Assembly (NCBI RefSeq): GCF_003313325.1 | Contig: NZ_QMHQ01000001.1 | Coordinates: forward strand, 868,001 to 932,000 | Origin: Pedobacter namyangjuensis | Lineage (GTDB): Bacteria; Bacteroidota; Bacteroidia; Sphingobacteriales; Sphingobacteriaceae | Length of the DNA stretch: 64,000 bases | Reading direction: 5' to 3' | In this document: one piece after another, positions 1-64,000 of the stretch | How positions within the stretch are numbered: position 1 is the stretch's first letter | Layout: each line of letters begins with the position of its first letter | Notes under the pieces: model-generated | What the model saw: the letters and a program-made list of their open reading frames with translations, nothing else | What the model was told of the DNA's origin: nothing | Database searches by the model: none | Made by a program: the position numbers and the translations under genes

Positions 1-752
1 TCTAAAGGATAAAAGAAAACATTTGCGCCCTCATTGCTCATTAAATTAAAGGCGTGGCCATAACTATCATAAGCAAACTCTGCGTTGGCAATTCCACTAG
101 CCAGCTTTGAATGGCCTTTAAATAAACTTTGGGTTACATCACTAGCAGTATAGTTTTCCTTGTCAATTTCGAAAACGTTGGTTTTATTAGCGATACCATA
201 AATTTTTCCATCAGGGAATTGGCGCAGCTGAAAATTGGTATGAGTTGCTTCTGCAATACCGTCAATTTTTTGGGTTTTTATCTCTTTCGCAGATAAAAGG
301 TTAAAGAAGCTTAAGTAAGTTCCTTCTTTTGCTTTGTTATCGTTACCCATATAATTTCTGTTACCAAAAATTAACACTATAACTTCGCCTTTAGAGTTGG
401 TGTAAGTGATGGTTTCTCTGTAATGCCAGAAAAAATCATCGCGTTCTGGCGCTTGATAAGCACTTTTATTAAAACTGGGGCTAGGGCTAGAACTTCTGAA
501 AATTGCGGGGATGATTAAGGTAAGCAAGATAAAAGCAAAAACACCAATACCGATAAATAGCGCCATTTTTCTTCCAAGTACAGGGTTAAAGTTAGGCGTG
601 TTGTAATTTACATTATGGTTGATATTGATATCGTCATTGTCTAAAAAATATTCGGTGTTGCAAGAGTTGCATTTAAAATGATCGGCTTTTACCTCACTTT
701 TATTTATACTTCCGCAATGCGGACATTTTATTGCTTTAATCTGTTTGGCCAT
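1..752 (-). CDS. Zinc-ribbon single-pass membrane protein, C-terminus cut by window edge
   Basis: The reading frame opens at an ATG (752 downward) and stays open to base 1, so about 250 N-terminal residues are visible and the C-terminus lies outside the window. The protein begins MAKQIKAIKCPHCGS and has a second CNSC pair about 18 residues later, which makes a four-Cys zinc ribbon. A hydrophobic segment (roughly residues 67-88) follows, and then a polar extracytoplasmic domain. I do not recognise the C-terminal domain. Proteins of this build (cytoplasmic zinc ribbon, one membrane helix, soluble tail) are common and mostly uncharacterised. It is divergent from the GNAT gene that follows. Function unknown. 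Confidence 0.8.
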   Translation of the reverse strand, partial: MAKQIKAIKCPHCGSINKSEVKADHFKCNSCNTEYFLDNDDININHNVNYNTPNFNPVLGRKMALFIGIGVFAFILLTLIIPAIFRSSSPSPSFNKSAYQAPERDDFFWHYRETITYTNSKGEVIVLIFGNRNYMGNDNKAKEGTYLSFFNLLSAKEIKTQKIDGIAEATHTNFQLRQFPDGKIYGIANKTNVFEIDKENYTASDVTQSLFKGHSKLASGIANAEFAYDSYGHAFNLMSNEGANVFFYPL

Positions 753-943
753 TTTAACTGAGCGAGTTTAGTTTTATACTTAAAGATACGAACAAGGTTT
801 GAGCCAATTTTGCGCTATTTGGTAAATAATGTATAACTGCAACCGTTTATTTATTATTTGCGGGCTTTACATTTATAATCGTTTTTGTTCTTCTAAAATA
901 TTAGCTAACTTAATGTCTACATTTTTTCTAAATATTGTTTTTT

Positions 944-1255
944 ATGGACAAACCGACGTTAGTGTTAGACAAAGATGGCCAAGGTGCATTTATAGTAATG
1001 GATGCAGAAGAGCAGTTGGGCGAGATGGTGTTAAAGGTTGACGACCACAATTTAATTGTTTACCACACCGAAGTAGCGCCGCAAGCCGAAGGCAAAGGAG
1101 TGGCAAAAGAACTATTAAATGCAATGGTGGCTTACGCCAGAGAGAACAGTTTAAAAGTTGTACCACTTTGTCCTTACGTTCACGCCCAGTTTAAGAGACA
1201 TCCGCAAGATTTTGCAGATGTTTGGAATACAACTGGAAGTGATACCGTTGCCTAA
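944..1255 (+). CDS. GNAT family N-acetyltransferase (COG2388-like)
   Basis: Small single-domain protein of about 103 residues. The acetyl-CoA binding signature of small GNAT proteins is visible in the stretch TEVAPQAEGKGVAKELL, followed by a conserved CPYVHAQFKRHP segment typical of the COG2388 (YjdJ/GTLF3B-like) group. I chose the ATG at 944 (MDKPTLVLD) over the one at 935 because family members start close to the first beta strand. The substrate is not predictable from sequence. The gene is followed by the Lys-rich ORF at 1297. Fairly sure of the family, not of the function. Confidence 0.85.
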   Translation: MDKPTLVLDKDGQGAFIVMDAEEQLGEMVLKVDDHNLIVYHTEVAPQAEGKGVAKELLNAMVAYARENSLKVVPLCPYVHAQFKRHPQDFADVWNTTGSDTVA

Positions 1256-1296
1256 ACAAATCTTGTTTTGAGCGTGTTGTAGTTAAAAAATTATTC

Positions 1297-1491
1297 ATGC
1301 CCAGAAAAGTTAAAAAAACAAAAACCAATACCAGAAAGCAACGTAAAAATAAGCTTGGTGTTAAAAATTCATTGGTAAATAATATTAACGCTAGAAAACG
1401 TAAGGGGAAATCTAGGTCTAAAAAGAAACGCACTATTTCAAAAAAAGCCTATAGCCAGCTCAAAAATAACTGGGGCAAAAAGAAGGATTAA
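1297..1491 (+). CDS. Very basic small protein, function unknown
   Basis: A 64-residue ORF with about 27 Lys plus Arg residues (roughly 42 percent), no hydrophobic segment and no cysteine. It begins MPRKVKKTKTNTRKQ and ends GKKKD. The composition suggests a nucleic-acid-binding or ribosome-associated peptide, but no named family is evident to me. It lies 41 bases after the GNAT gene and 45 bases before the M23 lipoprotein on the same strand, so it is probably co-transcribed. An antisense ORF over the same bases is considered spurious. The reality of the gene is likely but not proven. Confidence 0.6.
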   Translation: MPRKVKKTKTNTRKQRKNKLGVKNSLVNNINARKRKGKSRSKKKRTISKKAYSQLKNNWGKKKD

Positions 1492-1536
1492 ACATCAAAG
1501 CAATTTCGTTTGTTGTAAATCTGCAATCCCGCTGTT

Positions 1537-2826
1537 ATGAAAAAAAATCTATTTAGTATTTTAACCTTATTTTCCTTGGCGCTTATCCTTTCTTGTAAAA
1601 GCGGACCGTTTAACATGCTTAAAAGTGGGTCGCCACATCAGCAGTATGAGCGAAAACTGCAAAATGCAGGCTTAGATAAAACGGTTATGGGTGCAACATG
1701 GATTAGCAATGCACAGGCTAGCCTAACAAAAGCGGTAGCTATTAATTTACCTTATCAGGAAAAAGGTTATTTCGCTGCCGATAAAATTGATGCAATTGCT
1801 TTCCGCTTTAATTTAACACGTGGACAAAAAATTCAAATTCAACTGGATAGAAAACCAGTGGAAAAATTTATGATTTACGCCGATTTGTGGGAGTTGAATG
1901 AACAGCAGGAATTTAAATTACTCACTTCTGCAGATACATTGGGCAAAAGTATTGAGTTAGACGCAAACAAAACAGGAACCTACGTACTCAGGTTGCAGCC
2001 AGAGTTATTGGGTAGTGGCGAATATACTTTAGCCATCACAACCGGTCCTTCATTAGGTTATCCGCTTAAAGCTGTAAATAAAAATCAGATACAAAGTTTA
2101 TTTGGAGTAGGAAGGGATGCCGGGGCAAGAAAACATGAAGGTGTAGATATTTTCTCATCGTTTCGCACACCGGTATTGGCGGTTGCGAACGGAAGAGTTA
2201 CGAGAGTTAATACCAATAATTTGGGAGGCAAGGTAGTTTGGTTTAGACCAAACGATAAGGATTACACATTGTATTATGCGCATTTAGATGAACAATTAGT
2301 TACCGATGGACAAACAGTTTTTCAAGGCGATACTTTAGGTTTAATGGGCAATACGGGTAATGCACAAACTACACCACCACATTTACATTTAGGCCTTTAT
2401 ACAAACGGCGGTGCAATAGATCCTTTACCGTTTATTGATCCAACAGTACAAAAGGCGCCACCTGTAACTAGTTCTGTGAGCCAATTAAATGCAACACTGA
2501 GAACTACTTCAAAAGTAGAATTAGATGGAGTATCGCTAAAAAGCGGTAATGTTATTCGCGTTAACGCAGCAAGTAAAAATAATTATCGTGTAGAATTGCC
2601 CGATGGAAGTTTGGGATATATTCCTGCTAATAAACTCGTGTTGGCCAATAAACCTTTAACCACCTATAAAACAAAAATACAAAGCCAAATTTACGATAAG
2701 CCTGATTCACTTGCGTCTGTAAAGGTCTCTGCCCCATCGGGAGAATTTTTAGACGTGTTGGGAAGTTTCAAGAATTATCAGCTCGTTAAGTACAAAAACC
2801 AAGTTGGTTGGGTTTTAAACGATTGA
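1537..2826 (+). CDS. M23 family metallopeptidase, lipoprotein
   Basis: A 429-residue secreted lipoprotein. The N-terminus MKKNLFSILTLFSLALI is followed by the lipobox LSCKSG, so it is anchored in a membrane by Cys-20. The LytM/M23 zinc-peptidase signatures are intact: the first His/Asp pair in KHEGVDIF, then YYAHLDEQL, then HLHLGLY (HxH). The C-terminal part (after about residue 315) looks like SH3-type beta repeats that would bind peptidoglycan. The domain ahead of the peptidase resembles a beta-sandwich pre-peptidase module. Expected role: endopeptidase trimming of peptidoglycan cross-links in the periplasm. Its neighbours are housekeeping-like and it is separated by 373 bases from the EPS operon. 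Confidence 0.92.
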   Translation: MKKNLFSILTLFSLALILSCKSGPFNMLKSGSPHQQYERKLQNAGLDKTVMGATWISNAQASLTKAVAINLPYQEKGYFAADKIDAIAFRFNLTRGQKIQIQLDRKPVEKFMIYADLWELNEQQEFKLLTSADTLGKSIELDANKTGTYVLRLQPELLGSGEYTLAITTGPSLGYPLKAVNKNQIQSLFGVGRDAGARKHEGVDIFSSFRTPVLAVANGRVTRVNTNNLGGKVVWFRPNDKDYTLYYAHLDEQLVTDGQTVFQGDTLGLMGNTGNAQTTPPHLHLGLYTNGGAIDPLPFIDPTVQKAPPVTSSVSQLNATLRTTSKVELDGVSLKSGNVIRVNAASKNNYRVELPDGSLGYIPANKLVLANKPLTTYKTKIQSQIYDKPDSLASVKVSAPSGEFLDVLGSFKNYQLVKYKNQVGWVLND

Positions 2827-3100
2827 TATATAGAAGCTGATCTTAAAAGGTTCATGTTTTCCAAAAACCAGCTGTGTTTATTTTAAGTGCATCAAATTAA
2901 CATTTGTGTCTTTGAGTTTGAAATATTACGGTCTCTAAAATGCTTTTTTCGTCAGCACTTTTTTATTTGCCTTTGGCTAATTCTAAATAAATCTATCGAT
3001 TATCATAGATATGTTTCTTTTTAAGAAAATTAAAACGTTTTAGGAATAGGCTTAAATTAATCGTCTGTTTTACAGTTATTTATGATTGCTATTTTTTATG

Positions 3101-3148
3101 ATAGCCCTATTGGGCTATTGTCTAAAAACCGCTTAAGCTTCATCTTTG
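3101..3148 (+). promoter_or_regulatory. Palindrome-containing promoter of EPS operon 1
   Basis: The perfect inverted repeat ATAGCCC-TATT-GGGCTAT (3101-3118) overlaps GGGCTATTG (3112-3120). Exactly 20 nt later comes CATCTTTG (3141-3148), which matches the Bacteroidota -7 consensus TAnnTTTG at six of the six fixed positions except the first T. The start codon at 3200 is 51 nt downstream. The same layout recurs before four other EPS transcription units. The remaining bases of the 2827-3199 gap are AT-rich and hold nothing else I can name. Regulator unknown. Confidence 0.7.
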
Positions 3149-3199
3149 GTATGTAATTAAGGTTAGGAGAAATAATTTTAATACATAATCCCTAAAAAC

Positions 3200-3595
3200 A
3201 TGAAGACTAAAAACAGCACAGAAAAATTTTTCAAAAAAAGTATTTTGATAGTTGATGGTGGATCACACCTATCTAAGCTTTATAGCTACATTTTGTCCTC
3301 AGATTATTCATTAACCATTAAGAAAAATGGTATAGATGCGCTTGCTTGGTTGGAGGAGGGAAATGATCCTGATTTAATTATTACAAGTTTAAGAATGCCT
3401 TATCTTGATGGTTGTGCATTTATTCAAAATCTTAAATTAAGTGGTTTTTATCGCAATACACCTGTTATGTTGCTCTCTGGCGATGAAAATTTAGCCGAAA
3501 GGGTTGAACAAATGGCCTACAAGGTTGATAGCTACCTTGAAAAACCATTTGATCCAACTGTATTAAAAATGCAAATAACAAAGTTAATCGCCTAA
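3200..3595 (+). CDS. Stand-alone receiver-domain protein lacking the phospho-acceptor Asp
   Basis: The 131 residues cover one CheY-like receiver domain and no output domain. The fold signature is clear (ILIVDGG, PDLIITSLRMPYLDG, VMLLSGD, YLEKPF). The residue aligned with the phosphorylated Asp is Ser-63 (ITSLRMP instead of the usual ILDLRMP), and the N-terminal acidic pair is reduced to Asp-19 followed by Gly. The conserved Ser-93 and Lys-115 remain. It therefore cannot be phosphorylated at the usual site and is best called a pseudo-receiver. Its stop codon shares one base with the next start (TAATG), so it is translationally coupled to the receiver-sugar transferase fusion and may bind it. 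It heads the first EPS operon. Confidence 0.85.
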   Translation: MKTKNSTEKFFKKSILIVDGGSHLSKLYSYILSSDYSLTIKKNGIDALAWLEEGNDPDLIITSLRMPYLDGCAFIQNLKLSGFYRNTPVMLLSGDENLAERVEQMAYKVDSYLEKPFDPTVLKMQITKLIA

Positions 3596-4674
3596 TGATC
3601 CCATCTTCTACATTTCAAAGTCCTGTTGTTACGTCTAAAGTTGTTTACTTCGGAAAATTGCTGAGCAAAGTTTTAATCAGCGAGCTTGAAGCAAATATCA
3701 GTGGATTGGAATGTCCGGAGGATTTTGACGAATACATTAACCATCAAACGTTGCTAAGTTTACCAGACGTAATTATTATTGAGGTAGATGAAAACGATGA
3801 GTGTTTTAATCAGGTACAAGCCTTAAGAGCTAATCCAGTACTTGAATCTATAATTGTGATATTGATTGGTATTAAAGAAAGTAAACAATTAAGAAAAAAA
3901 GCACTGGCTCTAAAGGTTAACGATTATTATACTTATCCTTTTCCGATAGAAGATTTCTATGCACGTATTAATTTTCTGGTTAAGTTCAAATTGATTAAAC
4001 CACAACTTTCAGAAAAATCTACTTATAAATCTACCGAAAAATACGAGATTCCATTAGTAAAAAGAACTTTCGATATTATCGCCTCTGGCATGGCGTTATT
4101 GGTTTTATCGCCGATTTTGTTACTGGTAGCCTTGATGATTAGGCTAGGTTCAAAAGGCGATATTATATACACTAGCAAAAGAGTGGGTGCAGGCTACCGC
4201 ATTTTCAACTTTTATAAGTTTAGGTCTATGCGTACCGATGCTGATAAAATGATTGTAGAAATGGCAAGCTTAAACCAATACGCTAGCGAGCAAAATGGAA
4301 ATGCAAAATCGGCTTTCGTTAAATTTAAAAACGATCCTCGAATAACAAAAATTGGTGCTTTTTTAAGAAAGACCAGTTTAGATGAGCTACCTCAATTGAT
4401 AAATGTTTTTATAGGGGATATGTCTTTAGTAGGCAATAGACCATTGCCACTTTACGAAGCAGAGCGTTTGACCACTAACAAATGGTCTGAGCGTTTTAAT
4501 GGGCCAGCTGGTTTAACAGGGCTTTGGCAAATTTCAAAACGCGGTCAAAAAGATATGTCCGAGGTTGAACGTAAGGAGTTAGACAACTACTACGCTTCGA
4601 ATTATTCGTTACTTCTAGATCTAAAAATTATCCTTAAAACTTTTCCGGCGCTCATTCAAAAAGAAGCTGTTTAA
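3595..4674 (+). CDS. Pseudo-receiver fused to initiating sugar-1-phosphate transferase
   Basis: A 359-residue fusion. Residues about 13-134 read as a receiver fold (LPDVIIIEVD at the beta-3 strand, YYTYPFP near the end). The phospho-acceptor position is Glu-63 and the conserved Lys is Tyr-114, so the domain is degenerate. After a short linker, residues 154-359 form a bacterial sugar transferase (polyprenyl-phosphate hexose-1-phosphate transferase): one membrane segment (IIASGMALLVLSPILLLVALMI), [34 protein letters not shown] and GLTGLWQ. It should load the first sugar onto undecaprenyl phosphate at the cytoplasmic face. The usual five-helix N-terminal region of WcaJ is absent; the receiver replaces it. 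Coupled to the pseudo-receiver gene upstream. Confidence 0.9.
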   Translation: MIPSSTFQSPVVTSKVVYFGKLLSKVLISELEANISGLECPEDFDEYINHQTLLSLPDVIIIEVDENDECFNQVQALRANPVLESIIVILIGIKESKQLRKKALALKVNDYYTYPFPIEDFYARINFLVKFKLIKPQLSEKSTYKSTEKYEIPLVKRTFDIIASGMALLVLSPILLLVALMIRLGSKGDIIYTSKRVGAGYRIFNFYKFRSMRTDADKMIVEMASLNQYASEQNGNAKSAFVKFKNDPRITKIGAFLRKTSLDELPQLINVFIGDMSLVGNRPLPLYEAERLTTNKWSERFNGPAGLTGLWQISKRGQKDMSEVERKELDNYYASNYSLLLDLKIILKTFPALIQKEAV

Positions 4675-4690
4675 CTAAATATACATTACT

Positions 4691-5368
4691 ATGAAAATCA
4701 GAAATTTGGCCTTAACATTCTTAATGTTCTTTGCCATAAATGCTAGTGCGCAAGAGTCTCTTCTAACTAATGTAGATAATAAGTTGCTGCAAAAATATAT
4801 TGATATGGCTATTCAGTATTATCCGCGAAAAAAGGTTTTCAATGCATACGAAACCAAAGCTAAAAGTGATGTTGCCACTACCAAAATGTCGGTATTTGAT
4901 TTCCTTAATGCTGCATACATTTATCGCCCAGATAATAAATCGGTTGTGGATGCACTTAATCCTTACAATGTTAATGGGTTTCAGTTTGGTTTAAACGTTA
5001 GTTTGGGAGCATTACTTTCAAGGCCATCGGCAATAAAATCGGCAAATGAAACCTACAAGGCTGCAAAAGCGCAAAATGACGATTATCTAATAGCACTAAA
5101 ATCAGAGGTGCGTACTAAATATTACGACTTTCTTCTTAGAAAATCTAATTTATCACTAAGAAACCAATCTTCTCAAGAATTAAGAGTTGCCTTAACAGAT
5201 GCTAAACTAAAATATGAGCGATCGCAGATCCAGGTTGATGTGTATACTGCTGCAAAAAATATGTCTGTTGAAGCAGATGAATTATTACTGGGCGCTGAAG
5301 CTAGTTACCTTATGGCTAAAAATGCGCTAGAGGATTTGATTGGCAGTAAACTGGAAGACGTAAAGTAG
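4691..5368 (+). CDS. Half-size TolC-like outer membrane/periplasmic protein
   Basis: 225 residues with a cleavable signal peptide (MKIRNLALTFLMFFAINASAQ). The mature part is rich in long Ala/Lys/Gln helices with heptad character and contains a beta-strand-like stretch (NGFQFGLNVSLGALLSRPSA) of the kind that crosses the outer membrane in TolC. TolC-family proteins carry two such repeats in about 420-480 residues; only one repeat is present here and the reading frame is clean, so this is a short form and not an obvious frameshift. It sits between the initiating transferase and the Wzz-like protein in EPS operon 1, which has no Wza gene. It could be part of the export channel or a periplasmic scaffold. 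Family call is moderate. Confidence 0.65.
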   Translation: MKIRNLALTFLMFFAINASAQESLLTNVDNKLLQKYIDMAIQYYPRKKVFNAYETKAKSDVATTKMSVFDFLNAAYIYRPDNKSVVDALNPYNVNGFQFGLNVSLGALLSRPSAIKSANETYKAAKAQNDDYLIALKSEVRTKYYDFLLRKSNLSLRNQSSQELRVALTDAKLKYERSQIQVDVYTAAKNMSVEADELLLGAEASYLMAKNALEDLIGSKLEDVK

Positions 5369-5384
5369 ATTAAAAATTTTATAG

Positions 5385-7574
5385 ATGAATATTAACTTTA
5401 ATTTAAAAGACTTCTTAAAATATTTACAAGGTTATAAGTGGGTGATAATAATTGTACCAACAATCTGTTTAGCATTTACCTATTTTTTTGTAAAAACGCT
5501 TCCTAAAACTTACAAGTCTGAAGCTTTGATTTCAACCGGCGTAACTCAACAGTTTCAACAAGCGGTTGTTGCAAACGGTCAGTCTATGGATAATTTTAAG
5601 CTTAACCAGCAATTCGGCAATATTTTAGAAATAATGCGTTCTAAAAGATTGTTAAATGGCTTGTCGTACAAACTAATAATCCACGATCTTAAGAATGAAG
5701 CAGTTGCATTTAAATCTTATGGACCGCTGGTTCAAAAAATGTCGAAAGTTGAAAGGCAAGAAGCAATAAATGCTTATACATCAATGCTCATAAATGGCGC
5801 TGCAATTTCAATATCAGATAATGAAGGAAAACTAAAATTGTATGATATTTTAAACGAGTCTGGGTACGATGCGCAATCTATATTAAAAAACCTTTTAATG
5901 TATAGGAATGGCGAAAGTGATTTTATTAAGGTAGAATATTCTTCCAATAATTCGGCTCTGTCGGCATATGTGGTAAACAACCTATCAAATGATTTTATAG
6001 ATTATTACCTTGATTTAGGCCTTTCTAGTCAGCGAAAATCAATAGCTTTTTTAGATACTTTGGTTAAGGAAAAACAGGCAGAATTAACGAATAAGAACCA
6101 AGAATTATCTAGCTCATCTGTAAAAGTTGCGGAAGCTATGGTAAGTCAGAAAGCACTAGAAATAAATCAACAAAGACTGATAGACATACAGACACAAAGA
6201 GCGCAGATATTAAGAAGCATAAGTGCTATTGAAGGAAGTATAACTGAAGTGAATAGAAAGTTAAGCGGTGCTGGTGGTTATATAAGGCAAGATAATGGTG
6301 GGGAAAATGCAATGATTATTAATCTAGACGACCAGATAGCTGCTGCTAACCAACAATATTCTAATAGCAACTTTAAACGTGAATTTAAAAACAAGATTGA
6401 CTCGTTACAAAAAATAAAGTTGCGCTACATTACCAGTAACAGCGGAAGTACAAACTCGACCGTACTTAAGCAAGAACTAATTAATCAAAAAATTAAATTA
6501 GAAACCGACCTTGCATCGGCAAAAAGCAGTCTTTCTACAACAGAAAGGCAATTAAACGCCATCAGTATGCAGTCGGGTAGTGGAGATGGGCTATTAAGCG
6601 TCCGTACTAATAATCAGGAAGTAATGCTAAAAAAGGCAGATTTAGCTTCGAAAGAATATAATGATGCGCAGGCATTGTACGAACAAAATAGCATTTATGC
6701 TAAAACAATGCCCCGAATGACATTGGCAGAACCCGGTTTGCAAGGTCCGGCTGAGCCCTCAAAAAACATGTTGTATTTGGGCTTCTCAGGAATATCTGGT
6801 TTACTAACTGTATTGCTTGCGTTGTTTATTAGTTTTATTCTACATCCAAAAATTAGTACAGCTGCACAGTTGCAAAATGTTACTAAACAGCGTATTCTTG
6901 GCTCTCTAAACATGATAGCCGATAAAAATAAAGATCTGCGAGATATTTGGAAGAATACTGATGATATTAAAGATTACACTACATATAAGGATTTATTAAG
7001 ATCGTTGAGATTTGAGCTTTGCGAAGAACTTATGGGTGACAATAAGGTGTTGGGAATTACAAGTTTATCCAAGTCTGAAGGAAAAACCTTTTTAGCCAAT
7101 AGTTTAGCCTATGCAATGGCAATGATGGGCAAGAATGTTTTGTTGATTTGCGATAATGAATCAGATCTTTTAAGTGTTTTAACTAATAAAAGTACTGCTC
7201 AAAAACAAAAATTTGACAACGAGCAAAAGTTTGAGTCGTTCTTGGTAAGAAAAGAAATCCAGATTGAGGATAAAATTACCATTTTAAAAACCAACCCGGC
7301 AAATAACTCTTTACTAGAAGTAATGGATGGAAAAAGTTTGCTAGCTGGTTTCGGCATACTAAAAGAGACATTCGACCTAATTGTTATCGATATCGATAGC
7401 TCTCATGATATGTTTAAAGTAAAAGAATGGCTAATGTTCTGCGATAAATTTATATCTGTTTTCGAAGCAGGAAATAACATCAAATCTGAGGACTTATCTT
7501 TTATAGAGTATTTAGCAAAACAAAAAAATTACTTGGGTTGGGTGTTAAACAAAACGAAGTTAGCCGAAGCATAA
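5385..7574 (+). CDS. Wzz/GumC-type polysaccharide co-polymerase with degenerate kinase domain
   Basis: 729 residues. One membrane helix lies near residues 18-36, followed by a Wzz-like periplasmic domain with long coiled coil (about 40-450), a Pro-rich motif (EPGLQGPAEPSKN), a second membrane helix (about 462-482) and a cytoplasmic P-loop domain. The Walker A-like stretch SLSKSEGKT (near residue 560) keeps GKT, but Walker A' (LLICDNE) lacks the usual DxD pattern, Walker B (IVIDIDSS) lacks the following PP, and there is no C-terminal tyrosine cluster. This suggests loss or reduction of tyrosine-kinase activity with retention of a structural, chain-length-controlling role at the inner membrane. 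Contrast with the canonical Wzc at 34462. Co-transcribed with the TolC-like gene (16-nt gap). Confidence 0.85.
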   Translation: MNINFNLKDFLKYLQGYKWVIIIVPTICLAFTYFFVKTLPKTYKSEALISTGVTQQFQQAVVANGQSMDNFKLNQQFGNILEIMRSKRLLNGLSYKLIIHDLKNEAVAFKSYGPLVQKMSKVERQEAINAYTSMLINGAAISISDNEGKLKLYDILNESGYDAQSILKNLLMYRNGESDFIKVEYSSNNSALSAYVVNNLSNDFIDYYLDLGLSSQRKSIAFLDTLVKEKQAELTNKNQELSSSSVKVAEAMVSQKALEINQQRLIDIQTQRAQILRSISAIEGSITEVNRKLSGAGGYIRQDNGGENAMIINLDDQIAAANQQYSNSNFKREFKNKIDSLQKIKLRYITSNSGSTNSTVLKQELINQKIKLETDLASAKSSLSTTERQLNAISMQSGSGDGLLSVRTNNQEVMLKKADLASKEYNDAQALYEQNSIYAKTMPRMTLAEPGLQGPAEPSKNMLYLGFSGISGLLTVLLALFISFILHPKISTAAQLQNVTKQRILGSLNMIADKNKDLRDIWKNTDDIKDYTTYKDLLRSLRFELCEELMGDNKVLGITSLSKSEGKTFLANSLAYAMAMMGKNVLLICDNESDLLSVLTNKSTAQKQKFDNEQKFESFLVRKEIQIEDKITILKTNPANNSLLEVMDGKSLLAGFGILKETFDLIVIDIDSSHDMFKVKEWLMFCDKFISVFEAGNNIKSEDLSFIEYLAKQKNYLGWVLNKTKLAEA

Positions 7575-7615
7575 CTTTTTAACAGTATTATTTTTCCATA
7601 ACCTATAAATACAGT

Positions 7616-9055
7616 ATGCCACGCTACCAAGAAGCAATAAAACTTAATAAAAGGAACACGCTCCTGATAATTGCTTCGTTGTTTGCATTTGTGTTTTCGT
7701 ATTTCTCTTTAGCCCAAGCCAATTATGCATATACTTTTTTTCCGGTAGTTATTCTAGGTGCGGTTGCAGTATTGATATTAATTTTTAGAGAACCATTTAA
7801 CGGACTAATAATTACAATTGCCTATTGTTTTTTGATGGGGATTCTAGACCGGGAGATCGGCGGATTACCCTACGGAATGGGCATCGAAGTTTTCTTGCTA
7901 TTAACCTGGTTGAGCGTATGGTACCATGCGGATAAGTTTGATTTTAAGGTGCTAAACAACGATCTAATCTGGCTAACTGTGGCATGGTTTGTTATAAGTG
8001 TTTTAGAACTGTTTAATTTAGCGGGCGCTAGCCCTAGAGGCTGGCTACAGGAAATTAGGAGTACAGCATTGTATCCTATGCTAATTACCCCGTTGGGTGT
8101 ATTATTAATTAACACCAATAAACGCCTAAATATTTTCATTATACTTATTTTTAGTTTGTCTTTTTTAGCCACGCTTAATGGAATTAAACAAGCTAAAATC
8201 GGTCCCACAAGCGGAGAACAAGCATTTTTAGATAATGGAGGTTATGTTACCCATGTAATTTTTGGCCATTTACGAATATTTTCTTTTTTTAGTGATGCTA
8301 GTCAATTTGGCCCTTCTCAAGCGCACATAGCATTAATGGCTATAGTATTAGCATTGTCGTTAAGATTAAGCTGGGGCAAAAGAATTTTGCTACTGATTTT
8401 AGGTTTATTATCCTTTTACGGTATGCTTATTTCTGGTACAAGAGGTGCACTGTTTGTAATTGCTTTCGGTGTAATTATGGTAATTGCTTTAAGCAAACGT
8501 CTAAAAATCTTAATCTGGGGTTCCAGTATTGCTTTGTTCTTCTTCTGCATACTAAAACTCACCTACATAGGTAACTCAAATTACGATATCTATAGGTTGA
8601 GAACTTCAATCAATCCTGAGGATGCCTCTTTCAATGTAAGGCTAATTAACCAAAATAAAATTGCAGAGTATATGCAGGGTAAACCATTTGGTGGTGGATT
8701 GGGTGTAATTGGCCATTGGGGCCGAGAATATAATAAAGATAAATATCTATCAACAATTGCTCCAGATAGCTATTGGGTTAAAGTTTGGGCAATGTATGGT
8801 ATTGTAGGCTTCGTTATATTTTTCTGCATCTGGCTATATTGGTTTGGCAAATGTTCTGGCCTTTTATGGAACCTAAAAGAACGGCAAATTAGAACCAAGT
8901 TAATTGCACTTTTAGCTGGTGTGGCAGGTATTTTTGTATGTAGTTACGGTAACGAGGTAATGAATGCAATGCCGTCTTTAATTGTAATACATCTTTCGTT
9001 AGGTGCAGTGTACGCTTTTAGCAGAATTTATAAAGAAAAATTAACAGATAAATAA
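7616..9055 (+). CDS. O-antigen ligase/Wzy-like polymerase, polytopic membrane protein
   Basis: 479 residues with about eleven to twelve hydrophobic segments and a large periplasmic loop before the last helices. Hallmarks of the WaaL/Wzy superfamily are present: FFSDASQFGPSQAHIALM, LISGTRGALFV and, late in the loop, KPFGGGLGVIGHWG with TIAPDSYWVKVWAMYG. Members join lipid-linked repeat units (polymerase) or transfer them to an acceptor (ligase) in the periplasm; sequence alone does not separate the two. In this operon, next to a co-polymerase, polymerisation is the likelier role. A second member of the superfamily is at 39288. Confidence 0.85.
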   Translation: MPRYQEAIKLNKRNTLLIIASLFAFVFSYFSLAQANYAYTFFPVVILGAVAVLILIFREPFNGLIITIAYCFLMGILDREIGGLPYGMGIEVFLLLTWLSVWYHADKFDFKVLNNDLIWLTVAWFVISVLELFNLAGASPRGWLQEIRSTALYPMLITPLGVLLINTNKRLNIFIILIFSLSFLATLNGIKQAKIGPTSGEQAFLDNGGYVTHVIFGHLRIFSFFSDASQFGPSQAHIALMAIVLALSLRLSWGKRILLLILGLLSFYGMLISGTRGALFVIAFGVIMVIALSKRLKILIWGSSIALFFFCILKLTYIGNSNYDIYRLRTSINPEDASFNVRLINQNKIAEYMQGKPFGGGLGVIGHWGREYNKDKYLSTIAPDSYWVKVWAMYGIVGFVIFFCIWLYWFGKCSGLLWNLKERQIRTKLIALLAGVAGIFVCSYGNEVMNAMPSLIVIHLSLGAVYAFSRIYKEKLTDK

Positions 9056-9062
9056 TACCGAT

Positions 9063-9164
9063 ATGCCGTTTATATATTTTATCATTCCAGGTTTACTTTG
9101 CTTAATATGGGGTATATACAGAGGCTTAAAGGAAATGCGAGGCGATAAAAATAAGTTGAACTAA
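9063..9164 (+). CDS. 33-residue single-pass membrane miniprotein
   Basis: ATG at 9063 to TAA at 9162-9164. The peptide starts MPFIYFIIPGLLCLIWG and ends YRGLKEMRGDKNKLN: one hydrophobic helix then a basic, charged tail, typical of a membrane miniprotein with cytoplasmic C-terminus. It sits 7 bases after the Wzy-like gene and 13 bases before the acetyltransferase, so it fills the only gap in the operon. It has no known family that I can name. It may assist a membrane protein of the assembly complex. Real translation is inferred from position and composition only. Confidence 0.5.
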   Translation: MPFIYFIIPGLLCLIWGIYRGLKEMRGDKNKLN

Positions 9165-9177
9165 ACTAATTGCCAAA

Positions 9178-9816
9178 ATGGGTTTAAAGGAAAAAATCAA
9201 GGCTAATAATAAGCTTAAACAATTTAGTTTATGGCTTTTAATGCCTCCTAACGATGCTAGGCCAAGGTGGTGGATTAGAAATATAATAAACCCGTTTACG
9301 GTTACAAAGGGTAAACAAGTTATAATTAGGAATAGGGCTAGACTAGATATTTTGCCCTTTAACAAGTTTGTTTTAGGCGATAAGGCAATTGTAGAAGATT
9401 TTTCGGTTATTAATAACGGAGTTGGAGATGTTAACATTGGTGATAGAACGATTATTGGACTAAGCAGTGTTGTTATAGGTCCAGTAAATATTGGCAACGA
9501 TGTAATGTTGGCACAACATGTAGTAATTTCTGGTTTAAACCATGGGTACGAGGATACGAGTATACCACCAAGCCAGCAAGCCACTTCAAAAAAAACTGTA
9601 AATATTATGGATAATGTTTGGATAGGGGCAAATGCAGTAATCACCGCGGGTGTTACTATTAACAAGCATTGCATAGTTGGAGCCGGAAGTGTAGTTACAA
9701 AGGATGTTCCAGCGTATTGTGTTGTAGTTGGCAACCCCGCAAAGGTCATTAAACAGTATAACGAGATGTCCAATACTTGGGAAAAAGTAAACAGTAAAAA
9801 CGAAACGAATCAATAG
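9178..9816 (+). CDS. Left-handed beta-helix (hexapeptide) O-acetyltransferase
   Basis: 212 residues with several imperfect hexapeptide turns (for example VNIGDRTIIG, VNIGNDVMLA, VNIMDNVWIG, ANAVITAGVTI) ending in KDVPAYCVVVGNPAKVI, the standard C-terminal coil signature of WcaF/WcaB/NodL-like acetyltransferases. His in HVVISGLNHGYED is the likely catalytic or ligand residue. Expected function: acetyl-CoA dependent O-acetylation of a sugar in the repeat unit, in the cytoplasm. Because of the repeats the antisense frame is open for 215 codons; that ORF is rejected. It precedes a GT2 gene by 2 bases. Confidence 0.88.
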   Translation: MGLKEKIKANNKLKQFSLWLLMPPNDARPRWWIRNIINPFTVTKGKQVIIRNRARLDILPFNKFVLGDKAIVEDFSVINNGVGDVNIGDRTIIGLSSVVIGPVNIGNDVMLAQHVVISGLNHGYEDTSIPPSQQATSKKTVNIMDNVWIGANAVITAGVTINKHCIVGAGSVVTKDVPAYCVVVGNPAKVIKQYNEMSNTWEKVNSKNETNQ

Positions 9817-9818
9817 CT

Positions 9819-10976
9819 ATGTCAATGTTAATCTGGGCGATAGTTCAAATCTTATTTAGTTCATTTCTCTGGTTTCCGGTGGTGTTGCTGGTAACATCTT
9901 TTTTAAAAAAAAAACGAAAGCCTTTAGCGTTAAATAACAAAGAGTTTGATTTTGCCATAATCGTTACCGCTTACCAACAAATAGATTTGTTAAAAGATGC
10001 TGTTTATTCGATTTTAAATACCAAATATTCAAATTTCATCATATACGTTGTGGCAGATAACTGCGATGTTTCAGGATTGAACTTTGCTAATCCGAAAGTA
10101 ATTGTCTTACAACCAGAAAATATTTTGGCTAGTAATGTTAAATCTCATATTTATGCCATAGATAGATTTGAAAGAAATCATGATATTATATCCATTGTAG
10201 ACAGCGATAATTTAGTAGATGAAAATTACCTTTCGGCCTTAAATGAAAAGTTCCATGAAAATTTTTCTGCTGTGCAAGGAGTAAGGGCGGCAAGAAATCT
10301 AAATACGTTTTTGGCATGTTTAGATGAAGCTGGCGATATGTTCTATAGATTTATCGACAGAAAATTACTTTCAGAGAGTGGCTCTTCCGCATCGCTTGCA
10401 GGTTCGGGTATGGCATTTAAAAGCGATTTGTACATACAGGCTTTAAAGCAAATTGAAACTAATGGCGCCGGTTTTGACAAAGCTTTACAATATAATTTAG
10501 TAGCCAGCAAAGAAAAAATTGAGTTTTGCGAAGCAGCAATTGTATACGATGCAAAAACTACAAAGGCAGATCAATTGGTAAAACAACGATCTCGATGGAT
10601 TAATACTTGGTTTAAATATTGGAAACTTGGCGCAATTCTATTTTTCAAGTCGCTATTAAATTTCAACTGGAATCAGTTTGCGTTTTCGGTAATGCTTTTA
10701 AGACCGCCACTATTTCTTTTGGGCTTAATTTCCATACTTATGATAGCGATAAATCTTTTCTTTTCGCCAATTCTGTTACTAATTTGGGCGGTATCATTTT
10801 CTTGTTTTTTTATAATGTTTTATCGCTCTCTATTATATTTCAAAGCAGATAATGCAATTTACGAGTCCTTATGGAGCGCTCCGAAATTTATTTTTTATCA
10901 AATTATTTCCCTATTTAAAGCTCGTTCGGCAAATAAAATTTCGGTTGCCACTAAACACGATGTCTCAAATCTCTAA
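9819..10976 (+). CDS. Membrane-associated family 2 glycosyltransferase
   Basis: 385 residues. An N-terminal membrane helix (about 5-28) is followed by a GT-A domain: FAIIVTAYQQIDLLKDAVYSIL, then ISIVDSDNLVDENYL (DxD-type metal/nucleotide site) and KQRSRWINTWFKYW, equivalent to the QxxRW motif of processive or membrane GT2 enzymes. Two or three C-terminal hydrophobic segments (about 285-345) complete the topology. It should transfer a sugar from a nucleotide donor to the lipid-linked acceptor at the inner membrane. The donor is not predictable. Tightly packed in operon 1. Confidence 0.88.
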   Translation: MSMLIWAIVQILFSSFLWFPVVLLVTSFLKKKRKPLALNNKEFDFAIIVTAYQQIDLLKDAVYSILNTKYSNFIIYVVADNCDVSGLNFANPKVIVLQPENILASNVKSHIYAIDRFERNHDIISIVDSDNLVDENYLSALNEKFHENFSAVQGVRAARNLNTFLACLDEAGDMFYRFIDRKLLSESGSSASLAGSGMAFKSDLYIQALKQIETNGAGFDKALQYNLVASKEKIEFCEAAIVYDAKTTKADQLVKQRSRWINTWFKYWKLGAILFFKSLLNFNWNQFAFSVMLLRPPLFLLGLISILMIAINLFFSPILLLIWAVSFSCFFIMFYRSLLYFKADNAIYESLWSAPKFIFYQIISLFKARSANKISVATKHDVSNL

Positions 10977-10989
10977 ATAATATCTAAAA

Positions 10990-12114
10990 ATGAAACCCAT
11001 AGGAATAGAAGTTCAGCGTCTTTTTAGAGAAAAAAAGCATGGAATGGAAATAGTAGCGTTAGAGGTGCTTAGAGAACTGCAGCAAATTAAAAATGATAAT
11101 AACTATATCGTTTACGCAAAGTCTGATGCGGATAACGCTTGTTTAACTGAAAGCGATAATTTAAAGGTAAAGTTACTAAAAGGCAAAACCTATTTCGATT
11201 GGGAACAGTACCATCTGTCTAAAGAAGTAAATAAAAACAAACCTAAATTTTTGCATTCTACCTGTAATACCTCGGCGTTAAATCTTTCTGTTCCTTTGGT
11301 ACTTACATTGCATGATATTATTTATTTAGAGGAAATTAATTTTAAAGGAACCACTTATCAAAATTTTGGAAATATCTACAGAAAATTTGTTGTTCCTCGT
11401 GTAGTGAAAAAGAGCGAAATGATTATTACGGTATCACATTTCGAGAGAGCTACCATAATCGAAAAGCTAAAGGTTCCAGAAGATAGGATAAAAGTGGTGT
11501 ACAACGCCGTTAATAAGAAGTTTAACAACCTTTACTCGCTGCAGACTTTATCTGCTTTCAAAAAGCAACATAACCTACCAGATCAATTTATGTTGTTTTT
11601 AGGGAATACTGCGCCTAAGAAAAATACTGTCAACGTAATTAAAGCATATGCCCTCTATTGTAAAACGGCAAAGGATAGCATCCCATTGGTAATTTTAGAT
11701 TACAATAAAGCTTTAGTGGAGAACATTTTAAAAGAACAGGGTAATGAACAAATTTTAGAAAAAATATTTTTCCCTGGATTCATTTCCTCTGATGAGATGG
11801 CATTAATTTATAATGCAGCTACTTTATTTCTTTATCCATCATTAAGAGAAAGTTTTGGTCTGCCTATTTTAGAGGCGATGGGCTGCGGTACACCCGTAAT
11901 TACGTCTACAACTTCGTCAATGCCGGAGGTAGCCGGAAATGCTGCGTTATTGGTCGATCCGAAAAATGCTGAAGATATTGCGGATAAAATGCACTTGGTA
12001 TTGTCAGATGTCTTATTGCAAAAAAGCTTATCCGAACTTGGAATTAAACGTGCGGCAGAATTTTCATGGAAAAAAAGTGCCGAAGATCTGTTGGCCATTT
12101 ACAATCTAATATAA
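10990..12114 (+). CDS. Family 4 glycosyltransferase
   Basis: 374 residues, GT-B fold. Glycine-rich/variable N-terminal half with HGMEIVALEVLREL near the start, HDIIYLEE in the middle and VSHFERATIIEKL at the domain junction. The C-terminal donor-binding half has FLGNTAPKKN, FPGFISSDEM and the E-x7-E signature in YPSLRESFGLPILEAMGCGTPVI split over the motif. This is the mannosyl/rhamnosyl-type GT4 signature with retaining mechanism. It acts in the cytoplasm on the growing repeat unit. The downstream GT2 begins 5 bases after its stop. Confidence 0.9.
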   Translation: MKPIGIEVQRLFREKKHGMEIVALEVLRELQQIKNDNNYIVYAKSDADNACLTESDNLKVKLLKGKTYFDWEQYHLSKEVNKNKPKFLHSTCNTSALNLSVPLVLTLHDIIYLEEINFKGTTYQNFGNIYRKFVVPRVVKKSEMIITVSHFERATIIEKLKVPEDRIKVVYNAVNKKFNNLYSLQTLSAFKKQHNLPDQFMLFLGNTAPKKNTVNVIKAYALYCKTAKDSIPLVILDYNKALVENILKEQGNEQILEKIFFPGFISSDEMALIYNAATLFLYPSLRESFGLPILEAMGCGTPVITSTTSSMPEVAGNAALLVDPKNAEDIADKMHLVLSDVLLQKSLSELGIKRAAEFSWKKSAEDLLAIYNLI

Positions 12115-12119
12115 AATTG

Positions 12120-12917
12120 ATGAGACCCGCGTCAGTACCTCCTTATATCCAAATAAATCAAAAACCGGCAAGTTGGTTTTTAAGTAATATCTCTAGCACA
12201 AGGATGAAACTTGCCAAATTAAATAGTGGTAAAACTCAGGTTTCGATTGTGATTCCTGCGTATAATGAACAAGAAAGTATTTTACGTACCATTGCCTCTA
12301 TAGCCGATACCATAACCGATTACAGTATAGAGCTGATTGTTGTAGATAATAACTCAACCGATTTAACTAAACAGTATATTATTGAGTCGGGAGCTAAATA
12401 TGTTTTTGAACCAAAACCAGGTGTTGAAAATGCAAGAACAGCTGGGTTAAATTTTGCCTCTGGCAAATATGTAATTAGTGCCGATGCAGATACCATTTAT
12501 TCGCCATATTGGGTAAACGAATTAATAGCGCCTCTTGCAACAGATGAAAACATAGCTATTTCTCACGGTAAATTTGCTTTCGTGCCTGAGTATTATAATA
12601 GATTTACACTTTACCTGTACGAATTAACTGGCGATGTTTTTAAAAAAATAAACGGTTTAAATAAAGATAGCGCCATGTATGTTTATGGCTGTTCGTCTGC
12701 TTACAGAAGAGACCAAGTGCTAGCAGTAAATGCGTACGAGCATCCTGTTGGTGCAAACGAGGACGGTTATTTGGCCTTAAAGTTAAGGGATAAGTTTGGT
12801 AGGATACACAAAGTACGAAGCAAAAAGTCGTTTGCATGGACATCTAGCAGAAAATTTTTGGCAGATGGTTCTCTGCTTCAAAGAATAAAAAATAAAGCAA
12901 GTAAAATATTAAGTTAA
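12120..12917 (+). CDS. Family 2 glycosyltransferase
   Basis: 265 residues when started at ATG 12120 (MRPASVPPYIQ). A longer frame reaches back to 12066 but would overlap the upstream gene by 49 bases, so the shorter start is preferred. GT-A motifs: VSIVIPAYNEQESILRTI, LIVVDNNSTD, GVENARTAGLNFASG and the metal-binding ISADADTIY. No membrane segment is evident. Inverting nucleotide-sugar dependent transfer is expected. It is preceded by a GT4 and followed by another GT-B-like enzyme in the same operon. Confidence 0.87.
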   Translation: MRPASVPPYIQINQKPASWFLSNISSTRMKLAKLNSGKTQVSIVIPAYNEQESILRTIASIADTITDYSIELIVVDNNSTDLTKQYIIESGAKYVFEPKPGVENARTAGLNFASGKYVISADADTIYSPYWVNELIAPLATDENIAISHGKFAFVPEYYNRFTLYLYELTGDVFKKINGLNKDSAMYVYGCSSAYRRDQVLAVNAYEHPVGANEDGYLALKLRDKFGRIHKVRSKKSFAWTSSRKFLADGSLLQRIKNKASKILS

Positions 12918-12938
12918 CGATCCTCAATCCGTAGCCAA

Positions 12939-14132
12939 ATGTTAGAGAAAAAGGTAATTTTTATAATGAGTTTAATGAAGTTTGATGGGTTAGCATCTAC
13001 AAATTTGACCATTGCAAAATACTTGGCTAAAAACAACGAAGTTTATTACATAGAGCAACCTTATACTATTTCAGATTTTTTCAAGCTGAAAAAAAAATCC
13101 GAACAATATCAGTTGAGAAAAAAAGCGCTTCGTTTTTTTGATGATGGTTTGTTAACCGATAAGTTAGATGGTGTAAACCTGTTGGTTAGCCTGCCTATTT
13201 TGCCAATTAATTTTTTGTCAGAGGGAAAAATATACGACTTTTTTAACCGAATTAACCAGCGAATAATTTTATCTCGAGTAAAAAAAGTTATTCGGAAAAA
13301 AGCGATTAAAAACTACATCTATATCAATTCTTACAACTTCAAATGCCCTTCTTTATTTGAAAGCCTTAATCCCGACTTAACCGTCTACCACTGTGTAGAT
13401 CCTATTGTGGGAGATTATAATACCAAACATGGAATTAATGCCGAACGAATTATTGTAAAAAATGCAGATGTGGTTATTTGTACTAGCAGAGCCTTGTACG
13501 AACAAAAAAAGAAGCAAAATTCAAATACCTATTTTGTGCCTAATGGTGCAGATATTGGCAGTAGAAGTTCTTTGGTAAATAACTCAACTACCCACTTAGC
13601 GCTTCAAAATATTAAGAAACCAATTGTAGGTTATGTTGGCGCAATAGAAAGAAGAATTGACTACGATTTAATAAAAAGCGTAACTGCTCAAAACCCTCAT
13701 GTTAGTTTCGTTTTTGTTGGTCCGCAACATCGAGAGCATATACCAGATTGGTTCTACAATACAAAGAATATACACATTGTAGAATCTATCCCATACAACG
13801 AGGTTGTTCAAATGATTTATGGTTTCGATGTATGTATGATTCCATTTAAAAAGGACGATATAAGCGCTACAATTTTCCCACTAAAACTTTTCGAATATTT
13901 AGGCTTGGGTAAACCGGTAATTTGTACAGATTTCAATATGGATCTGACAGAATTTTCAGGTAGCGAAGTTGTAGCGTATGTAAAAGATAGCACAACTTTT
14001 TCAGATGCTATAAATCAGTATATGGTTGAGAAAGATTTAATTTTGAAAGAAAAACGAATTGAAGTTGCACTGCAAAACACTTGGCAGGATAGAGTCAACC
14101 GCATTAGCGAAATACTGGTTCAAAATCTCTAA
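12939..14132 (+). CDS. TuaH-like GT-B glycosyltransferase
   Basis: 397 residues. The N-terminal part (VIFIMSLMKFDGLASTNLTIAKYLAKNNEV) and the central DPIVGDYNT, ADVVICTSRALYEQKK and FVPNGADI resemble TuaH and related glycosyltransferases of the GT4-like group. The C-terminal donor domain contains KPIVGYVGAIERRIDYDLI and LKLFEYLGLGKPVICTD (E-x-L-G-L-G-K-P). It is the last gene of operon 1 and ends 19 bases from the convergent flippase gene. Acceptor and donor unknown. Confidence 0.8.
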   Translation: MLEKKVIFIMSLMKFDGLASTNLTIAKYLAKNNEVYYIEQPYTISDFFKLKKKSEQYQLRKKALRFFDDGLLTDKLDGVNLLVSLPILPINFLSEGKIYDFFNRINQRIILSRVKKVIRKKAIKNYIYINSYNFKCPSLFESLNPDLTVYHCVDPIVGDYNTKHGINAERIIVKNADVVICTSRALYEQKKKQNSNTYFVPNGADIGSRSSLVNNSTTHLALQNIKKPIVGYVGAIERRIDYDLIKSVTAQNPHVSFVFVGPQHREHIPDWFYNTKNIHIVESIPYNEVVQMIYGFDVCMIPFKKDDISATIFPLKLFEYLGLGKPVICTDFNMDLTEFSGSEVVAYVKDSTTFSDAINQYMVEKDLILKEKRIEVALQNTWQDRVNRISEILVQNL

Positions 14133-14150
14133 ACATACAATTTAAAAACG

Positions 14151-15479
14151 TTAAGCAGCCGTTTTCTTAATGTACTTGTGGTAAAATTCTCCGTAAAACT
14201 TGTAGGCATATATTAATGGATTAAGTGCATTAATATTGTACAACTTGTTTAAATAAATTTGAGACACAACAAAACTGATTATGGTAGATAATAAAGTGCC
14301 ATAAGCGGCGCCGATTATTCCAAATTGTTTGATGAAAATATAGTTAAATGTAATTATCGATACCGCGAAAACGATAACCATGTAAAAATTAAATTTCGTC
14401 CGTCCATCGCTTGTTAATATGGTGCCACACTGCCTGCCATATGGAGCAAAAAAACAGTATAAAAGCGTAACTTTTAAAAGTGGAATAACGTTTTCGTACT
14501 TATTGCCAGCAAGTAAGTGAATGGTGAAATCGGATAATAAATACATTAGAGCAATTGCCGGAATTAAAAGGGCAAGTACTACCCCGACAGATTTTTCATA
14601 CAAATATTTTATAGCGTCCTTGCCACCGGTATTTGCTTTTATAGCGCTTTGCGGAAACATAATTGTAGCCATAGCATTTGTCGGGATATCTGTAAGATTG
14701 GTAATTCTCACGGCAATGTTAAATGATGCGCTGGCAGATTTTGAGATAAGGTTACCTAACATCATTTGATCTATAGAACTGGCTAAAATTGCACTAAGCG
14801 AAACACCAAATGAGTATTTCCCGAAATGGAAAAGTTTTTTTACCCATATAAAGTTTAGCTTTTTGGCATACCTAAAATACTTAGCAGTATGAAACGCAGC
14901 AATGGCTAAAGCAAAAAGTACACTTAGTATTTGTACATAGGTTAAAATCTTTAGAGAGGCTTGTCTTTGTGTAAAATAACAGAATGAAATATAGGTTAAA
15001 AATAAAAGTTGCCTGCAGATGTTTGAGTAGAACACGCCGGTAAAATGTAGGTTTGCTTGTTCAACACAGTTCAATAAATTTAAAACACCAGATATAAAAA
15101 ATATTACAATGTAAAGGCTTATCATGTGTGATAGCTGATCTGATTTCCAGATTTCTCCAAGCCAAGGAGCTATAGCTAACAGAACAATGCTGATGATAAC
15201 AGTCATCAGAAAATTTATAAACAAAGCTGCCGTAGTAATGTCCTTTTGTTCTTCTTGGTTTGCGGTTGATAAAAATTTGACAATTGCTTCTTGCGTTAAA
15301 CCATTTCTGCTTACCTCAATTATACTTACTACACTTAAAAAAAGTACCCAAGTTCCGTAATCTTCAGTATTAGTTATGCGTAATAAAAGGTATAAACTTA
15401 CAATAGCAATAACTACGGTTAATCCATTTTGTAAAATATTTATTAGTCCATTTTTTAACCAATAATTGTTTGTAGACAT
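14151..15479 (-). CDS. Wzx-type oligosaccharide flippase (MOP superfamily)
   Basis: 442 residues with about twelve to fourteen hydrophobic helices and no large soluble domain. The start MSTNNYWLKNGLINILQNGLTVV and the order of helices fit polysaccharide_synt-type flippases. It should move the undecaprenyl-diphosphate repeat unit from the cytoplasmic to the periplasmic face. It is on the strand opposite to operon 1, convergent to it, and is read after the uncharacterised gene starting at 16433 (9-base gap). A second flippase is at 40588, consistent with two separate repeat units being made. Confidence 0.87.
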   Translation of the reverse strand: MSTNNYWLKNGLINILQNGLTVVIAIVSLYLLLRITNTEDYGTWVLFLSVVSIIEVSRNGLTQEAIVKFLSTANQEEQKDITTAALFINFLMTVIISIVLLAIAPWLGEIWKSDQLSHMISLYIVIFFISGVLNLLNCVEQANLHFTGVFYSNICRQLLFLTYISFCYFTQRQASLKILTYVQILSVLFALAIAAFHTAKYFRYAKKLNFIWVKKLFHFGKYSFGVSLSAILASSIDQMMLGNLISKSASASFNIAVRITNLTDIPTNAMATIMFPQSAIKANTGGKDAIKYLYEKSVGVVLALLIPAIALMYLLSDFTIHLLAGNKYENVIPLLKVTLLYCFFAPYGRQCGTILTSDGRTKFNFYMVIVFAVSIITFNYIFIKQFGIIGAAYGTLLSTIISFVVSQIYLNKLYNINALNPLIYAYKFYGEFYHKYIKKTAA

Positions 15480-15488
15480 GTTTTCTAA

Positions 15489-16433
15489 TTATAAATATAG
15501 ATTAGCGTAATTTATTACTTCGGCGTAGTTTTTTGCATGATAGACCTCGGCGCCAGAAAATTTTGGATAAAGTTTTTTATAGCAATTAAAGTAATGTTCA
15601 GGGCCTTCGGCCGATAACAAAATGTTTTTGCCGCCAAAGTAGCTTGCTAAAGTACCCGTGCCTCCGTGCAATGAAATAAAATGATCGGCATTTGCGTAAA
15701 TGCAAAGTTGAAAATGATTAAAGTTTTTGGCTCCTATTTCGTTCTTTTCATGTAAATCTTGAATCAATAAAACTTCAGGATGGGTTTGCCTAAGCCAATC
15801 AAATTCATTAAGATCCAAAATTAAGCTATTATCATTTACAATATCTTTGCCCATTGGTCTGTTGTAGATGATGGTGTACTTTGCCTTTAATTTAACTATC
15901 AACTCATTCAAGGTATCAATATCAAAAAAACTTACAGGAGCACCATCCCATTCGGTATTGTACCGATTTGCTATTACCAATATTGGTTTATCAAACTTAT
16001 AAATATCGTTTTTGTAGATTTCCTTTAGCGGTACGCTCAGCCATTTTTTCATGTTATAATTTTGGCTGTAAAGTATTCTTGGTAATTCGAAGTTATAATT
16101 ACCCTCGTTGGTTCTTACCTCATGGTCTTCTTGATGGTGTTCTGAGAAAAAATAAAGCTCTCTAGTTCCCGGAAAAGATTTTGTTTCTTTTAAAGTGCCA
16201 TTTTTAAAATGCCAATAAGCAAAAGGCAAAGAAAACTGTAATTCGGCGCCAAACTCCCCTTTATAGTCAATAACTTTATATTTTTTCTTAAGAATAAAAT
16301 CACGAACAACATACTTGCATTGTAGCATTATACACACATAAGTATCCCTGTAAAAGTATTTGTAATTAGCCGGAACATTAGTGTTAAATAACCTAATTAA
16401 TAATCCGGCAATTTTCTTTAAAGTAAATAACAT
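15489..16433 (-). CDS. Putative glycosyltransferase, not assigned to a family
   Basis: 314 residues. I do not recognise a named family. Visible features: a basic N-terminus with a short hydrophobic stretch, KGEFGAELQFSLPFAYWHF, then KPILVIANRYNTEWDGAP, NRPMGKDIVND and a C-terminal HFISLHGGTGTLASYFGGK. The last motif resembles the donor-site loop of GT-B or fucosyltransferase-like folds (a polar surface followed by a Gly/Thr turn and a helix), and the context (upstream of a flippase in an EPS locus) favours a glycosyltransferase. It starts a two-gene minus-strand operon. Alternative: a polysaccharide-modifying transferase. Confidence 0.6.
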   Translation of the reverse strand: MLFTLKKIAGLLIRLFNTNVPANYKYFYRDTYVCIMLQCKYVVRDFILKKKYKVIDYKGEFGAELQFSLPFAYWHFKNGTLKETKSFPGTRELYFFSEHHQEDHEVRTNEGNYNFELPRILYSQNYNMKKWLSVPLKEIYKNDIYKFDKPILVIANRYNTEWDGAPVSFFDIDTLNELIVKLKAKYTIIYNRPMGKDIVNDNSLILDLNEFDWLRQTHPEVLLIQDLHEKNEIGAKNFNHFQLCIYANADHFISLHGGTGTLASYFGGKNILLSAEGPEHYFNCYKKLYPKFSGAEVYHAKNYAEVINYANLYL

Positions 16434-16813
16434 TTGTTTTGTTTAACCATCTATCTGTTGGGTAACAGAAATTTAAAATATCAATTACCAAAGATAATTT
16501 TGATTTGAGATATATTAGTATTTAATTGAATAAAATAGTATTTAAATCGTTCAATTTGAGAAACTTTAGTATTAGCAGTTAGTAAGAGCATAATCTTTAG
16601 TTTTATTTCTTTCGATTGTAGCTTGCACACAAAATAATTTCGAATAATTGCTTTTTATAATTTACAATTTCGAAATATATTTTTTTATAAATTAATAACT
16701 TTTCGTATTTTTAGACGTTAGTAATATTCCTTTCTACATTTTTCCGCCGATTGTTTTATTTATTTGATACGCAGTACTTTATAGCGTTATGTTGAAATAT
16801 TAAAATTAAAATA
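16434..16813. other. AT-rich divergent intergenic region
   Basis: About 380 bases between the divergent genes at 16433 (minus) and 16814 (plus). It is very AT-rich. I find no ORF, RNA gene or copy of the GGGCTATTG promoter motif. A weak -33/-7-like pair (TTG at 16751-16753 and TACTTTAT at 16775-16782, 21 nt apart) could serve the GH39-like gene, but the match to TAnnTTTG is poor. Confidence 0.4.
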
Positions 16814-18364
16814 ATGAAACGTCTATCAAAATTAGTAATGGGAAGTTTAGTAGTTCTGCTTTTCTTCTGCTCTTGTAAAAAAAATAAAGGAAAAGTACAG
16901 ACAGAGGAGCCTGTGCCAGGGGTTCAGATTCCTGCAGAATCTACCAACCCAACCCAAATCTCTAAAATTCCAATGGATAAATTTATCGGAGTGAATGGTT
17001 TTCACGAAGATAACGTTGAATTTATGCAAGCTGCAGGCACATTGCGTGCCTATTGTAACTGGGATTGGTTTCAAGGAGATAATGCGGGTGATCAATTAAT
17101 TTTTCAAAATTCAAGAGGCGGTTGGTATTTTGATGATGCATTTAAGAAAATTAAAGAAAGCGGAGTAACTGTTTCAATGTGTTTTCAAGGTGCCATAAAA
17201 AATTTGCAAGGCACAAAAACATTCAAGTTTAATGATAAACCTGTAGACCGAGCGGGTCTTAGTACCACAGACCCTAAATCATATCAAAGTATTGCAAATA
17301 CACTTTATCAAATCGCTGCCAGATATGGTAAAACTACCGTAGCCCCAGAGAAACTTAACGTTCCTGCAAACCAAAAACAAAGCGGATTGGATTTGCTTGA
17401 GTATATGGAAGTTTGGAACGAGCAAGATAAGACTTGGGAAGGCGATAACGCAAAATTTTCTCCACAGGAGTATGCGGCCATGTTGTCTGCTTGTTATGAC
17501 AAAATAAAGGAAGCGGACCCAAAAATGAAGGTTGTGATGGGTGGTTTGGCTACCTTAAGCGTAGATTATGTAAAGGCAATGAACGAATGGTTTAAAGCCA
17601 ATAGAGCTGATAAAAAGTTTGCGGCCGACGTTGTAAATGCACATATCTATGCGTTTGCCAATAACATCGATTTTGGTAATCCGACAGGGTTTGTTAACAC
17701 TGCAGAAACGCCAGAAGATGGTAAGCTGAAAGAAAAAACTAAAGCACTTGTTGATTATACCAAAGCAAATATTCCAAATGCAGAAGTATGGATTTCGGAG
17801 TTCGGTTGGGATACAAATCCAAAATCAGTATTAAGTCCTAGAAAATTAAATGCATTGACAATGAACGAATTGCAGGGCAGGTATATTATTAGAGGTTATT
17901 TAGCATTCGCTGCCGCAGGGGTAGATCAGGCTCAGCTTTTCGAATTATCAGACCCAAGCCAAAACTATATCGATACCTGGTTTGGTACAGCGGGATTGCT
18001 TGATAGAACGTTAAACTTCGCCAAAAAGCCCTCTTGGTTTTATACGTATACACTAAAAAATACGCTGAAAAATATGGTGTTTATTGGCGAACAAACTTCT
18101 GGAGATCCAAATATCTTGATCTACAAATTCAAAAACATGAATAATGCAGAAGGCGTTTATGCAGTTTGGTACAAAACTAGAACAGATGCAACAAAAAATG
18201 ATTTCCAACTACAATTAGCTGCCAATGCTAAATCTGCCACTAAAATAGAATTGGCAGACAAAAGCACTACGGGTAACCAGAGCAACCTCGCAATTAATAA
18301 AACCATGGTTACAGCTAACGTAAGTGAGAGGCCAATTTTTATTAAAGTAGATGTTATAAATTAA
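16814..18364 (+). CDS. GH39/clan A-like glycoside hydrolase, lipoprotein
   Basis: 516 residues. Signal MKRLSKLVMGSLVVLLFF with lipobox CSCKKN gives an outer-membrane-anchored lipoprotein. The catalytic domain is a (beta/alpha)8 clan A type: the acid/base lies in MEVWNEQDKTW (Glu-203) and the nucleophile in VWISEFGWDTN (Glu-329), with the spacing expected for GH39/GH5 enzymes. A C-terminal beta-rich domain follows (after about residue 430). PslG, a GH39 endoglycosidase encoded in a Pseudomonas EPS locus, is a known precedent for a hydrolase of this clan that trims the polysaccharide made by its own cluster; that is the likely role here by inference. Followed 24 bases later by a deacetylase-like lipoprotein. 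Confidence 0.8.
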   Translation: MKRLSKLVMGSLVVLLFFCSCKKNKGKVQTEEPVPGVQIPAESTNPTQISKIPMDKFIGVNGFHEDNVEFMQAAGTLRAYCNWDWFQGDNAGDQLIFQNSRGGWYFDDAFKKIKESGVTVSMCFQGAIKNLQGTKTFKFNDKPVDRAGLSTTDPKSYQSIANTLYQIAARYGKTTVAPEKLNVPANQKQSGLDLLEYMEVWNEQDKTWEGDNAKFSPQEYAAMLSACYDKIKEADPKMKVVMGGLATLSVDYVKAMNEWFKANRADKKFAADVVNAHIYAFANNIDFGNPTGFVNTAETPEDGKLKEKTKALVDYTKANIPNAEVWISEFGWDTNPKSVLSPRKLNALTMNELQGRYIIRGYLAFAAAGVDQAQLFELSDPSQNYIDTWFGTAGLLDRTLNFAKKPSWFYTYTLKNTLKNMVFIGEQTSGDPNILIYKFKNMNNAEGVYAVWYKTRTDATKNDFQLQLAANAKSATKIELADKSTTGNQSNLAINKTMVTANVSERPIFIKVDVIN

Positions 18365-18388
18365 TATTAATTTTTATAGTAAATAGTA

Positions 18389-19582
18389 ATGTTGATTAGA
18401 AAAGTTTATCCATGCAATATGCTTTTAATGCTGATTGTTTTGGTTGGTTTAACGAGCTGTAAAAAAAGAACTGCTCAAGAAAAGGAAATTCCAGAAATTG
18501 TAACGCCGCCCACAGACTCAAACAAAACGGTAACTACACCGCCTGTTGATGACAAGAATAAAATTGTGATCGAAATAATTTTTGAGGGTAACCCTACCAA
18601 GGCCACAGCGACACCGGCCAAGCTTAAATTTAATAAGATAGGTTGGGCTAGTGCAGAGTGGGACGATAATTCAATCGGGGCTTTGAAAGGGTTTGAAAAA
18701 TTAAAAACAACATTTTACACAGATGGTTGTGGTAATAAAATACCCTACACCGCTGCGGTTGCTGTAAATGGCAGAAACCAGTACAGTAATGAGGAAGCCG
18801 CAAAAATCCCAAATAATGTTAATTACGACCAGATGAAAACATTTATTAACGCTGGTTGGGACATCGAGAACCATAGTTATTATCATGATCCGACTGGTAA
18901 TTATAATTTTGGTACAGACAGAGACAGAAATGTGAAAGAGCTTGATGACTTGTTACTTAAAAATCTTCAGTATAAGTTAAATGGATTGGTAGTTCCCACT
19001 AATTATGATGGTTTTCCTACTGCAGCTAAAAAGATCGGCTACCTATTTTCTACCTCGCAAGGAACTTTTGACGGTTTTGAACCTGCCGGAAAACCGGTTT
19101 ACAAAAATGTGCAGGATTTTGATTTGGCCCCAAAAGATTTTAGCTCTTTCAACAGAATGTTTTTCGACGACTGGGCGGAGATGGAGCGAAATGTGAAACA
19201 AGCAATTGCTGATATCGGCACTAAAAACAACCCTTATTTTCGCTTTGCATCTCACGGTATTGATGAGGCTGCGTTTAATCGAATAATTGATAATTTTCAA
19301 TCTTCAACTGCTGATAAAATATTATTTATACCGACCAGAGAAGCTATGGAGTACAGGGTAATGTCTTCGTTGCCTATAAAGTATGATTTAGATGGCACAA
19401 AATTTACGATAAGTATCGATGTGAAAAACCTGCCAGATAGAATACGATGGAGAGATTTAAGCTTTTTAGTTTCAGCTGACAAGAAAATTACGGCAGTAAA
19501 TATTTTAAGTCTTGCCGATAAAGTTACATTCAATTCAACAACCGGATTGGTTAATGTTTTTAAACAGGTTAAAACCTGGTAG
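18389..19582 (+). CDS. Polysaccharide deacetylase-like (CE4/NodB) lipoprotein
   Basis: 397 residues with signal peptide and lipobox (LVGLTSCKKR). The domain at about 90-340 reads as a NodB-type barrel: an early acidic pair in SAEWDDNSIG and the metal-binding HxxxH in IENHSYYHD. The later Arg/Asp and His segment FRFASHGIDE matches the distal motif of this fold. The C-terminal 50 residues form a small beta domain. It would remove N- or O-acetyl groups from an extracellular polysaccharide. It forms an operon with the GH39-like lipoprotein, which suggests coordinated maturation or turnover of the EPS. Family moderately sure. Confidence 0.75.
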   Translation: MLIRKVYPCNMLLMLIVLVGLTSCKKRTAQEKEIPEIVTPPTDSNKTVTTPPVDDKNKIVIEIIFEGNPTKATATPAKLKFNKIGWASAEWDDNSIGALKGFEKLKTTFYTDGCGNKIPYTAAVAVNGRNQYSNEEAAKIPNNVNYDQMKTFINAGWDIENHSYYHDPTGNYNFGTDRDRNVKELDDLLLKNLQYKLNGLVVPTNYDGFPTAAKKIGYLFSTSQGTFDGFEPAGKPVYKNVQDFDLAPKDFSSFNRMFFDDWAEMERNVKQAIADIGTKNNPYFRFASHGIDEAAFNRIIDNFQSSTADKILFIPTREAMEYRVMSSLPIKYDLDGTKFTISIDVKNLPDRIRWRDLSFLVSADKKITAVNILSLADKVTFNSTTGLVNVFKQVKTW

Positions 19583-19610
19583 AAGCTTTAAAAGGTTAGC
19601 GTTTTAATAG

Positions 19611-19647
19611 GCAGATTTTAGTTTTAAAACATTCAAAATCTGCTTTT
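19611..19647 (+). terminator. Rho-independent terminator
   Basis: Inverted repeat GCAGATTTT (19611-19619) and AAAATCTGC (19635-19643) followed by TTTT, 28 bases after the stop of the deacetylase-like gene. It separates this unit from the GT2 gene starting at 19737. Confidence 0.6.
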
Positions 19648-19736
19648 GAAAACGCTTATCTTAGCCATTTTTAAATTAAGCTACGAAATAGTTTTTATCT
19701 ATATTTAATACATTATAATATCTATTTTTATACTTA

Positions 19737-20648
19737 ATGATCTCCGTCTCAATTATCACAGTTAACTTTAATCAACATCAGGTAAATATTGATTTTTTAA
19801 AATCTTTGAAACAAAATCTTTCATCCTATATACAAGAGGTTATTTTTGTTGATAATGGAAGTAAAACTGATTACGAAGAAATTTACAAGGAAATCTATCC
19901 CTCACTGAACTATATCAGATCTGAAAAAAACCTTGGATTTGCAGGTGGTAATAATTTAGGAATTAAAGTTGCCAAGGGCGATTATCTGTTGTTCTTAAAC
20001 AATGATACCGAAATTACGCCAAATCTTATCGACGATTTGGTATCGGAAATGGAGAACAACCCGAAAATTGGTTTAATATCGCCGCTCATATTATTTTACG
20101 ATCAACCTAACATTATTCAGTACGCAGGTTTTACCGAAATGAATTACTTAACCGGCAGAAATAGTGGTATTGGCAGTATGGATATCGATGAAGATCAATA
20201 CTCGAAAGATAACCGTGCAACCGGTTATTGTCATGGAGCTGCCATGATGTGCCGAAGATCTGATTTAGCTAAAGTTGGGCCAATGCCCGAAAATTATTTT
20301 TTGTATTACGAAGAATTGGATTGGTGCGAAAAATTTAAAAATGCCGGTTTGCAAATGTGGTTTTTGGGGAAAGCTAAAATCTACCATAAAGAGTCTGTAA
20401 GCGTTGGCAAGGAGAGTGCAATTAAAACCTTTTTCATGACAAGGAATAGAATGCTTTTTATTAGGCGAAATACCGATGTTTTAAATACATTTTTGTTTGC
20501 CACATACTACTTACTATTTGCATGCACCAAACAGATTTTTGGCTATTTGTTAAAAGGTAGGGTTGACTTAGTAAAGTGGACTGTAAAAGCAGTATTATGG
20601 AATTTTACACATGGTAAAAACAGTAAAAATTTAGGCTTTAAAATTTAA
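19737..20648 (+). CDS. Family 2 glycosyltransferase (rhamnosyltransferase-like)
   Basis: 303 residues. GT-A fold with VSIITVNFNQHQVNIDFLKSL, VIFVDNGSKTD, NLGFAGGNNLGIKVAKG and the metal site LFLNNDTEITP. Later YFLYYEELDWCEKFKNAG and GKAKIYHKESVSVG match the WcaE/RfbF-like rhamnosyltransferase group. A C-terminal amphipathic region may contact the membrane. It begins a three-gene unit (19737-22584). Its own promoter would lie in the AT-rich 90 bases upstream; no clear consensus there. Confidence 0.88.
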   Translation: MISVSIITVNFNQHQVNIDFLKSLKQNLSSYIQEVIFVDNGSKTDYEEIYKEIYPSLNYIRSEKNLGFAGGNNLGIKVAKGDYLLFLNNDTEITPNLIDDLVSEMENNPKIGLISPLILFYDQPNIIQYAGFTEMNYLTGRNSGIGSMDIDEDQYSKDNRATGYCHGAAMMCRRSDLAKVGPMPENYFLYYEELDWCEKFKNAGLQMWFLGKAKIYHKESVSVGKESAIKTFFMTRNRMLFIRRNTDVLNTFLFATYYLLFACTKQIFGYLLKGRVDLVKWTVKAVLWNFTHGKNSKNLGFKI

Positions 20649-20655
20649 TATTAAA

Positions 20656-21825
20656 ATGATTATAGCATTTTGGATTTCTTTGTTTTTAGTGGTTTATACT
20701 TTTATTGGCTATGGATTTTTACTTTTTATTATCATAAAAATAAAACGGCTTTTCGTTAGGCCTTTTCAATTTAGCGAAAAATTTGAGCTGCCCAGCGTTA
20801 CCGTCTTAATAGCTGCCTGGAATGAGGAAGAAATGATTGTAGACAAAATTAATAACACCCTGCAATTAGATTACCCTAAAAATAAATTACAAGTTATTTT
20901 TATTACAGATGGCTCTACAGATAGAACACCTGATTTGATTAGACCATTTACAGAAGTTGAACTGTTGCATAATAACGCTAGGGATGGCAAAATGGCAGCT
21001 ATTAAAAGAGCAATTCCCTATGCAAAAGGCGAGGTAATGGTTTTTACTGATGCAAATACTTTCTTAAATAACGCAGCTTTAAAAGAACTTGTTAAACATT
21101 ATGAGAACAAAAAAGTTGGTGCTGTTGCTGGCGAAAAACGAATTTTTGTAGCGGAAACAGCAGACGCTAGTTCTGCTGGTGAAGGATTTTATTGGAAATA
21201 TGAATCGAAACTAAAAAAATGGGATTATGAATTGTATTCTAACGTTGGGGCCGCAGGTGAATTGTTTAGTATTAGAACAGCACTTTACCAGCCTGTAGAA
21301 AGCGATACGATTATAGACGACCACATGATAGCAATGCGGATAGCTGAAAACGGTTATGTAATAGCTTACGAGCCGGGAGCTTACGCTACAGAAACCGCAT
21401 CGGCAGACACAAAAGAAGAATTAAAAAGAAAAATCAGAATTGCTGCTGGCGGTATCCAATCTATCTTCAGGCTTAAAAAAGCGGCTAATCCATTTAACTA
21501 TCCCATACTTACATTTCAATACATCTCCCACAGGGTTTTACGATGGACAATTACGCCTTTTTTACTCCTAGCGGTTTTTATATTAAATGCAATAATTGCT
21601 TATCAAACAAATTTGCCTTTTTGGAAAGCTCTATTTGTAGCACAGATAGTTTTTTATTTCTTAAGCCTTCTAGGTTTGTTTTTCGAAAGGAAAAACATCA
21701 AAATAAAAGCATTTTTTATTCCCTATTATTTTTGCGTAATGAACTACGCGGTTTTAGCCGGTATGCTTCGTTATTACCGTAAAAATCAGAGTGCAGCCTG
21801 GGAAAGATCGAAACGAAAAAGTTAA
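20656..21825 (+). CDS. Membrane glycosyltransferase family 2 (IcaA/cellulose synthase-like)
   Basis: 389 residues. N-terminal membrane helix (about 3-27), GT-A core with VTVLIAAWNEEEMIVDKI, VIFITDGSTDRTPDLI, RDGKMAAIKRAIPYAKGEV and FTDANT, the acceptor-site segment IIDDHMIAMRIAENGY, and a KRKIRIAAGGIQSIFRL stretch in the position of QxxRW. Two or three helices follow at the C-terminus. Such enzymes are processive synthases or single-addition membrane transferases; the short length favours the latter. The lone Gly/Gln variation in the last motif is notable but within the family's range. Confidence 0.85.
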   Translation: MIIAFWISLFLVVYTFIGYGFLLFIIIKIKRLFVRPFQFSEKFELPSVTVLIAAWNEEEMIVDKINNTLQLDYPKNKLQVIFITDGSTDRTPDLIRPFTEVELLHNNARDGKMAAIKRAIPYAKGEVMVFTDANTFLNNAALKELVKHYENKKVGAVAGEKRIFVAETADASSAGEGFYWKYESKLKKWDYELYSNVGAAGELFSIRTALYQPVESDTIIDDHMIAMRIAENGYVIAYEPGAYATETASADTKEELKRKIRIAAGGIQSIFRLKKAANPFNYPILTFQYISHRVLRWTITPFLLLAVFILNAIIAYQTNLPFWKALFVAQIVFYFLSLLGLFFERKNIKIKAFFIPYYFCVMNYAVLAGMLRYYRKNQSAAWERSKRKS

Positions 21826-21864
21826 TGGAAATGCTTATTTTTAATTAATTAATTCATCCAAAAA

Positions 21865-22584
21865 ATGAACAATTTTTTTATTGCAAAAGAGCCATACACT
21901 CGTTCGGTTAAAGCTAGCCCTTTATTTAATCTTCTTAAAAAAAGCCTTAGGTTCTTTAAAATAGGAGATTTAAAATCACACATTTTTGATCCTATGATGG
22001 ATATGACAACCGTAGAGCAACGAATAAGTTATTTCCATTTGTTAAATAGGGTAATTGATACAAAAGTTCGTGGAGAAATAATTGAATTTGGAACATTTAC
22101 TGGTTACTGCGCTCTATTATTCCAAAATGTAATTGAGCAAAGTAAATCTGGCAAAGAGTTGCATTTGTACGATAGTTTTGAAACCCAATTTATGGAAACT
22201 GGTAATATTCAAGATATTTTAATTGCGAATTTTAAGAAAGCTAAATTACAAGTTCCGATTATGCATAAGGGTTATTTTCAAGATACCTTACCTACGCAAT
22301 TGCCAGACGAAGTTGCTTTCGTACATATGGACTGTGGTTTTGGTGGAGATAAATTTGAGCATAGAGACATATTACTGTTTTGCCTTAACCAAGTTTATCC
22401 AAAATTGAGTAAAGGTGCTATTTGTGTGTTAATGGATTATATGGGTGCAGAAGGAATAGAGGGTGGATATGATGTTAACCCCGGGGCAAAATTGGCTGCT
22501 GACGAATTTTTGAAAGATAAACCGGAAACTATGGTTGCATTATACGGTAACGAATGTTACCATGGTTATTTTGTTAAACAATAG
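21865..22584 (+). CDS. TylF/MycF-like O-methyltransferase
   Basis: 239 residues. SAM motif I is EIIEFGTFTGYCALLF; the following LHLYDSFE, and AFVHMDCGFGGDKFEHRDILLF with acidic metal ligands, fit the TylF/macrocin O-methyltransferase group (Mg-dependent sugar O-methyltransferases). It should methylate a hydroxyl on a sugar or small molecule. It is last in the EPS unit 19737-22584 and convergent with the phosphopantetheinyl transferase of the NRPS operon, so acting on either the EPS or the peptide product is possible; strand and spacing favour the EPS. Confidence 0.8.
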   Translation: MNNFFIAKEPYTRSVKASPLFNLLKKSLRFFKIGDLKSHIFDPMMDMTTVEQRISYFHLLNRVIDTKVRGEIIEFGTFTGYCALLFQNVIEQSKSGKELHLYDSFETQFMETGNIQDILIANFKKAKLQVPIMHKGYFQDTLPTQLPDEVAFVHMDCGFGGDKFEHRDILLFCLNQVYPKLSKGAICVLMDYMGAEGIEGGYDVNPGAKLAADEFLKDKPETMVALYGNECYHGYFVKQ

Positions 22585-22599
22585 TTGTATTTAAGGTTT

Positions 22600-22620
22600 C
22601 TAATTTGATTAATCAATTAG
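22600..22620. terminator. Possible weak bidirectional terminator
   Basis: A short A/T inverted repeat (TTGATTAATCAA core, extended by CTAAT and ATTAG) lies between the convergent methyltransferase and phosphopantetheinyl transferase genes. GC content is low and no long T tract follows, so the call is weak. Confidence 0.3.
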
Positions 22621-23309
22621 TCTGCGCCCAGATTCCAGAATTGTAAATCTTTAGCGCTTTCATCATAAGCGAGACTTAATAAATGCTTATCATCCATTAA
22701 ATAGCTCTTTAAAAGATAATTATTCTCCTGTCGCTGTACGTTTTGTCCAATACACTCTATGTCGTGCAAATCGTCAATCAGGCCTTCGCCACTTGCTTTT
22801 AGAATAGCCTCTTTTCTGGTCCAGAAGGTATAAAAATCCTCAAGATTTGTTATTAGCTTTCTTTCATTTGAAGTAAAACAAACCTCGGCTAATAATTCAT
22901 GGTCAAAATGATCTTTTATCAATTCTACATCAATACCTACATTTTTCTTGCTAATAGCGATTACCACATAATCGCCACTATGGCTAATGTTGAAATGAAT
23001 GTCTGGCAAATAAGGTTTGCTAGATTCGGTTACAGAAAAACGAATGTTTCTTGGGTAGGCATTTAATTGCTCAGCTAATATTTTTCTTAAAAAATACTTT
23101 CCAAGTGCAAACCGCTCAGCATCGGCAACTTTGAAAAAACGGTTCTTTTTTTCAAGCTCAGCTTCTGTTAAAACCCTGGCCAGATCATTCTGTATTAAAG
23201 GGTATAAGTTACAGTGGATTTTGAAAACATGTATGTCATCACCGGCAAAAAAATCTTGTTGATAATAGCTAAGCCATTGAATAGGCGAGCTGTTAAATAA
23301 CATCGACAT
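22617..23309 (-). CDS. 4'-phosphopantetheinyl transferase, Sfp type
   Basis: 230 residues. Diagnostic motifs are present in order: FNISHSGDYVVIAI, VGIDVELIKD (Mg-binding Asp and Glu) and FWTRKEAILKASGEGL. It converts apo carrier domains to the holo form with CoA. Its ATG overlaps the stop of the upstream NRPS gene by one base (TAATG), so it is translationally coupled and dedicated to the NRPS-PKS. The two carrier types in the operon (two PCP and one ACP site) are its expected substrates. The cytosolic protein has the usual Sfp length. Confidence 0.93.
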   Translation of the reverse strand: MSMLFNSSPIQWLSYYQQDFFAGDDIHVFKIHCNLYPLIQNDLARVLTEAELEKKNRFFKVADAERFALGKYFLRKILAEQLNAYPRNIRFSVTESSKPYLPDIHFNISHSGDYVVIAISKKNVGIDVELIKDHFDHELLAEVCFTSNERKLITNLEDFYTFWTRKEAILKASGEGLIDDLHDIECIGQNVQRQENNYLLKSYLMDDKHLLSLAYDESAKDLQFWNLGAD

Positions 23310-26300
23310 TAGGAAGCATCATTAATGTTATCTAACATGTTTTTCAGCTCTGCGGCAAATATCTTAACAAACGGTGGTTCAAAAAATTGCAAATGCCCCA
23401 AAGGGATATTGATTACTTTTATTTCACCATCAATGTAGGGCTCAAAACCATTTGTTTCGCCATACCTAACATAATTCCAAACCTCATTGTTAGCTTTAAA
23501 AAGATGTACTTTCATAGCGTATCTTTTAAATTGATATTTTGTTAATGCCCTTTGATGAGCTTTCTGTAATCTATCTAAAACATATAATGGATTAGCTTTG
23601 TCGGGTTTAATTGGGTTAAACTTTTTGTAGTAATTATAAAGGCTACCCAATATAAAATTTTTGTTATGCCTTAAATACCGTCTAGGGAATTTTAATAAAC
23701 AAGAAAATGCATGGCGGATGCTGTTTGCTGTAAAACTCGCTATCCCTTTATAGTCTTTCTGTTCAAAAAGGTCTTTATAATTGTTTGGACTAACATAAGT
23801 GTCCATAAGGCCCATAAAACTAACTTTTTTGCCCATTGCCTCTAGTTGGGTTGCCATTTCTAAAGCTAAAACACCACCAGAAGAATAACCTAGTAAAGCA
23901 TAAGGGCCCTGCGGATTACCTTGTATCATTTCTTGTATATATCCTGCTGCAATTTCTTCTACATCTTCCAACGGCTCATCATCAGGGTTTAATCCTTTAG
24001 CTTGTAGCCCGTAAAAGGGTTGGTCGGCATCTAGTTCTGGCGCTAAACTTCTAAAGCCAATAATGTTCATTCCTTGACCATGTACAATATAAAGTGGTGG
24101 TTGCTTGCCGTCCGTTTTAATCGGGATAAGCGATTTCCAATGTTCTGATTGATCGCCGCTGTACAAATGTGACGCTAAGCCCGCTATAGTAGAGTTATCA
24201 AAAAGTACGGTTAACGGAAGCCTAGTGCCGGTCTTTTTCTCAATTTCTACCATTACTTTTATAGCCAGTAATGAGTGTCCGCCCAATTCAAAAAAATCAT
24301 CTGTTGCTTGTAAATCTTGAACTCCCAATACTACTGACCAAATTTCCGCCACCATTTTTTCGTCTGGCGATAAACCAACCGAGGTATGCGGTTTTGTATT
24401 TGCCAATTTTAAACTAGGTAAAGCTTTTCTGTCAATTTTAGCATTTGGCGTAAGCGGAAAACTCTCTAAAGCAAGAAAGTAATCTGGAACCATATAAGCG
24501 GGCAAATGTTCTTTCAGATTTTCTTTCCAATTTACAACAATTTCTTTTGCTATGCTTTTTGCATTTGAGCTAAGTTCAAAGTTATTTGAAGTTTCATAAT
24601 TAATAGAAGTATTATCTTCGTTAACCGTAATATACGCAACTAATCTTTTGTCGCCTGGTGTAATCTCTTGAGCTTTAACAACTGCTTGTTTTATTCCACT
24701 TTGTTGTTCAATTATTGCTTCTATCTCACCTAACTCAATTCTATGCCCACGAATTTTAACCTGCTGATCTATTCTTCCGAGACAGAGAATTTCTCCATTT
24801 GCTAGTATTTTTCCTAAATCGCCGGTTTTGTAAAGCTTGCTGTTGGTTTTATCGTTTTCAAAATGATTTATAAACTTTTCATCCGTTAATTCTCTTCTAT
24901 TTAAATAACCTTTTGCCACGCCGTTACCACCTATACAAATTTCGCCAACCTCATTTACTGCTAAGGGCTTATTTTGATCGTTTACTATAAAAATTTGTGT
25001 GTTTTGAATGGCTTTGCCAATGGTTAAGTTTTCTTGATTTGGCAAAATTTCCTTAATAGTAGACCATATAGTAGTCTCTGTAGGGCCGTACATATTCCAA
25101 AGCTGTTTAGAAAGGTTAAGTAGCTTCTCAGCTAAGTCTTTAGAAAGCGCTTCGCCACCTGATAAGACTTTAATTGGCAACTGCTTTTTCCATCCCGAAT
25201 CGAGCATCATTTGCCAAGTGGAAGGTGTTGCCTGCATTATGGTAACGGGCTGTTCTTCTAATATAGAAAGTAACAAGCGACCGTCTTTTGTGGCTTCTGT
25301 TGTAGCCAAAATTATTTCGGCGCCAGCAATTAAAGGTAAAAATAATTCTAAACCTGCAATATCAAAAGATATGGTTGTAATGGCAAGTAAACAGTCTTTT
25401 TCTGTAATACCAGGTTGCACTTGCATACTGGTTAGGAAGTTGGCTAAATTCTGATGCGTAATTTGCACACCTTTAGGTTTTCCAGTAGATCCTGAGGTAT
25501 AAAGTATGTAGGCCACATCAATTACAGTTACGGGTATAGTAACTTCTCTAGTTGTTTTTAGCTTTGGCCATAAGTCTTCTATTATGAGTTTTTTTGCAGT
25601 AGTTTGGTAGGCGTGCTGATATTTTTTAGATAGTAAAATTGTCTTTGCATCGGCATCTGACAACATAAATTCAATTCTGTCCTGCGGATATTCTGGATCG
25701 AGTGGTAGATATGCTGCACCAGCCTTCATAATAGCCAGTAAGCTAATAAGCATTTTGGCCGATCGTTCTGTGGCAATTGCAACAATATCGCCTTGCTTAA
25801 CTCCTTCTTCGATTAGTAGTGTTGCTAGGCTGTTAGCTTGGTTGGCAATTTGAGCGTACGATAAATTTTCGTTGTTAAAACTAAGCGCTGTTTTATTAGC
25901 ATATTTGCTACTACTTTCTTTAAATAAATTTAATAGCGTTTTTTCTATAACTGTGTTTGCTCCAAGAGAGGCCGCAATTTGTAAATTGTTTGCAGTTTGT
26001 AAACAGCTTTGTGCAATGGTGTTTGTTGGATCGGCAACAAAAGCGTTCAATAAAGATTCAAATTCTGCTACCATCCGGTTTATTGTAGCTTCCTTAAATA
26101 GTTGTGTGTTATAAGTCCACTCCAAAACCAAAGCATCTTCTGTTCCAGTAGCATTTAAAAAGATTTCAAAAGTTTCAAAAGCTCTCGGATTGGATATCAA
26201 CTCGTAAGTTAAATTATCGAATTCTACGGCGCTACTCATCCCCATATCTATATTAAAAACTATAGGAACTAGCGGTATTCTTGAACTATCTCTTTTAAAA

Positions 26301-27376
26301 TTGAGGTTTTTTAATAACTGCCCGAAGCTGAATAGCTGATGTTCATAAGCATCTAAAAAAATAGATTTACTTTTTTTCAAATATTCCAAGAACGTATTAT
26401 TCGGGTCAATTTTGCTTCTTATTGGAAGAATGTTTACGCAATGCCCAACCAATTCCTGATTATCGGTGGCAAGTTGTCCGGCTGCAGGTAGGCCCACCAC
26501 AATATCACTCTGTTTAGTTTGTTGCGACAAGAAAATTTCGAAAAGACTTAACATCGTGTTAACCAAACTGCAACCAGCTTTAGCCCCGGTTTTTTTTATT
26601 TCGCTTACAAATTTTGCAGGTAATTTATAGTCTATTCTAGCCGCTTTGTAGGTTCTAGTTTTTCCACGTTCAAAATCCGTCGGTAAATCTACTAACGGAA
26701 TATCGCCCTTATATAAATTTAGCCAAAAACGTTCAGTTTTTTTAAAATCATCGCTCTGCAAAAACTCAAATTGTTGACTAGCATAATTACTAATTTGTAC
26801 AACTGGTGGTAAGCTTGGCGATAAGCCTTTTTGTAGTGCATTGTACGTTTTGCTTAAGTTTTCTAAAATAATTCCTGTAGACCAACCATCGCAAATTATA
26901 TGATGGATAACGATAGTGAAATAATGTTCTGTTGGTGTAAAACGATGTACATAAACACGAAACAAAGGGCCAATCTGTAAATCAATTGGCATTAGCATTT
27001 GATTCTTGAGAAAGCTGTCGAAAGAGTTAGCTTTTTCCTCTGGCGCTGAAAATTCTAGGTCAACAAATTCAATATCTGCTGTTAAAGATTTGTAAATTAT
27101 AAAGTGTTCGCCATTTGTGCTTACAGAACTTCTTAAAGCTTCGTGTCTTTGTACAACTGTTGAAAATGCATTTTTAAAATCTGGGAGCGAAAAAGGTCCT
27201 GTTAATTTTAACGAAAAGGACTCGTTGTAAGCAAGACTTGCAGCATCTCCGCCAATCATACACGATAGCCAGATTTCTCTCTGCGACTCGTTTATTACGA
27301 CAAGTTTTTCAATTTCCTTACCAGCTTCGAATGGGTTAAAACCAACCGCAGGTGTACTTATTTTTGCGTTAACCAT
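23309..27376 (-). CDS. NRPS termination module: C-A-PCP-TE
   Basis: About 1355 residues when started at ATG 27376, 5 bases after the upstream stop; a longer frame from 27439 would overlap that gene. Domains in order: condensation (HHIICDGWS near residue 160), adenylation (LYTSGSTGKPKG near 626, YGPTETTIW, YKTGD, NAKIDRKA), carrier (LGGHSLLAIK, Ser near 1032), thioesterase (IVHGQG, GYSSGG near 1165). By eye the ten A-domain pocket residues read DILQLGMIWK, one change from the glycine code DILQLGLIWK, so glycine is the predicted substrate. The C domain joins the upstream acyl chain to this residue and the TE releases the product by hydrolysis or cyclisation. No epimerase or methylation domain is seen. 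There is no MbtH-like gene nearby. Confidence 0.92.
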   Translation of the reverse strand: MVNAKISTPAVGFNPFEAGKEIEKLVVINESQREIWLSCMIGGDAASLAYNESFSLKLTGPFSLPDFKNAFSTVVQRHEALRSSVSTNGEHFIIYKSLTADIEFVDLEFSAPEEKANSFDSFLKNQMLMPIDLQIGPLFRVYVHRFTPTEHYFTIVIHHIICDGWSTGIILENLSKTYNALQKGLSPSLPPVVQISNYASQQFEFLQSDDFKKTERFWLNLYKGDIPLVDLPTDFERGKTRTYKAARIDYKLPAKFVSEIKKTGAKAGCSLVNTMLSLFEIFLSQQTKQSDIVVGLPAAGQLATDNQELVGHCVNILPIRSKIDPNNTFLEYLKKSKSIFLDAYEHQLFSFGQLLKNLNFKRDSSRIPLVPIVFNIDMGMSSAVEFDNLTYELISNPRAFETFEIFLNATGTEDALVLEWTYNTQLFKEATINRMVAEFESLLNAFVADPTNTIAQSCLQTANNLQIAASLGANTVIEKTLLNLFKESSSKYANKTALSFNNENLSYAQIANQANSLATLLIEEGVKQGDIVAIATERSAKMLISLLAIMKAGAAYLPLDPEYPQDRIEFMLSDADAKTILLSKKYQHAYQTTAKKLIIEDLWPKLKTTREVTIPVTVIDVAYILYTSGSTGKPKGVQITHQNLANFLTSMQVQPGITEKDCLLAITTISFDIAGLELFLPLIAGAEIILATTEATKDGRLLLSILEEQPVTIMQATPSTWQMMLDSGWKKQLPIKVLSGGEALSKDLAEKLLNLSKQLWNMYGPTETTIWSTIKEILPNQENLTIGKAIQNTQIFIVNDQNKPLAVNEVGEICIGGNGVAKGYLNRRELTDEKFINHFENDKTNSKLYKTGDLGKILANGEILCLGRIDQQVKIRGHRIELGEIEAIIEQQSGIKQAVVKAQEITPGDKRLVAYITVNEDNTSINYETSNNFELSSNAKSIAKEIVVNWKENLKEHLPAYMVPDYFLALESFPLTPNAKIDRKALPSLKLANTKPHTSVGLSPDEKMVAEIWSVVLGVQDLQATDDFFELGGHSLLAIKVMVEIEKKTGTRLPLTVLFDNSTIAGLASHLYSGDQSEHWKSLIPIKTDGKQPPLYIVHGQGMNIIGFRSLAPELDADQPFYGLQAKGLNPDDEPLEDVEEIAAGYIQEMIQGNPQGPYALLGYSSGGVLALEMATQLEAMGKKVSFMGLMDTYVSPNNYKDLFEQKDYKGIASFTANSIRHAFSCLLKFPRRYLRHNKNFILGSLYNYYKKFNPIKPDKANPLYVLDRLQKAHQRALTKYQFKRYAMKVHLFKANNEVWNYVRYGETNGFEPYIDGEIKVINIPLGHLQFFEPPFVKIFAAELKNMLDNINDAS

Positions 27377-27381
27377 AAGAT

Positions 27382-30300
27382 TTAATGCTTGCCGAGTTGA
27401 AGATAATTTGTTTCGTTTTCTGGATCTTGTATAAACCATGCAGGGTTGCCGAATTGATCTTTTCCTAATCTCGCTCCAGCCATTGGTGGGTTATTTCCTT
27501 CAATTACGATAGCCTTCGGGTCGAAAATTTTATCCGTATTAACTGAAGATGGAAAGAAACCGGCCTCAACCATTTCATCCATACCTTCTATAAATGCAGA
27601 TATAATGTCTTCAATATCTGATGCAGAAGTCGCCTCGGTCATAAAACATGGAAAACCATCTAAAATGTGAATACCTTTTTCTCTAAGCAGTACAAAAAGT
27701 AATTCGCTATATGCAAGTTCTTCATGATATTTTACTTTCCACATAGAACCATAATTGGCTACATAAATAGGTAAGTTTCGTTTCTCAAATTCTTTATTTA
27801 AAACTTTTGAAATGTAATTTCCCTTTTCGTTGAGTTCTTTTTGTAATTGTGGCCCCTTTTCCTTCATGTAGCTTAAAGATGCAAAGGCTGAAGCAAGTGC
27901 CAAGGGGTGGCGAACGAAAGTACCTGCAAAATAGGTAACCCCAATTTCAGGGAAAGACGCATCGCCGTAATTCCAAATACCACCATCTAATGCATCCATT
28001 AAATAACTATCGCCAGCAATTACACCTATTGGGATGCCTGCTCCAACAACTTTTCCATAGGCCGCCAAATCTGCTTTAATGCCAAATATTGCTTGTGCGC
28101 CGCCGGGGTGAAATCTAAATCCAGTAATCACTTCGTCAAAAATAAGTACCGACCCAATTTCCTTGGTTACTGTTCTTAATTCTTTAAGGAAATCTACGGG
28201 AACAAACTCAGGTCTTCTACTTTGTATGGTTTCTACTAAAACGGCGGCAATTTCATCGCCTCTTTCTTTAATAATTGCCATAGATTCTGGCGTGCCATAA
28301 TCTAAAACTAAGATGTTTTGTACAGCTTCTGGCATAATACCTGCCGCTGCCGGAAATGATTTTAGTTTCTTTGTGCCACGTACCAAAACCTCGTCAACTA
28401 TGCCATGATAGGATCCCGTAAAAGCAACAATAAGCGAACGCCCGGTAACGGTTCTGGCAATGCGAATACATCCTAAAACAGCCTCGGAGCCTGTACTGCA
28501 TAATGCAGATCGATCAAAACCAGTAAACTCACAAACTAATTTGCTCACAGATGCTGCTAACTCATGCTGAGGGCCAACCTCATAACCTTTTTCTAATTGG
28601 TTTTGCATTGCGTTTTTAATAACATCTGGTTGATAGCCCAACATGTTCGAGCCAAAACCATTTAAGGCATCAATGTATTCGTTTCCGTCAATGTCCCACA
28701 TTCTGCTACCTTTAGATTTGTTAATTACAATTGGGTATATTAACTCTTTGGTGGCAGGTTTAAAACCCGAGACTACTCTTGGGTCAGCCATGTAAGGACG
28801 GCTTTCATTGGTGTATGCCTTACTTTTTGCTGTTTTTATGTTATATCGCTCGCTTAAATTTTTTATAAAATCTTTTTGGCTCGGCGAAATAGTTGTTGAT
28901 TGGCGTTCTATTTTGGGCGTAGCACCAAATGGCTTTTGTATTTCTGCCTTTTCTTCTTGAGATAAACCGTTATCTAAGCTCGGCATATTAACCTTAGCTT
29001 GATTTTGCATTACATTTGGCGTATGCTGAACGGGTAATGGTTCGGGTTGCGAAGCAGTACTTTGACCTTGAAGCAACATTAGTTGTTGTGTTAAAATATT
29101 TAGCTGTTGTGCAATTAAACCTAAAGCAGTATTATCTGCCGTTAACTGTGGTTGCATAACAGAAATGGGAGCATTATAAATAGGTGTTGATACTGTTTTA
29201 GGTTCTGTCTGTATGGTTTCAGGCATATTTCCGTCTAAATAACTTGCCAAACTGCTAATGCTTGCATACTCCTCATTAAGTTTTCTGAACGTAATTGGCA
29301 AATTAAATTTTCGTTTTAATGATGTTGCTACTTGTGTAAGCAACAACGAATCAAAACCAATTTCTAAAAAATTCTGATTGTTGTCTACATCATTCATTTC
29401 AATGCCTGATGCATCTTCAAGCACTTGTTTAATTTCTTGGGTAAGGCGTTCTTTTCTCATGATTGTTTGATCTGAAGTTTTAGCGGAAACCAAATGAGTA
29501 ATTGGATTTTCAGCTAGAGAGGTTTCTGTAAAATTTTGTTTAGGAGTTAGCCAGTATTTCTGTCTGTCAAATTGGTAAGTCGGCAGATCAACAATCTTCT
29601 GGTTGGTATAAAAGGCATCCCAATTAATGTGTACTCCATTATTCCACAAATGCCCTAACGCATTTAATGTAGAGGCTAGAGCATCTTGGTTTTGATCAAG
29701 CGAGTTGATGGCCTTAATTTTTTTCTTATTTGAACTTGCAATTTGTTTAATTAATGTAGTAGTTACAGCCCCTGGTCCAACTTCTAAAAATAAAGGCAAA
29801 TTGTAACTAAGTACAGTTTCTACCGCTTTAACAAACTCAACGGTTTTTCTAAGATGGGTTGTCCAATAATTTGGGTCGATGGCCTGCTCGTCGCTTAAAA
29901 TTTCTCCGGTTACGGTAGAAATAATTTTGATATTTGGTGGTGATAATGAAACAGTGGAAACAACGGTTTTATAATCGTTTATTATCGGGTCCATCATCGA
30001 AGAGTGAAACGCATGGCTAGTAAAAAGTGGCTTATTCGGGATTTCCTGTTGATCCAACAGTTTTGCAAATTCTGCAATTTGGTCTGTCGGCCCTGCTACT
30101 ACGCAAAGTTTAGCGCTATTAACTGCCGCGATAGAAAGATCTTCGGTAAGCAAATTTTTAATTTTACTAGCCTCGTCCCTTACCGATAGCATACTTCCGC
30201 TAGGCAATTGGCTAATCAATAAGCCTCTACTTGAAACTAATTTCAGTCCATCTTCTAAAGAAAACACACCCGCAAAATGCGCAGCTACATATTCGCCTAC

Positions 30301-33300
30301 GCTATGTCCGATAAACATCGTTGGCTGCACTCCCCAGCTCATCCATAATTGGGCCAGAGCGTACGAAGTAACAAATAAAGCGGGTTGTGTATACTTGGTG
30401 TTTTTAAGCTGATTGGACGCTGACTTTACATCGGACGAAGCAAAAATTATGCTCCTAATGTCTTTATCTAAATAGTTTTTTAATATAGTTGCGCACTGAT
30501 CTATTGCAGCTTTGTAAACTGGCTCTTGCTGATATAATGCTAAGCCCATATTTACATATTGCGCACCCTGACCAGGGAAGCTAAAAACGATTTCGTCTGG
30601 AGCTTCTGTTAGTAAATTGGAATCAGAAACTGGGATTTGGTCGGTAAATAATAGATTTACAAGTTGCGATTTTGACTCACACACAGCAAACTTTCTGTGT
30701 TTAAATGTCTCTCTTCCGGCATGTAAAGTATAAGCAATATCGGCTAGCGCTTTGTCGGTATTTTGCTGTAAATCTTTTGCTAAAGCATCTTCAAATTTAG
30801 CCATGCTTTTTGCGTTTTTCGCAGACCAGCTAATTAATTCGAACGGCTTCGATTTGCTAGGTGTATTTTCGTTGTTATCGTAGCTTTCTAATACAACGTG
30901 CACATTTGTACCACCAACGCCAAAAGAACTTACCCCAGCAATACGAGGCTTTTCATCAATCCATTCTGTTAGTTTGGCATTTACGTAAAACGGACTATTT
31001 TTAAAATCTATATGTGGGTTTGGTTTGTGATAACCTAAAGATGCTGGTATCATTTTATGGTGTAGTGCCAAGCAAGTTTTTATAAAACCAGCTACACCGG
31101 CTGCATGGGTTAAATGCCCCATATTACTTTTTATAGAACCTATAGCGCAATATTGGTTTTGATTTTGTTGACCAAAAGCTTCTACTAAGCCCTCAAATTC
31201 TATAGGATCGCCCAATGGTGTTGCCGTTCCATGGGCCTCAATATAAGTGATATCAGTTGCACTAACTTGTGCATCTTTAATTGCGCTGCTTATCGCGTCA
31301 GCTTGGCCTTCGGCGCTAGGAGCGGTAAAACTTCCTTTTCCAGCGCCATCATTGTTAACTCCAATTCCTTTTATAATGGCAAAAATACAATCACCCTCAC
31401 GTTCGGCCGCCTCCAAGGTTTTAAGCACAACAACACCGGCTCCATCGCTAAATAGGGTTCCTGTAGAAGCTGCGTTAAATGGTGTACAATGCCCATCGGC
31501 ACTTAGCATACTGCCTTCTTGATAAAGGTGGCCACTGTTAATTGGTGAGGTAATGCTTGCAGCACCCGCTAATGCTACCTCGCATTGGCCTGCTCTTAAG
31601 CTATTTACCGCTTCGGCAATAGCCAATAAAGATGTAGAACAGGCTGAGTTAACGCTTACGCCCGGGCCTCTTAAGTTTAAATGATACGCAGTGCGAGATG
31701 CAATATAATCTTTTTCATTTACTGACATTGTTTGCACTCTGCCTTGATTCTCTATTAATTCTGGATAGGCTAAAACATTATTCTCGAAATAAGTATTGGT
31801 ACCGGCACCAGCAAATACCCCAATTTTTTTCTTTTCTCTTTGCGAAAGAAGTCCTGTTTTTTCCATTGCTTCCCATGCAATTTCTAAGAAAATGCGTTGT
31901 TGTGGGTCCATCAGTTCTGCAAGTTTTGGATTGATGCCAAAAAATGCTGGGTCAAAAAGATCTGCGTTGTTAATTATCCCTCTGGCTTTAACGTAAGAAG
32001 GGTCATTTTTTACGTTGTCAGGTATGCTCTGATCTAGTGTTTCGGTATCAAAAAATGTTATAGCTTCTTTGCCTTCAACCAATAATTCCCAAAGTTCATC
32101 AATAGTATCTGCTCCCGGAAACCTACCTGCCATACCAATTACAGCAATAGCCGATGATGTGTTTTTTGCGCTAGCTTCGATAGTTGACTCGAGGTTTTTT
32201 CCGGTCGTTTTATCTAGATATTTTGCCAATGCAGCAATTGTAGGTAGTTGGTAAACCTTTGTAATAGGTAGGTTGTATTGGTAGGTGTTTTTTAAAATTG
32301 CAATTGTTCTTTGTGCCAATAAGGAGTTTCCCCCTAACTCGAAAAAGTTGTCATTTACACCTATCTGGTCAATTTCTAGAAAAGTTGACCACACATCATA
32401 AATATTTTTTTCTATCGTAGATTGTGGTTTTTTATAGAGCGAAGCCAACTCAGGGCGTTCTATTTTAATTTGGCAAAGTGCTCGTTTATCGGCTTTGCCA
32501 TTGCTTGTTAGAGGAATTGCTTTTATAGGTACAAAAATTCTCGGAACCATGTACGCCGGCATTTTATCTAACAAAAATTTTAGCAATCTTTGTTGATCTA
32601 TTGAAGTGCTCGATTGATAATAGGCAACCAATTTTTTCTCGCCAAAATTAGTTTCTTTAGCAAGTACAATGCACTGATCTATATTGTCAAATTGATTAAT
32701 GTTACTTGCAATTTCTCCAAGTTCAATTCTAAATCCATTTACCTTAACTTGATCGTCCATTCTGCCTAAATATTCGAATGTTCCATCGGCTAGTAAGATT
32801 GCCAAATCGCCAGAACGGTAAAGTCTTGCGTTTGGATCCGAGCTGAAAGGATCTTGAATAAAGCGTGCTGCAGATAGTTCTGGTAAATTCAAATATCCTC
32901 TAGCCAAACCTTCTCCACCTACATAAATTTCTCCCTCTACGCCAATGTCAGACTTTTCTTTATTTTGATCTAAAACATAAATATATAACGTGGGAATAGG
33001 AGCCCCAACAACACTTTTGCTACTATTTGTGTGTGCTGCTGTAATTTCTTTGTAGGTTGCGTGTACGGTTGTTTCTGTAATACCATACATGTTAATTAGT
33101 TTACAATCGCTGTAGCGTTCTTTCCAAATTTTAAGTTTTGAAGGATCTAATGCTTCACCGGCAAATATGATATATCTTAATTGAAGTGGGAATGTTTGCG
33201 ATGCTAAAATAGATTCTTGAAGAATATAAAAGGCAGAAGGTGTTTGGTTTAGTATGGTAACTTTATGTTCCTGTAGTAGTTTGCCAAATTCTGATGCATT

Positions 33301-33975
33301 TTGAGCAATGTGTTTAGGTACGATTACTAATTTTCCGCCAAAAAGCAAACATCCATACATTTCCCACACCGAAACATCAAAGCAGAAAGAGTGAAATAAT
33401 GGCCACACATCGTTTTCATTAAAATTGTATAATGGCGCTTCATTAAAAAATAACCTAACAACATTATGATGCTCGATCATAACACCTTTTGGAGTACCAG
33501 TAGACCCTGAAGTATAAATAATGTAAGCAAGGTTATCTGGTTGCAAATCAACTTCCGGAAGAGAAGTTGGCATTTTTGTAATTGCATCCCAATTGCTGTC
33601 TATTGAAATGATTTCTATTTCTTGGGCAAGAGAACTAATAAGTTTATTGTTCTCTTCATTGGTAATTATTATTTTGCTTCTGGTGTCTTTTAAAATATAG
33701 GTTATACGCTCACGCGGATATTCTGGATCAATGGGTACGTAGGCACAGCCCGCTTTTAAAATACCCAAGATGCCAACTATCATTTCCATTGAACGGTTTA
33801 GGCAAATAGGGATTAATTCCTCCTTCGTTACGCCATTATTAATAAGGTAATGTGCTAATTGGTTTGAGCGCTCTTCTAACTGCTGGTAAGTTAGCTTCTC
33901 ATTTTCAAATATTAAGGCAATACCTTCCGGCGTTAAATTCGCTTGTTTGGAGAATAAGGCTGAAATCGTATCCAT
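27382..33975 (-). CDS. Hybrid NRPS-PKS with built-in aminotransferase: A-PCP-KS-AT-ACP-AMT
   Basis: 2197 residues. Order: adenylation from residue 1 with no preceding C domain, hence a loading module (IIYTSGSTGTPKG, YGITETTVH); PCP (LGGNSLLAQ, Ser near 548); ketosynthase (VIGMAGRFPGAD near 613, active Cys in VNSACSTSL near 777, EAHGTATPLGDP, SNMGHLTHAAG); acyltransferase (GHSVGEY near 1223, SHAFHSS, the malonyl-type motif); ACP (IGFDSLLL near 1541); a Gln-rich linker; and a class III PLP aminotransferase (about 1690-2160: DEVITGFRFH, AAYGKVVGAG with the PLP Lys near 1974). No KR, DH or ER is present. Predicted chemistry: an amino acid starter is extended with malonyl-CoA and the beta-ketone is transaminated to a beta-amine, as in iturin/mycosubtilin synthetases. 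The starter pocket reads DVWNIAMVHK by eye, closest to the threonine code (8 of 10); this is uncertain. Confidence 0.92.
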   Translation of the reverse strand: MDTISALFSKQANLTPEGIALIFENEKLTYQQLEERSNQLAHYLINNGVTKEELIPICLNRSMEMIVGILGILKAGCAYVPIDPEYPRERITYILKDTRSKIIITNEENNKLISSLAQEIEIISIDSNWDAITKMPTSLPEVDLQPDNLAYIIYTSGSTGTPKGVMIEHHNVVRLFFNEAPLYNFNENDVWPLFHSFCFDVSVWEMYGCLLFGGKLVIVPKHIAQNASEFGKLLQEHKVTILNQTPSAFYILQESILASQTFPLQLRYIIFAGEALDPSKLKIWKERYSDCKLINMYGITETTVHATYKEITAAHTNSSKSVVGAPIPTLYIYVLDQNKEKSDIGVEGEIYVGGEGLARGYLNLPELSAARFIQDPFSSDPNARLYRSGDLAILLADGTFEYLGRMDDQVKVNGFRIELGEIASNINQFDNIDQCIVLAKETNFGEKKLVAYYQSSTSIDQQRLLKFLLDKMPAYMVPRIFVPIKAIPLTSNGKADKRALCQIKIERPELASLYKKPQSTIEKNIYDVWSTFLEIDQIGVNDNFFELGGNSLLAQRTIAILKNTYQYNLPITKVYQLPTIAALAKYLDKTTGKNLESTIEASAKNTSSAIAVIGMAGRFPGADTIDELWELLVEGKEAITFFDTETLDQSIPDNVKNDPSYVKARGIINNADLFDPAFFGINPKLAELMDPQQRIFLEIAWEAMEKTGLLSQREKKKIGVFAGAGTNTYFENNVLAYPELIENQGRVQTMSVNEKDYIASRTAYHLNLRGPGVSVNSACSTSLLAIAEAVNSLRAGQCEVALAGAASITSPINSGHLYQEGSMLSADGHCTPFNAASTGTLFSDGAGVVVLKTLEAAEREGDCIFAIIKGIGVNNDGAGKGSFTAPSAEGQADAISSAIKDAQVSATDITYIEAHGTATPLGDPIEFEGLVEAFGQQNQNQYCAIGSIKSNMGHLTHAAGVAGFIKTCLALHHKMIPASLGYHKPNPHIDFKNSPFYVNAKLTEWIDEKPRIAGVSSFGVGGTNVHVVLESYDNNENTPSKSKPFELISWSAKNAKSMAKFEDALAKDLQQNTDKALADIAYTLHAGRETFKHRKFAVCESKSQLVNLLFTDQIPVSDSNLLTEAPDEIVFSFPGQGAQYVNMGLALYQQEPVYKAAIDQCATILKNYLDKDIRSIIFASSDVKSASNQLKNTKYTQPALFVTSYALAQLWMSWGVQPTMFIGHSVGEYVAAHFAGVFSLEDGLKLVSSRGLLISQLPSGSMLSVRDEASKIKNLLTEDLSIAAVNSAKLCVVAGPTDQIAEFAKLLDQQEIPNKPLFTSHAFHSSMMDPIINDYKTVVSTVSLSPPNIKIISTVTGEILSDEQAIDPNYWTTHLRKTVEFVKAVETVLSYNLPLFLEVGPGAVTTTLIKQIASSNKKKIKAINSLDQNQDALASTLNALGHLWNNGVHINWDAFYTNQKIVDLPTYQFDRQKYWLTPKQNFTETSLAENPITHLVSAKTSDQTIMRKERLTQEIKQVLEDASGIEMNDVDNNQNFLEIGFDSLLLTQVATSLKRKFNLPITFRKLNEEYASISSLASYLDGNMPETIQTEPKTVSTPIYNAPISVMQPQLTADNTALGLIAQQLNILTQQLMLLQGQSTASQPEPLPVQHTPNVMQNQAKVNMPSLDNGLSQEEKAEIQKPFGATPKIERQSTTISPSQKDFIKNLSERYNIKTAKSKAYTNESRPYMADPRVVSGFKPATKELIYPIVINKSKGSRMWDIDGNEYIDALNGFGSNMLGYQPDVIKNAMQNQLEKGYEVGPQHELAASVSKLVCEFTGFDRSALCSTGSEAVLGCIRIARTVTGRSLIVAFTGSYHGIVDEVLVRGTKKLKSFPAAAGIMPEAVQNILVLDYGTPESMAIIKERGDEIAAVLVETIQSRRPEFVPVDFLKELRTVTKEIGSVLIFDEVITGFRFHPGGAQAIFGIKADLAAYGKVVGAGIPIGVIAGDSYLMDALDGGIWNYGDASFPEIGVTYFAGTFVRHPLALASAFASLSYMKEKGPQLQKELNEKGNYISKVLNKEFEKRNLPIYVANYGSMWKVKYHEELAYSELLFVLLREKGIHILDGFPCFMTEATSASDIEDIISAFIEGMDEMVEAGFFPSSVNTDKIFDPKAIVIEGNNPPMAGARLGKDQFGNPAWFIQDPENETNYLQLGKH

Positions 33976-34068
33976 ACAATTTAAGGCGTTAATGAATTGG
34001 TAAATAGGTAAATAGAAAGATTAGCTTGGCTCGATTTTCTATACCCAAAGATAAGATTAAGCTAAATC

Positions 34069-34105
34069 CAAAAATATAGTACAAAAGGGCTAATGCTCTA
34101 GCCCT
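34069..34105 (-). promoter_or_regulatory. Candidate NRPS-PKS promoter with degenerate EPS palindrome
   Basis: On the minus strand GGGCTAGAG (34104-34096) forms an inverted repeat with the following TAGCCCT-type arm (arms 34086-34092 and 34099-34105). A perfect TAnnTTTG box, TATTTTTG (34076-34069), lies 19 nt downstream, one less than in the five clear promoters. The start codon at 33975 is about 93 nt further on. A second perfect -7 box (TATCTTTG, 34053-34046) lies closer to the gene. The motif is weaker than the others because TTG is GAG. Confidence 0.4.
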
Positions 34106-34367
34106 GCATTTTAAAATGGCTTAGCTAACAACCAAAGGTTGTGTGCGAATAGAATTAGCCTGGCTAGTTTTTAGTCTAAAACCAAATTTGTTCTACTAGG
34201 TGGAATTTTAAACTGATAAAAATGCCGAGAGCGGGGAAACGCGTAAATCTGTATAAAAAATAACCTAATAAATCAGTAGAGCGGGTCATTTAAAAGTTTT
34301 CCTAATTTCACAATACGGCATTTGCTTTAACTACAAGGTTTTTCGTGTTAAAAATTTTAGTCTTAAA

Positions 34368-34404
34368 GGGCTATTGATGAGATTGCGTGGATGTTGCTCC
34401 TTTG
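34368..34404 (+). promoter_or_regulatory. Motif-containing promoter of EPS operon 2
   Basis: AAAGGGCTATTG ends at 34376. CTCCTTTG (34397-34404) follows after exactly 20 nt and keeps TTTG of the -7 consensus. The preferred start of the Wzc gene (34462) is 57 nt downstream. The left arm of the palindrome is not well conserved here. This is within the 486-base divergent gap 33976-34461, the rest of which holds the NRPS promoter candidate and no gene I can see. Confidence 0.6.
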
Positions 34405-34461
34405 TATAAAGAAAAATATTTTTTATCACTGTGTTTTGAAAAGAACACAATCATCCCAAAA

Positions 34462-36783
34462 ATGGCTCATACTTTACAACCTATTAACTTACGAAGCGCA
34501 CTTTTAAAATATTTATATCACTGGCCATTATTTTTGCTTGGTTTGTGCTTAACATTTGCGATAGCTTTTTATTATTTAAAGGTTACCAACCCAACTTATG
34601 AGGTAAAAGCAGTTATAGCTGTTAAAGATGTCAAGAAAACTACGGAAGAGCATTCTGCATTAAAAGAATTAGAACAATCAAGTCAGGCTAAGATTGCAGA
34701 GAACGAAGTAGAAATTATAAGTTCAAGAAAACTGATTAACCAAGTTGTGAATCAGTTGCAACTTGAAACAAGTTATACTTCAAAAGATGGTTTAAAAACC
34801 GTGGATCTTTATAAAAATAGCCCCATATCGCTTACGTTAGAAAAAGAGTATGAAGCAGATCAAAAATCGTCGTTAAACGTTCTTGTCAAAGAATCTGGAT
34901 TTACGCTCATTGAACAGGATGGATCGAAAAAAGATTTTTCGTACGGACAATCGATTAAAGGTTCTTTTGGAATTTGGAAATTGAATCCGACAAGCAAACT
35001 AAAAGATTTTCTGGGTAAAGAGATAATGATAACAATAAGCCCAAAATCAGCGGCAGCGGAACTTTATCAGAAAGCTTTACAGGTTTCGTTAATAAATAAG
35101 CTAGCGCCAACAATTAGTATAAGCATAAATGATAAAGTACCTCAAAGAGGACAGGACGTTTTAAATGCTTTGATTTCTAATTATATATTGGCTTCTACTT
35201 CAGAGAAGAGTGAGAATTCTAATATGTCGATAGGATTTATTGATAAAAAATTAGACTCCTTAAGAACTGAATTAAATGCTGCTGAAGGTGCTGTTGAGGT
35301 TTATAAAAGTGGAAATAGTTTGACAGACATAAATTCTGAATCAAAAAGTTATTTGGAAAGTAGCCGAATAAATGAGATGAAGCTAAATGATACGAAAGTT
35401 CAAATTGATATTATTGAAGGAATTGAAAGTTACGTTAATTCTCCGCAGAATTCAAATACAATGCCTTCTACTATAGGTATTGCAGATAACAATTTGGCAA
35501 GTTTAATAGATAAATTATCTGATTTGCAGTTGCAAAAAGCGAAATTATTGGCAACAACTCCAGAAAGCAACTACATATTTGAGCCTATTAATAACCAGCT
35601 TAAAATCACCAAAAATGCAATTATTGGTAATGTAAGATCTATTAAGGCATCCTTACTTTCTACAAAAAGACAATTAGAGAACTTTAATGCAAAGGTGCAA
35701 GGTTCAATTAGGCAAATTCCGGGGCAGGAAAGACAATCTGAAAGTTTAATCAGACAGCAAAAGGCTAAAGAAGATCTGTACAATTACTTACTTCAGAAAA
35801 GAGCGGAGCTTTCGTTAAGCTATACTGCCACATTATCTGATGCCAGAGTTGTGGATAGTGCATACATCGGCAGTAAAATATGGCCTCAAACTACTCCTAT
35901 TATGGCAGTTTCTGGCTTAATGGGCTTACTACTACCGTTTTTAATTGTTTACACAAGAACTACTTTGCGAAACAAAATACTTACCAAAGGCGACATCGAG
36001 AAAAATGTGAAAATTCCGATCCTGGGCGAGCTTCCTAATGAATATCTTGAGAAAAATTCATTGGTTGATCATAGTGTTAATAATGTATTAAGCGAGCATT
36101 TTAGAGCAATTAGAACTAAGCTTTATTATTTAAATAAAGCGAAAGAAACCGGCAGAGTTACACTGATAACTTCTAGTATCTCTGGTGAAGGAAAAAGTTT
36201 TGTCAGTGCTAACTTAAGTACGTCTTTAGCATTTATGGGCAGAAAAACCATCTTGCTTGAGTTAGATCTTCGGAAGCCGAAATTGGCGAAAGTATTTAAT
36301 TTGGAGTCTCGCTATAAGGGTTTAACTGAGTACTTGTCAAGCGATATCAACGTAAATGATATTATACAAAAATCCAACTTCTTCGAGAAACTTGATGTCA
36401 TTTCCGCAGGTCAACCAGTTAATAATCCGGCAGAATTATTAACGCTCGAAAGATTGAGTACGTTGATTAAACATTTACGAGAAAAATACGATGATATTAT
36501 TATTGATTCGCCTCCGCTACATCTCGTTACTGATGCTATGATTATTTCTAGGCTAACCGATATTACTTTGTATGTAATTAGACAAGGTGTTACCGATAAA
36601 GCCGAGCTAGAATTTATAAATGAGCTAGAACAACAAAATGAATTACCAAACATCAATATTATTTTTAACGGTGTAGCACAAGGTAAATTTGGTTACGGCA
36701 ATCACTATACAAGTAGTTATTATTCAAAACCATCTTCTTTCTCGGCAAAAAAAATGATGGGTAAATTTCTGAGCAGATTTTAG
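34462..36783 (+). CDS. Wzc-type co-polymerase and BY-tyrosine kinase
   Basis: 773 residues from ATG 34462 (MAHTLQPINLR); an in-frame GTG at 34387 would add 25 residues but would fall too close to the promoter. Membrane helix (about 24-44), Wzz domain with coiled coil, second helix (about 490-510) and a cytoplasmic BY-kinase domain: Walker A SSISGEGKSFV (near residue 574), Walker A' LLELDLRKPK, Walker B IIIDSPPLHLV. The C-terminus has a tyrosine cluster (GYGNHYTSSYYSK), the autophosphorylation tail. It controls chain length and export together with the Wza-type lipoprotein encoded at 47783 and begins the nine-gene EPS operon 2. Confidence 0.92.
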   Translation: MAHTLQPINLRSALLKYLYHWPLFLLGLCLTFAIAFYYLKVTNPTYEVKAVIAVKDVKKTTEEHSALKELEQSSQAKIAENEVEIISSRKLINQVVNQLQLETSYTSKDGLKTVDLYKNSPISLTLEKEYEADQKSSLNVLVKESGFTLIEQDGSKKDFSYGQSIKGSFGIWKLNPTSKLKDFLGKEIMITISPKSAAAELYQKALQVSLINKLAPTISISINDKVPQRGQDVLNALISNYILASTSEKSENSNMSIGFIDKKLDSLRTELNAAEGAVEVYKSGNSLTDINSESKSYLESSRINEMKLNDTKVQIDIIEGIESYVNSPQNSNTMPSTIGIADNNLASLIDKLSDLQLQKAKLLATTPESNYIFEPINNQLKITKNAIIGNVRSIKASLLSTKRQLENFNAKVQGSIRQIPGQERQSESLIRQQKAKEDLYNYLLQKRAELSLSYTATLSDARVVDSAYIGSKIWPQTTPIMAVSGLMGLLLPFLIVYTRTTLRNKILTKGDIEKNVKIPILGELPNEYLEKNSLVDHSVNNVLSEHFRAIRTKLYYLNKAKETGRVTLITSSISGEGKSFVSANLSTSLAFMGRKTILLELDLRKPKLAKVFNLESRYKGLTEYLSSDINVNDIIQKSNFFEKLDVISAGQPVNNPAELLTLERLSTLIKHLREKYDDIIIDSPPLHLVTDAMIISRLTDITLYVIRQGVTDKAELEFINELEQQNELPNINIIFNGVAQGKFGYGNHYTSSYYSKPSSFSAKKMMGKFLSRF

Positions 36784-36791
36784 ACTTACGA

Positions 36792-38357
36792 ATGATATTT
36801 AATTTTAACGATTTTCCTGAGGAAATTGCTCAGAAATATGATATCTGTATCGTTGGTACTGGAGCTGCATCACTCGCAATGCTTTCGCAACTGCTTGATA
36901 ATGAATTAACCATTTTAGTTCTTGAAGCGGGAGGAGAGTACATTACGGAAAAGAATCAGGATCAGTATAAAACAATTAATAAAGTACATCCATTTCCGGG
37001 TGCACTAGATGGTAGGTTTAGAGTGTTTGGAGGCTCAACTACCAAATGGGGTGCACAATCATTGCCGTTAGAAAAAATTGATTTTATTGAACGAGATTGG
37101 ATTAACAATAGCGGTTGGCCGATTTCATATAATGAAGTATTTACCTTTTACTCCAAAGTAGATAGCTTTTTGCAACTTTATCCAGTGGAATATGCTGAAG
37201 ATATTTCAACTATAAATCAATTGCCAAAGCTGCAAGCAAATACCAACATTTCATTAAAGTTTTCGAAATGGAGTGCCAAGCCAGATTTAAGAGAAAGTTT
37301 CAGAGAGCAACTTATTAAATCGGAGAATGTAACGCTAATTCAAAATGCAAATGTTGTAAATATTAATTTGTTTGCTAGTGGAGATAGAGTGGAATCTTTA
37401 ACCTGTGTAAATCTCGAAAAAAAAGAATTTAAATTTTCTGCAAAGAGATTTGTTTTAGCATGTGGTGGAATAGAAAACGCAAGACTTCTACTTGCATCAA
37501 ATAACCAGATGAGCAACGGTATTGGAAATCAAAACGGAATGGTTGGGCGCTATTTGCAGGATCATCCCAATGCTCATATCGCAACTTTGCATGCAAAAGA
37601 TGATAAAGCCCAGGCTTACTTCAATTATTTCTACATCAACGGAACTAGGTTTTTGCCAAGATTTGTTTTTTCTGAGAAATTCCAAAGGGATAATCTGATT
37701 TTGAATAGTAGCGCCTATTTTTCGTTCATAACAGACGAAAACGATCTGTTTTCAATAATCAAGGATTTTTACAGAAAATATAGAAGACGAAGTTTGGTGT
37801 CTGCTGATTTTAAAATCATTTTTAAGGTTTTAAAAAACATGCCCCACCTCTTTAAAATTGGCTACAGCTATGCTATAAAAAAGCGGGTTTATACCCCAAA
37901 TGCTGTCCTAAAATTGAACTTAATGACAGAAGCAACTCCGCTAAGCGAAAATAGAATTTGTTTAAGTAAGGAAGTTGATCAATTAGGAATGCCTAGAGCA
38001 ATAATAAATTGGGAAGGTGATGAGTTGATGCGACAAACATTTATAAAATCCGCAGAGTTTCTAAAAAAATATTTTGACAAACTAGATCTTGGCAAATTGG
38101 AGTTAGATGATTGGATTTATGATGCCAAGTGGTTTGATCATATAAAAGATGCGAAACACCATATCGGCACTACTCGGATGGCAACAGACGAATATACTGG
38201 GGTAGTAGATTCAAATTGCCGTGTATTTGGTATAGATAACCTTTATATCGCTGGCAGCTCTGTGTTTCCAACAAGCGGACATTCCAACCCAACAACGACG
38301 ATTATTGCACTTGCATTTCGTTTAGCAGATCACCTAAAAAATAACAAACATGATTAA
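36792..38357 (+). CDS. GMC family FAD-dependent oxidoreductase
   Basis: 521 residues. FAD-binding dinucleotide fold at the N-terminus (YDICIVGTGAASLAML, LVLEAGGEY), a GMC-type segment RFRVFGGSTTKWGAQS, FVLACGGIENARLLLAS, and the C-terminal GMC_oxred_C region with HIGTTRMATDE and SGHSNPTTTIIALAFR. It oxidises a hydroxyl group of a sugar or alcohol with FAD. The stop overlaps the start of the aldo/keto reductase by 8 bases. In an EPS operon the likely substrate is a sugar residue or its lipid-linked form (inference). No signal peptide is seen, so it is cytoplasmic. Confidence 0.88.
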   Translation: MIFNFNDFPEEIAQKYDICIVGTGAASLAMLSQLLDNELTILVLEAGGEYITEKNQDQYKTINKVHPFPGALDGRFRVFGGSTTKWGAQSLPLEKIDFIERDWINNSGWPISYNEVFTFYSKVDSFLQLYPVEYAEDISTINQLPKLQANTNISLKFSKWSAKPDLRESFREQLIKSENVTLIQNANVVNINLFASGDRVESLTCVNLEKKEFKFSAKRFVLACGGIENARLLLASNNQMSNGIGNQNGMVGRYLQDHPNAHIATLHAKDDKAQAYFNYFYINGTRFLPRFVFSEKFQRDNLILNSSAYFSFITDENDLFSIIKDFYRKYRRRSLVSADFKIIFKVLKNMPHLFKIGYSYAIKKRVYTPNAVLKLNLMTEATPLSENRICLSKEVDQLGMPRAIINWEGDELMRQTFIKSAEFLKKYFDKLDLGKLELDDWIYDAKWFDHIKDAKHHIGTTRMATDEYTGVVDSNCRVFGIDNLYIAGSSVFPTSGHSNPTTTIIALAFRLADHLKNNKHD

Positions 38358-39282
38358 TTTAGAAAGGTTAAAAACCGAAAAGTTTCTCGGTTGTGGTTGC
38401 TCTACATTTGGCGGTAGTGTGTCGAAAAAAAATGCACTCAGAACATTAGATGTTTGCTATAACGAAGGTATTTTATATTATGACGTTGCTAGATCTTATG
38501 GCTATGGAATGGCCGAAGGAATAGTTGGACAATTTATCGGAAATAAACGATCTAATATTGTGCTCGCCAGCAAGTTTGGTATTGAAGCACCCAAGTCCTT
38601 TCCGTTTAAAAGCTTAGTTACTGGTGCCGCTAGGTTTATAAAAAATCAAATCCCTGGAGCAAGTAATGCTTTGAAAAGTGCGTCGAACAGCGTTTTAGAA
38701 AAGAAATTTTTTACACCACAAATGGTTGTTGATTCCTTAAACAAAAGCTTAAAAGAACTTAATACCGATTATTTGGACATATTTATTTGCCACGAATCCA
38801 CTTTTGAGGAAATGTTGAATGAAGACATTAGGGCTGTTTTAGAAGCTGAAAAAGATAAAGGTAAAATAAGAATTATCGGAACTAACCTTAACCATCAAAA
38901 GGAACGAGAAAAACTATTGTCGAGTAATTACTTTCCGTCTGCGTTACAAATTCCATTATCGTTTGATAGCATATTTGATGCATTGGTTAATAGGAAAGAG
39001 CAGATCAATATCGTTTATTCTGCGATGAATTTGTTTAAGCAATTTACCGAAAAACAGATTTCCTTTTTAAGAAGCCTTAAGACCAATAATGTTGGCTTCG
39101 ATTTGCTGGAAAATGAAAGAGAATTGTTGTTGAGTTTAGCATTTCAAAAAATAAATTCTGGGGTGCTGTTAATGTCAACAACAAACGAAAAACACATCAA
39201 GCGAAATGTTCAGATTTCAAAAATTACTAATGAGGGTAATTTTAAGCAATTAGATTTTAGCCAACTCAATAATCACAATTAG
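38350..39282 (+). CDS. Aldo/keto reductase family protein
   Basis: 310 residues. TIM-barrel AKR signatures: LGCGCSTFGG, YYDVARSYGYGMAEGIVG (catalytic Asp and Tyr), IVLASKFGI (Lys) and DYLDIFICHES with the His of the tetrad. The C-terminal cofactor-binding strand is shorter than in typical 330-residue members. It overlaps the GMC gene by 8 bases, so the two are translationally coupled. Together they could oxidise then reduce the same carbon, giving an epimerised or deoxygenated sugar, comparable in logic to the DprE1/DprE2 pair; this is a hypothesis. Confidence 0.85.
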   Translation: MINLERLKTEKFLGCGCSTFGGSVSKKNALRTLDVCYNEGILYYDVARSYGYGMAEGIVGQFIGNKRSNIVLASKFGIEAPKSFPFKSLVTGAARFIKNQIPGASNALKSASNSVLEKKFFTPQMVVDSLNKSLKELNTDYLDIFICHESTFEEMLNEDIRAVLEAEKDKGKIRIIGTNLNHQKEREKLLSSNYFPSALQIPLSFDSIFDALVNRKEQINIVYSAMNLFKQFTEKQISFLRSLKTNNVGFDLLENERELLLSLAFQKINSGVLLMSTTNEKHIKRNVQISKITNEGNFKQLDFSQLNNHN

Positions 39283-39287
39283 GCATT

Positions 39288-40601
39288 TTGTACGAAAAAT
39301 TAATATATCTCTTTAGCATCTCGTCAATACTGTACTTTGCGTATGTATTGATAAAGTTTGGCGATCCCAAAATGTACTTGCTGAGTGTTCTTTATTTATT
39401 GCCTTTTATGAATTTTTACGCAACTAAAGTTTCTATGGGCGGGTTTAAAGTTTTCGACGTGGTTACATTTGGAGCATTGTTATACTTGCTAAAGTATTTT
39501 TTAGTAGACAATTACATCAACAAAAAATATTTTCATTTGCTTCTGTTTTTGTTATTACTTGCTATTGCCGTAATTGGATCATTGATTTCTGAACACCCAA
39601 ATAAGTCGTTAGTTGATGTCTTTAAAATAATTCCAATTTTTGTTTTTTGTAGGTTTTTAATGCTTGAATGCTTACAAGACTTTTCATTCCATTATAAAAT
39701 TATAAACGTACTTAAATTAGCATTTTCTGTTGCAATTGTTTTTCTCCTAATCCAGTTGATTTTTGGGTTAAAGTTTACATTTTATCATACATTAAACATA
39801 AACACCTTAGACCCTTTTAGCGGTAAAATTCGATACCCCGGATATTTTCATGATTCTCAAGTACAGGGTCAATTTTTTTCGGTAGGCAGTTTTTTATTCT
39901 TGTATGTAAAACAAGAAGCCAAAGTTAGTTTCAGGCTTTTAAATTATTTTATGTTTTTTATGGCTGTGGTAGCTATATATATGTGTGGAAGCAGATCCGC
40001 ATTTCTCGGTTTTGGCATTGGTCTAGTTTTGTCAATGCTCACAATCGGTAAGAAGTACATAGGCTACCTTTTCATCGGTGTGTTGCTGTTAGGTGCAACT
40101 GTATTTTATTTCCAGGATAAAATTACAATTCTAAATAGATCTAAAGATATTGGAAGCGACCTTAAATTCAGGCAAACAATTTGGAAAGAAGCTTATAAAA
40201 TTGGAACAGAACATCCATTTTTTGGAATAGGAAGTGGCAATTATGAAGAATATACCAAACTACACAATCCCAACCAGTATTTTGAATTAGAAAATAACGA
40301 GATCGCGTATTTTGACCAGCCTGAGAATGGCTATTTAAAAATACTGGTGGAATTTGGATTTACTGGTTTAGCAATCTTTTTACTAATGGTCATTACTCCC
40401 CTTGTAGTGTCGTTTTTGGATTATGTAAGAGGCATTCGAAGTAACGGAATTATTTTATTTATTTCTGGAGCTATAAGTTTCTTGGTGGCATTCAATAGCG
40501 TTTACTCTTTGTTCGATACAAGAATGCTAATAGTTTTTAGCGCCATAATCGTTTTACTCATCACGTACCCTAAAAATCAGATTTACGGTGAAGAAAATTA
40601 A
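39288..40601 (+). CDS. Second O-antigen ligase/Wzy-like polymerase
   Basis: 437 residues, polytopic (about ten to twelve helices). The start is a TTG at 39288, five bases after the aldo/keto reductase stop; it is preferred because the first membrane helix begins at once (YEKLIYLFSISSILYFAYV). Family signatures: YPGYFHDSQVQGQFFSVGSF, MCGSRSAFLGFG, and near the end of the periplasmic loop HPFFGIGSGNYEEYTKLHNP and FDQPENGYLKILVEFG. It should polymerise the second repeat unit. It overlaps the flippase gene downstream. Confidence 0.85.
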   Translation: MYEKLIYLFSISSILYFAYVLIKFGDPKMYLLSVLYLLPFMNFYATKVSMGGFKVFDVVTFGALLYLLKYFLVDNYINKKYFHLLLFLLLLAIAVIGSLISEHPNKSLVDVFKIIPIFVFCRFLMLECLQDFSFHYKIINVLKLAFSVAIVFLLIQLIFGLKFTFYHTLNINTLDPFSGKIRYPGYFHDSQVQGQFFSVGSFLFLYVKQEAKVSFRLLNYFMFFMAVVAIYMCGSRSAFLGFGIGLVLSMLTIGKKYIGYLFIGVLLLGATVFYFQDKITILNRSKDIGSDLKFRQTIWKEAYKIGTEHPFFGIGSGNYEEYTKLHNPNQYFELENNEIAYFDQPENGYLKILVEFGFTGLAIFLLMVITPLVVSFLDYVRGIRSNGIILFISGAISFLVAFNSVYSLFDTRMLIVFSAIIVLLITYPKNQIYGEEN

Positions 40602-42033
40602 GTTAGTATATTCGCAAGTTGCCAAGTCAGAGCTGTTTAGAAATAGTGCATGGGGTATTTTTTCAAATGTTCTTCAAACACTTTTTTTAAGTATTTTTTT
40701 CGCTATTACAGCTCGCAAATTTGATATAGACCAATTTGCACATTTTTTAATCGCTACAACTGTTTATCAACTTATCGTAGCATTTTCTTCAATGGGATTA
40801 GGCCAATGGTTTATTAGAGAATTTAATACTCAAACAGATAAGCTGTCTTTTACAAGCAAATTCATTAAGCTGCAAATTTCACTTGGAACTATATTTTATT
40901 TCGTTAACATAGCCTTAGCTTTTATTCTTTATGATGATGCGGAGATTTTATGGCTAGCTGGCATTTTAGGAATTAATATCATTTTCGATAATTTGATTTA
41001 TGCCATCAAGCACTTAAACATAGCCGAAGGAAGACAAAGAACAACGTTTAGTATTCTGATTATAGATGGTTTCCTTAAACTATTAGTTGGGTGTACGTTG
41101 TTCATTTACCCCATGTCTATATTTACATTGTCGGTAGTCTTGTTATTTGTGAGATTTTTTACACTTAACTTATTTATAAAATTAGGATCATCTAATACTA
41201 TTAATGTTGCGAGTTTATTGCGCTCAAAAGTTTCGTTTGATGATATTAAGCATCAGATTCTTTTAAATTGGCGATTTGTTGTTATTGGCAGTATTTCGAT
41301 AATTTTTTGGAGGTCAGCAAATATTATTATTTCAAAAGTTTTAACACAACAGGACGTAGCAGATTATGAAATTGCTTTTAGAATTTTTTCTATCGGGCTA
41401 ATACTGCCTACAATTGCATCTGCAACGGTGTTCGCAAAGTTTATCAAATTTGCTCAAGCTAATGAGCAAGAAAACCTAAAAGATCTTTACAATAAAGTAT
41501 TTCTAGTTTACAATATTTTCTCGTTTCTGTTTTACGCCTTTATATTTTCGTTTTCTCACACGTTAATTCCGTTGGCGTTTGGAGGTAAGTTTGATGGTGC
41601 AATAACATGCGTTAAGCAAATGTTTCTGGCATTCTTATTATTTCCAACTTTGTTACTCCAGGCAAACTTAATAGTAGCTATGAAGGCGGAAAAAATAGAC
41701 ATGTGGCTAAACATTCTTAGTCTAATCTTAATGCTTGTTTTTTGCTTTACAGGATTGTATTTCGAAAAATCATTAACCGTAATAAACTATGCAATACTAC
41801 TCTCTTTCGGAGCATTCCATATATTTCAAAATATCTTTCTAATGAAAAAAGGTATAACAACGATAGCTAAAAGCTTAGTGTTTTATCTCATTGTTTCAGT
41901 TTTCGTAATCCTTTATTCTATCTTATCGGTAAAGTTAAATGAGTATTTAGTTTTCGCCGGATTTTCTACCATAATATTGGCGTTTGCAATCTATAAATTC
42001 ATGAACATTTACAAAAAACCTGTCATCGACTAA
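40588..42033 (+). CDS. Second Wzx-type flippase (MOP superfamily)
   Basis: 481 residues with about fourteen hydrophobic segments. Starts at a GTG (40588) that overlaps the polymerase gene by 14 bases. Early helices (NSAWGIFSNVLQTLFLSIFFAI) and the conserved mid-protein motif IIFWRSANIIISKVLTQQDVADYEIAFRI, split by a helix turn, fit polysaccharide flippases. It works on the lipid-linked repeat unit of EPS operon 2. Together with 14151 this gives the window two flippases. Confidence 0.88.
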   Translation: MKKIKLVYSQVAKSELFRNSAWGIFSNVLQTLFLSIFFAITARKFDIDQFAHFLIATTVYQLIVAFSSMGLGQWFIREFNTQTDKLSFTSKFIKLQISLGTIFYFVNIALAFILYDDAEILWLAGILGINIIFDNLIYAIKHLNIAEGRQRTTFSILIIDGFLKLLVGCTLFIYPMSIFTLSVVLLFVRFFTLNLFIKLGSSNTINVASLLRSKVSFDDIKHQILLNWRFVVIGSISIIFWRSANIIISKVLTQQDVADYEIAFRIFSIGLILPTIASATVFAKFIKFAQANEQENLKDLYNKVFLVYNIFSFLFYAFIFSFSHTLIPLAFGGKFDGAITCVKQMFLAFLLFPTLLLQANLIVAMKAEKIDMWLNILSLILMLVFCFTGLYFEKSLTVINYAILLSFGAFHIFQNIFLMKKGITTIAKSLVFYLIVSVFVILYSILSVKLNEYLVFAGFSTIILAFAIYKFMNIYKKPVID

Positions 42034-42043
42034 CAAATTAATT

Positions 42044-43033
42044 ATGCCATTTTTATCTATAATCATCCCGGTTTACAATAAAGTTAATTACTTAGATAGT
42101 TGCATAAATTCTATTCTTGCTCAATCTTTCACAGATTTTGAACTTATTTTAATTAACGATGGTTCTACTGATGGTAGCGGAGATAAATGTGATAAATATT
42201 GCGATATAGACCGACGAATCGTTGTCTTTCATCAATCGAATAAAGGTGTTTCTGCAGCACGTAATAAAGGGCTTTCTATGGCAAATGGAAGCTACGTTGG
42301 TTTTATAGATGCCGATGATACAATTGAGCCAGATATGTACGAGTTATTGGTAAATAATTGCAGGTTGACCAACGCAGACCTATCAATATGTAGCATAGTA
42401 ATACGAGAGAGTGAATCTTTTGAAACAAAAAATAGCTTCAGACGGGATGCATCTATGTTATCGCAATCAGCAACCCTTACGGCCTTGCTTAATGGTAAAA
42501 TAAACTGGAGTGCTAATAACAAAATATACAAAAGAGAATTAGCAACTGCCGTAGCTTTTGAGGGGCGAATGAATGAGGATTTATTGTACTGTTTTAATGT
42601 TATTCGTTTAATGACGGGCCACGCCGTTTTTGCTGACGAGGAAAAATACAATTACATAAAACGTGAAAACTCCGTTAGCTTAACAAAGTTTAGCGAAAAA
42701 CAGCTCGAAAGCGTATATGTATCTAATAAAATACTAAAAATTGTAAACTCAGAATTTGGGAAACATGTAGAAGAAGCAAAGATCTTAGATTTGATCTCAA
42801 ACCTTTCTATTCTAAATTTAATAATTTTAGCAAAAGAGCATCGTTCGTCTTCTTACGCCGAAGTGGCTCAAAATCTGCGTAATTACAAGTCTTTCATTAC
42901 TACAACTCAAAAGCTTAGCAAGAGGCAAAAATATGCAGCCCAAATTTTTATTTTAAATGACGCATTGTATAGAAGGTTGCTGAAAACATATTGTTTTATT
43001 TTTCAAACCGAGGCTGGTAAAAAAACACTTTAG
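42044..43033 (+). CDS. Family 2 glycosyltransferase (CPS type)
   Basis: 329 residues. GT-A motifs LSIIIPVYNKVNYLDSCI, ILINDGSTDGSGDKCD, NKGVSAARNKGLSMANG and GFIDADDTIEPDMYELL are all intact; the DxD-like DADD binds the metal/nucleotide. The C-terminal third is helical and variable. It begins 10 bases after the flippase stop in operon 2. Donor and acceptor unknown. Confidence 0.9.
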   Translation: MPFLSIIIPVYNKVNYLDSCINSILAQSFTDFELILINDGSTDGSGDKCDKYCDIDRRIVVFHQSNKGVSAARNKGLSMANGSYVGFIDADDTIEPDMYELLVNNCRLTNADLSICSIVIRESESFETKNSFRRDASMLSQSATLTALLNGKINWSANNKIYKRELATAVAFEGRMNEDLLYCFNVIRLMTGHAVFADEEKYNYIKRENSVSLTKFSEKQLESVYVSNKILKIVNSEFGKHVEEAKILDLISNLSILNLIILAKEHRSSSYAEVAQNLRNYKSFITTTQKLSKRQKYAAQIFILNDALYRRLLKTYCFIFQTEAGKKTL

Positions 43034-43046
43034 GACATATAAACGC

Positions 43047-44108
43047 ATGAAAATTTTATTTATAGGAGAAGATTTGAACAAATCTCGTTCTGGAGTGGTA
43101 ACGGTAATGAACCAAATACTTGCCGACAAAAACCTTGAAACACTTACATCTTACAGAACAATTTATACCACAAGCGATGATTATTCTAACGTTAGAAAGT
43201 TACTATGTTGGTTAAAGGCTTATTTGCTGTTTATTTATTATTTGCCAAAATGTCAAATTGTACACATACATCATGCATCCGACTTAAATTTTTGGCTTTC
43301 AGGAGGAATGGTTTACCTCGCTAATTTTCTTAACAAAAAAACTTTGCTACATAACCACAGCGCAGATTTTCACGAATTTTATAATGGGAGTTCGCAAAAG
43401 AACAAGGAAAAAATAATAAAGATATTTAACAATGCCAGCGCAACTATAGTTTTGTCTAACCAATGGCTTGGTTGGTACAATGAGATTGCCCCTAATGCGA
43501 AATTTTTCATGTTGCAAAATGCAATTGAGATTCCAGAAAATATTCAAACCAAAAATTTTAAGACTGAGAAAACAATATTAGTTTATCTAGCAAGAATAGA
43601 AAAACGAAAGGGCTTTTTCGATTTAATGAAAGTAATGCCAGATTTGGCAAAAAGGTTTCCAAATTTAGAGCTTTACGTTGCCGGTCAAGGAGATGTAGAA
43701 ATGGCCAATAAACTGGTGAGGGAATACGGCCTTGAAAACAGTGTTTTTATCTTAGGTTATATCGATAGTATAAAGCGTGACGAAATACTTAAAATGGCGC
43801 ACATTCTAGTTTTTCCAAGTTACAACGAAGGTTTACCAATGTCTTTGTTAGAAGCGATGTCTTATGGAGTAGTTCCAATAACAACGCCTGTTGGCGGAAT
43901 ACCAGATGTAGTAGTTAATGGTAAAAACGGCTTTTTAGTAAATCCTGGAGATACAGAAGAACTTAAAAAAAGTATTGATTATTTATTAATCTCACCAAAT
44001 AAATATGCGGACTTGTCTGAAAGTGCTAGGGCTGATGTGGATAGAGACTTTAACTATAAAAATTACGGGAATAAGTTAATGAAAATCTATAATTCTATAT
44101 TGCAATGA
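43047..44108 (+). CDS. Family 4 glycosyltransferase
   Basis: 353 residues, GT-B fold. N-terminal FIGEDLNKSRSGVVTVM and VHIHHASDLNFWLSGG; donor domain with ILVYLARIEKRKGFFDLM, LYVAGQGD, FILGYIDSIKRDEI and the E-x7-E signature around PSYNEGLPMSLLEAMSYG. The signature is that of retaining nucleotide-sugar transferases. The ATG of the next gene overlaps its stop by 4 bases (ATGA). Cytoplasmic, acting on the lipid-linked unit. Confidence 0.9.
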   Translation: MKILFIGEDLNKSRSGVVTVMNQILADKNLETLTSYRTIYTTSDDYSNVRKLLCWLKAYLLFIYYLPKCQIVHIHHASDLNFWLSGGMVYLANFLNKKTLLHNHSADFHEFYNGSSQKNKEKIIKIFNNASATIVLSNQWLGWYNEIAPNAKFFMLQNAIEIPENIQTKNFKTEKTILVYLARIEKRKGFFDLMKVMPDLAKRFPNLELYVAGQGDVEMANKLVREYGLENSVFILGYIDSIKRDEILKMAHILVFPSYNEGLPMSLLEAMSYGVVPITTPVGGIPDVVVNGKNGFLVNPGDTEELKKSIDYLLISPNKYADLSESARADVDRDFNYKNYGNKLMKIYNSILQ

Positions 44109-44578
44109 AAATGAAAAAAATAGGCATAGCATTTTCTGGAGGCGGTCATTACTTAGAAGCATTAAAAGCTTGTTCGCTTTTAGTTAACCACGATGGTTAT
44201 GATATTTTTTATGTTACCTATAAGCCCTCGAAACCTACACATTTTGATAAAAGAGCTTATTTTGTTGCACACCCAGAACATGGCTTTATTTTGAAAAGAA
44301 TTTTCTTGTTGATGGTGAATTTTGTGCATTCTTTTAAGGTGTTTTTGAAAGAAAAACCTGATGTCATTATCTCTACTGGCGCAGATGTTACCTTATCTAT
44401 TATGATTATTGCCAAGGTTTTTAATAAAAAACTTGTGTTTATAGAATCTGGTGCCAATGTAACCAAACCTTCACTTACAGGTCGACTAATTTACCGGTTT
44501 ACAGATGTATTTATAATTCAATGGGAAGAATTGAAAGAAGTTTATCCTAAAGCAATAGTAGGCATTAATTTATTATGA
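44105..44578 (+). CDS. Alg14-like (PssD/Cps14F type) glycosyltransferase subunit
   Basis: 157 residues. N-terminal AFSGGGHYLEALKA, the membrane-anchoring middle region KRIFLLMVNFVHSFKVFLKE, DVIISTGADVTLSIMI and VFIESGANVTKPSLTGRL are typical of Alg14/PssD, the membrane subunit of a two-part GT28-type enzyme. The start at 44105 overlaps the preceding stop; ATG 44111 is an alternative. It pairs with the Alg13-like subunit that overlaps its end by 4 bases. Confidence 0.9.
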   Translation: MKMKKIGIAFSGGGHYLEALKACSLLVNHDGYDIFYVTYKPSKPTHFDKRAYFVAHPEHGFILKRIFLLMVNFVHSFKVFLKEKPDVIISTGADVTLSIMIIAKVFNKKLVFIESGANVTKPSLTGRLIYRFTDVFIIQWEELKEVYPKAIVGINLL

Positions 44579-45048
44579 TATTTATCACCGTTGGTACAGC
44601 AAATAAAGGTTTTGATAGGCTAATTCAGAAATGCGATGAGCTAGCACTGAAGTACGGCTTATCTTTTTTTGCGCAAATAGGCAGCAGTCAATTCACACCC
44701 AAAAATATTCCCTACAAGCGTTGGCTTAACAAAGAAGAAATTACAAAATATTATCAGGATGCCAGTGCATTTATTATACACGGCGGTTTCGGCACGTTAA
44801 GCGAAATATTAAGGATTGGTAAGCCCATAGTTGTAGTTCCTAGGACATTTGAGAATGGAGAAGCTGTAAATGACCAATCCGACCTGAGTTCTAAACTCGC
44901 AGCACTAGGTTTTGTAATAAACGTAACAGATATGGAAATGTTGGAGCCTGCTATTAACGCGATTAATACTACTTCGCTTAAATCCTACAATTTGAATTCT
45001 AATATCCCGGAAATTTTAAAAGAAAGTATATTGAATCTGCTTAAATAA
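44575..45048 (+). CDS. Alg13-like (PssE type) glycosyltransferase subunit
   Basis: 157 residues. The glycosyltransferase family 28 C-terminal fold is evident: MIFITVGTANKGFDRLI, FAQIGSSQF, IIHGGFGTLSEILRIGKPIVVVPR and ENGEAVNDQSDLSSKL. It supplies the nucleotide-sugar binding half and is recruited to the membrane by the Alg14-like partner. It is the last gene of EPS operon 2; the GH18 gene begins 119 bases later. Confidence 0.9.
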   Translation: MIFITVGTANKGFDRLIQKCDELALKYGLSFFAQIGSSQFTPKNIPYKRWLNKEEITKYYQDASAFIIHGGFGTLSEILRIGKPIVVVPRTFENGEAVNDQSDLSSKLAALGFVINVTDMEMLEPAINAINTTSLKSYNLNSNIPEILKESILNLLK

Positions 45049-45167
45049 ATGTTAACATAACAGGTATTAACAAAAACCGATTTTTTTTATATATTTGGAT
45101 TCAGATTGCTCTCTATCAATCAGATAAGGAAATTGTTTATTGTTGTATTTTTGTTTTAAACCTGTTT

Positions 45168-46184
45168 ATGAGATTTCCAAAACTTATAACCTTTATCTGT
45201 TTATTCGTAGCGTTAATATTTCTATCCTGTGCTAAAAAGACAGATGTAATGTTAGTCGAACAGGTCGCCAAAATTCCATTGCCTCCAGCTATTCCTATGG
45301 CGCCGAAATTTCATGTTATAGCATATGTTCCGGAATGGTCTATTGATATGAATTCTATACAATTTGATAAGTTAACGCATATAAACTACGCTTTTATTTT
45401 ACCAACTGTTAAAGGTGATTTGAGTCCGATAGGTGATGTTTCGGCACTTAAACAGTTAATTGCGAAAGCACATTCTAATAAAGTTAAAGTGCTTGCATCT
45501 ATTGGCGGTTGGAACCACGGAGATGCGAGTGCATTTATCTCGTTGTCGGCAAATGAGTCGTATAGAAAAAACTTTATAAGTCAAATACTCCGACTTTTTG
45601 AAACTTATAGTTTTGATGGAGTTGATATTGATTGGGAGACACCTAAACTTGGTGTAAGTGATAAGAATTTTACGGCCTTAATTAAAGAGTTGTCTACTGC
45701 CGTACACAACGAAAAAAAAATAATAACTATTGCCGTACCACCGTTAAACGAGCCAGGGATCGAAAATGAAGTTTTAACTCATATCGACTTTTTAAATATA
45801 ATGGCATACGACAGTTTCAGTAATTTACTTAATCATTCTCCATATAGTTTGGTAGTGGATGGTTTAGCGTATTGGAAGGGAAGAGGGCTACCAAGTTCTA
45901 AAGCAATTTTGGGCGTTCCATTTTATGGGCGAGCCCGAAAAGATTGGGATTTCACCTCGTATGTTTTATATAAAGATATTTTGCAAAAAGGAGGTTCGGC
46001 AACAAGCGATACATTTAATGGCATTGGTTACAACGGAATCCAAACCATAAAGAAAAAAACAGAATATGCTTTAAAAGAAGCAGGCGGGGTAATGATATGG
46101 GAATTGTCAGCAGATGTTGCAGGCTCAAATTCGCTATTAAATGCTTTAAATGAAGTTGTCACCTCTAACACTGATAAGAACTAA
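45168..46184 (+). CDS. GH18 chitinase-like lipoprotein
   Basis: 338 residues with signal peptide and lipobox (LIFLSCAKK). The GH18 catalytic signature DGVDIDWETP is intact; the catalytic acid is Glu-157. Also typical are VLASIGGWNHGDA, LNIMAYDSF and AILGVPFYGRAR, and VMIWELSADV near the end. Enzymes of this family cleave beta-1,4 linkages next to N-acetylglucosamine. Located after the EPS operon and anchored outside, it may trim an amino-sugar-containing EPS, or degrade chitin or peptidoglycan-related material. Its end overlaps that of the convergent GT2 gene by 4 bases. Confidence 0.9.
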   Translation: MRFPKLITFICLFVALIFLSCAKKTDVMLVEQVAKIPLPPAIPMAPKFHVIAYVPEWSIDMNSIQFDKLTHINYAFILPTVKGDLSPIGDVSALKQLIAKAHSNKVKVLASIGGWNHGDASAFISLSANESYRKNFISQILRLFETYSFDGVDIDWETPKLGVSDKNFTALIKELSTAVHNEKKIITIAVPPLNEPGIENEVLTHIDFLNIMAYDSFSNLLNHSPYSLVVDGLAYWKGRGLPSSKAILGVPFYGRARKDWDFTSYVLYKDILQKGGSATSDTFNGIGYNGIQTIKKKTEYALKEAGGVMIWELSADVAGSNSLLNALNEVVTSNTDKN

Positions 46185-46999
46185 TCCCGCTTTACAGTTC
46201 TAAAAACTAAGTTGTGTTTAACTATAAAGTATATAAAACTTTTTAGGTGGTACCAAGTTAATATGCTGATTTTAGAACTACCTCTCTGATGATCATGTAT
46301 CATCTTTGATTCTGGGTAGTAGGTTACACCCGGGCCTAATTTCCAAGATCTAAGACACAAATCTTCATCTTCTACATACAAAAAGAATTTCTCATCAAAA
46401 CCATTTAGCTTTTTGTAGTATTCTTGTTTTAAGAGCATGGCTGCACCTAAAGCCCAATCAACTTTTTGTGTTTTATTCTTATCAAAATCAGATAGTAAAT
46501 AAGCCCTTACAGTTTGGTTTTTGGCGCTGTCGTTTCCTTTAGAGATTAATCTAGCAAAAATTATTTTGAGGCTATGAAAACCCCTGATGGATGGCTGGTA
46601 AGATAAATCGGAGTTTAATAACTGCGGACAAACAATTCCAGCATCAGGATGCTGTTGTGCGAACTTAAACAAGTTATTTAAAGCATTTTCCAGAATTACA
46701 ACATCAGGATTACAAATGAAAATATATTTTCCAAAAGCTAAATTTGCTCCTTTGTTATTGTTGTATGCAAAACCATGAATCTCTGAATTAACAACTAATC
46801 TAACATTTGGATAGTTTGTTGCTACAAATTCAGGTGCCCCATCAGTTGAGCAATTATCTATTATGATTACTTCGTAAGTTAATGCGCCGTCATCAATTTT
46901 GTTTATAGAAGTGAGCAGGTTCTTTAATTTCTTAAGATGGTTCATTGTTACGATAACAATTGAAACATCTATCGCTACAGAGCGATCAGCCGTTGACAT
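46181..46999 (-). CDS. Family 2 glycosyltransferase (WcaE/rhamnosyltransferase-like)
   Basis: 272 residues. VSIVIVTMNHLKKLKNLL, VIIIDNCSTDGAPEF, IHGFAYNNNKGANLAFG and FICNPDVVILENA (metal site) give a standard GT-A domain; later FLYVEDEDLCLRSWKLG and ESKMIHDHQRGSS match the group with the 19737 enzyme. It is second in a two-gene operon after the export lipoprotein (10-base gap). Confidence 0.88.
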   Translation of the reverse strand: MSTADRSVAIDVSIVIVTMNHLKKLKNLLTSINKIDDGALTYEVIIIDNCSTDGAPEFVATNYPNVRLVVNSEIHGFAYNNNKGANLAFGKYIFICNPDVVILENALNNLFKFAQQHPDAGIVCPQLLNSDLSYQPSIRGFHSLKIIFARLISKGNDSAKNQTVRAYLLSDFDKNKTQKVDWALGAAMLLKQEYYKKLNGFDEKFFLYVEDEDLCLRSWKLGPGVTYYPESKMIHDHQRGSSKISILTWYHLKSFIYFIVKHNLVFRTVKRD

Positions 47000-47009
47000 A
47001 ATGTATATA

Positions 47010-47783
47010 TTATTTAAAGGCTGTAAACACCAACGCAGCTATGGACAATGCAGAGAGTAAAATTGTGGTAGTTTGGTATCCACGACTTACTTGAGCATAC
47101 TTTACTTTTCCTGGTTGCACAACAATTACATCATTATTTTTGAGATAGTAATTTGGAGAACTAAACAGAGCTTCTGAAGTAAGATCTATCGAAATAAATT
47201 TTCTTTCTCCATTTATCTCCCTTACCAGTAATACATTTTTTCTTAAAGCAGTTATATTTAAATCTCCAGCTAGCCCTAATGCTTCCGTAACGGTTATTCT
47301 CTCATTGGTTACAGGGTAAATGCCAGGCTTAGCAACATCACCTAACACGGAAATTTTAAAGTTCATTATGCGAACTGTTACTGATGGTTGTTTCATGGAC
47401 GGTCCAATTTTTTCAAGAATTTTGGCTTGAACCTCTGACGTGGTTAGGCCAGCAACTTTCATAGTTCCTACGGTAGGGAATTGTATATTTCCGTTTTGAT
47501 CAACCAAATATCCAATAATAGGATTAGTTGCACTCACATCTAGATTATTTCCATTGATTCGATTTAAATTACTGTTGAAAATTGCAGCAGCTTCTGGATT
47601 TAGGTTCACTACATTTACACCAAGAATATCTTGAGGTTGAATTGTAATCGGAGTAAAATTTGCTATTTTTTCAGTAGTATTTGTTTTTACATTTTGAAAG
47701 TATGGCACATCTTTATATGCAGTGCAAGAAATGCAAATTGTAGTAGCAATTAAAATAACTAAGCTGTTTATTAATTTTTTCAT
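47010..47783 (-). CDS. Wza-type polysaccharide export lipoprotein
   Basis: 257 residues. Signal peptide with lipobox (TTICISCTAYK), a Poly_export domain (ITIQPQDILGVNVVNLNPEA, GYLVDQNGNIQFPTVGTMKVAGLTTSEVQAKI spread over it) and an SLBB domain (ISVLGDVAKPGIYPV). The C-terminal hydrophobic helix (TTILLSALSIAALVFTAF) is typical of the Bacteroidota form. It forms the outer-membrane/periplasmic export channel. It is the only such gene in the window although there are two EPS assembly sets. Its promoter carries the shared palindrome. Confidence 0.9.
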   Translation of the reverse strand: MKKLINSLVILIATTICISCTAYKDVPYFQNVKTNTTEKIANFTPITIQPQDILGVNVVNLNPEAAAIFNSNLNRINGNNLDVSATNPIIGYLVDQNGNIQFPTVGTMKVAGLTTSEVQAKILEKIGPSMKQPSVTVRIMNFKISVLGDVAKPGIYPVTNERITVTEALGLAGDLNITALRKNVLLVREINGERKFISIDLTSEALFSSPNYYLKNNDVIVVQPGKVKYAQVSRGYQTTTILLSALSIAALVFTAFK

Positions 47784-47830
47784 TATTTTCTAGAGACAAG
47801 TAATTTTCGGTATTCGATTTTTAGAAGTCG

Positions 47831-47878
47831 CTAAATTACTTAGCTGGCATCAGTAGCCCAATAGCCCTTTAAGGCTAA
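47831..47878 (-). promoter_or_regulatory. Palindrome-containing promoter of the export-lipoprotein operon
   Basis: On the minus strand AAAGGGCTATTG ends at 47859. After exactly 20 nt comes TAATTTAG (47838-47831), a near match to TAnnTTTG. An arm TAGCC upstream (complement at 47872-47878) pairs with GGCTA. The start codon (47783) is 47 nt beyond the -7 box. Confidence 0.65.
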
Positions 47879-47906
47879 ACATTTGTGTAGTTTGTACAAG
47901 TCTCTC

Positions 47907-47929
47907 AATAGCCTTTTAAAAAGGCTATT
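47907..47929. promoter_or_regulatory. Perfect 23-base palindrome between divergent EPS promoters
   Basis: Arms AATAGCCTTTT and AAAAGGCTATT, 11 bases each with one central base. It is a variant of the shared motif (GGCTATT kept) but has no -7 box at the 20-nt spacing on either strand. It lies between the two motif-bearing promoters that fire outwards and may be an extra operator. Confidence 0.55.
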
Positions 47930-47968
47930 ATCGATTTTTAATATCTAAAATTGAACCATAGTCAAAAA

Positions 47969-48005
47969 GGGCTATTGTCGAGCCTGATAACAATAGATAA
48001 TTTCG
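47969..48005 (+). promoter_or_regulatory. Motif-containing promoter of the DUF1972 glycosyltransferase operon
   Basis: AAAAAGGGCTATTG ends at 47977 and TAATTTCG (47998-48005) follows after exactly 20 nt. An imperfect left arm (CATAGTC, 47957-47963) precedes it. The start codon (48061) is 55 nt downstream of the -7 box. Confidence 0.65.
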
Positions 48006-48060
48006 AATGTTGAAATCGAGTGCTTTCTCGACACACAAATCATCAGACAAATCTTAATTC

Positions 48061-49197
48061 ATGAACATTGCGATTCTAGGCACCAGGGGGATACCAAATA
48101 GGTACGGGGGATATGAGAGGCTTGCGGAGCTTTTAGCGCTTGGTTTGGCCGGCCGAGGACATGAATTGACAGTGTACAGCCCCCATAACCATACCTTTCA
48201 AAAACCTAGTTGGAATGGCATTAACATCATTCATATTGAAGATCTTGAATATAAACTTGGATCTATAGGGCGTTTTATTTATAACTACAATTGTTTAAAA
48301 GATGTAAGGGCTAAGGATTTCGATGTGCTTATCCAATTAGATTACACAACAATTTCCGTTTTCGGTTTTTTGTTTCCCAGAAATGCAAAAGTTATCACTT
48401 TAATAGATGGGCTTAGCGGCAAGCAAGCCAAACACGGTAAGTTAATGCAACAATACCTTTCGTTCGCAGAAAAAATGGCGGTTAAGCATAGCGATTTGAT
48501 TGTAACAGACGCAACCTCTGTTGAAAGAAAAATATCAAATAAATACGAGAAAAAAGCAGTTTATATTCCTTTCGGTGCAGAAATGCCTTCGCAATTTGAT
48601 GACCTAATCTTGCAAAGATATAATTTGAGTGCTGGCAATTACAACATGTTATTTAGCAAGTTGATTCCGGAGAACAGGATTGAGGAAGTGTTGGATGGGG
48701 TAGTGTTGGCTGATAATAACGTACTATTTTTAGTTGTGGGAAATGATGTTGGCAGTTATGCATTAGCGTTAAAAGAAAAGTATCAAAAATTTAAAAATAT
48801 CCTGTTTTTGGGTGCTATTTACGATACTCAGCATTTGAATAACCTTAGGCATTATTCCAATCTCTGTTTTCATAATAATTGGGCATACAGCGCAAATCTT
48901 GCTTTATTTGATGCAATGGCTTCTGGCAGTTTAATAGTTGCAAATAACAATAAGATTAATAAGGACTTGCTAGGCGAAAATGGCTATTATTTTAACGATG
49001 CATACGAGGTTGCTAAACATCTTATTAAACGAAAAAAATCTGATGCCAAAGCACAGGAATTTATTTTCAATAACACCAAAAAAATAGCCGAAAAATATAA
49101 TTGGAGGCGTGTTATAGACAACTATGAAGATTGCCTTTTACAACCAGATAATATGCCGATAGTAAAACGTACAGAACTAAACCAATTAGAGCGCTAA
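48061..49197 (+). CDS. DUF1972/GT4-type glycosyltransferase
   Basis: 378 residues. The N-terminal ILGTRGIPNRYGGYERLAE is diagnostic for DUF1972 glycosyltransferases, and a GT-B fold is completed by IDGLSGKQAKHGK, HSDLIVTDATSVERKI and FGAEMPSQ. The donor-site region (CFHNNWAYSANLALFDAMASG) is divergent from the classical E-x7-E motif but aligned with it. Members add rhamnose or other hexoses in EPS synthesis. First of two genes, with an acetyltransferase 5 bases downstream. Confidence 0.85.
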   Translation: MNIAILGTRGIPNRYGGYERLAELLALGLAGRGHELTVYSPHNHTFQKPSWNGINIIHIEDLEYKLGSIGRFIYNYNCLKDVRAKDFDVLIQLDYTTISVFGFLFPRNAKVITLIDGLSGKQAKHGKLMQQYLSFAEKMAVKHSDLIVTDATSVERKISNKYEKKAVYIPFGAEMPSQFDDLILQRYNLSAGNYNMLFSKLIPENRIEEVLDGVVLADNNVLFLVVGNDVGSYALALKEKYQKFKNILFLGAIYDTQHLNNLRHYSNLCFHNNWAYSANLALFDAMASGSLIVANNNKINKDLLGENGYYFNDAYEVAKHLIKRKKSDAKAQEFIFNNTKKIAEKYNWRRVIDNYEDCLLQPDNMPIVKRTELNQLER

Positions 49198-49202
49198 TAA
49201 AA

Positions 49203-49742
49203 ATGAGGTTATCAAATCATAAAATGGATTTTGCGCTTTTTCAGGATTGGAAAGTGAACAGGGGTAGCCTTAAGGGGCAAATCGTAATGTTCCTTTTTCG
49301 TTTGGCTAAATTGGTTAAAAGTAATATCGTATTCAACGTGCTGTTCTTTTGGTATCTTTTATTGTATCGGTTTTTTATAGAATGGATACTCAATATTGGT
49401 ATTAATTGGAATGTAACTGCTGGGCGAGGGCTAAAACTTAATAGAGGTTATGGGTCTGTAATTTCTGCAGATACTATTATTGGAGATAATTGTACTATAA
49501 GGCATTTTACCACGATTACCAATAAAATTGCCGAAGATGGTTCGTCAGGTAAATCGCCAAAAATTGGAAATAATGTTGATATTGGCGTAAATGTGGTAAT
49601 TATTGGCGATGTAGTGATTGGCGATAATGTAACCATAGGTGCCGGTACGGTAGTCACAAAAAGCATCGAATCAAATTCTGTTATGGTGGGCAACCCAGCA
49701 AGGCTGCTTAAAAAAGTTTACGATCAACATTCATTCGCTTAA
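49203..49742 (+). CDS. Serine acetyltransferase-like hexapeptide transferase
   Basis: 179 residues. An N-terminal region with a hydrophobic stretch (VLFFWYLLLYRFFIEWIL) is followed by hexapeptide repeats (ISADTIIGDNCTI, IGNNVDIGVNVVIIGD, IGDNVTIGAGTVVTKSI) and NSVMVGNPARLLK. The His in IRHFTTITNK is the likely catalytic residue. It resembles EPS-linked CysE-like acetyltransferases that modify sugars. A long antisense frame over the repeats is considered spurious. Confidence 0.85.
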   Translation: MRLSNHKMDFALFQDWKVNRGSLKGQIVMFLFRLAKLVKSNIVFNVLFFWYLLLYRFFIEWILNIGINWNVTAGRGLKLNRGYGSVISADTIIGDNCTIRHFTTITNKIAEDGSSGKSPKIGNNVDIGVNVVIIGDVVIGDNVTIGAGTVVTKSIESNSVMVGNPARLLKKVYDQHSFA

Positions 49743-50229
49743 TAATTCTGCAGTTTCTGTGCTAGCGTTTATGATGTAACTAGCTGATAATGTTTTCATA
49801 GTTAATCGTCTTTTTAAAATCCCTTTCTTACATCGCACTGCGAACTTACTACTAGTTTATTTACTACTATGCTTACGCCATCTTCGGGTAGGGCTTAAGT
49901 ATAGGTCAAATATGGTAATAGTGCAGATTTTTGCTCTAATTGCAGAGGTGCTAACGAAGTGTCCGTTGGTTTATGGATGTTACACTCCATAAGTAACTAT
50001 CCGTCTGTGAATAGATAAAATATAGTTTAGGCGTAAATGAAGCGTAGTACCTTATGGAGAATTTGAGAAAAGAGCGTGTTTAATTTGTATTGTGATTAAA
50101 TCTAATAACCACCTCTGATAGTGCGGGCGACATTTTAAATTTAAGGAAGCTCAACGTTAACAAATTTAAATTATTTTGCAGACGATAAAATAATTGTTAC
50201 ATTGGTTGTGTTTAAGAGGTTAGACGCAA
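49743..50229. other. Intergenic region without recognised features
   Basis: About 490 bases between the acetyltransferase and the tandem repeat array. I see no ORF with plausible composition, no tRNA-like structure and no copy of the EPS promoter motif. It may hold the 3' end of a transcript running in from either side. Confidence 0.5.
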
Positions 50230-50232
50230 AAA

Positions 50233-50265
50233 AAAGAGGCGTTAACATCCATTAACTACCTCTTT
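50233..50265 (-). terminator. Third tandem terminator-like hairpin (unit 1)
   Basis: Same outer arms, inner stem GTTAA/TTAAC, followed by seven T on the minus strand (complement of A at 50228-50235). Confidence 0.5.
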
Positions 50266-50337
50266 ACCTATTGTTTTGTTTATTGTTGCTTTTTAAGACC
50301 TTTGTTAACTATGTAGTTGCTAAAGGATTTGTTTAAA

Positions 50338-50371
50338 AAAGAGGGGTTGACATCCATCAACCTACCTCTTT
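50338..50371 (-). terminator. Second tandem terminator-like hairpin (unit 2)
   Basis: Same hairpin as unit 3 (inner stem GGTTGA/TCAACC) with a T run on the minus strand. Back-up terminator or part of the repeat. Confidence 0.5.
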
Positions 50372-50443
50372 ACCTATTGTTTTGTTTATTGTTGCTTTTT
50401 AAGGCCTTTATTAACTATATAGTTACTAAAGGATTTGTTTAAA

Positions 50444-50477
50444 AAAGAGGGGTTGACATCCATCAACCTACCTCTTT
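50444..50477 (-). terminator. Terminator hairpin nearest the WcaJ-type gene (unit 3)
   Basis: Read on the minus strand, arms AAAGAGG and CCTCTTT with inner GGTTGA/TCAACC pairing are followed by a run of T (complement of A at 50441-50446). It lies about 28 bases after the stop of the WcaJ-type gene and fits Rho-independent termination. Confidence 0.6.
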
Positions 50478-50504
50478 ACCTATTGTTTTGTTTATTGTTT
50501 TCTT

Positions 50505-51917
50505 TTAATAAGCGTTATCTTCTCCCTTTAACGCATTGGTTACTGTTTTAAGTATAATTTCAACATCCTTACTTAAACTCCAGTTTTCCATATACCAAAC
50601 GTCGTGCTCAACTCTATCTAGCATTTGCTGGTGTATCTTGGTTTCCCCTCTATGTCCGTTAATTTGTGCCCATCCAGTAATGCCTGGCTTTAAATAATGG
50701 CGAACCATGTACTGGCTAATTATTTTTCGGTATTCTTCTGTGTGTTTTAACATATGAGGTCGCGGACCCACAACACTCATATTACCCATTAGCACATTAA
50801 AAAACTGTGGTAGTTCATCTAAGCTAGTTTTACGCATAAACGAGCCGATTTTGGTAATTCTCGGGTCGTTTTTCGTAGCCTGTTGTTTGTTGCTGTCTGC
50901 ATTTAGCCTCATGCTTCTAAGCTTGAAGCATAAAAAAGACTTGTTGTTTCTACCTGATCTCGCTTGTGTAAAAATTGGAGCGCCTTTGGATTCGATCATA
51001 ATCGCAATCATCAAAATTGGCAACAGCCATGATAATAGAAAAACGATTACACATAGGCTAAAGACAATATCAAAACTTCGCTTTATTAAGCGGTTCCAGA
51101 CTAAATCTAAAGGTTCATTTCTAGCTACTAAAATCGGTATCCCGTCATAAAATCTCGATAGTTTGTAATTTTCGGTTGCGAAGGTTGCTTCCTGGTTCTG
51201 AAACTCTAAGAAAGACGTTACAAACTTAACCCTTACGCAGTTTTGCTCGGCCAAAGCAATTAGGTTATCCAGTCCTGTATGGTTTTCAGGAAACAAGGAG
51301 GTATAAACCTCGTCCAAATTGTTTTCGATGGCAAAATGTATGGTAGATTCTAAATCTTCTAAACTATCACTTTGGGTTTTAGTATCTGTCTTTATGTCTG
51401 GGTAAGTTCCAGTAAATTCATACGAAAGCTGGTTTTGCATAAAGTACTTCTCCAGCCTAAGGTTAATGTCATTACCGCCAACTATTGCAATTCTTTTTCT
51501 AATCAAGTCGGCATTTAGGTAATAATTTTTGGTAAAGTAAATTCCGGCTCTCACCAACGCTAAAAATAGTATTTGAAGTAGAATGGCTATTACAATATAG
51601 TGTTGCAACAAATCGAATGCAGAAAAAGCAAGTGATAATACGGTAAAAGCGGTCAGTTGCAGGGCAATTGTTTGTAAACTCTTTAACCAAATGCTTCTGT
51701 TTTGCTGTAGGCTTTGATAGCTGTACAGTTTTGTTAGCAATGCAGCCAAAATCCAAGATAGATTTAACTTTATTAAATAGGCTATGCTAACTGAGATGTT
51801 TAACTCGTCATGTTTTATAATATCAAAAAAATAGAGAACTGCATACGATGAGTTGATGGCGATTGCATCAAATACCGCTAACAGGGCTATTAAGATAAAT
51901 ACATAACGATTTTGCAT
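50505..51917 (-). CDS. wcaJ: Undecaprenyl-phosphate glucose phosphotransferase, WcaJ type
   Basis: 470 residues, full length for the family. Four or five N-terminal membrane helices and a CoA-binding-like domain ([17 protein letters not shown]) precede the last helix ([19 protein letters not shown]) and the catalytic part: [43 protein letters not shown] and [17 protein letters not shown]. It transfers a hexose-1-phosphate (usually glucose) from UDP-sugar to undecaprenyl phosphate and starts repeat-unit synthesis. This is the second initiating enzyme in the window, besides the receiver fusion at 3595. It has its own motif-bearing promoter and three terminator-like hairpins downstream. Confidence 0.92.
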
Positions 51918-51981
51918 ATCAATTGGGATGATTTTATTGTTGAATTTTAACCGAGCACAATGTCAGTTACAACTCACAATT

Positions 51982-52029
51982 CAAAAATCCAATTTCTATG
52001 CCTTAAGTACAATAGCCCCTTTGGGCTAT
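51982..52029 (-). promoter_or_regulatory. Palindrome-containing promoter of the WcaJ-type gene
   Basis: On the minus strand the perfect inverted repeat ATAGCCC-AAAG-GGGCTAT (52029-52012) runs into GGGCTATTG (ends 52010). After exactly 20 nt comes GATTTTTG (51989-51982), matching the -7 box except its first base. The start codon (51917) is 64 nt beyond. It touches the end of the response regulator gene. Confidence 0.7.
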
Positions 52030-52035
52030 AGCTGG

Positions 52036-52653
52036 TTAAAAGCTGTTAAATTTGTTTAAAGCTTCTACTTTGTTTTGTACGTGAAGACGCTTGTAGATGT
52101 TTTTGCAATGGTTTTTTACAGTATTTGGGCTAATGTCCAACTGGTCTGAAATTTCTTTGTACAACAACCCTTTGCTTAATAGTGATAGAACCTCTAGCTC
52201 TCGCTGGCTTAAACCAAAATTTGAAGGAGCCGGTTGTTTGTGGTGCATGCTGATTACCTTTCGGGCAATGTACGGGCTCATCGGCGAGCCACCATCATAT
52301 AACTCTAAAATTGCATTCTGTATTTCTAAGGCGGTAGAACCTTTTACAATATAACCAGATGCTCCAGCCTTTAAAGCGTTAAAAACGTTCTCGTCATTCT
52401 GAAATGAGGTACACATTAGAAATTGCGTGTCAGGTATTTGAGCTCTAACCTGTTCAATGAGCTCAATGCCAGAAATATCTTTCATTTTAATGTCTAATAT
52501 TGCTATATCGGGAGGATTGTTAACAAGTTCGTTAATCGCCTCTTCGGCCGATGGATAAACACCAATAATATTAAACTGCTCATGGGTCTCAATCGCTTTT
52601 GCAAGCGATTTTCTGTAGTTCTCATGATCTTCAACAATAGATATAGAAATCAT
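52036..52653 (-). CDS. NarL/LuxR-family response regulator
   Basis: 205 residues from ATG 52653 (MISISIVEDHENYRK); an ATG 18 bases upstream is less likely because the receiver begins at once. Receiver: IVEDHENYR (acidic pair), phospho-acceptor in IAILDIKMKD, LMCTSF and YIVKGS, all intact. C-terminal LuxR helix-turn-helix: LSQRELEVLSLLSKGLLYKEISDQLDIS with TVKNHCKNIYKRL. It is a DNA-binding regulator paired with the divergent histidine kinase. A candidate regulator for the neighbouring EPS genes, not proven. Confidence 0.93.
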   Translation of the reverse strand: MISISIVEDHENYRKSLAKAIETHEQFNIIGVYPSAEEAINELVNNPPDIAILDIKMKDISGIELIEQVRAQIPDTQFLMCTSFQNDENVFNALKAGASGYIVKGSTALEIQNAILELYDGGSPMSPYIARKVISMHHKQPAPSNFGLSQRELEVLSLLSKGLLYKEISDQLDISPNTVKNHCKNIYKRLHVQNKVEALNKFNSF

Positions 52654-52838
52654 TTTTAAATGTTTAAACATTAAATGTTTGCGAATATATACTATCTTAG
52701 TTTATTAATCTTAATATTGAAGTAAAAAAAGATGCACAACCACCACAGAACCACTTAAAAAAGTGCTGCTGTTTTATTCACATTTTAAAAGCACTGTAAA
52801 AATAATACCTAATTTATAAAAATATTTATTAATAAATG

Positions 52839-52854
52839 TACCTAAAATTAGGTA
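52839..52854. promoter_or_regulatory. Palindrome TACCTAAAATTAGGTA in the two-component intergenic region
   Basis: A 16-base inverted repeat with 7-base arms (TACCTAA/TTAGGTA), plus a half site TACCTAA at 52806-52812. It lies about 90 bases upstream of the kinase start, between the divergent regulator and kinase genes. Arms resemble heptamers bound by NarL-type regulators, so autoregulation is plausible. Confidence 0.45.
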
Positions 52855-52944
52855 TTTGACTTCAGTATACAATATTTTAGCTTGTTATATTGTTCTATAA
52901 TTCCCATTTTTGATATCGGAATAATTTTCAACCCTCTTTACACA

Positions 52945-53742
52945 ATGCAACCTATTTTACACTTAATTGTTTTGTCGGTACCTCAGAAAGAATCAAGTCT
53001 CTCTGTAGCCTATTTACAATATTGGTGGGCAGTGTTAATGGTTATATTAGTTGCAATTACAGCTATTATTTATCTTTCCTATAGATATACCACCCTTCGA
53101 GATAAATCAAAAAAGATTCTTTTAGAACAACAGCAATTTATAAGAGCCGAAAGGCAACGCATTAGTGGCGAAATACACGATGATATTGGTTCTGGGTTAT
53201 TCGCTATACAACTTTTTGCAGATACGGCCAGTAAAAACAGAACAGATGTAGCTGAAATAAAACAAATTAGTGGTATGGTTAACGAGATGTCCGAGAAAAT
53301 CCACGAGATTATTTGGAGTACGAATTCTGAAGGCGACAACTTAGAGAACTTACTTTATTATATCGAACATCAAACAATCAAGCTATTTGAATATACAGAT
53401 ATCAAATACATTCCTGATTTCCCGATGCACGTGCCAGAAGTTATTATCAATAGCCAAGGGCGAAGAAATACTTATCTAGTAGTAAAAGAAACGGTTTACA
53501 ATGCAATAAAGCATGCTAAGGCTACTGAAGTGTCAACTACTGTTACGGTTAGTAATGGCGTTTTGCTTTTTATTATTAAGGATAATGGCATAGGTTTCGA
53601 CCCAAAAGATGCCCGCCATAATGCAATGGGACTTAAGAATATCAAAAAACGAATCGAAAAGCTTAATGGTTCGTTAATTCTCGAAAATTATAAAGGGACC
53701 ATCGTAAAGATTAAAATTCCGTTAAAAGAATTTTCTTCTTAA
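52945..53742 (+). CDS. Sensor histidine kinase, HisKA_3 (NarX-type)
   Basis: 265 residues from ATG 52945 (MQPILHLIVLS); a TTG 63 bases upstream opens the same frame but is less likely. Short N-terminus with one or two hydrophobic segments (WWAVLMVILVAITAIIYLSY), then the H-box RQRISGEIHDDIGSGLF with His near residue 78, and HATPase motifs TYLVVKETVYNAIKHAKA, IKDNGIGFDP and GLKNIKKRIEKL. There is no obvious sensor domain outside the membrane. It should phosphorylate the LuxR-type regulator encoded divergently. Confidence 0.9.
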   Translation: MQPILHLIVLSVPQKESSLSVAYLQYWWAVLMVILVAITAIIYLSYRYTTLRDKSKKILLEQQQFIRAERQRISGEIHDDIGSGLFAIQLFADTASKNRTDVAEIKQISGMVNEMSEKIHEIIWSTNSEGDNLENLLYYIEHQTIKLFEYTDIKYIPDFPMHVPEVIINSQGRRNTYLVVKETVYNAIKHAKATEVSTTVTVSNGVLLFIIKDNGIGFDPKDARHNAMGLKNIKKRIEKLNGSLILENYKGTIVKIKIPLKEFSS

Positions 53743-53804
53743 GTAAGTTTTTATTTACATCGGTTTTACTTTATTTCCAGTTACTTTTGTTGCAAACGTA
53801 GAAC

Positions 53805-55067
53805 ATGGAAACTAAAACACCTGTATTCTCAGGCTATCAAAAACTAATCGTTTTTTTACTTGCCGTAACGCAGTTTACCGTTATTTTAGATTTTATGGTA
53901 ATGTCTCCGTTGGGAGATATGCTGATGAAATCCATGTCGCTAAAGCCTGCTGCTTTTGGGGTAGCCGTTTCTGCATATGCTTTTAGTGCAGGTATTTCTG
54001 GTTTATTAGCTGCGGGTTTCGCCGATAGGTTTGACCGTAAAAAACTATTACTTTTCTTTTACGTGGGCTTTACTATAGGTACCGTGTTTTGTGGTTTAGC
54101 GCACACATACGTAGAATTGGTTGCTGCAAGAATATTTACCGGTTTGTTCGGTGGTGTAATTGGTTCTATCTCAATGGCAATTATTACCGATATTTTTAAT
54201 CTGCAACAACGAGGCCGGGTTATGGGCTTTATACAAATGGGTTTTGGTGCAAGTCAGGTTTTAGGTATACCCATAAGTTTATACATTGCAAACTTATGGG
54301 ACTGGGAAGCGCCGTTTTTGATGGTTGCAGGCTTAGCAGCTATAATTGCAATTTTAATAGCGTTAAAAATGAAGCCACTTACCCAACATTTGGCGGTTAA
54401 GTCGGCAAATTCTCCTTTAAAACATTTATGGAACACGTTACGGAAGAAAAGCCATCGGATAGCCTTTACCTCAACCGCTTTGTTATCAATTGGTGGTTTT
54501 ATGATGATGCCGTTCGGCAGTTCCTTTGCAGTAAATAACCTTGGTGTTTCCAATGCCCAATTAACCATGTTGTTTATGTTTTCTGGTGTTTGCTCATTAA
54601 TCGTTATGCCAGTAGTAGGCAAGCTAAGCGATAAAGTAAACAAATTCAAAATCTTTGCTTTTGCGTCTATTTGGATGATGATTATGTGCGTTGTTTATAC
54701 CAACCTTTCGATTACTCCGCTTTGGCTTGTTATTGTTTTAAATATACTTTTAATGATTGGCGTAATGAGTAGGATGATTCCTTCGCAAGCCTTAAACAGC
54801 GCCGTACCTAATCTAGAAGATAGAGGTGCTTTTATGAGCGTAAACTCGTCTTTACAGCAAATTGCTGGTGGGGTAGCAGCGGCAATTTCTGGGATGATTG
54901 TAGTGCAGGAAACAAAAAATAGTCCCCTAGAACATTACAATGTAGTTGGGTACCTTGTGGTAGTTATATCAATCATCAGTATAATCTTAATGAACAGGGT
55001 TAGTAAGTTGGTAAAAGCAAAAGAAGGCGAAAGTACAGAGCCATCAAGCCTTATTAATCAGGCTTAA
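53805..55067 (+). CDS. MFS transporter (drug:H+ antiporter-like)
   Basis: 420 residues with twelve predicted membrane helices. MFS motifs: ADRFDRKKLLLFFY (loop 2-3), GLFGGVIGSISMAIITDIF (motif around helix 4-5) and a second-half LSDKVNKFKIF. The start lies 62 bases after the kinase. Proteins like this export small molecules such as antibiotics or sugars. Efflux of the NRPS-PKS product is conceivable but the genes are 20 kb apart and the link is only speculation. Confidence 0.9.
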   Translation: METKTPVFSGYQKLIVFLLAVTQFTVILDFMVMSPLGDMLMKSMSLKPAAFGVAVSAYAFSAGISGLLAAGFADRFDRKKLLLFFYVGFTIGTVFCGLAHTYVELVAARIFTGLFGGVIGSISMAIITDIFNLQQRGRVMGFIQMGFGASQVLGIPISLYIANLWDWEAPFLMVAGLAAIIAILIALKMKPLTQHLAVKSANSPLKHLWNTLRKKSHRIAFTSTALLSIGGFMMMPFGSSFAVNNLGVSNAQLTMLFMFSGVCSLIVMPVVGKLSDKVNKFKIFAFASIWMMIMCVVYTNLSITPLWLVIVLNILLMIGVMSRMIPSQALNSAVPNLEDRGAFMSVNSSLQQIAGGVAAAISGMIVVQETKNSPLEHYNVVGYLVVVISIISIILMNRVSKLVKAKEGESTEPSSLINQA

Positions 55068-55232
55068 ATCCATCCTAAAACAAAACAAAAATTCTTACGT
55101 TTAATTATATTGTATAACTACTAAATTATTAATGTTAACTTTTTGTTAGCTTAAACGCTCCATATTAAATTTTCCTTTTAATTAATCCTTCTACGTTATC
55201 AATGGTCATAACATAGAATTTACCAGTTAATT

Positions 55233-57158
55233 ATGAAAGCGAAATTCCATCATTTCTACTTAGCAACCTTAGCATTTACATGCGCTATATTGTTTTGTTC
55301 TTTCGTTAGAAATTTCGAAGCTGTACAAAAATTAAATCTTCCTTACAAAAAAGCGGGCTTAACAGAACAACAGGCTGCAGCTCACTTATTAAATAGGTTT
55401 ACTTATGGCGCTAAAGATGGCGATGTTGAGGAACTCATTGAAATGGGTTTGGAAAAATGGCTCGATAAGCAACTAACCGGAAATTTATCGGACACCGATT
55501 TAGATAAAAGATTAGCTCAATTCGATGCGATAAATCTGACCAATACCGAAATAGAGAATGTTTTTCCTCGTCAGGCGCAAATTGTGAGGTTTGCAGTGCG
55601 AGATGGATTTATACATAAAGATTCGGTTAATCGGCAAAATACCAAAGCTTATAGGGATACTTTAGCGGTTTATATGCAATCGAAAGGACTAAAACCACAA
55701 CAAGAGCTTTATCGCCAATTCATAAATCAAAAGATTTTGAGGGCAACCTATAGTAATAATCAATTAAGAGAATTACTTACCGAATTTTGGTTTAATCATT
55801 TTAACGTTTCCTTAAGTAAACCACAATGCGCAGCTTACATTCCGTCTTTCGAGCGGGATATTATAAGGCCGAACGTTTTTGGAAAATTTGAAAACCTACT
55901 TTTAGAAACTGCCAAATCTCCGGCAATGCTCATGTATCTGGACAATTTTACCAGTACAGGTAGTAATACGGTTGTAGATGATCGAGGAAACGAAATAATA
56001 GCCGCAAAGCCTAATGCAAAACCAAAAGCATTGCAAAAAAACCGACAAGGTTTAAATGAGAACTATGCTCGTGAGGTAATGGAATTGCACACTTTGGGCG
56101 TAGATGGCGGTTATACGCAAAGCGATGTAACCCAAGCAGCTCGAATTTTAACTGGCTGGACTTTAGCGCCCATGGGAGATGACGGTTATGGTAAGCCAAT
56201 GAAGAATCTTATCGATAGATTAGGCGAGGAAAACTTGCGAAAACGCGGATTTGTACACGATGGAGATTTCTTATTCGCTATGAACAAACACGATAATGGC
56301 GAAAAGACTGTTTTGGGTAGAAAATTTCCGGCAGGTGGAGGTTATGAAGAAGGAGTAGAATTGTTAAAAATGTTGGCCCATCATAAAAGCACGGCTAACT
56401 TTATCTCAACGAAATTGGCCACACGTTTTGTAAGCGATCAACCTGCCAAAACGTTGATTGATAAAATGGCGAAAACATTTTTAAGTACCAACGGAGATAT
56501 AAAGGAAGTTTTAATCACTATGGTAAATGCGCCAGAGTTTTGGTCAAAAAATGCATTGCGAGAAAAAACCAAGTCGCCGTTTGAATTAGCAATAAGCGCT
56601 GTGAGAAGTTTAAATGCCAATGTAAACCAACCTTACCAATTATTTAGTTGGATAAATAAAATGGGTCAGAAAATATATTATTACCAAGCGCCTACCGGCT
56701 TTCCAGATAGAGGGCAGTATTGGATAAATACAGGTTCGCTATTAAACAGAATGAATTTTGGACTCGCATTGGCATCTAAAAAAATCCCTGGAATAACTTT
56801 TGATTTGGCAGCCTTAAACAATAACCATGAGCCTGAAAGTGCGGAAGCAGCCTTAATGGTTTACAGCAAGATGTTTATGCCAGGCCGGGCTTTGAATGAA
56901 ACGGTTAATAGGTTAAAACCGATGTTAAACGCTCCAGATTTAGAGGCTAATGTTGCAAAGGCCGCAGAGCGAAATACAGTAAACAAGCAAACCATGAATG
57001 CAAATGATGAGGATACAACCCTGATGGATGCAATGGATAAAAAACAAGCACAGGCAAAGGCATTAGCTAATGCTAAACTACAGAAAAACGCTACGAGCAA
57101 TATGCTTTCGCAAGTTGTTGGGGTAATTATAGGTTCACCAGAATATCAACGTAAGTAA
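55233..57158 (+). CDS. DUF1800 domain protein, secreted
   Basis: 641 residues with a signal sequence (KFHHFYLATLAFTCAILF). DUF1800 signatures: AAAHLLNRFTYGAKDGDVEEL, LTEFWFNHFNVSLSK, GLNENYAREVMELHTLGVDGGYTQSDV (interrupted by few changes) and ILTGWTLAP. It is followed 2 bases later by a DUF1501 gene, the usual pairing. The two families occur together in many environmental bacteria and are thought to be exported; the biochemical role is not known. Confidence 0.92.
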   Translation: MKAKFHHFYLATLAFTCAILFCSFVRNFEAVQKLNLPYKKAGLTEQQAAAHLLNRFTYGAKDGDVEELIEMGLEKWLDKQLTGNLSDTDLDKRLAQFDAINLTNTEIENVFPRQAQIVRFAVRDGFIHKDSVNRQNTKAYRDTLAVYMQSKGLKPQQELYRQFINQKILRATYSNNQLRELLTEFWFNHFNVSLSKPQCAAYIPSFERDIIRPNVFGKFENLLLETAKSPAMLMYLDNFTSTGSNTVVDDRGNEIIAAKPNAKPKALQKNRQGLNENYAREVMELHTLGVDGGYTQSDVTQAARILTGWTLAPMGDDGYGKPMKNLIDRLGEENLRKRGFVHDGDFLFAMNKHDNGEKTVLGRKFPAGGGYEEGVELLKMLAHHKSTANFISTKLATRFVSDQPAKTLIDKMAKTFLSTNGDIKEVLITMVNAPEFWSKNALREKTKSPFELAISAVRSLNANVNQPYQLFSWINKMGQKIYYYQAPTGFPDRGQYWINTGSLLNRMNFGLALASKKIPGITFDLAALNNNHEPESAEAALMVYSKMFMPGRALNETVNRLKPMLNAPDLEANVAKAAERNTVNKQTMNANDEDTTLMDAMDKKQAQAKALANAKLQKNATSNMLSQVVGVIIGSPEYQRK

Positions 57159-57160
57159 TT

Positions 57161-58432
57161 ATGACATCGAGAAGAGGATTTATAAAAGCAGGCGGACTTG
57201 CCCTATTTGGTATGAGCTTAGGTGGTATTCCGGGCTTTTTGGCAGATGCCGTAGCCGGAACAAATAGCCCAGGTTTGTTTAAAAAGAAAAAGATATTAGT
57301 CTGTATCTTTCAACGTGGAGCTATGGATGGTTTAATGGCGGTAACACCATTTACTGATGAATATTTAAAAGCAGCAAGGCCAACTCTTTTTATGTCGGCG
57401 GCAAAAACTGCAACCGGTAAACCATTAATAGATTTAGATGGAAGATTTGGTTTACATCCATCAATGGAGGCGTTCGAGCCTATGTTTAGGGAGAAACGAA
57501 TGGCTATAGTACATGGCATTGGTTCGCCAAACAATACGCGTTCGCATTTCGATGCACAGGATTTTATGGAGTCTGGCACACCCTTTAATAAAGGAACTGA
57601 AAGTGGTTGGTTAAACAGAGCAGTTGGGTTGTTGGGTCATGAAACCGTTTCGCCTTTTCAAGGTGTAAGTTTAACTTCATCGTTACCACGATCTTTTTAT
57701 GGTAATAATGCTGCCGTTGCTATCAGCAATTTGGCCGATTTTAATATTCAGTTGAGAGGAAACCAAACTGGTGCGAATATGGCATCGAAAAGTTTCGAAG
57801 ATTTATACGATCAAACCTCGTCTGGTTTACTAAAAAATACCGGTAAGGAAAGTTTTGACGCTATTAAAATGCTTCAAAAAACCGATACCAAGAATTACAA
57901 ACCCGAATACAGTGCAATTTACCCAAATACAACTTTAGGAAACTCCTTAAAACAGATTGCACAACTAATTAAAATGGATGTTGGTTTAGAAGTTGCTTTT
58001 GCAGAATCTGGCGGTTGGGATACACATTTTAATCAAGGCAAAGATACCGGTGTTTTTGCCCGAAATGTAGGCGATCTAAGCGATAGCATGATGGCATTTT
58101 GGACTGATATGGGTAAATACCAAGATGAGGTTACCGTGATGACTATGACTGAATTTGGCAGAACCGTTGCGCAAAATGGTACGGGTGGTACCGACCACGG
58201 AAGAGCGTCTTGCAATTTTATTTTAGGCAATGGCGTAAGTGGCGGTTTGGTACACGGCATCGTAAATCCTTTAGCTAAAGAAAATTTAGAGGATGGTAGG
58301 GATTTAGCCGTAACTACAGACTTTAGAGCTGTATTTAGCGAGGTTGCCAATAAACATTTAGGTATTAACAATAATAAGGTGCTCTTTCCAGATTGGACTG
58401 GTAAACAGATAGGCGTAATGAGAAGCGTATAG
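57161..58432 (+). CDS. DUF1501 domain protein with Tat signal
   Basis: 423 residues. The N-terminus MTSRRGFIKAGGLALFG is a twin-arginine signal. The DUF1501 core is alkaline-phosphatase-like: FQRGAMDGLMAV, GSPNNTRSHFDAQDFME, AFAESGGWDTHFNQG, MTMTEFGRTVAQNGTGGTDHG. Metal-binding Asp/His residues are therefore in place. Operon partner of the DUF1800 gene. Exported folded; substrate unknown. Confidence 0.92.
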   Translation: MTSRRGFIKAGGLALFGMSLGGIPGFLADAVAGTNSPGLFKKKKILVCIFQRGAMDGLMAVTPFTDEYLKAARPTLFMSAAKTATGKPLIDLDGRFGLHPSMEAFEPMFREKRMAIVHGIGSPNNTRSHFDAQDFMESGTPFNKGTESGWLNRAVGLLGHETVSPFQGVSLTSSLPRSFYGNNAAVAISNLADFNIQLRGNQTGANMASKSFEDLYDQTSSGLLKNTGKESFDAIKMLQKTDTKNYKPEYSAIYPNTTLGNSLKQIAQLIKMDVGLEVAFAESGGWDTHFNQGKDTGVFARNVGDLSDSMMAFWTDMGKYQDEVTVMTMTEFGRTVAQNGTGGTDHGRASCNFILGNGVSGGLVHGIVNPLAKENLEDGRDLAVTTDFRAVFSEVANKHLGINNNKVLFPDWTGKQIGVMRSV

Positions 58433-58702
58433 TTTAAACTGAGAAGTCTTTTCTGCGTTTTAGCGTAGATTTCGTAAGTTTTCTATGCAATATGCGTACT
58501 CTTGCCACAGCCTACAAACTTTAACAAATAAACCTTATTGAAGCGAGCACGCAGTAAAGCGTAAAGAAGGACATTTGTAGCCATAGTTTGCTAACACAGT
58601 TTTTCTATTAAATAGTTTTGTTACAATGTTGTTTTTTGTTGTTCAATAATTTGATAATCAGTTTTTTATACTTGTTTTTATGCTTGGTTTTTGAATGTTT
58701 GC
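58433..58702. other. Intergenic region, no gene seen
   Basis: About 270 AT-rich bases between the DUF1501 gene and the promoter of the M28 peptidase. No ORF or RNA structure that I can support. Confidence 0.4.
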
Positions 58703-58734
58703 TTTGTTAAAACAAATGCAAAGCCTTATCTTTC
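58703..58734 (+). promoter_or_regulatory. Bacteroidota-type promoter of the M28 peptidase gene
   Basis: TTTG (58703-58706) and TATCTTTC (58727-58734) are separated by 20 nt, the same spacing as in the EPS promoters but without the palindrome. The -7 box matches TAnnTTTG at five of six fixed positions. The ATG at 58765 is 30 nt downstream. Confidence 0.5.
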
Positions 58735-58764
58735 AAGTCACAACTAAACTAATTAATAAAATTG

Positions 58765-60354
58765 ATGAAAACCTCGACAAAAATTCTGGCTTTTCCCGCT
58801 ATTGGACGTAGTGCAAAATTACTTTTTGCAGCAACTATGCTTAGTACTAGTTTAAGCTACGCACAAAGTAAAGATCCAATAATCCAAAATATTATTAAGG
58901 AAGCAACCGATAACTCGCAATTAGAGAAATTGGCGCATGAACTTTTAGATGGCGTGGGGCCGCGTTTGGTGGGTACACCACAAATGAAACAGGCAAACGA
59001 CTGGGTTGTTGCTAAGTACGGAAGTTGGGGAATTACAGCTCAGAACGAAAAATGGGGCGAGTGGCGTGGATGGGAGAGAGGGATTTCTCATATAGATATG
59101 GTTTCTCCAAGAGTAAAATCTTTAGAAGGGATGCAGTTGGGTTTTAGTCCGAGCACAAATGGCAAAACATTAACCGGCGAAATGATTATATATCCTGATC
59201 TACCCGATTCGGTATCGTTTAAAGACTGGGTTAAAAATGTTAAAGGTAAATTTGTAATGTTTTCTATGAACCAGCCAACCGGCCGACCAGATTATAACTG
59301 GAAAGAGTGGGGAACGGAAGAGTCGTTTAAAAAGATGAACGATGAAAGGACTGCGCAAACTAATGCCTGGAGATCTAGAATTAGTAAAACCGGCCTAAAC
59401 CTAAAAGCATTGGCGATGGCTTTTGAGCAAAACGGTGCTTTAGGTGTAGTTACCAGCAATTGGTCGCAAGGTTTTGGCGTGAACAAAATTTTTGGCGCTA
59501 ATACCACTAAAATTCCTTCGATTGATATCTCTTTAGAAGATTACGGAATGTTGTATCGTTTAACAGAATCTGGTGTTAAACCGAAAATTAGCGTTAAAAC
59601 AGATTCTAAAGAGTTAGGTATGGTGCCAACTTTTAATACTGTTGCAACTGTAAAAGGATCTGAAAAACCTAACGAGTATGTAATGCTTTCGGCTCATTTA
59701 GATTCTTGGGATGGTGGTACAGGCGCTACCGATAATGGTACAGGTACAATTACCATGATGGAAGCAATGCGCATTCTTAAAAAGTTTTATCCTAACCCTA
59801 AACGAACTATTATTGCTGGCCACTGGGGTAGCGAAGAACAAGGCTTAAACGGTTCAAGAGCTTTCGTAGAAGATCATCCTGAGATAGTTAAAAATATTCA
59901 GGCTTTGTTTAACCAGGATAATGGTACAGGTAGGGTATTTGATATTTCTGGACAAGGATTTTTACATGCTTACGAATATCTTAACCGTTGGTTAGCTCCA
60001 GTTCCTGCATCTATAAGAAGAGATATTAAGAGTACTTTCCCTGGTACACCAAGTGGTGGCGGTTCAGATAATGCATCGTTTGTTGCAGCAGGTGCACCAG
60101 CATTTTCTTTAAGTTCTACAGGTTGGTCTTATGGTAATTATACTTGGCACACCAATAGAGATACTTATGATAAATTGGTTTTTGATGATATTAGAAGCAA
60201 CGCAATACTAACTGCAATTTTGGTTTACATGGCGTGCGAAGATCCGCAAACTACCTCTAAAGTGAGAAGCGTTTTACCATTAAATCCGCGTAATGGCGAG
60301 CCGATGACCTGGCCGATACAAAGTAAGCCTACCAGAAAAGGTGGCGTTAACTAA
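58765..60354 (+). CDS. M28 family metallopeptidase (carboxypeptidase Q-like), secreted
   Basis: 529 residues from ATG 58765 (a TTG three bases earlier also fits). Signal peptide ends near SLSYAQ. The PA-like middle region precedes the M28 domain: LSAHLDSWDGGTGATDNGTG (His and Asp metal ligands), AGHWGSEEQGLNGSRAF (Glu-Glu), FNQDNGTGRV and SYGNYTWHTNRDTYDKL (last His). It is an exported di-zinc aminopeptidase/carboxypeptidase for peptide scavenging. A terminator follows directly. Confidence 0.92.
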   Translation: MKTSTKILAFPAIGRSAKLLFAATMLSTSLSYAQSKDPIIQNIIKEATDNSQLEKLAHELLDGVGPRLVGTPQMKQANDWVVAKYGSWGITAQNEKWGEWRGWERGISHIDMVSPRVKSLEGMQLGFSPSTNGKTLTGEMIIYPDLPDSVSFKDWVKNVKGKFVMFSMNQPTGRPDYNWKEWGTEESFKKMNDERTAQTNAWRSRISKTGLNLKALAMAFEQNGALGVVTSNWSQGFGVNKIFGANTTKIPSIDISLEDYGMLYRLTESGVKPKISVKTDSKELGMVPTFNTVATVKGSEKPNEYVMLSAHLDSWDGGTGATDNGTGTITMMEAMRILKKFYPNPKRTIIAGHWGSEEQGLNGSRAFVEDHPEIVKNIQALFNQDNGTGRVFDISGQGFLHAYEYLNRWLAPVPASIRRDIKSTFPGTPSGGGSDNASFVAAGAPAFSLSSTGWSYGNYTWHTNRDTYDKLVFDDIRSNAILTAILVYMACEDPQTTSKVRSVLPLNPRNGEPMTWPIQSKPTRKGGVN

Positions 60355-60362
60355 TAAAAATT

Positions 60363-60391
60363 TGGGATGGATGAAAATTCATCCCATTTTT
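60363..60391 (+). terminator. Rho-independent terminator
   Basis: TGGGATG (60363-60369) pairs with CATCCCA (60380-60386); an alternative inner stem GGATGAA/TTCATCC is also possible. TTTTTG follows. It lies 9 bases after the M28 peptidase stop and supports a later start for the next gene. Confidence 0.65.
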
Positions 60392-60419
60392 GTTTTATCA
60401 AACCAATAAAATACAATTT

Positions 60420-61928
60420 GTGAAGAATAGAATTATTGCATTAGTTTTTGCGATGCTATTGGCTAACGGAGTTTTGGCTCAAGTATCAAATGATAAACCT
60501 TTTAGCGTAATGCAGGAATTTAGGGCTGCATGGATTGCCTCGGTAGCCAACATAAATTGGCCAAGCAAACCTGGGTTAACTACAGCAGAGCAACAAAAGG
60601 AAGCCATTACTTTGCTCGACTTGTTGCAAAGACTAAATTTTAACGCAGCTATTTTACAAATTAGGCCTCAGGCAGATGCTTTATACAAGAGTGATTTAGA
60701 GCCATGGTCGTACTTTTTAACGGGCAAACAGGGCAAAGCTCCAGAACCATATTACGATCCTTTAGAATTTTGGGTTGAAGCCGCTCATGATAGAGGAATA
60801 GAGTTGCACGTATGGCTTAATCCTTACAGGGCGCATCATTTATCTGGTGGCGAAGAAAGCGAATTATCGGTAGTTAAAGCTAAGCCAGAATTAGTTGTAA
60901 AGCTTAAAGATGGTCAGTATTGGATGGATCCATCGTTGAAAGCGGTTCAAGATCAATCGGCAGCGGTGGTTAAAGACATTGTAAAACGTTACGATATTGA
61001 CGGCGTACACTTCGATGATTATTTTTATCCCTATGATTCTTATAACGGTGGCAAGGATTTTCCAGACAGTGTAAGTTGGAATGCTTACGTTAAAGACGGT
61101 GGCAAATTAAGCCGTGCAAATTGGCGTCGAGATGCTGTTAATACTTTTATAGAACGTATTTATAAAGAAATTAAAAGCGAAAAGAAGCACGTTAAGTTCG
61201 GTTTAAGTCCTTTTGGAATTTGGCGCCCCGGCTATCCAGAATCTATAGAAGGTATGGATCAGTACGAGAAATTATACGCCGATGCTAAACTTTGGCTAAA
61301 CAAAGGTTGGATAGATTATTTTACACCTCAGTTATACTGGAAGGTAAATGATATACCGCACAGTTTTCCGGTTTTGACCGGCTGGTGGCAGAGCGAAAAT
61401 AAAAAAGGCAGGCATTTGTGGCCAGGAATGAATATAGGTTTAGGTGGCGATGACAAGAATGTAGATGAAGTTGTTAATCAGATTATGATTACCAGAGGGA
61501 TGTTGCCAGAAAGTAAAGGCGCAGTGCATTGGAGTATTGCTGGTATCGTAACACACGAGAAATTGCGTAAGGGTTTGTTAGACGGACCTTATAAACAACA
61601 AGCGATTGTTCCCGCCAGTACTTGGTTAAATAATAAAAAACCTGCAGACCCAATTGTTACGGTTGCGCCAAAAGGAAATATGTTAACTGTAAATTGGGTT
61701 AGGCGAGATAATACAGAGGTATTTAGATGGGTTGTTTATTTTAAGTTTGGAAATAAGTGGAGCTACAAAATCATGAATAGAAAAGATACTAATTTAGATC
61801 TTTTGCCTTTTACAACTGCTGCAAATGGTAAGGATAGAAATTTATTAAGTGATTTTGCAGTAACTGCTATTGATAGAACCGGAAACGAAAGCGAAATTGT
61901 TATACAGAAAGTTGGATTGAAATTATGA
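60420..61928 (+). CDS. GHL10/DUF187-type glycoside hydrolase-like protein, secreted
   Basis: 502 residues from GTG 60420 (KNRIIALVFAMLLANGVLAQ, a signal peptide). A longer frame from TTG 60390 would start inside the terminator and put ten polar residues ahead of the signal, so it is rejected. GHL10 (DUF187, YngK-like) signatures: EFRAAWIASVANINWPSKPG, ILQIRPQADALYKS, HVWLNPYRAHH, DGVHFDDYFYPYD and FGLSPFGIWRPGYPES. The barrel is followed by a fibronectin-like C-terminal domain. It likely cleaves a polysaccharide or peptidoglycan-derived sugar outside the cytoplasm. Confidence 0.9.
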   Translation: MKNRIIALVFAMLLANGVLAQVSNDKPFSVMQEFRAAWIASVANINWPSKPGLTTAEQQKEAITLLDLLQRLNFNAAILQIRPQADALYKSDLEPWSYFLTGKQGKAPEPYYDPLEFWVEAAHDRGIELHVWLNPYRAHHLSGGEESELSVVKAKPELVVKLKDGQYWMDPSLKAVQDQSAAVVKDIVKRYDIDGVHFDDYFYPYDSYNGGKDFPDSVSWNAYVKDGGKLSRANWRRDAVNTFIERIYKEIKSEKKHVKFGLSPFGIWRPGYPESIEGMDQYEKLYADAKLWLNKGWIDYFTPQLYWKVNDIPHSFPVLTGWWQSENKKGRHLWPGMNIGLGGDDKNVDEVVNQIMITRGMLPESKGAVHWSIAGIVTHEKLRKGLLDGPYKQQAIVPASTWLNNKKPADPIVTVAPKGNMLTVNWVRRDNTEVFRWVVYFKFGNKWSYKIMNRKDTNLDLLPFTTAANGKDRNLLSDFAVTAIDRTGNESEIVIQKVGLKL

Positions 61929-62122
61929 AACACAGTAAAGAACAGATTGAAGCAACCGCAAACGCTATTTTGCCACATTTTATTCCAAAAAACACAGAAG
62001 AGAAACAGTTAAGCTTCCATTTTACTATTCCACCCTCTTCTAATTATAAGGTTGGTTATGAGAAGGATGCAAAAGGTAATTGGAAGTTAACGAGCTACGA
62101 AGCAGACGAAAATAGGGATTAG
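61925..62122 (+). CDS. Small hypothetical protein
   Basis: 65 residues, overlapping the upstream stop by 4 bases (ATGA), so translation is probably coupled. It begins MKHSKEQIEATANAILPHF and ends SYEADENRD; it is soluble and acidic at the C-terminus. No family that I recognise. The overlap is the main evidence that it is real. Confidence 0.6.
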   Translation: MKHSKEQIEATANAILPHFIPKNTEEKQLSFHFTIPPSSNYKVGYEKDAKGNWKLTSYEADENRD

Positions 62123-62472
62123 GAATACATTTAAGGACGAAGTGTTCTTCACAAGATTGCTTTATGCAATTTCTTATTTTTCGCCTCAGTTCGTATCGTT
62201 ATATCTACAGCGCGTAGCCAGGGGATATCTCTGTGTATTTTGCACCAACGTTTTTTTCTAACTGCTTTAAAGTTTTCTATGTTAGAAACGCTGGTTATTG
62301 ATTAGATTCAAAGTCGGAATCACAAACTAATATTATAATAGTTAAATTAGTCTTTGACTACGCTCAGACTGACGATAACTCTTCACTTAATGACATTTAC
62401 ACGTCGAGATAACGAATATTGGCAAATAGACGAATTACTCCAGACTCAGAACTTCTAACTCAAGACTAAATT
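62123..62472. other. Intergenic region, possible dispersed repeat fragment
   Basis: About 350 bases between the small gene and the convergent kinase gene. GACTACGCTCAGACTGAC (62356-62373) resembles a short intergenic sequence that I recall recurring in many Bacteroidota genomes; only one copy is visible here. No gene is seen. Confidence 0.35.
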
Positions 62473-63327
62473 TTACCTTACAATTCCTTCTCTTTTAAGA
62501 ATATAATCGAAGATTCCAGTTACTGGTTTTTGAAGGATTTTGCCAACTTTAATTCCGTTATCGGCAAAAACTTCCCTTAATTCATCCTGGTAAAAGAAGG
62601 CAATAGAACCAACAAAATTACAGTCTAAAGTTTTGTAGGTTTTATAGTCTTTTACATTTGTATCAATAAACTCCTGAAAACCTTCTTTAAGCATTTGCTG
62701 CACAAAAGGGTGTGTTTTATTGCCGTATAAAAATCTACTAAAACCCGCTAAATAAGAATTAGGGAAAGGTTTTTGGTACACATTAATAATTACTGTTTCT
62801 TTATCTATCTGAAATTGCTTTGCAAAAAGTTCACGCAAATCTGCAGGCATTGTTCCGTACAAATAAGAAACTAAAACTTTCTTGCCAAAATAGGTTCCAG
62901 ATCCTTCATCTCCTAAAACGTAACCCAAACCATGTTTGCCATCGTGCACATGTTCCCCATCGTAAAAACAGATGTTTGAACCTGTACCTAAAATGCAACT
63001 TAAGCCTTTTTTATTCCCACATGTGGCATAAGCCGATCCAATCAAATCATGGTCTATACTGATGTATGCTTTGGTGAAAAATGCCGATAAACCATTAGAA
63101 ATTATCTCATGTTTATCTGGAGAGGAGCAACCTGCACCAAAAAAGTAGATTTCTGTAACTTCATTAGCGTAAGCTGCCAGTTCTTTGTTTTTCGATATTA
63201 TTCTCGAAACATCGTTGGCATTGGTAAAGTAAGGGTTAATTCCTTGCGTGTTAAAAGTTAAGGTTTCGCCATCCCTGTAGGCCATCCAGTCTGTTTTAGA
63301 CGATCCGCTATCTGCAACTAAAATCAT
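62473..63327 (-). CDS. N-acetylglucosamine kinase-like, BadF/BadG ATPase family
   Basis: 284 residues. ASKHA phosphate motifs: VADSGSSKTDWMAY at the N-terminus and CILGTGSNICFYDG with GLGYVLGDEGSGTYFGKK in the middle. This matches eukaryote-type GlcNAc kinases and the BadF/BadG/BcrA/BcrD family used for amino-sugar salvage in Bacteroidota. Expected reaction: ATP-dependent 6-phosphorylation of GlcNAc. It is 16 bases from the TolC gene on the same strand. Confidence 0.85.
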   Translation of the reverse strand: MILVADSGSSKTDWMAYRDGETLTFNTQGINPYFTNANDVSRIISKNKELAAYANEVTEIYFFGAGCSSPDKHEIISNGLSAFFTKAYISIDHDLIGSAYATCGNKKGLSCILGTGSNICFYDGEHVHDGKHGLGYVLGDEGSGTYFGKKVLVSYLYGTMPADLRELFAKQFQIDKETVIINVYQKPFPNSYLAGFSRFLYGNKTHPFVQQMLKEGFQEFIDTNVKDYKTYKTLDCNFVGSIAFFYQDELREVFADNGIKVGKILQKPVTGIFDYILKREGIVR

Positions 63328-63343
63328 GCGCTAAAATAAAAAA

Positions 63344-64000
63344 TTATTGAACATTAAGAGTGCCGCTAATCTCTTTTAAGGTCACTTCTGCCAGCTTTGC
63401 CTGATATTTTATTTCAACATAACGATTGCTGGCGTCTATCGCATTGCGTTGCGCTTCTCTAAGTTCAAGTGGAGCAATGCTCCCAAGTCTGTATTTTTCT
63501 AAAGTAATATCTAGGTTTTGCTTTGCAATTTCTACGTTTCTGTCTTCTAGTTCTACCAAATCTAAAAACGTAATATAGTTCTGGTATGCTGTGGTTAGCT
63601 GTGCATTTAAATCCTGTTTAACCTTCTCTAACGAAAGCTCAGAAGAATTGATTAATATTTTTGCATTTCGCTCGTTTTGGCGTTGTAGAAATCCGTTAAA
63701 AATATTTACGCTGGCTGTTAACCCATAGGTGAGACCATTTGCTCTAAACTGTGTGTTAAATCCGGTAGGCGAGGTGCTTCTAGAAAACTCGTAGCCACTA
63801 TTTAAGGCAATTCTTGGGTAACGATCCCCTTTAATTTCTTTCAAGTTTAAATCGGCTATTTTTTTATTCAACATCGCATTTCTTAAATCCGGATTTAGCA
63901 GTTGCATCTGTCCGGCGAGCGTTGTAAAATCTAATTTGTTATCGATATTAATTTCATCGGGAACGCTAAACTTTAGGGTTACGTCTCTAGCCATTAACTG
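63344..64000 (-). CDS. TolC family outer membrane protein, N-terminus beyond window
   Basis: The frame is open to the end of the window, so only the C-terminal 218 residues are present; the internal ATG at 63994 is probably not the start. Second-repeat TolC features: LLNPDLRNAMLNKKIADLNLKEIKGDRYPRIALNSGYEF (shared over two lines), GLTASVNIFNGFLQR and YRLGSIAPLELREAQRN. It would form the outer-membrane duct of an efflux or secretion system encoded to the right of the window. Confidence 0.85.
   Translation of the reverse strand, partial: QLMARDVTLKFSVPDEINIDNKLDFTTLAGQMQLLNPDLRNAMLNKKIADLNLKEIKGDRYPRIALNSGYEFSRSTSPTGFNTQFRANGLTYGLTASVNIFNGFLQRQNERNAKILINSSELSLEKVKQDLNAQLTTAYQNYITFLDLVELEDRNVEIAKQNLDITLEKYRLGSIAPLELREAQRNAIDASNRYVEIKYQAKLAEVTLKEISGTLNVQ

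Follow-up and report, generated by a model that had tools for sequence, protein, structure and literature searches.

How might the committed step of an exopolysaccharide pathway come to be gated by a pair of receivers, neither of which carries the Asp on which receivers are phosphorylated? The question is raised by two genes in the window studied here, a stretch of 64,000 nucleotides from Pedobacter namyangjuensis, which encode a lone single-domain receiver and a receiver-like domain fused to a predicted initiating sugar-phosphate transferase (PGT) (Table 1). A preliminary description, made from the sequence alone, had reported two open reading frames overlapping by one base, with Ser-63 in the lone receiver and Glu-63 and Tyr-114 in the fused domain; the codons read from the sequence agree in every particular, and the base common to the stop of the first gene and the start of the second lies in the TAATG at 3593-3597. 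The Asp that marks a phosphorylatable response regulator is absent from both window domains, as had been claimed.

Table 1. Features of the receiver/PGT locus and its downstream neighbours, in window coordinates.
Feature	Position	Strand	Basis
Lone single-domain receiver, 131 aa, aspartate-less (D19 G20 / S63 / S93 / Y112 / K115)	3200..3595	+	PF00072, AlphaFold, Foldseek
Ser-63 codon, phospho-Asp site of lone receiver	3386..3388	+	sequence
Receiver-PGT fusion, 359 aa, predicted initiating sugar-phosphate transferase	3595..4674	+	ORF, Pfam, model, Foldseek
Fused pseudo-receiver, about aa 13-134, with Glu-63 and Tyr-114	3631..3996	+	AlphaFold, Foldseek, PDB profile search, hhalign
Glu-63 codon of fused receiver	3781..3783	+	Glu in 102/103 family rows, gap in one
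Tyr-114 codon of fused receiver (Lys site)	3934-3936	+	sequence
Bac_transf (small monotopic PGT) catalytic domain, aa 156-354	4060..4656	+	PF02397 E 3.8e-60; PglC Foldseek match
Half-length outer-membrane efflux-type (OEP, TolC-type) protein, 225 aa	4691..5368	+	PF02321 E 2e-12
Wzz chain-length/tyrosine-autokinase-like protein	5385..7574	+	profile matches
Wzy/O-antigen-ligase-like polymerase, same cluster	7616..9055	+	PF04932

The order of the pair followed by OEP, Wzz/tyrosine-kinase-like and Wzy-like genes is also found in P. nutrimenti (L036) and Mucilaginibacter conchicola (L039); at locus L045 an OEP gene holds the same downstream position and is the sole downstream neighbour recognised. 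In a genome tagged as the same genus (L006), the lone/fusion pair is protein-identical to that of P. quisquiliarum (L037). The Poly_export (Wza-type) matches of the window's genome sit away from the OEP gene, one at about 47367-47651 on the minus strand of the window and two outside it. The genome's only other Bac_transf match (window 50529-51083, minus strand) belongs to a large, WcaJ-size PGT in a 485-aa frame, and the 666 bp examined upstream of that gene hold no receiver.

The lone protein belongs to the receiver (REC) superfamily, with its (beta-alpha)5 fold. Pfam recognises it as a receiver (E 9.1e-16, 58.5 bits against a cut-off of 30.2), AlphaFold models it as a (beta-alpha)5 CheY-like receiver (pLDDT 85.6, pTM 0.82), and Foldseek matches that model to RR468 and PhoB. 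For the fused domain, the window protein gives no Pfam receiver match even at E up to 1, and a sub-threshold match appears in the orthologue L005 (E 6.5e-4). The AlphaFold model of the fusion, from 37 rows, gives residues 11-130 a pLDDT of about 86-93 and arranges strands and helices in receiver order, with beta2 seen as isolated bridge residues only and beta3 ending at Glu-63; the whole 359-residue model has a pTM of 0.50 and a mean pLDDT of 75. In Foldseek this N-terminal part falls on the receivers of PhoB and RR468 (target TM about 0.78), and a profile of 55 fused domains finds PleD (7e-12) and the PhoB mutant D10A/D53E (1.7e-7) in the PDB. The fused and lone-receiver families are also aligned by hhalign over 75 columns (residues 55 to about 130; probability 95.7, E 9e-9), and since that alignment pairs Ser-63 with Glu-63 and Lys-115 with Tyr-114, the residue assignments in the preliminary description are correct.

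The fused N-terminal domain is thus, by its fold, a receiver, and the structure predictions that had been suggested for each domain place both the lone protein and residues 13-134 of the fusion in that class. A chance likeness is ruled out by the model, Foldseek, hhalign and PDB profile matches, and is further opposed because Glu-63 is nearly invariant in a domain whose mean column identity is 34%. Both window domains fit the aspartate-less receivers (ALRs), in which the REC fold is kept and the phospho-Asp replaced. The fused receiver in addition has no acidic residue just after beta1 (strand ends being taken from the AlphaFold model) and, because it combines this with Glu at the phospho-site, it is similar to mutants such as PhoB D10A/D53E, described in the title of PDB entry 2jb9 as constitutively active.

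The remainder of the fusion is a small monotopic PGT of the PglC type, with a Bac_transf fold and no N-terminal transmembrane bundle. Foldseek matches it to PglC (8g1n; 32% identity, target TM 0.56), and the residues that we take to be the Asp-Glu catalytic dyad, D263-E264, are invariant across 37 rows of the fusion. The predicted activity would be transfer of a sugar-1-phosphate to undecaprenyl phosphate. The protein is not a large monotopic PGT of the WbaP/WcaJ/EpsZ kind, which have a four-helix transmembrane bundle and a cytoplasmic DUF: the full-length models of these enzymes score below their cut-offs (WcaJ 205.6 against 410.75 bits, WbaP 221.1 against 403, EpsZ 166.7 against 800) and match only about residues 151-357. 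The fused receiver stands in the N-terminal place that the membrane bundle occupies in large PGTs.

Does the fusion come with its lone partner elsewhere? In a family set of 103 places (the window and 102 picked relatives), a lone receiver lies within 150 bp upstream of the fusion in 100, with gaps from -104 to +69 bp and overlapping genes in 75 of the 100 pairs. Among the exceptions, L047 is a truncated copy within an inverted duplication, and L113 is a late-starting frame whose lone receiver ends 326 bp upstream. At L016 (also L227), a Glu-63 fusion, no lone receiver was detected in the 3.4 kb examined upstream; this orphan could show what the fusion does without its partner. A curiosity is L226 (G101:C1:2125500-2138500), where the receiver/PGT locus of one family genome is duplicated in inverted orientation, the two arms (about 2589-5793 and 6745-9941) being nearly identical and about 3.2 kb long each; this may be a real duplication or an assembly artefact. 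The second PGT copy is split into shorter frames, and no ORF was found for its lone receiver.

Whether receivers and PGTs simply occur together was answered by a control set of 29 PGT loci out of 51 listed rows (28 fetched plus L001, with the window's own L002 excluded), for which 570-1494 bp of upstream DNA were covered; several of the unexamined rows have fusion-sized frames. An upstream receiver was found at 0 of the 27 control loci without a fused domain and at both of the two with one, so that plain co-occurrence is rejected. The lone receiver and the fusion are a conserved module, and within the family fused and lone receivers go together, which bears out the earlier suggestion of a receiver pair and shows it to be a dedicated one.

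Beyond the family, the search across the phylum needed a full-length fusion profile, a profile of the fused domain alone being too weak there: its matches are weak, and many fall in kinase-sized or short regulator-sized frames. The full-length profile matched in 57 of 395 phylum genomes at E up to 1e-60, catalytic-only PGTs included. A distant set was formed from 41 of these loci outside the family rows, two of which are a second subtype in the window's own genus. Among the 29 distant PGTs longer than 330 aa, all but L161 are preceded by a lone receiver at 400 bp or less (28 of 29), and the fused-receiver profile matches the N-terminal extension in 16, at E up to 1e-3 and with weak scores; these 16 span six other families as well as the window's genus, and the extensions of the other 13 give no match to that profile at E up to 1e-3. 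The 12 distant PGTs of 330 aa or less include four with a lone receiver and no fused domain (L184, L187, L190, L191) and eight with neither. The joint occurrence of fused and lone receivers is in this way shown for part of the distant set only.

Two further observations belong here. The second receiver-PGT fusion subtype in the window's genus (L166, L181, L216) is 399-404 aa long and has its own lone receiver, and the two subtypes occur together in one genome, G013 (L009 and L181). L187, L190 and L191 each have, ending some 420-480 bp upstream, an additional 316-376-aa ORF that weakly resembles a receiver; this is possibly an unlinked form of the module.

The preliminary description had proposed a phosphorylation-independent receiver pair, and had suggested examining whether Ser and Glu are fixed among orthologues. 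The two receivers give different answers. At position 63 of the fused domain Glu is present in 102 of 103 family rows, with a gap in the remaining one, and at position 114 Lys occurs in none of the 103. The fused domain of L045, a locus from a metagenome-assembled genome labelled Acetofilamentum, has Asp and Lys aligned with these two sites; in other distant fusions the phospho-site residue varies and is not clearly Glu. From these alignments the fused receiver looks like a once canonical receiver that has since degenerated, with Glu fixed in the family, the direction of change being our inference; because the site in distant fusions is not clearly Glu, a ‘locked-on’ reading of the fused receiver is not general.

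The lone receiver keeps Asp at site 63 in 86 of 100 family rows, with Ser in 10 and Glu in four; the 32 distant rows have 29 Asp, two Glu and one other residue, and Lys in all 32. The preliminary description had itself named Asp in orthologues as grounds for refutation, and for the lone receiver those grounds are present. Because of the 86 Asp-keeping pairs, the ancestral system was most likely phosphorylation-controlled. Phosphorylation independence thus holds for the clade of the window and fails as a general description: a fully phosphorylation-independent pair appears confined to one Pedobacter subclade and four Glu-type rows. In a careful tree of 43 chosen lone receivers (nine Ser, four Glu, 30 Asp; active-site columns left out), Ser and Glu rows are all nested among Asp rows, Ser arises once (bootstrap/SH-aLRT 95/87; 94% of 200 bootstrap trees) and Glu twice, the latter count resting partly on L078 and L098, which are flagged as long branches. 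A quick tree of 116 rows also needs three changes and agrees for Ser, with starred branches that leave a single Glu origin possible. On these trees the lone-receiver Asp appears to have been lost three times in the family, once to Ser and twice to Glu. All four Glu-type lone receivers (L078, L088, L089, L098) have also lost acidic residue 2, having Ser or Thr at position 20. The loss of acidic-2 with Asp to Glu, which is the combination engineered in PhoB D10A/D53E, is therefore found in nature in these four rows; that mutant, unlike them, is an engineered DNA-binding regulator.

How, then, could such a module work? In Myxococcus xanthus the initiating PGT EpsZ is bound and activated by the receiver EpsW in its phosphorylated form (EpsW~P), as supported by proximity labelling and heterologous expression (PMC12802240; mBio, November 2025). 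By analogy, we propose a two-gene gate in which the lone receiver would dock on the fusion, likeliest on or near the fused receiver, and set the activity of the PGT, with the Ser clade locked; we think this reading somewhat more likely than not. The gate's point of action would be the committed step in making exopolysaccharide. The lone receiver would in most species be phosphorylated by a histidine kinase, which would alter both docking and PGT activity after the manner of EpsW and EpsZ, and the fused receiver, with Glu-63 and no acidic residue after beta1, may be a permanently ‘on’ docking platform or a dimerisation unit. For the Pedobacter subclade of the window we envisage a phosphate input that was replaced or locked, either hard-wired or given over to another input; a phosphate-free locked state would make the lone receiver a constitutive activating subunit. 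Column co-variation between lone receiver and fusion leans to the fused receiver over the PGT among the top 100 pairs (65 against 39 expected), but singles out no stable interface after entropy binning and in subsets, and we rest no part of the proposal on it.

A wider proposal, which we hold tentatively and would put at somewhat under an even chance, is that this two-receiver switch is present in many Bacteroidota families, and that phosphate was removed and the gate hard-wired in three lineages of the window's family. Hard-wiring would have come about twice through Glu-63 with Ser or Thr at position 20, and once through Ser-63 with Gly or Asn at position 20 and a lock formed by Arg-65 and an acidic residue at 95.

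The pocket of the Ser clade (10 rows, of which L010 and L011 are nearly identical) bears on whether its lone receiver is locked or is still switched by another input, such as phosphorylation of Ser-63 in the manner of Ser/Thr kinases, or a small ligand held by the pocket. All 10 rows have Ser-63, Arg-65, Asp-19, Ser-93, Tyr-112 and Lys-115; residue 20 is Gly in nine and Asn in one, and residue 95 is Glu in eight and Asp in two. Among Asp rows an acidic residue at 95 occurs in 1 of 92 and Arg at 65 in 0 of 86. Positions 65 and 95 correspond to D+2 and T+2, which tune receivers of the CheY type. This clade has lost both the phospho-Asp and acidic residue 2 and has rebuilt the pocket around Gly/Asn-20, Arg-65 and acidic 95; the earliest branch, L009 (Asn-20, Ser-63, Arg-65, Asp-95, Gly-114), may show the order of these changes. 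The clade also has its own columns at the C-terminus of the PGT (296, 302, 315 and 324; eight of 10 rows each). A switch by another input would suit the uniformity of Ser-63, with no mixture of residues, and the retention of the switch residues Ser-93 and Tyr-112 throughout, and Ser/Thr phosphorylation of aspartate-less receivers is floated as speculation in PMC4395418. Arg-65 and acidic 95, however, look more like partners in an internal salt bridge than the lining of an open site, and we regard such an input as unlikely.

A second alternative is that the fused receiver is merely an architectural or dimerisation unit, the lone receiver acting elsewhere and being co-transcribed for dosage. That the two domains are separable is indicated by the short distant PGTs that have a lone receiver without a fused one and by the L016 fusion without a lone receiver. 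Such independence sits poorly with a lone receiver kept by nearly all fusions of the family and by 28 of the 29 longer distant PGTs and absent from all 27 control PGTs, and also with the EpsW/EpsZ precedent; we give this alternative a small chance, comparable to that of another input.

Selection on the lone gene of the Ser clade speaks to a last possibility. By the NG86 method on chosen pairs, its dN/dS is about 0.03-0.10 in the four of eight pairs with a defined dS, and 0-0.05 among Asp relatives in the six of nine such pairs; these values point to purifying selection somewhat less strict than in the Asp relatives, and some relaxation is compatible with them. The Asp rows have 37 columns with conservation of at least 90%, and in 31 of these the identical residue is found in at least 90% of the Ser clade. 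That the Ser-type receiver is a decaying remnant after loss of kinase input, as its missing phospho-Asp and acidic residue 2 and its slightly raised dN/dS might suggest, is very improbable given an intact ORF in 10 rows, these dN/dS values and kept columns, and a uniform pocket with new residues at 65 and 95 and an invariant Lys-115.

Returning to the proposed gate, how new is it? The preliminary description knew of no characterised fusion of this kind. We likewise found no description of the Bacteroidota lone-receiver/receiver-PGT pair in the literature searched, most subscription papers being outside its reach, and PMC12550135 yielded no receiver terms. The claim does not hold for the wider idea: a receiver-activated PGT (EpsW/EpsZ) is published, and receiver domains in small monoPGTs were seen in a 2021 network survey (O'Toole et al., PNAS), known to us only through the Discussion of PMC12802240, which appear to be the same kind of domain fusion.

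Among aspartate-less receivers (ChxR, RitR and FrzS being examples), the phospho-Asp is often replaced by Glu (26%) or Ser (15%), the acidic-1, Lys and Y/T-coupling residues tend to be kept, and receivers can become constitutive through a change of Asp to Glu, in many cases together with another substitution, according to PMC4395418. The Ser clade is like them in its receiver fold, its lack of a phospho-Asp and its retention of the acidic-1, Lys and Y/T-coupling residues. Unlike them, it has two such domains in neighbouring genes, one of them on a predicted glycan-initiation enzyme.

The closest likeness is to EpsW/EpsZ. In both, the gene for a single-domain receiver accompanies that for the initiating monotopic PGT in an exopolysaccharide pathway, and action of the receiver on the PGT would be the shared principle. 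Unlike EpsZ, which is of the large type and has a membrane helix bundle and cytoplasmic DUF, the window PGT is small and has a fused pseudo-receiver; unlike EpsW, which is phosphorylated on Asp, the lone receiver of the window clade is without the phospho-Asp that most family pairs keep; and the window genes, unlike those of EpsW and EpsZ, overlap. The precedent may not transfer directly, because EpsZ is a large enzyme believed to work as a dimer, and small PGTs are reported to be monomeric (PMC12802240). What was known is a single-domain receiver acting on an initiating PGT, shown, as far as we found, in late 2025 in one myxobacterial system; what this locus adds is a small PGT with a built-in pseudo-receiver. 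It indicates that operons of this Bacteroidota family, and of others, may have such control as a dedicated feature, and in a different enzyme class. The Asp-, Glu- and Ser-type partners found in close relatives provide a natural series in which to ask how a phospho-switch becomes a constitutive allosteric subunit.
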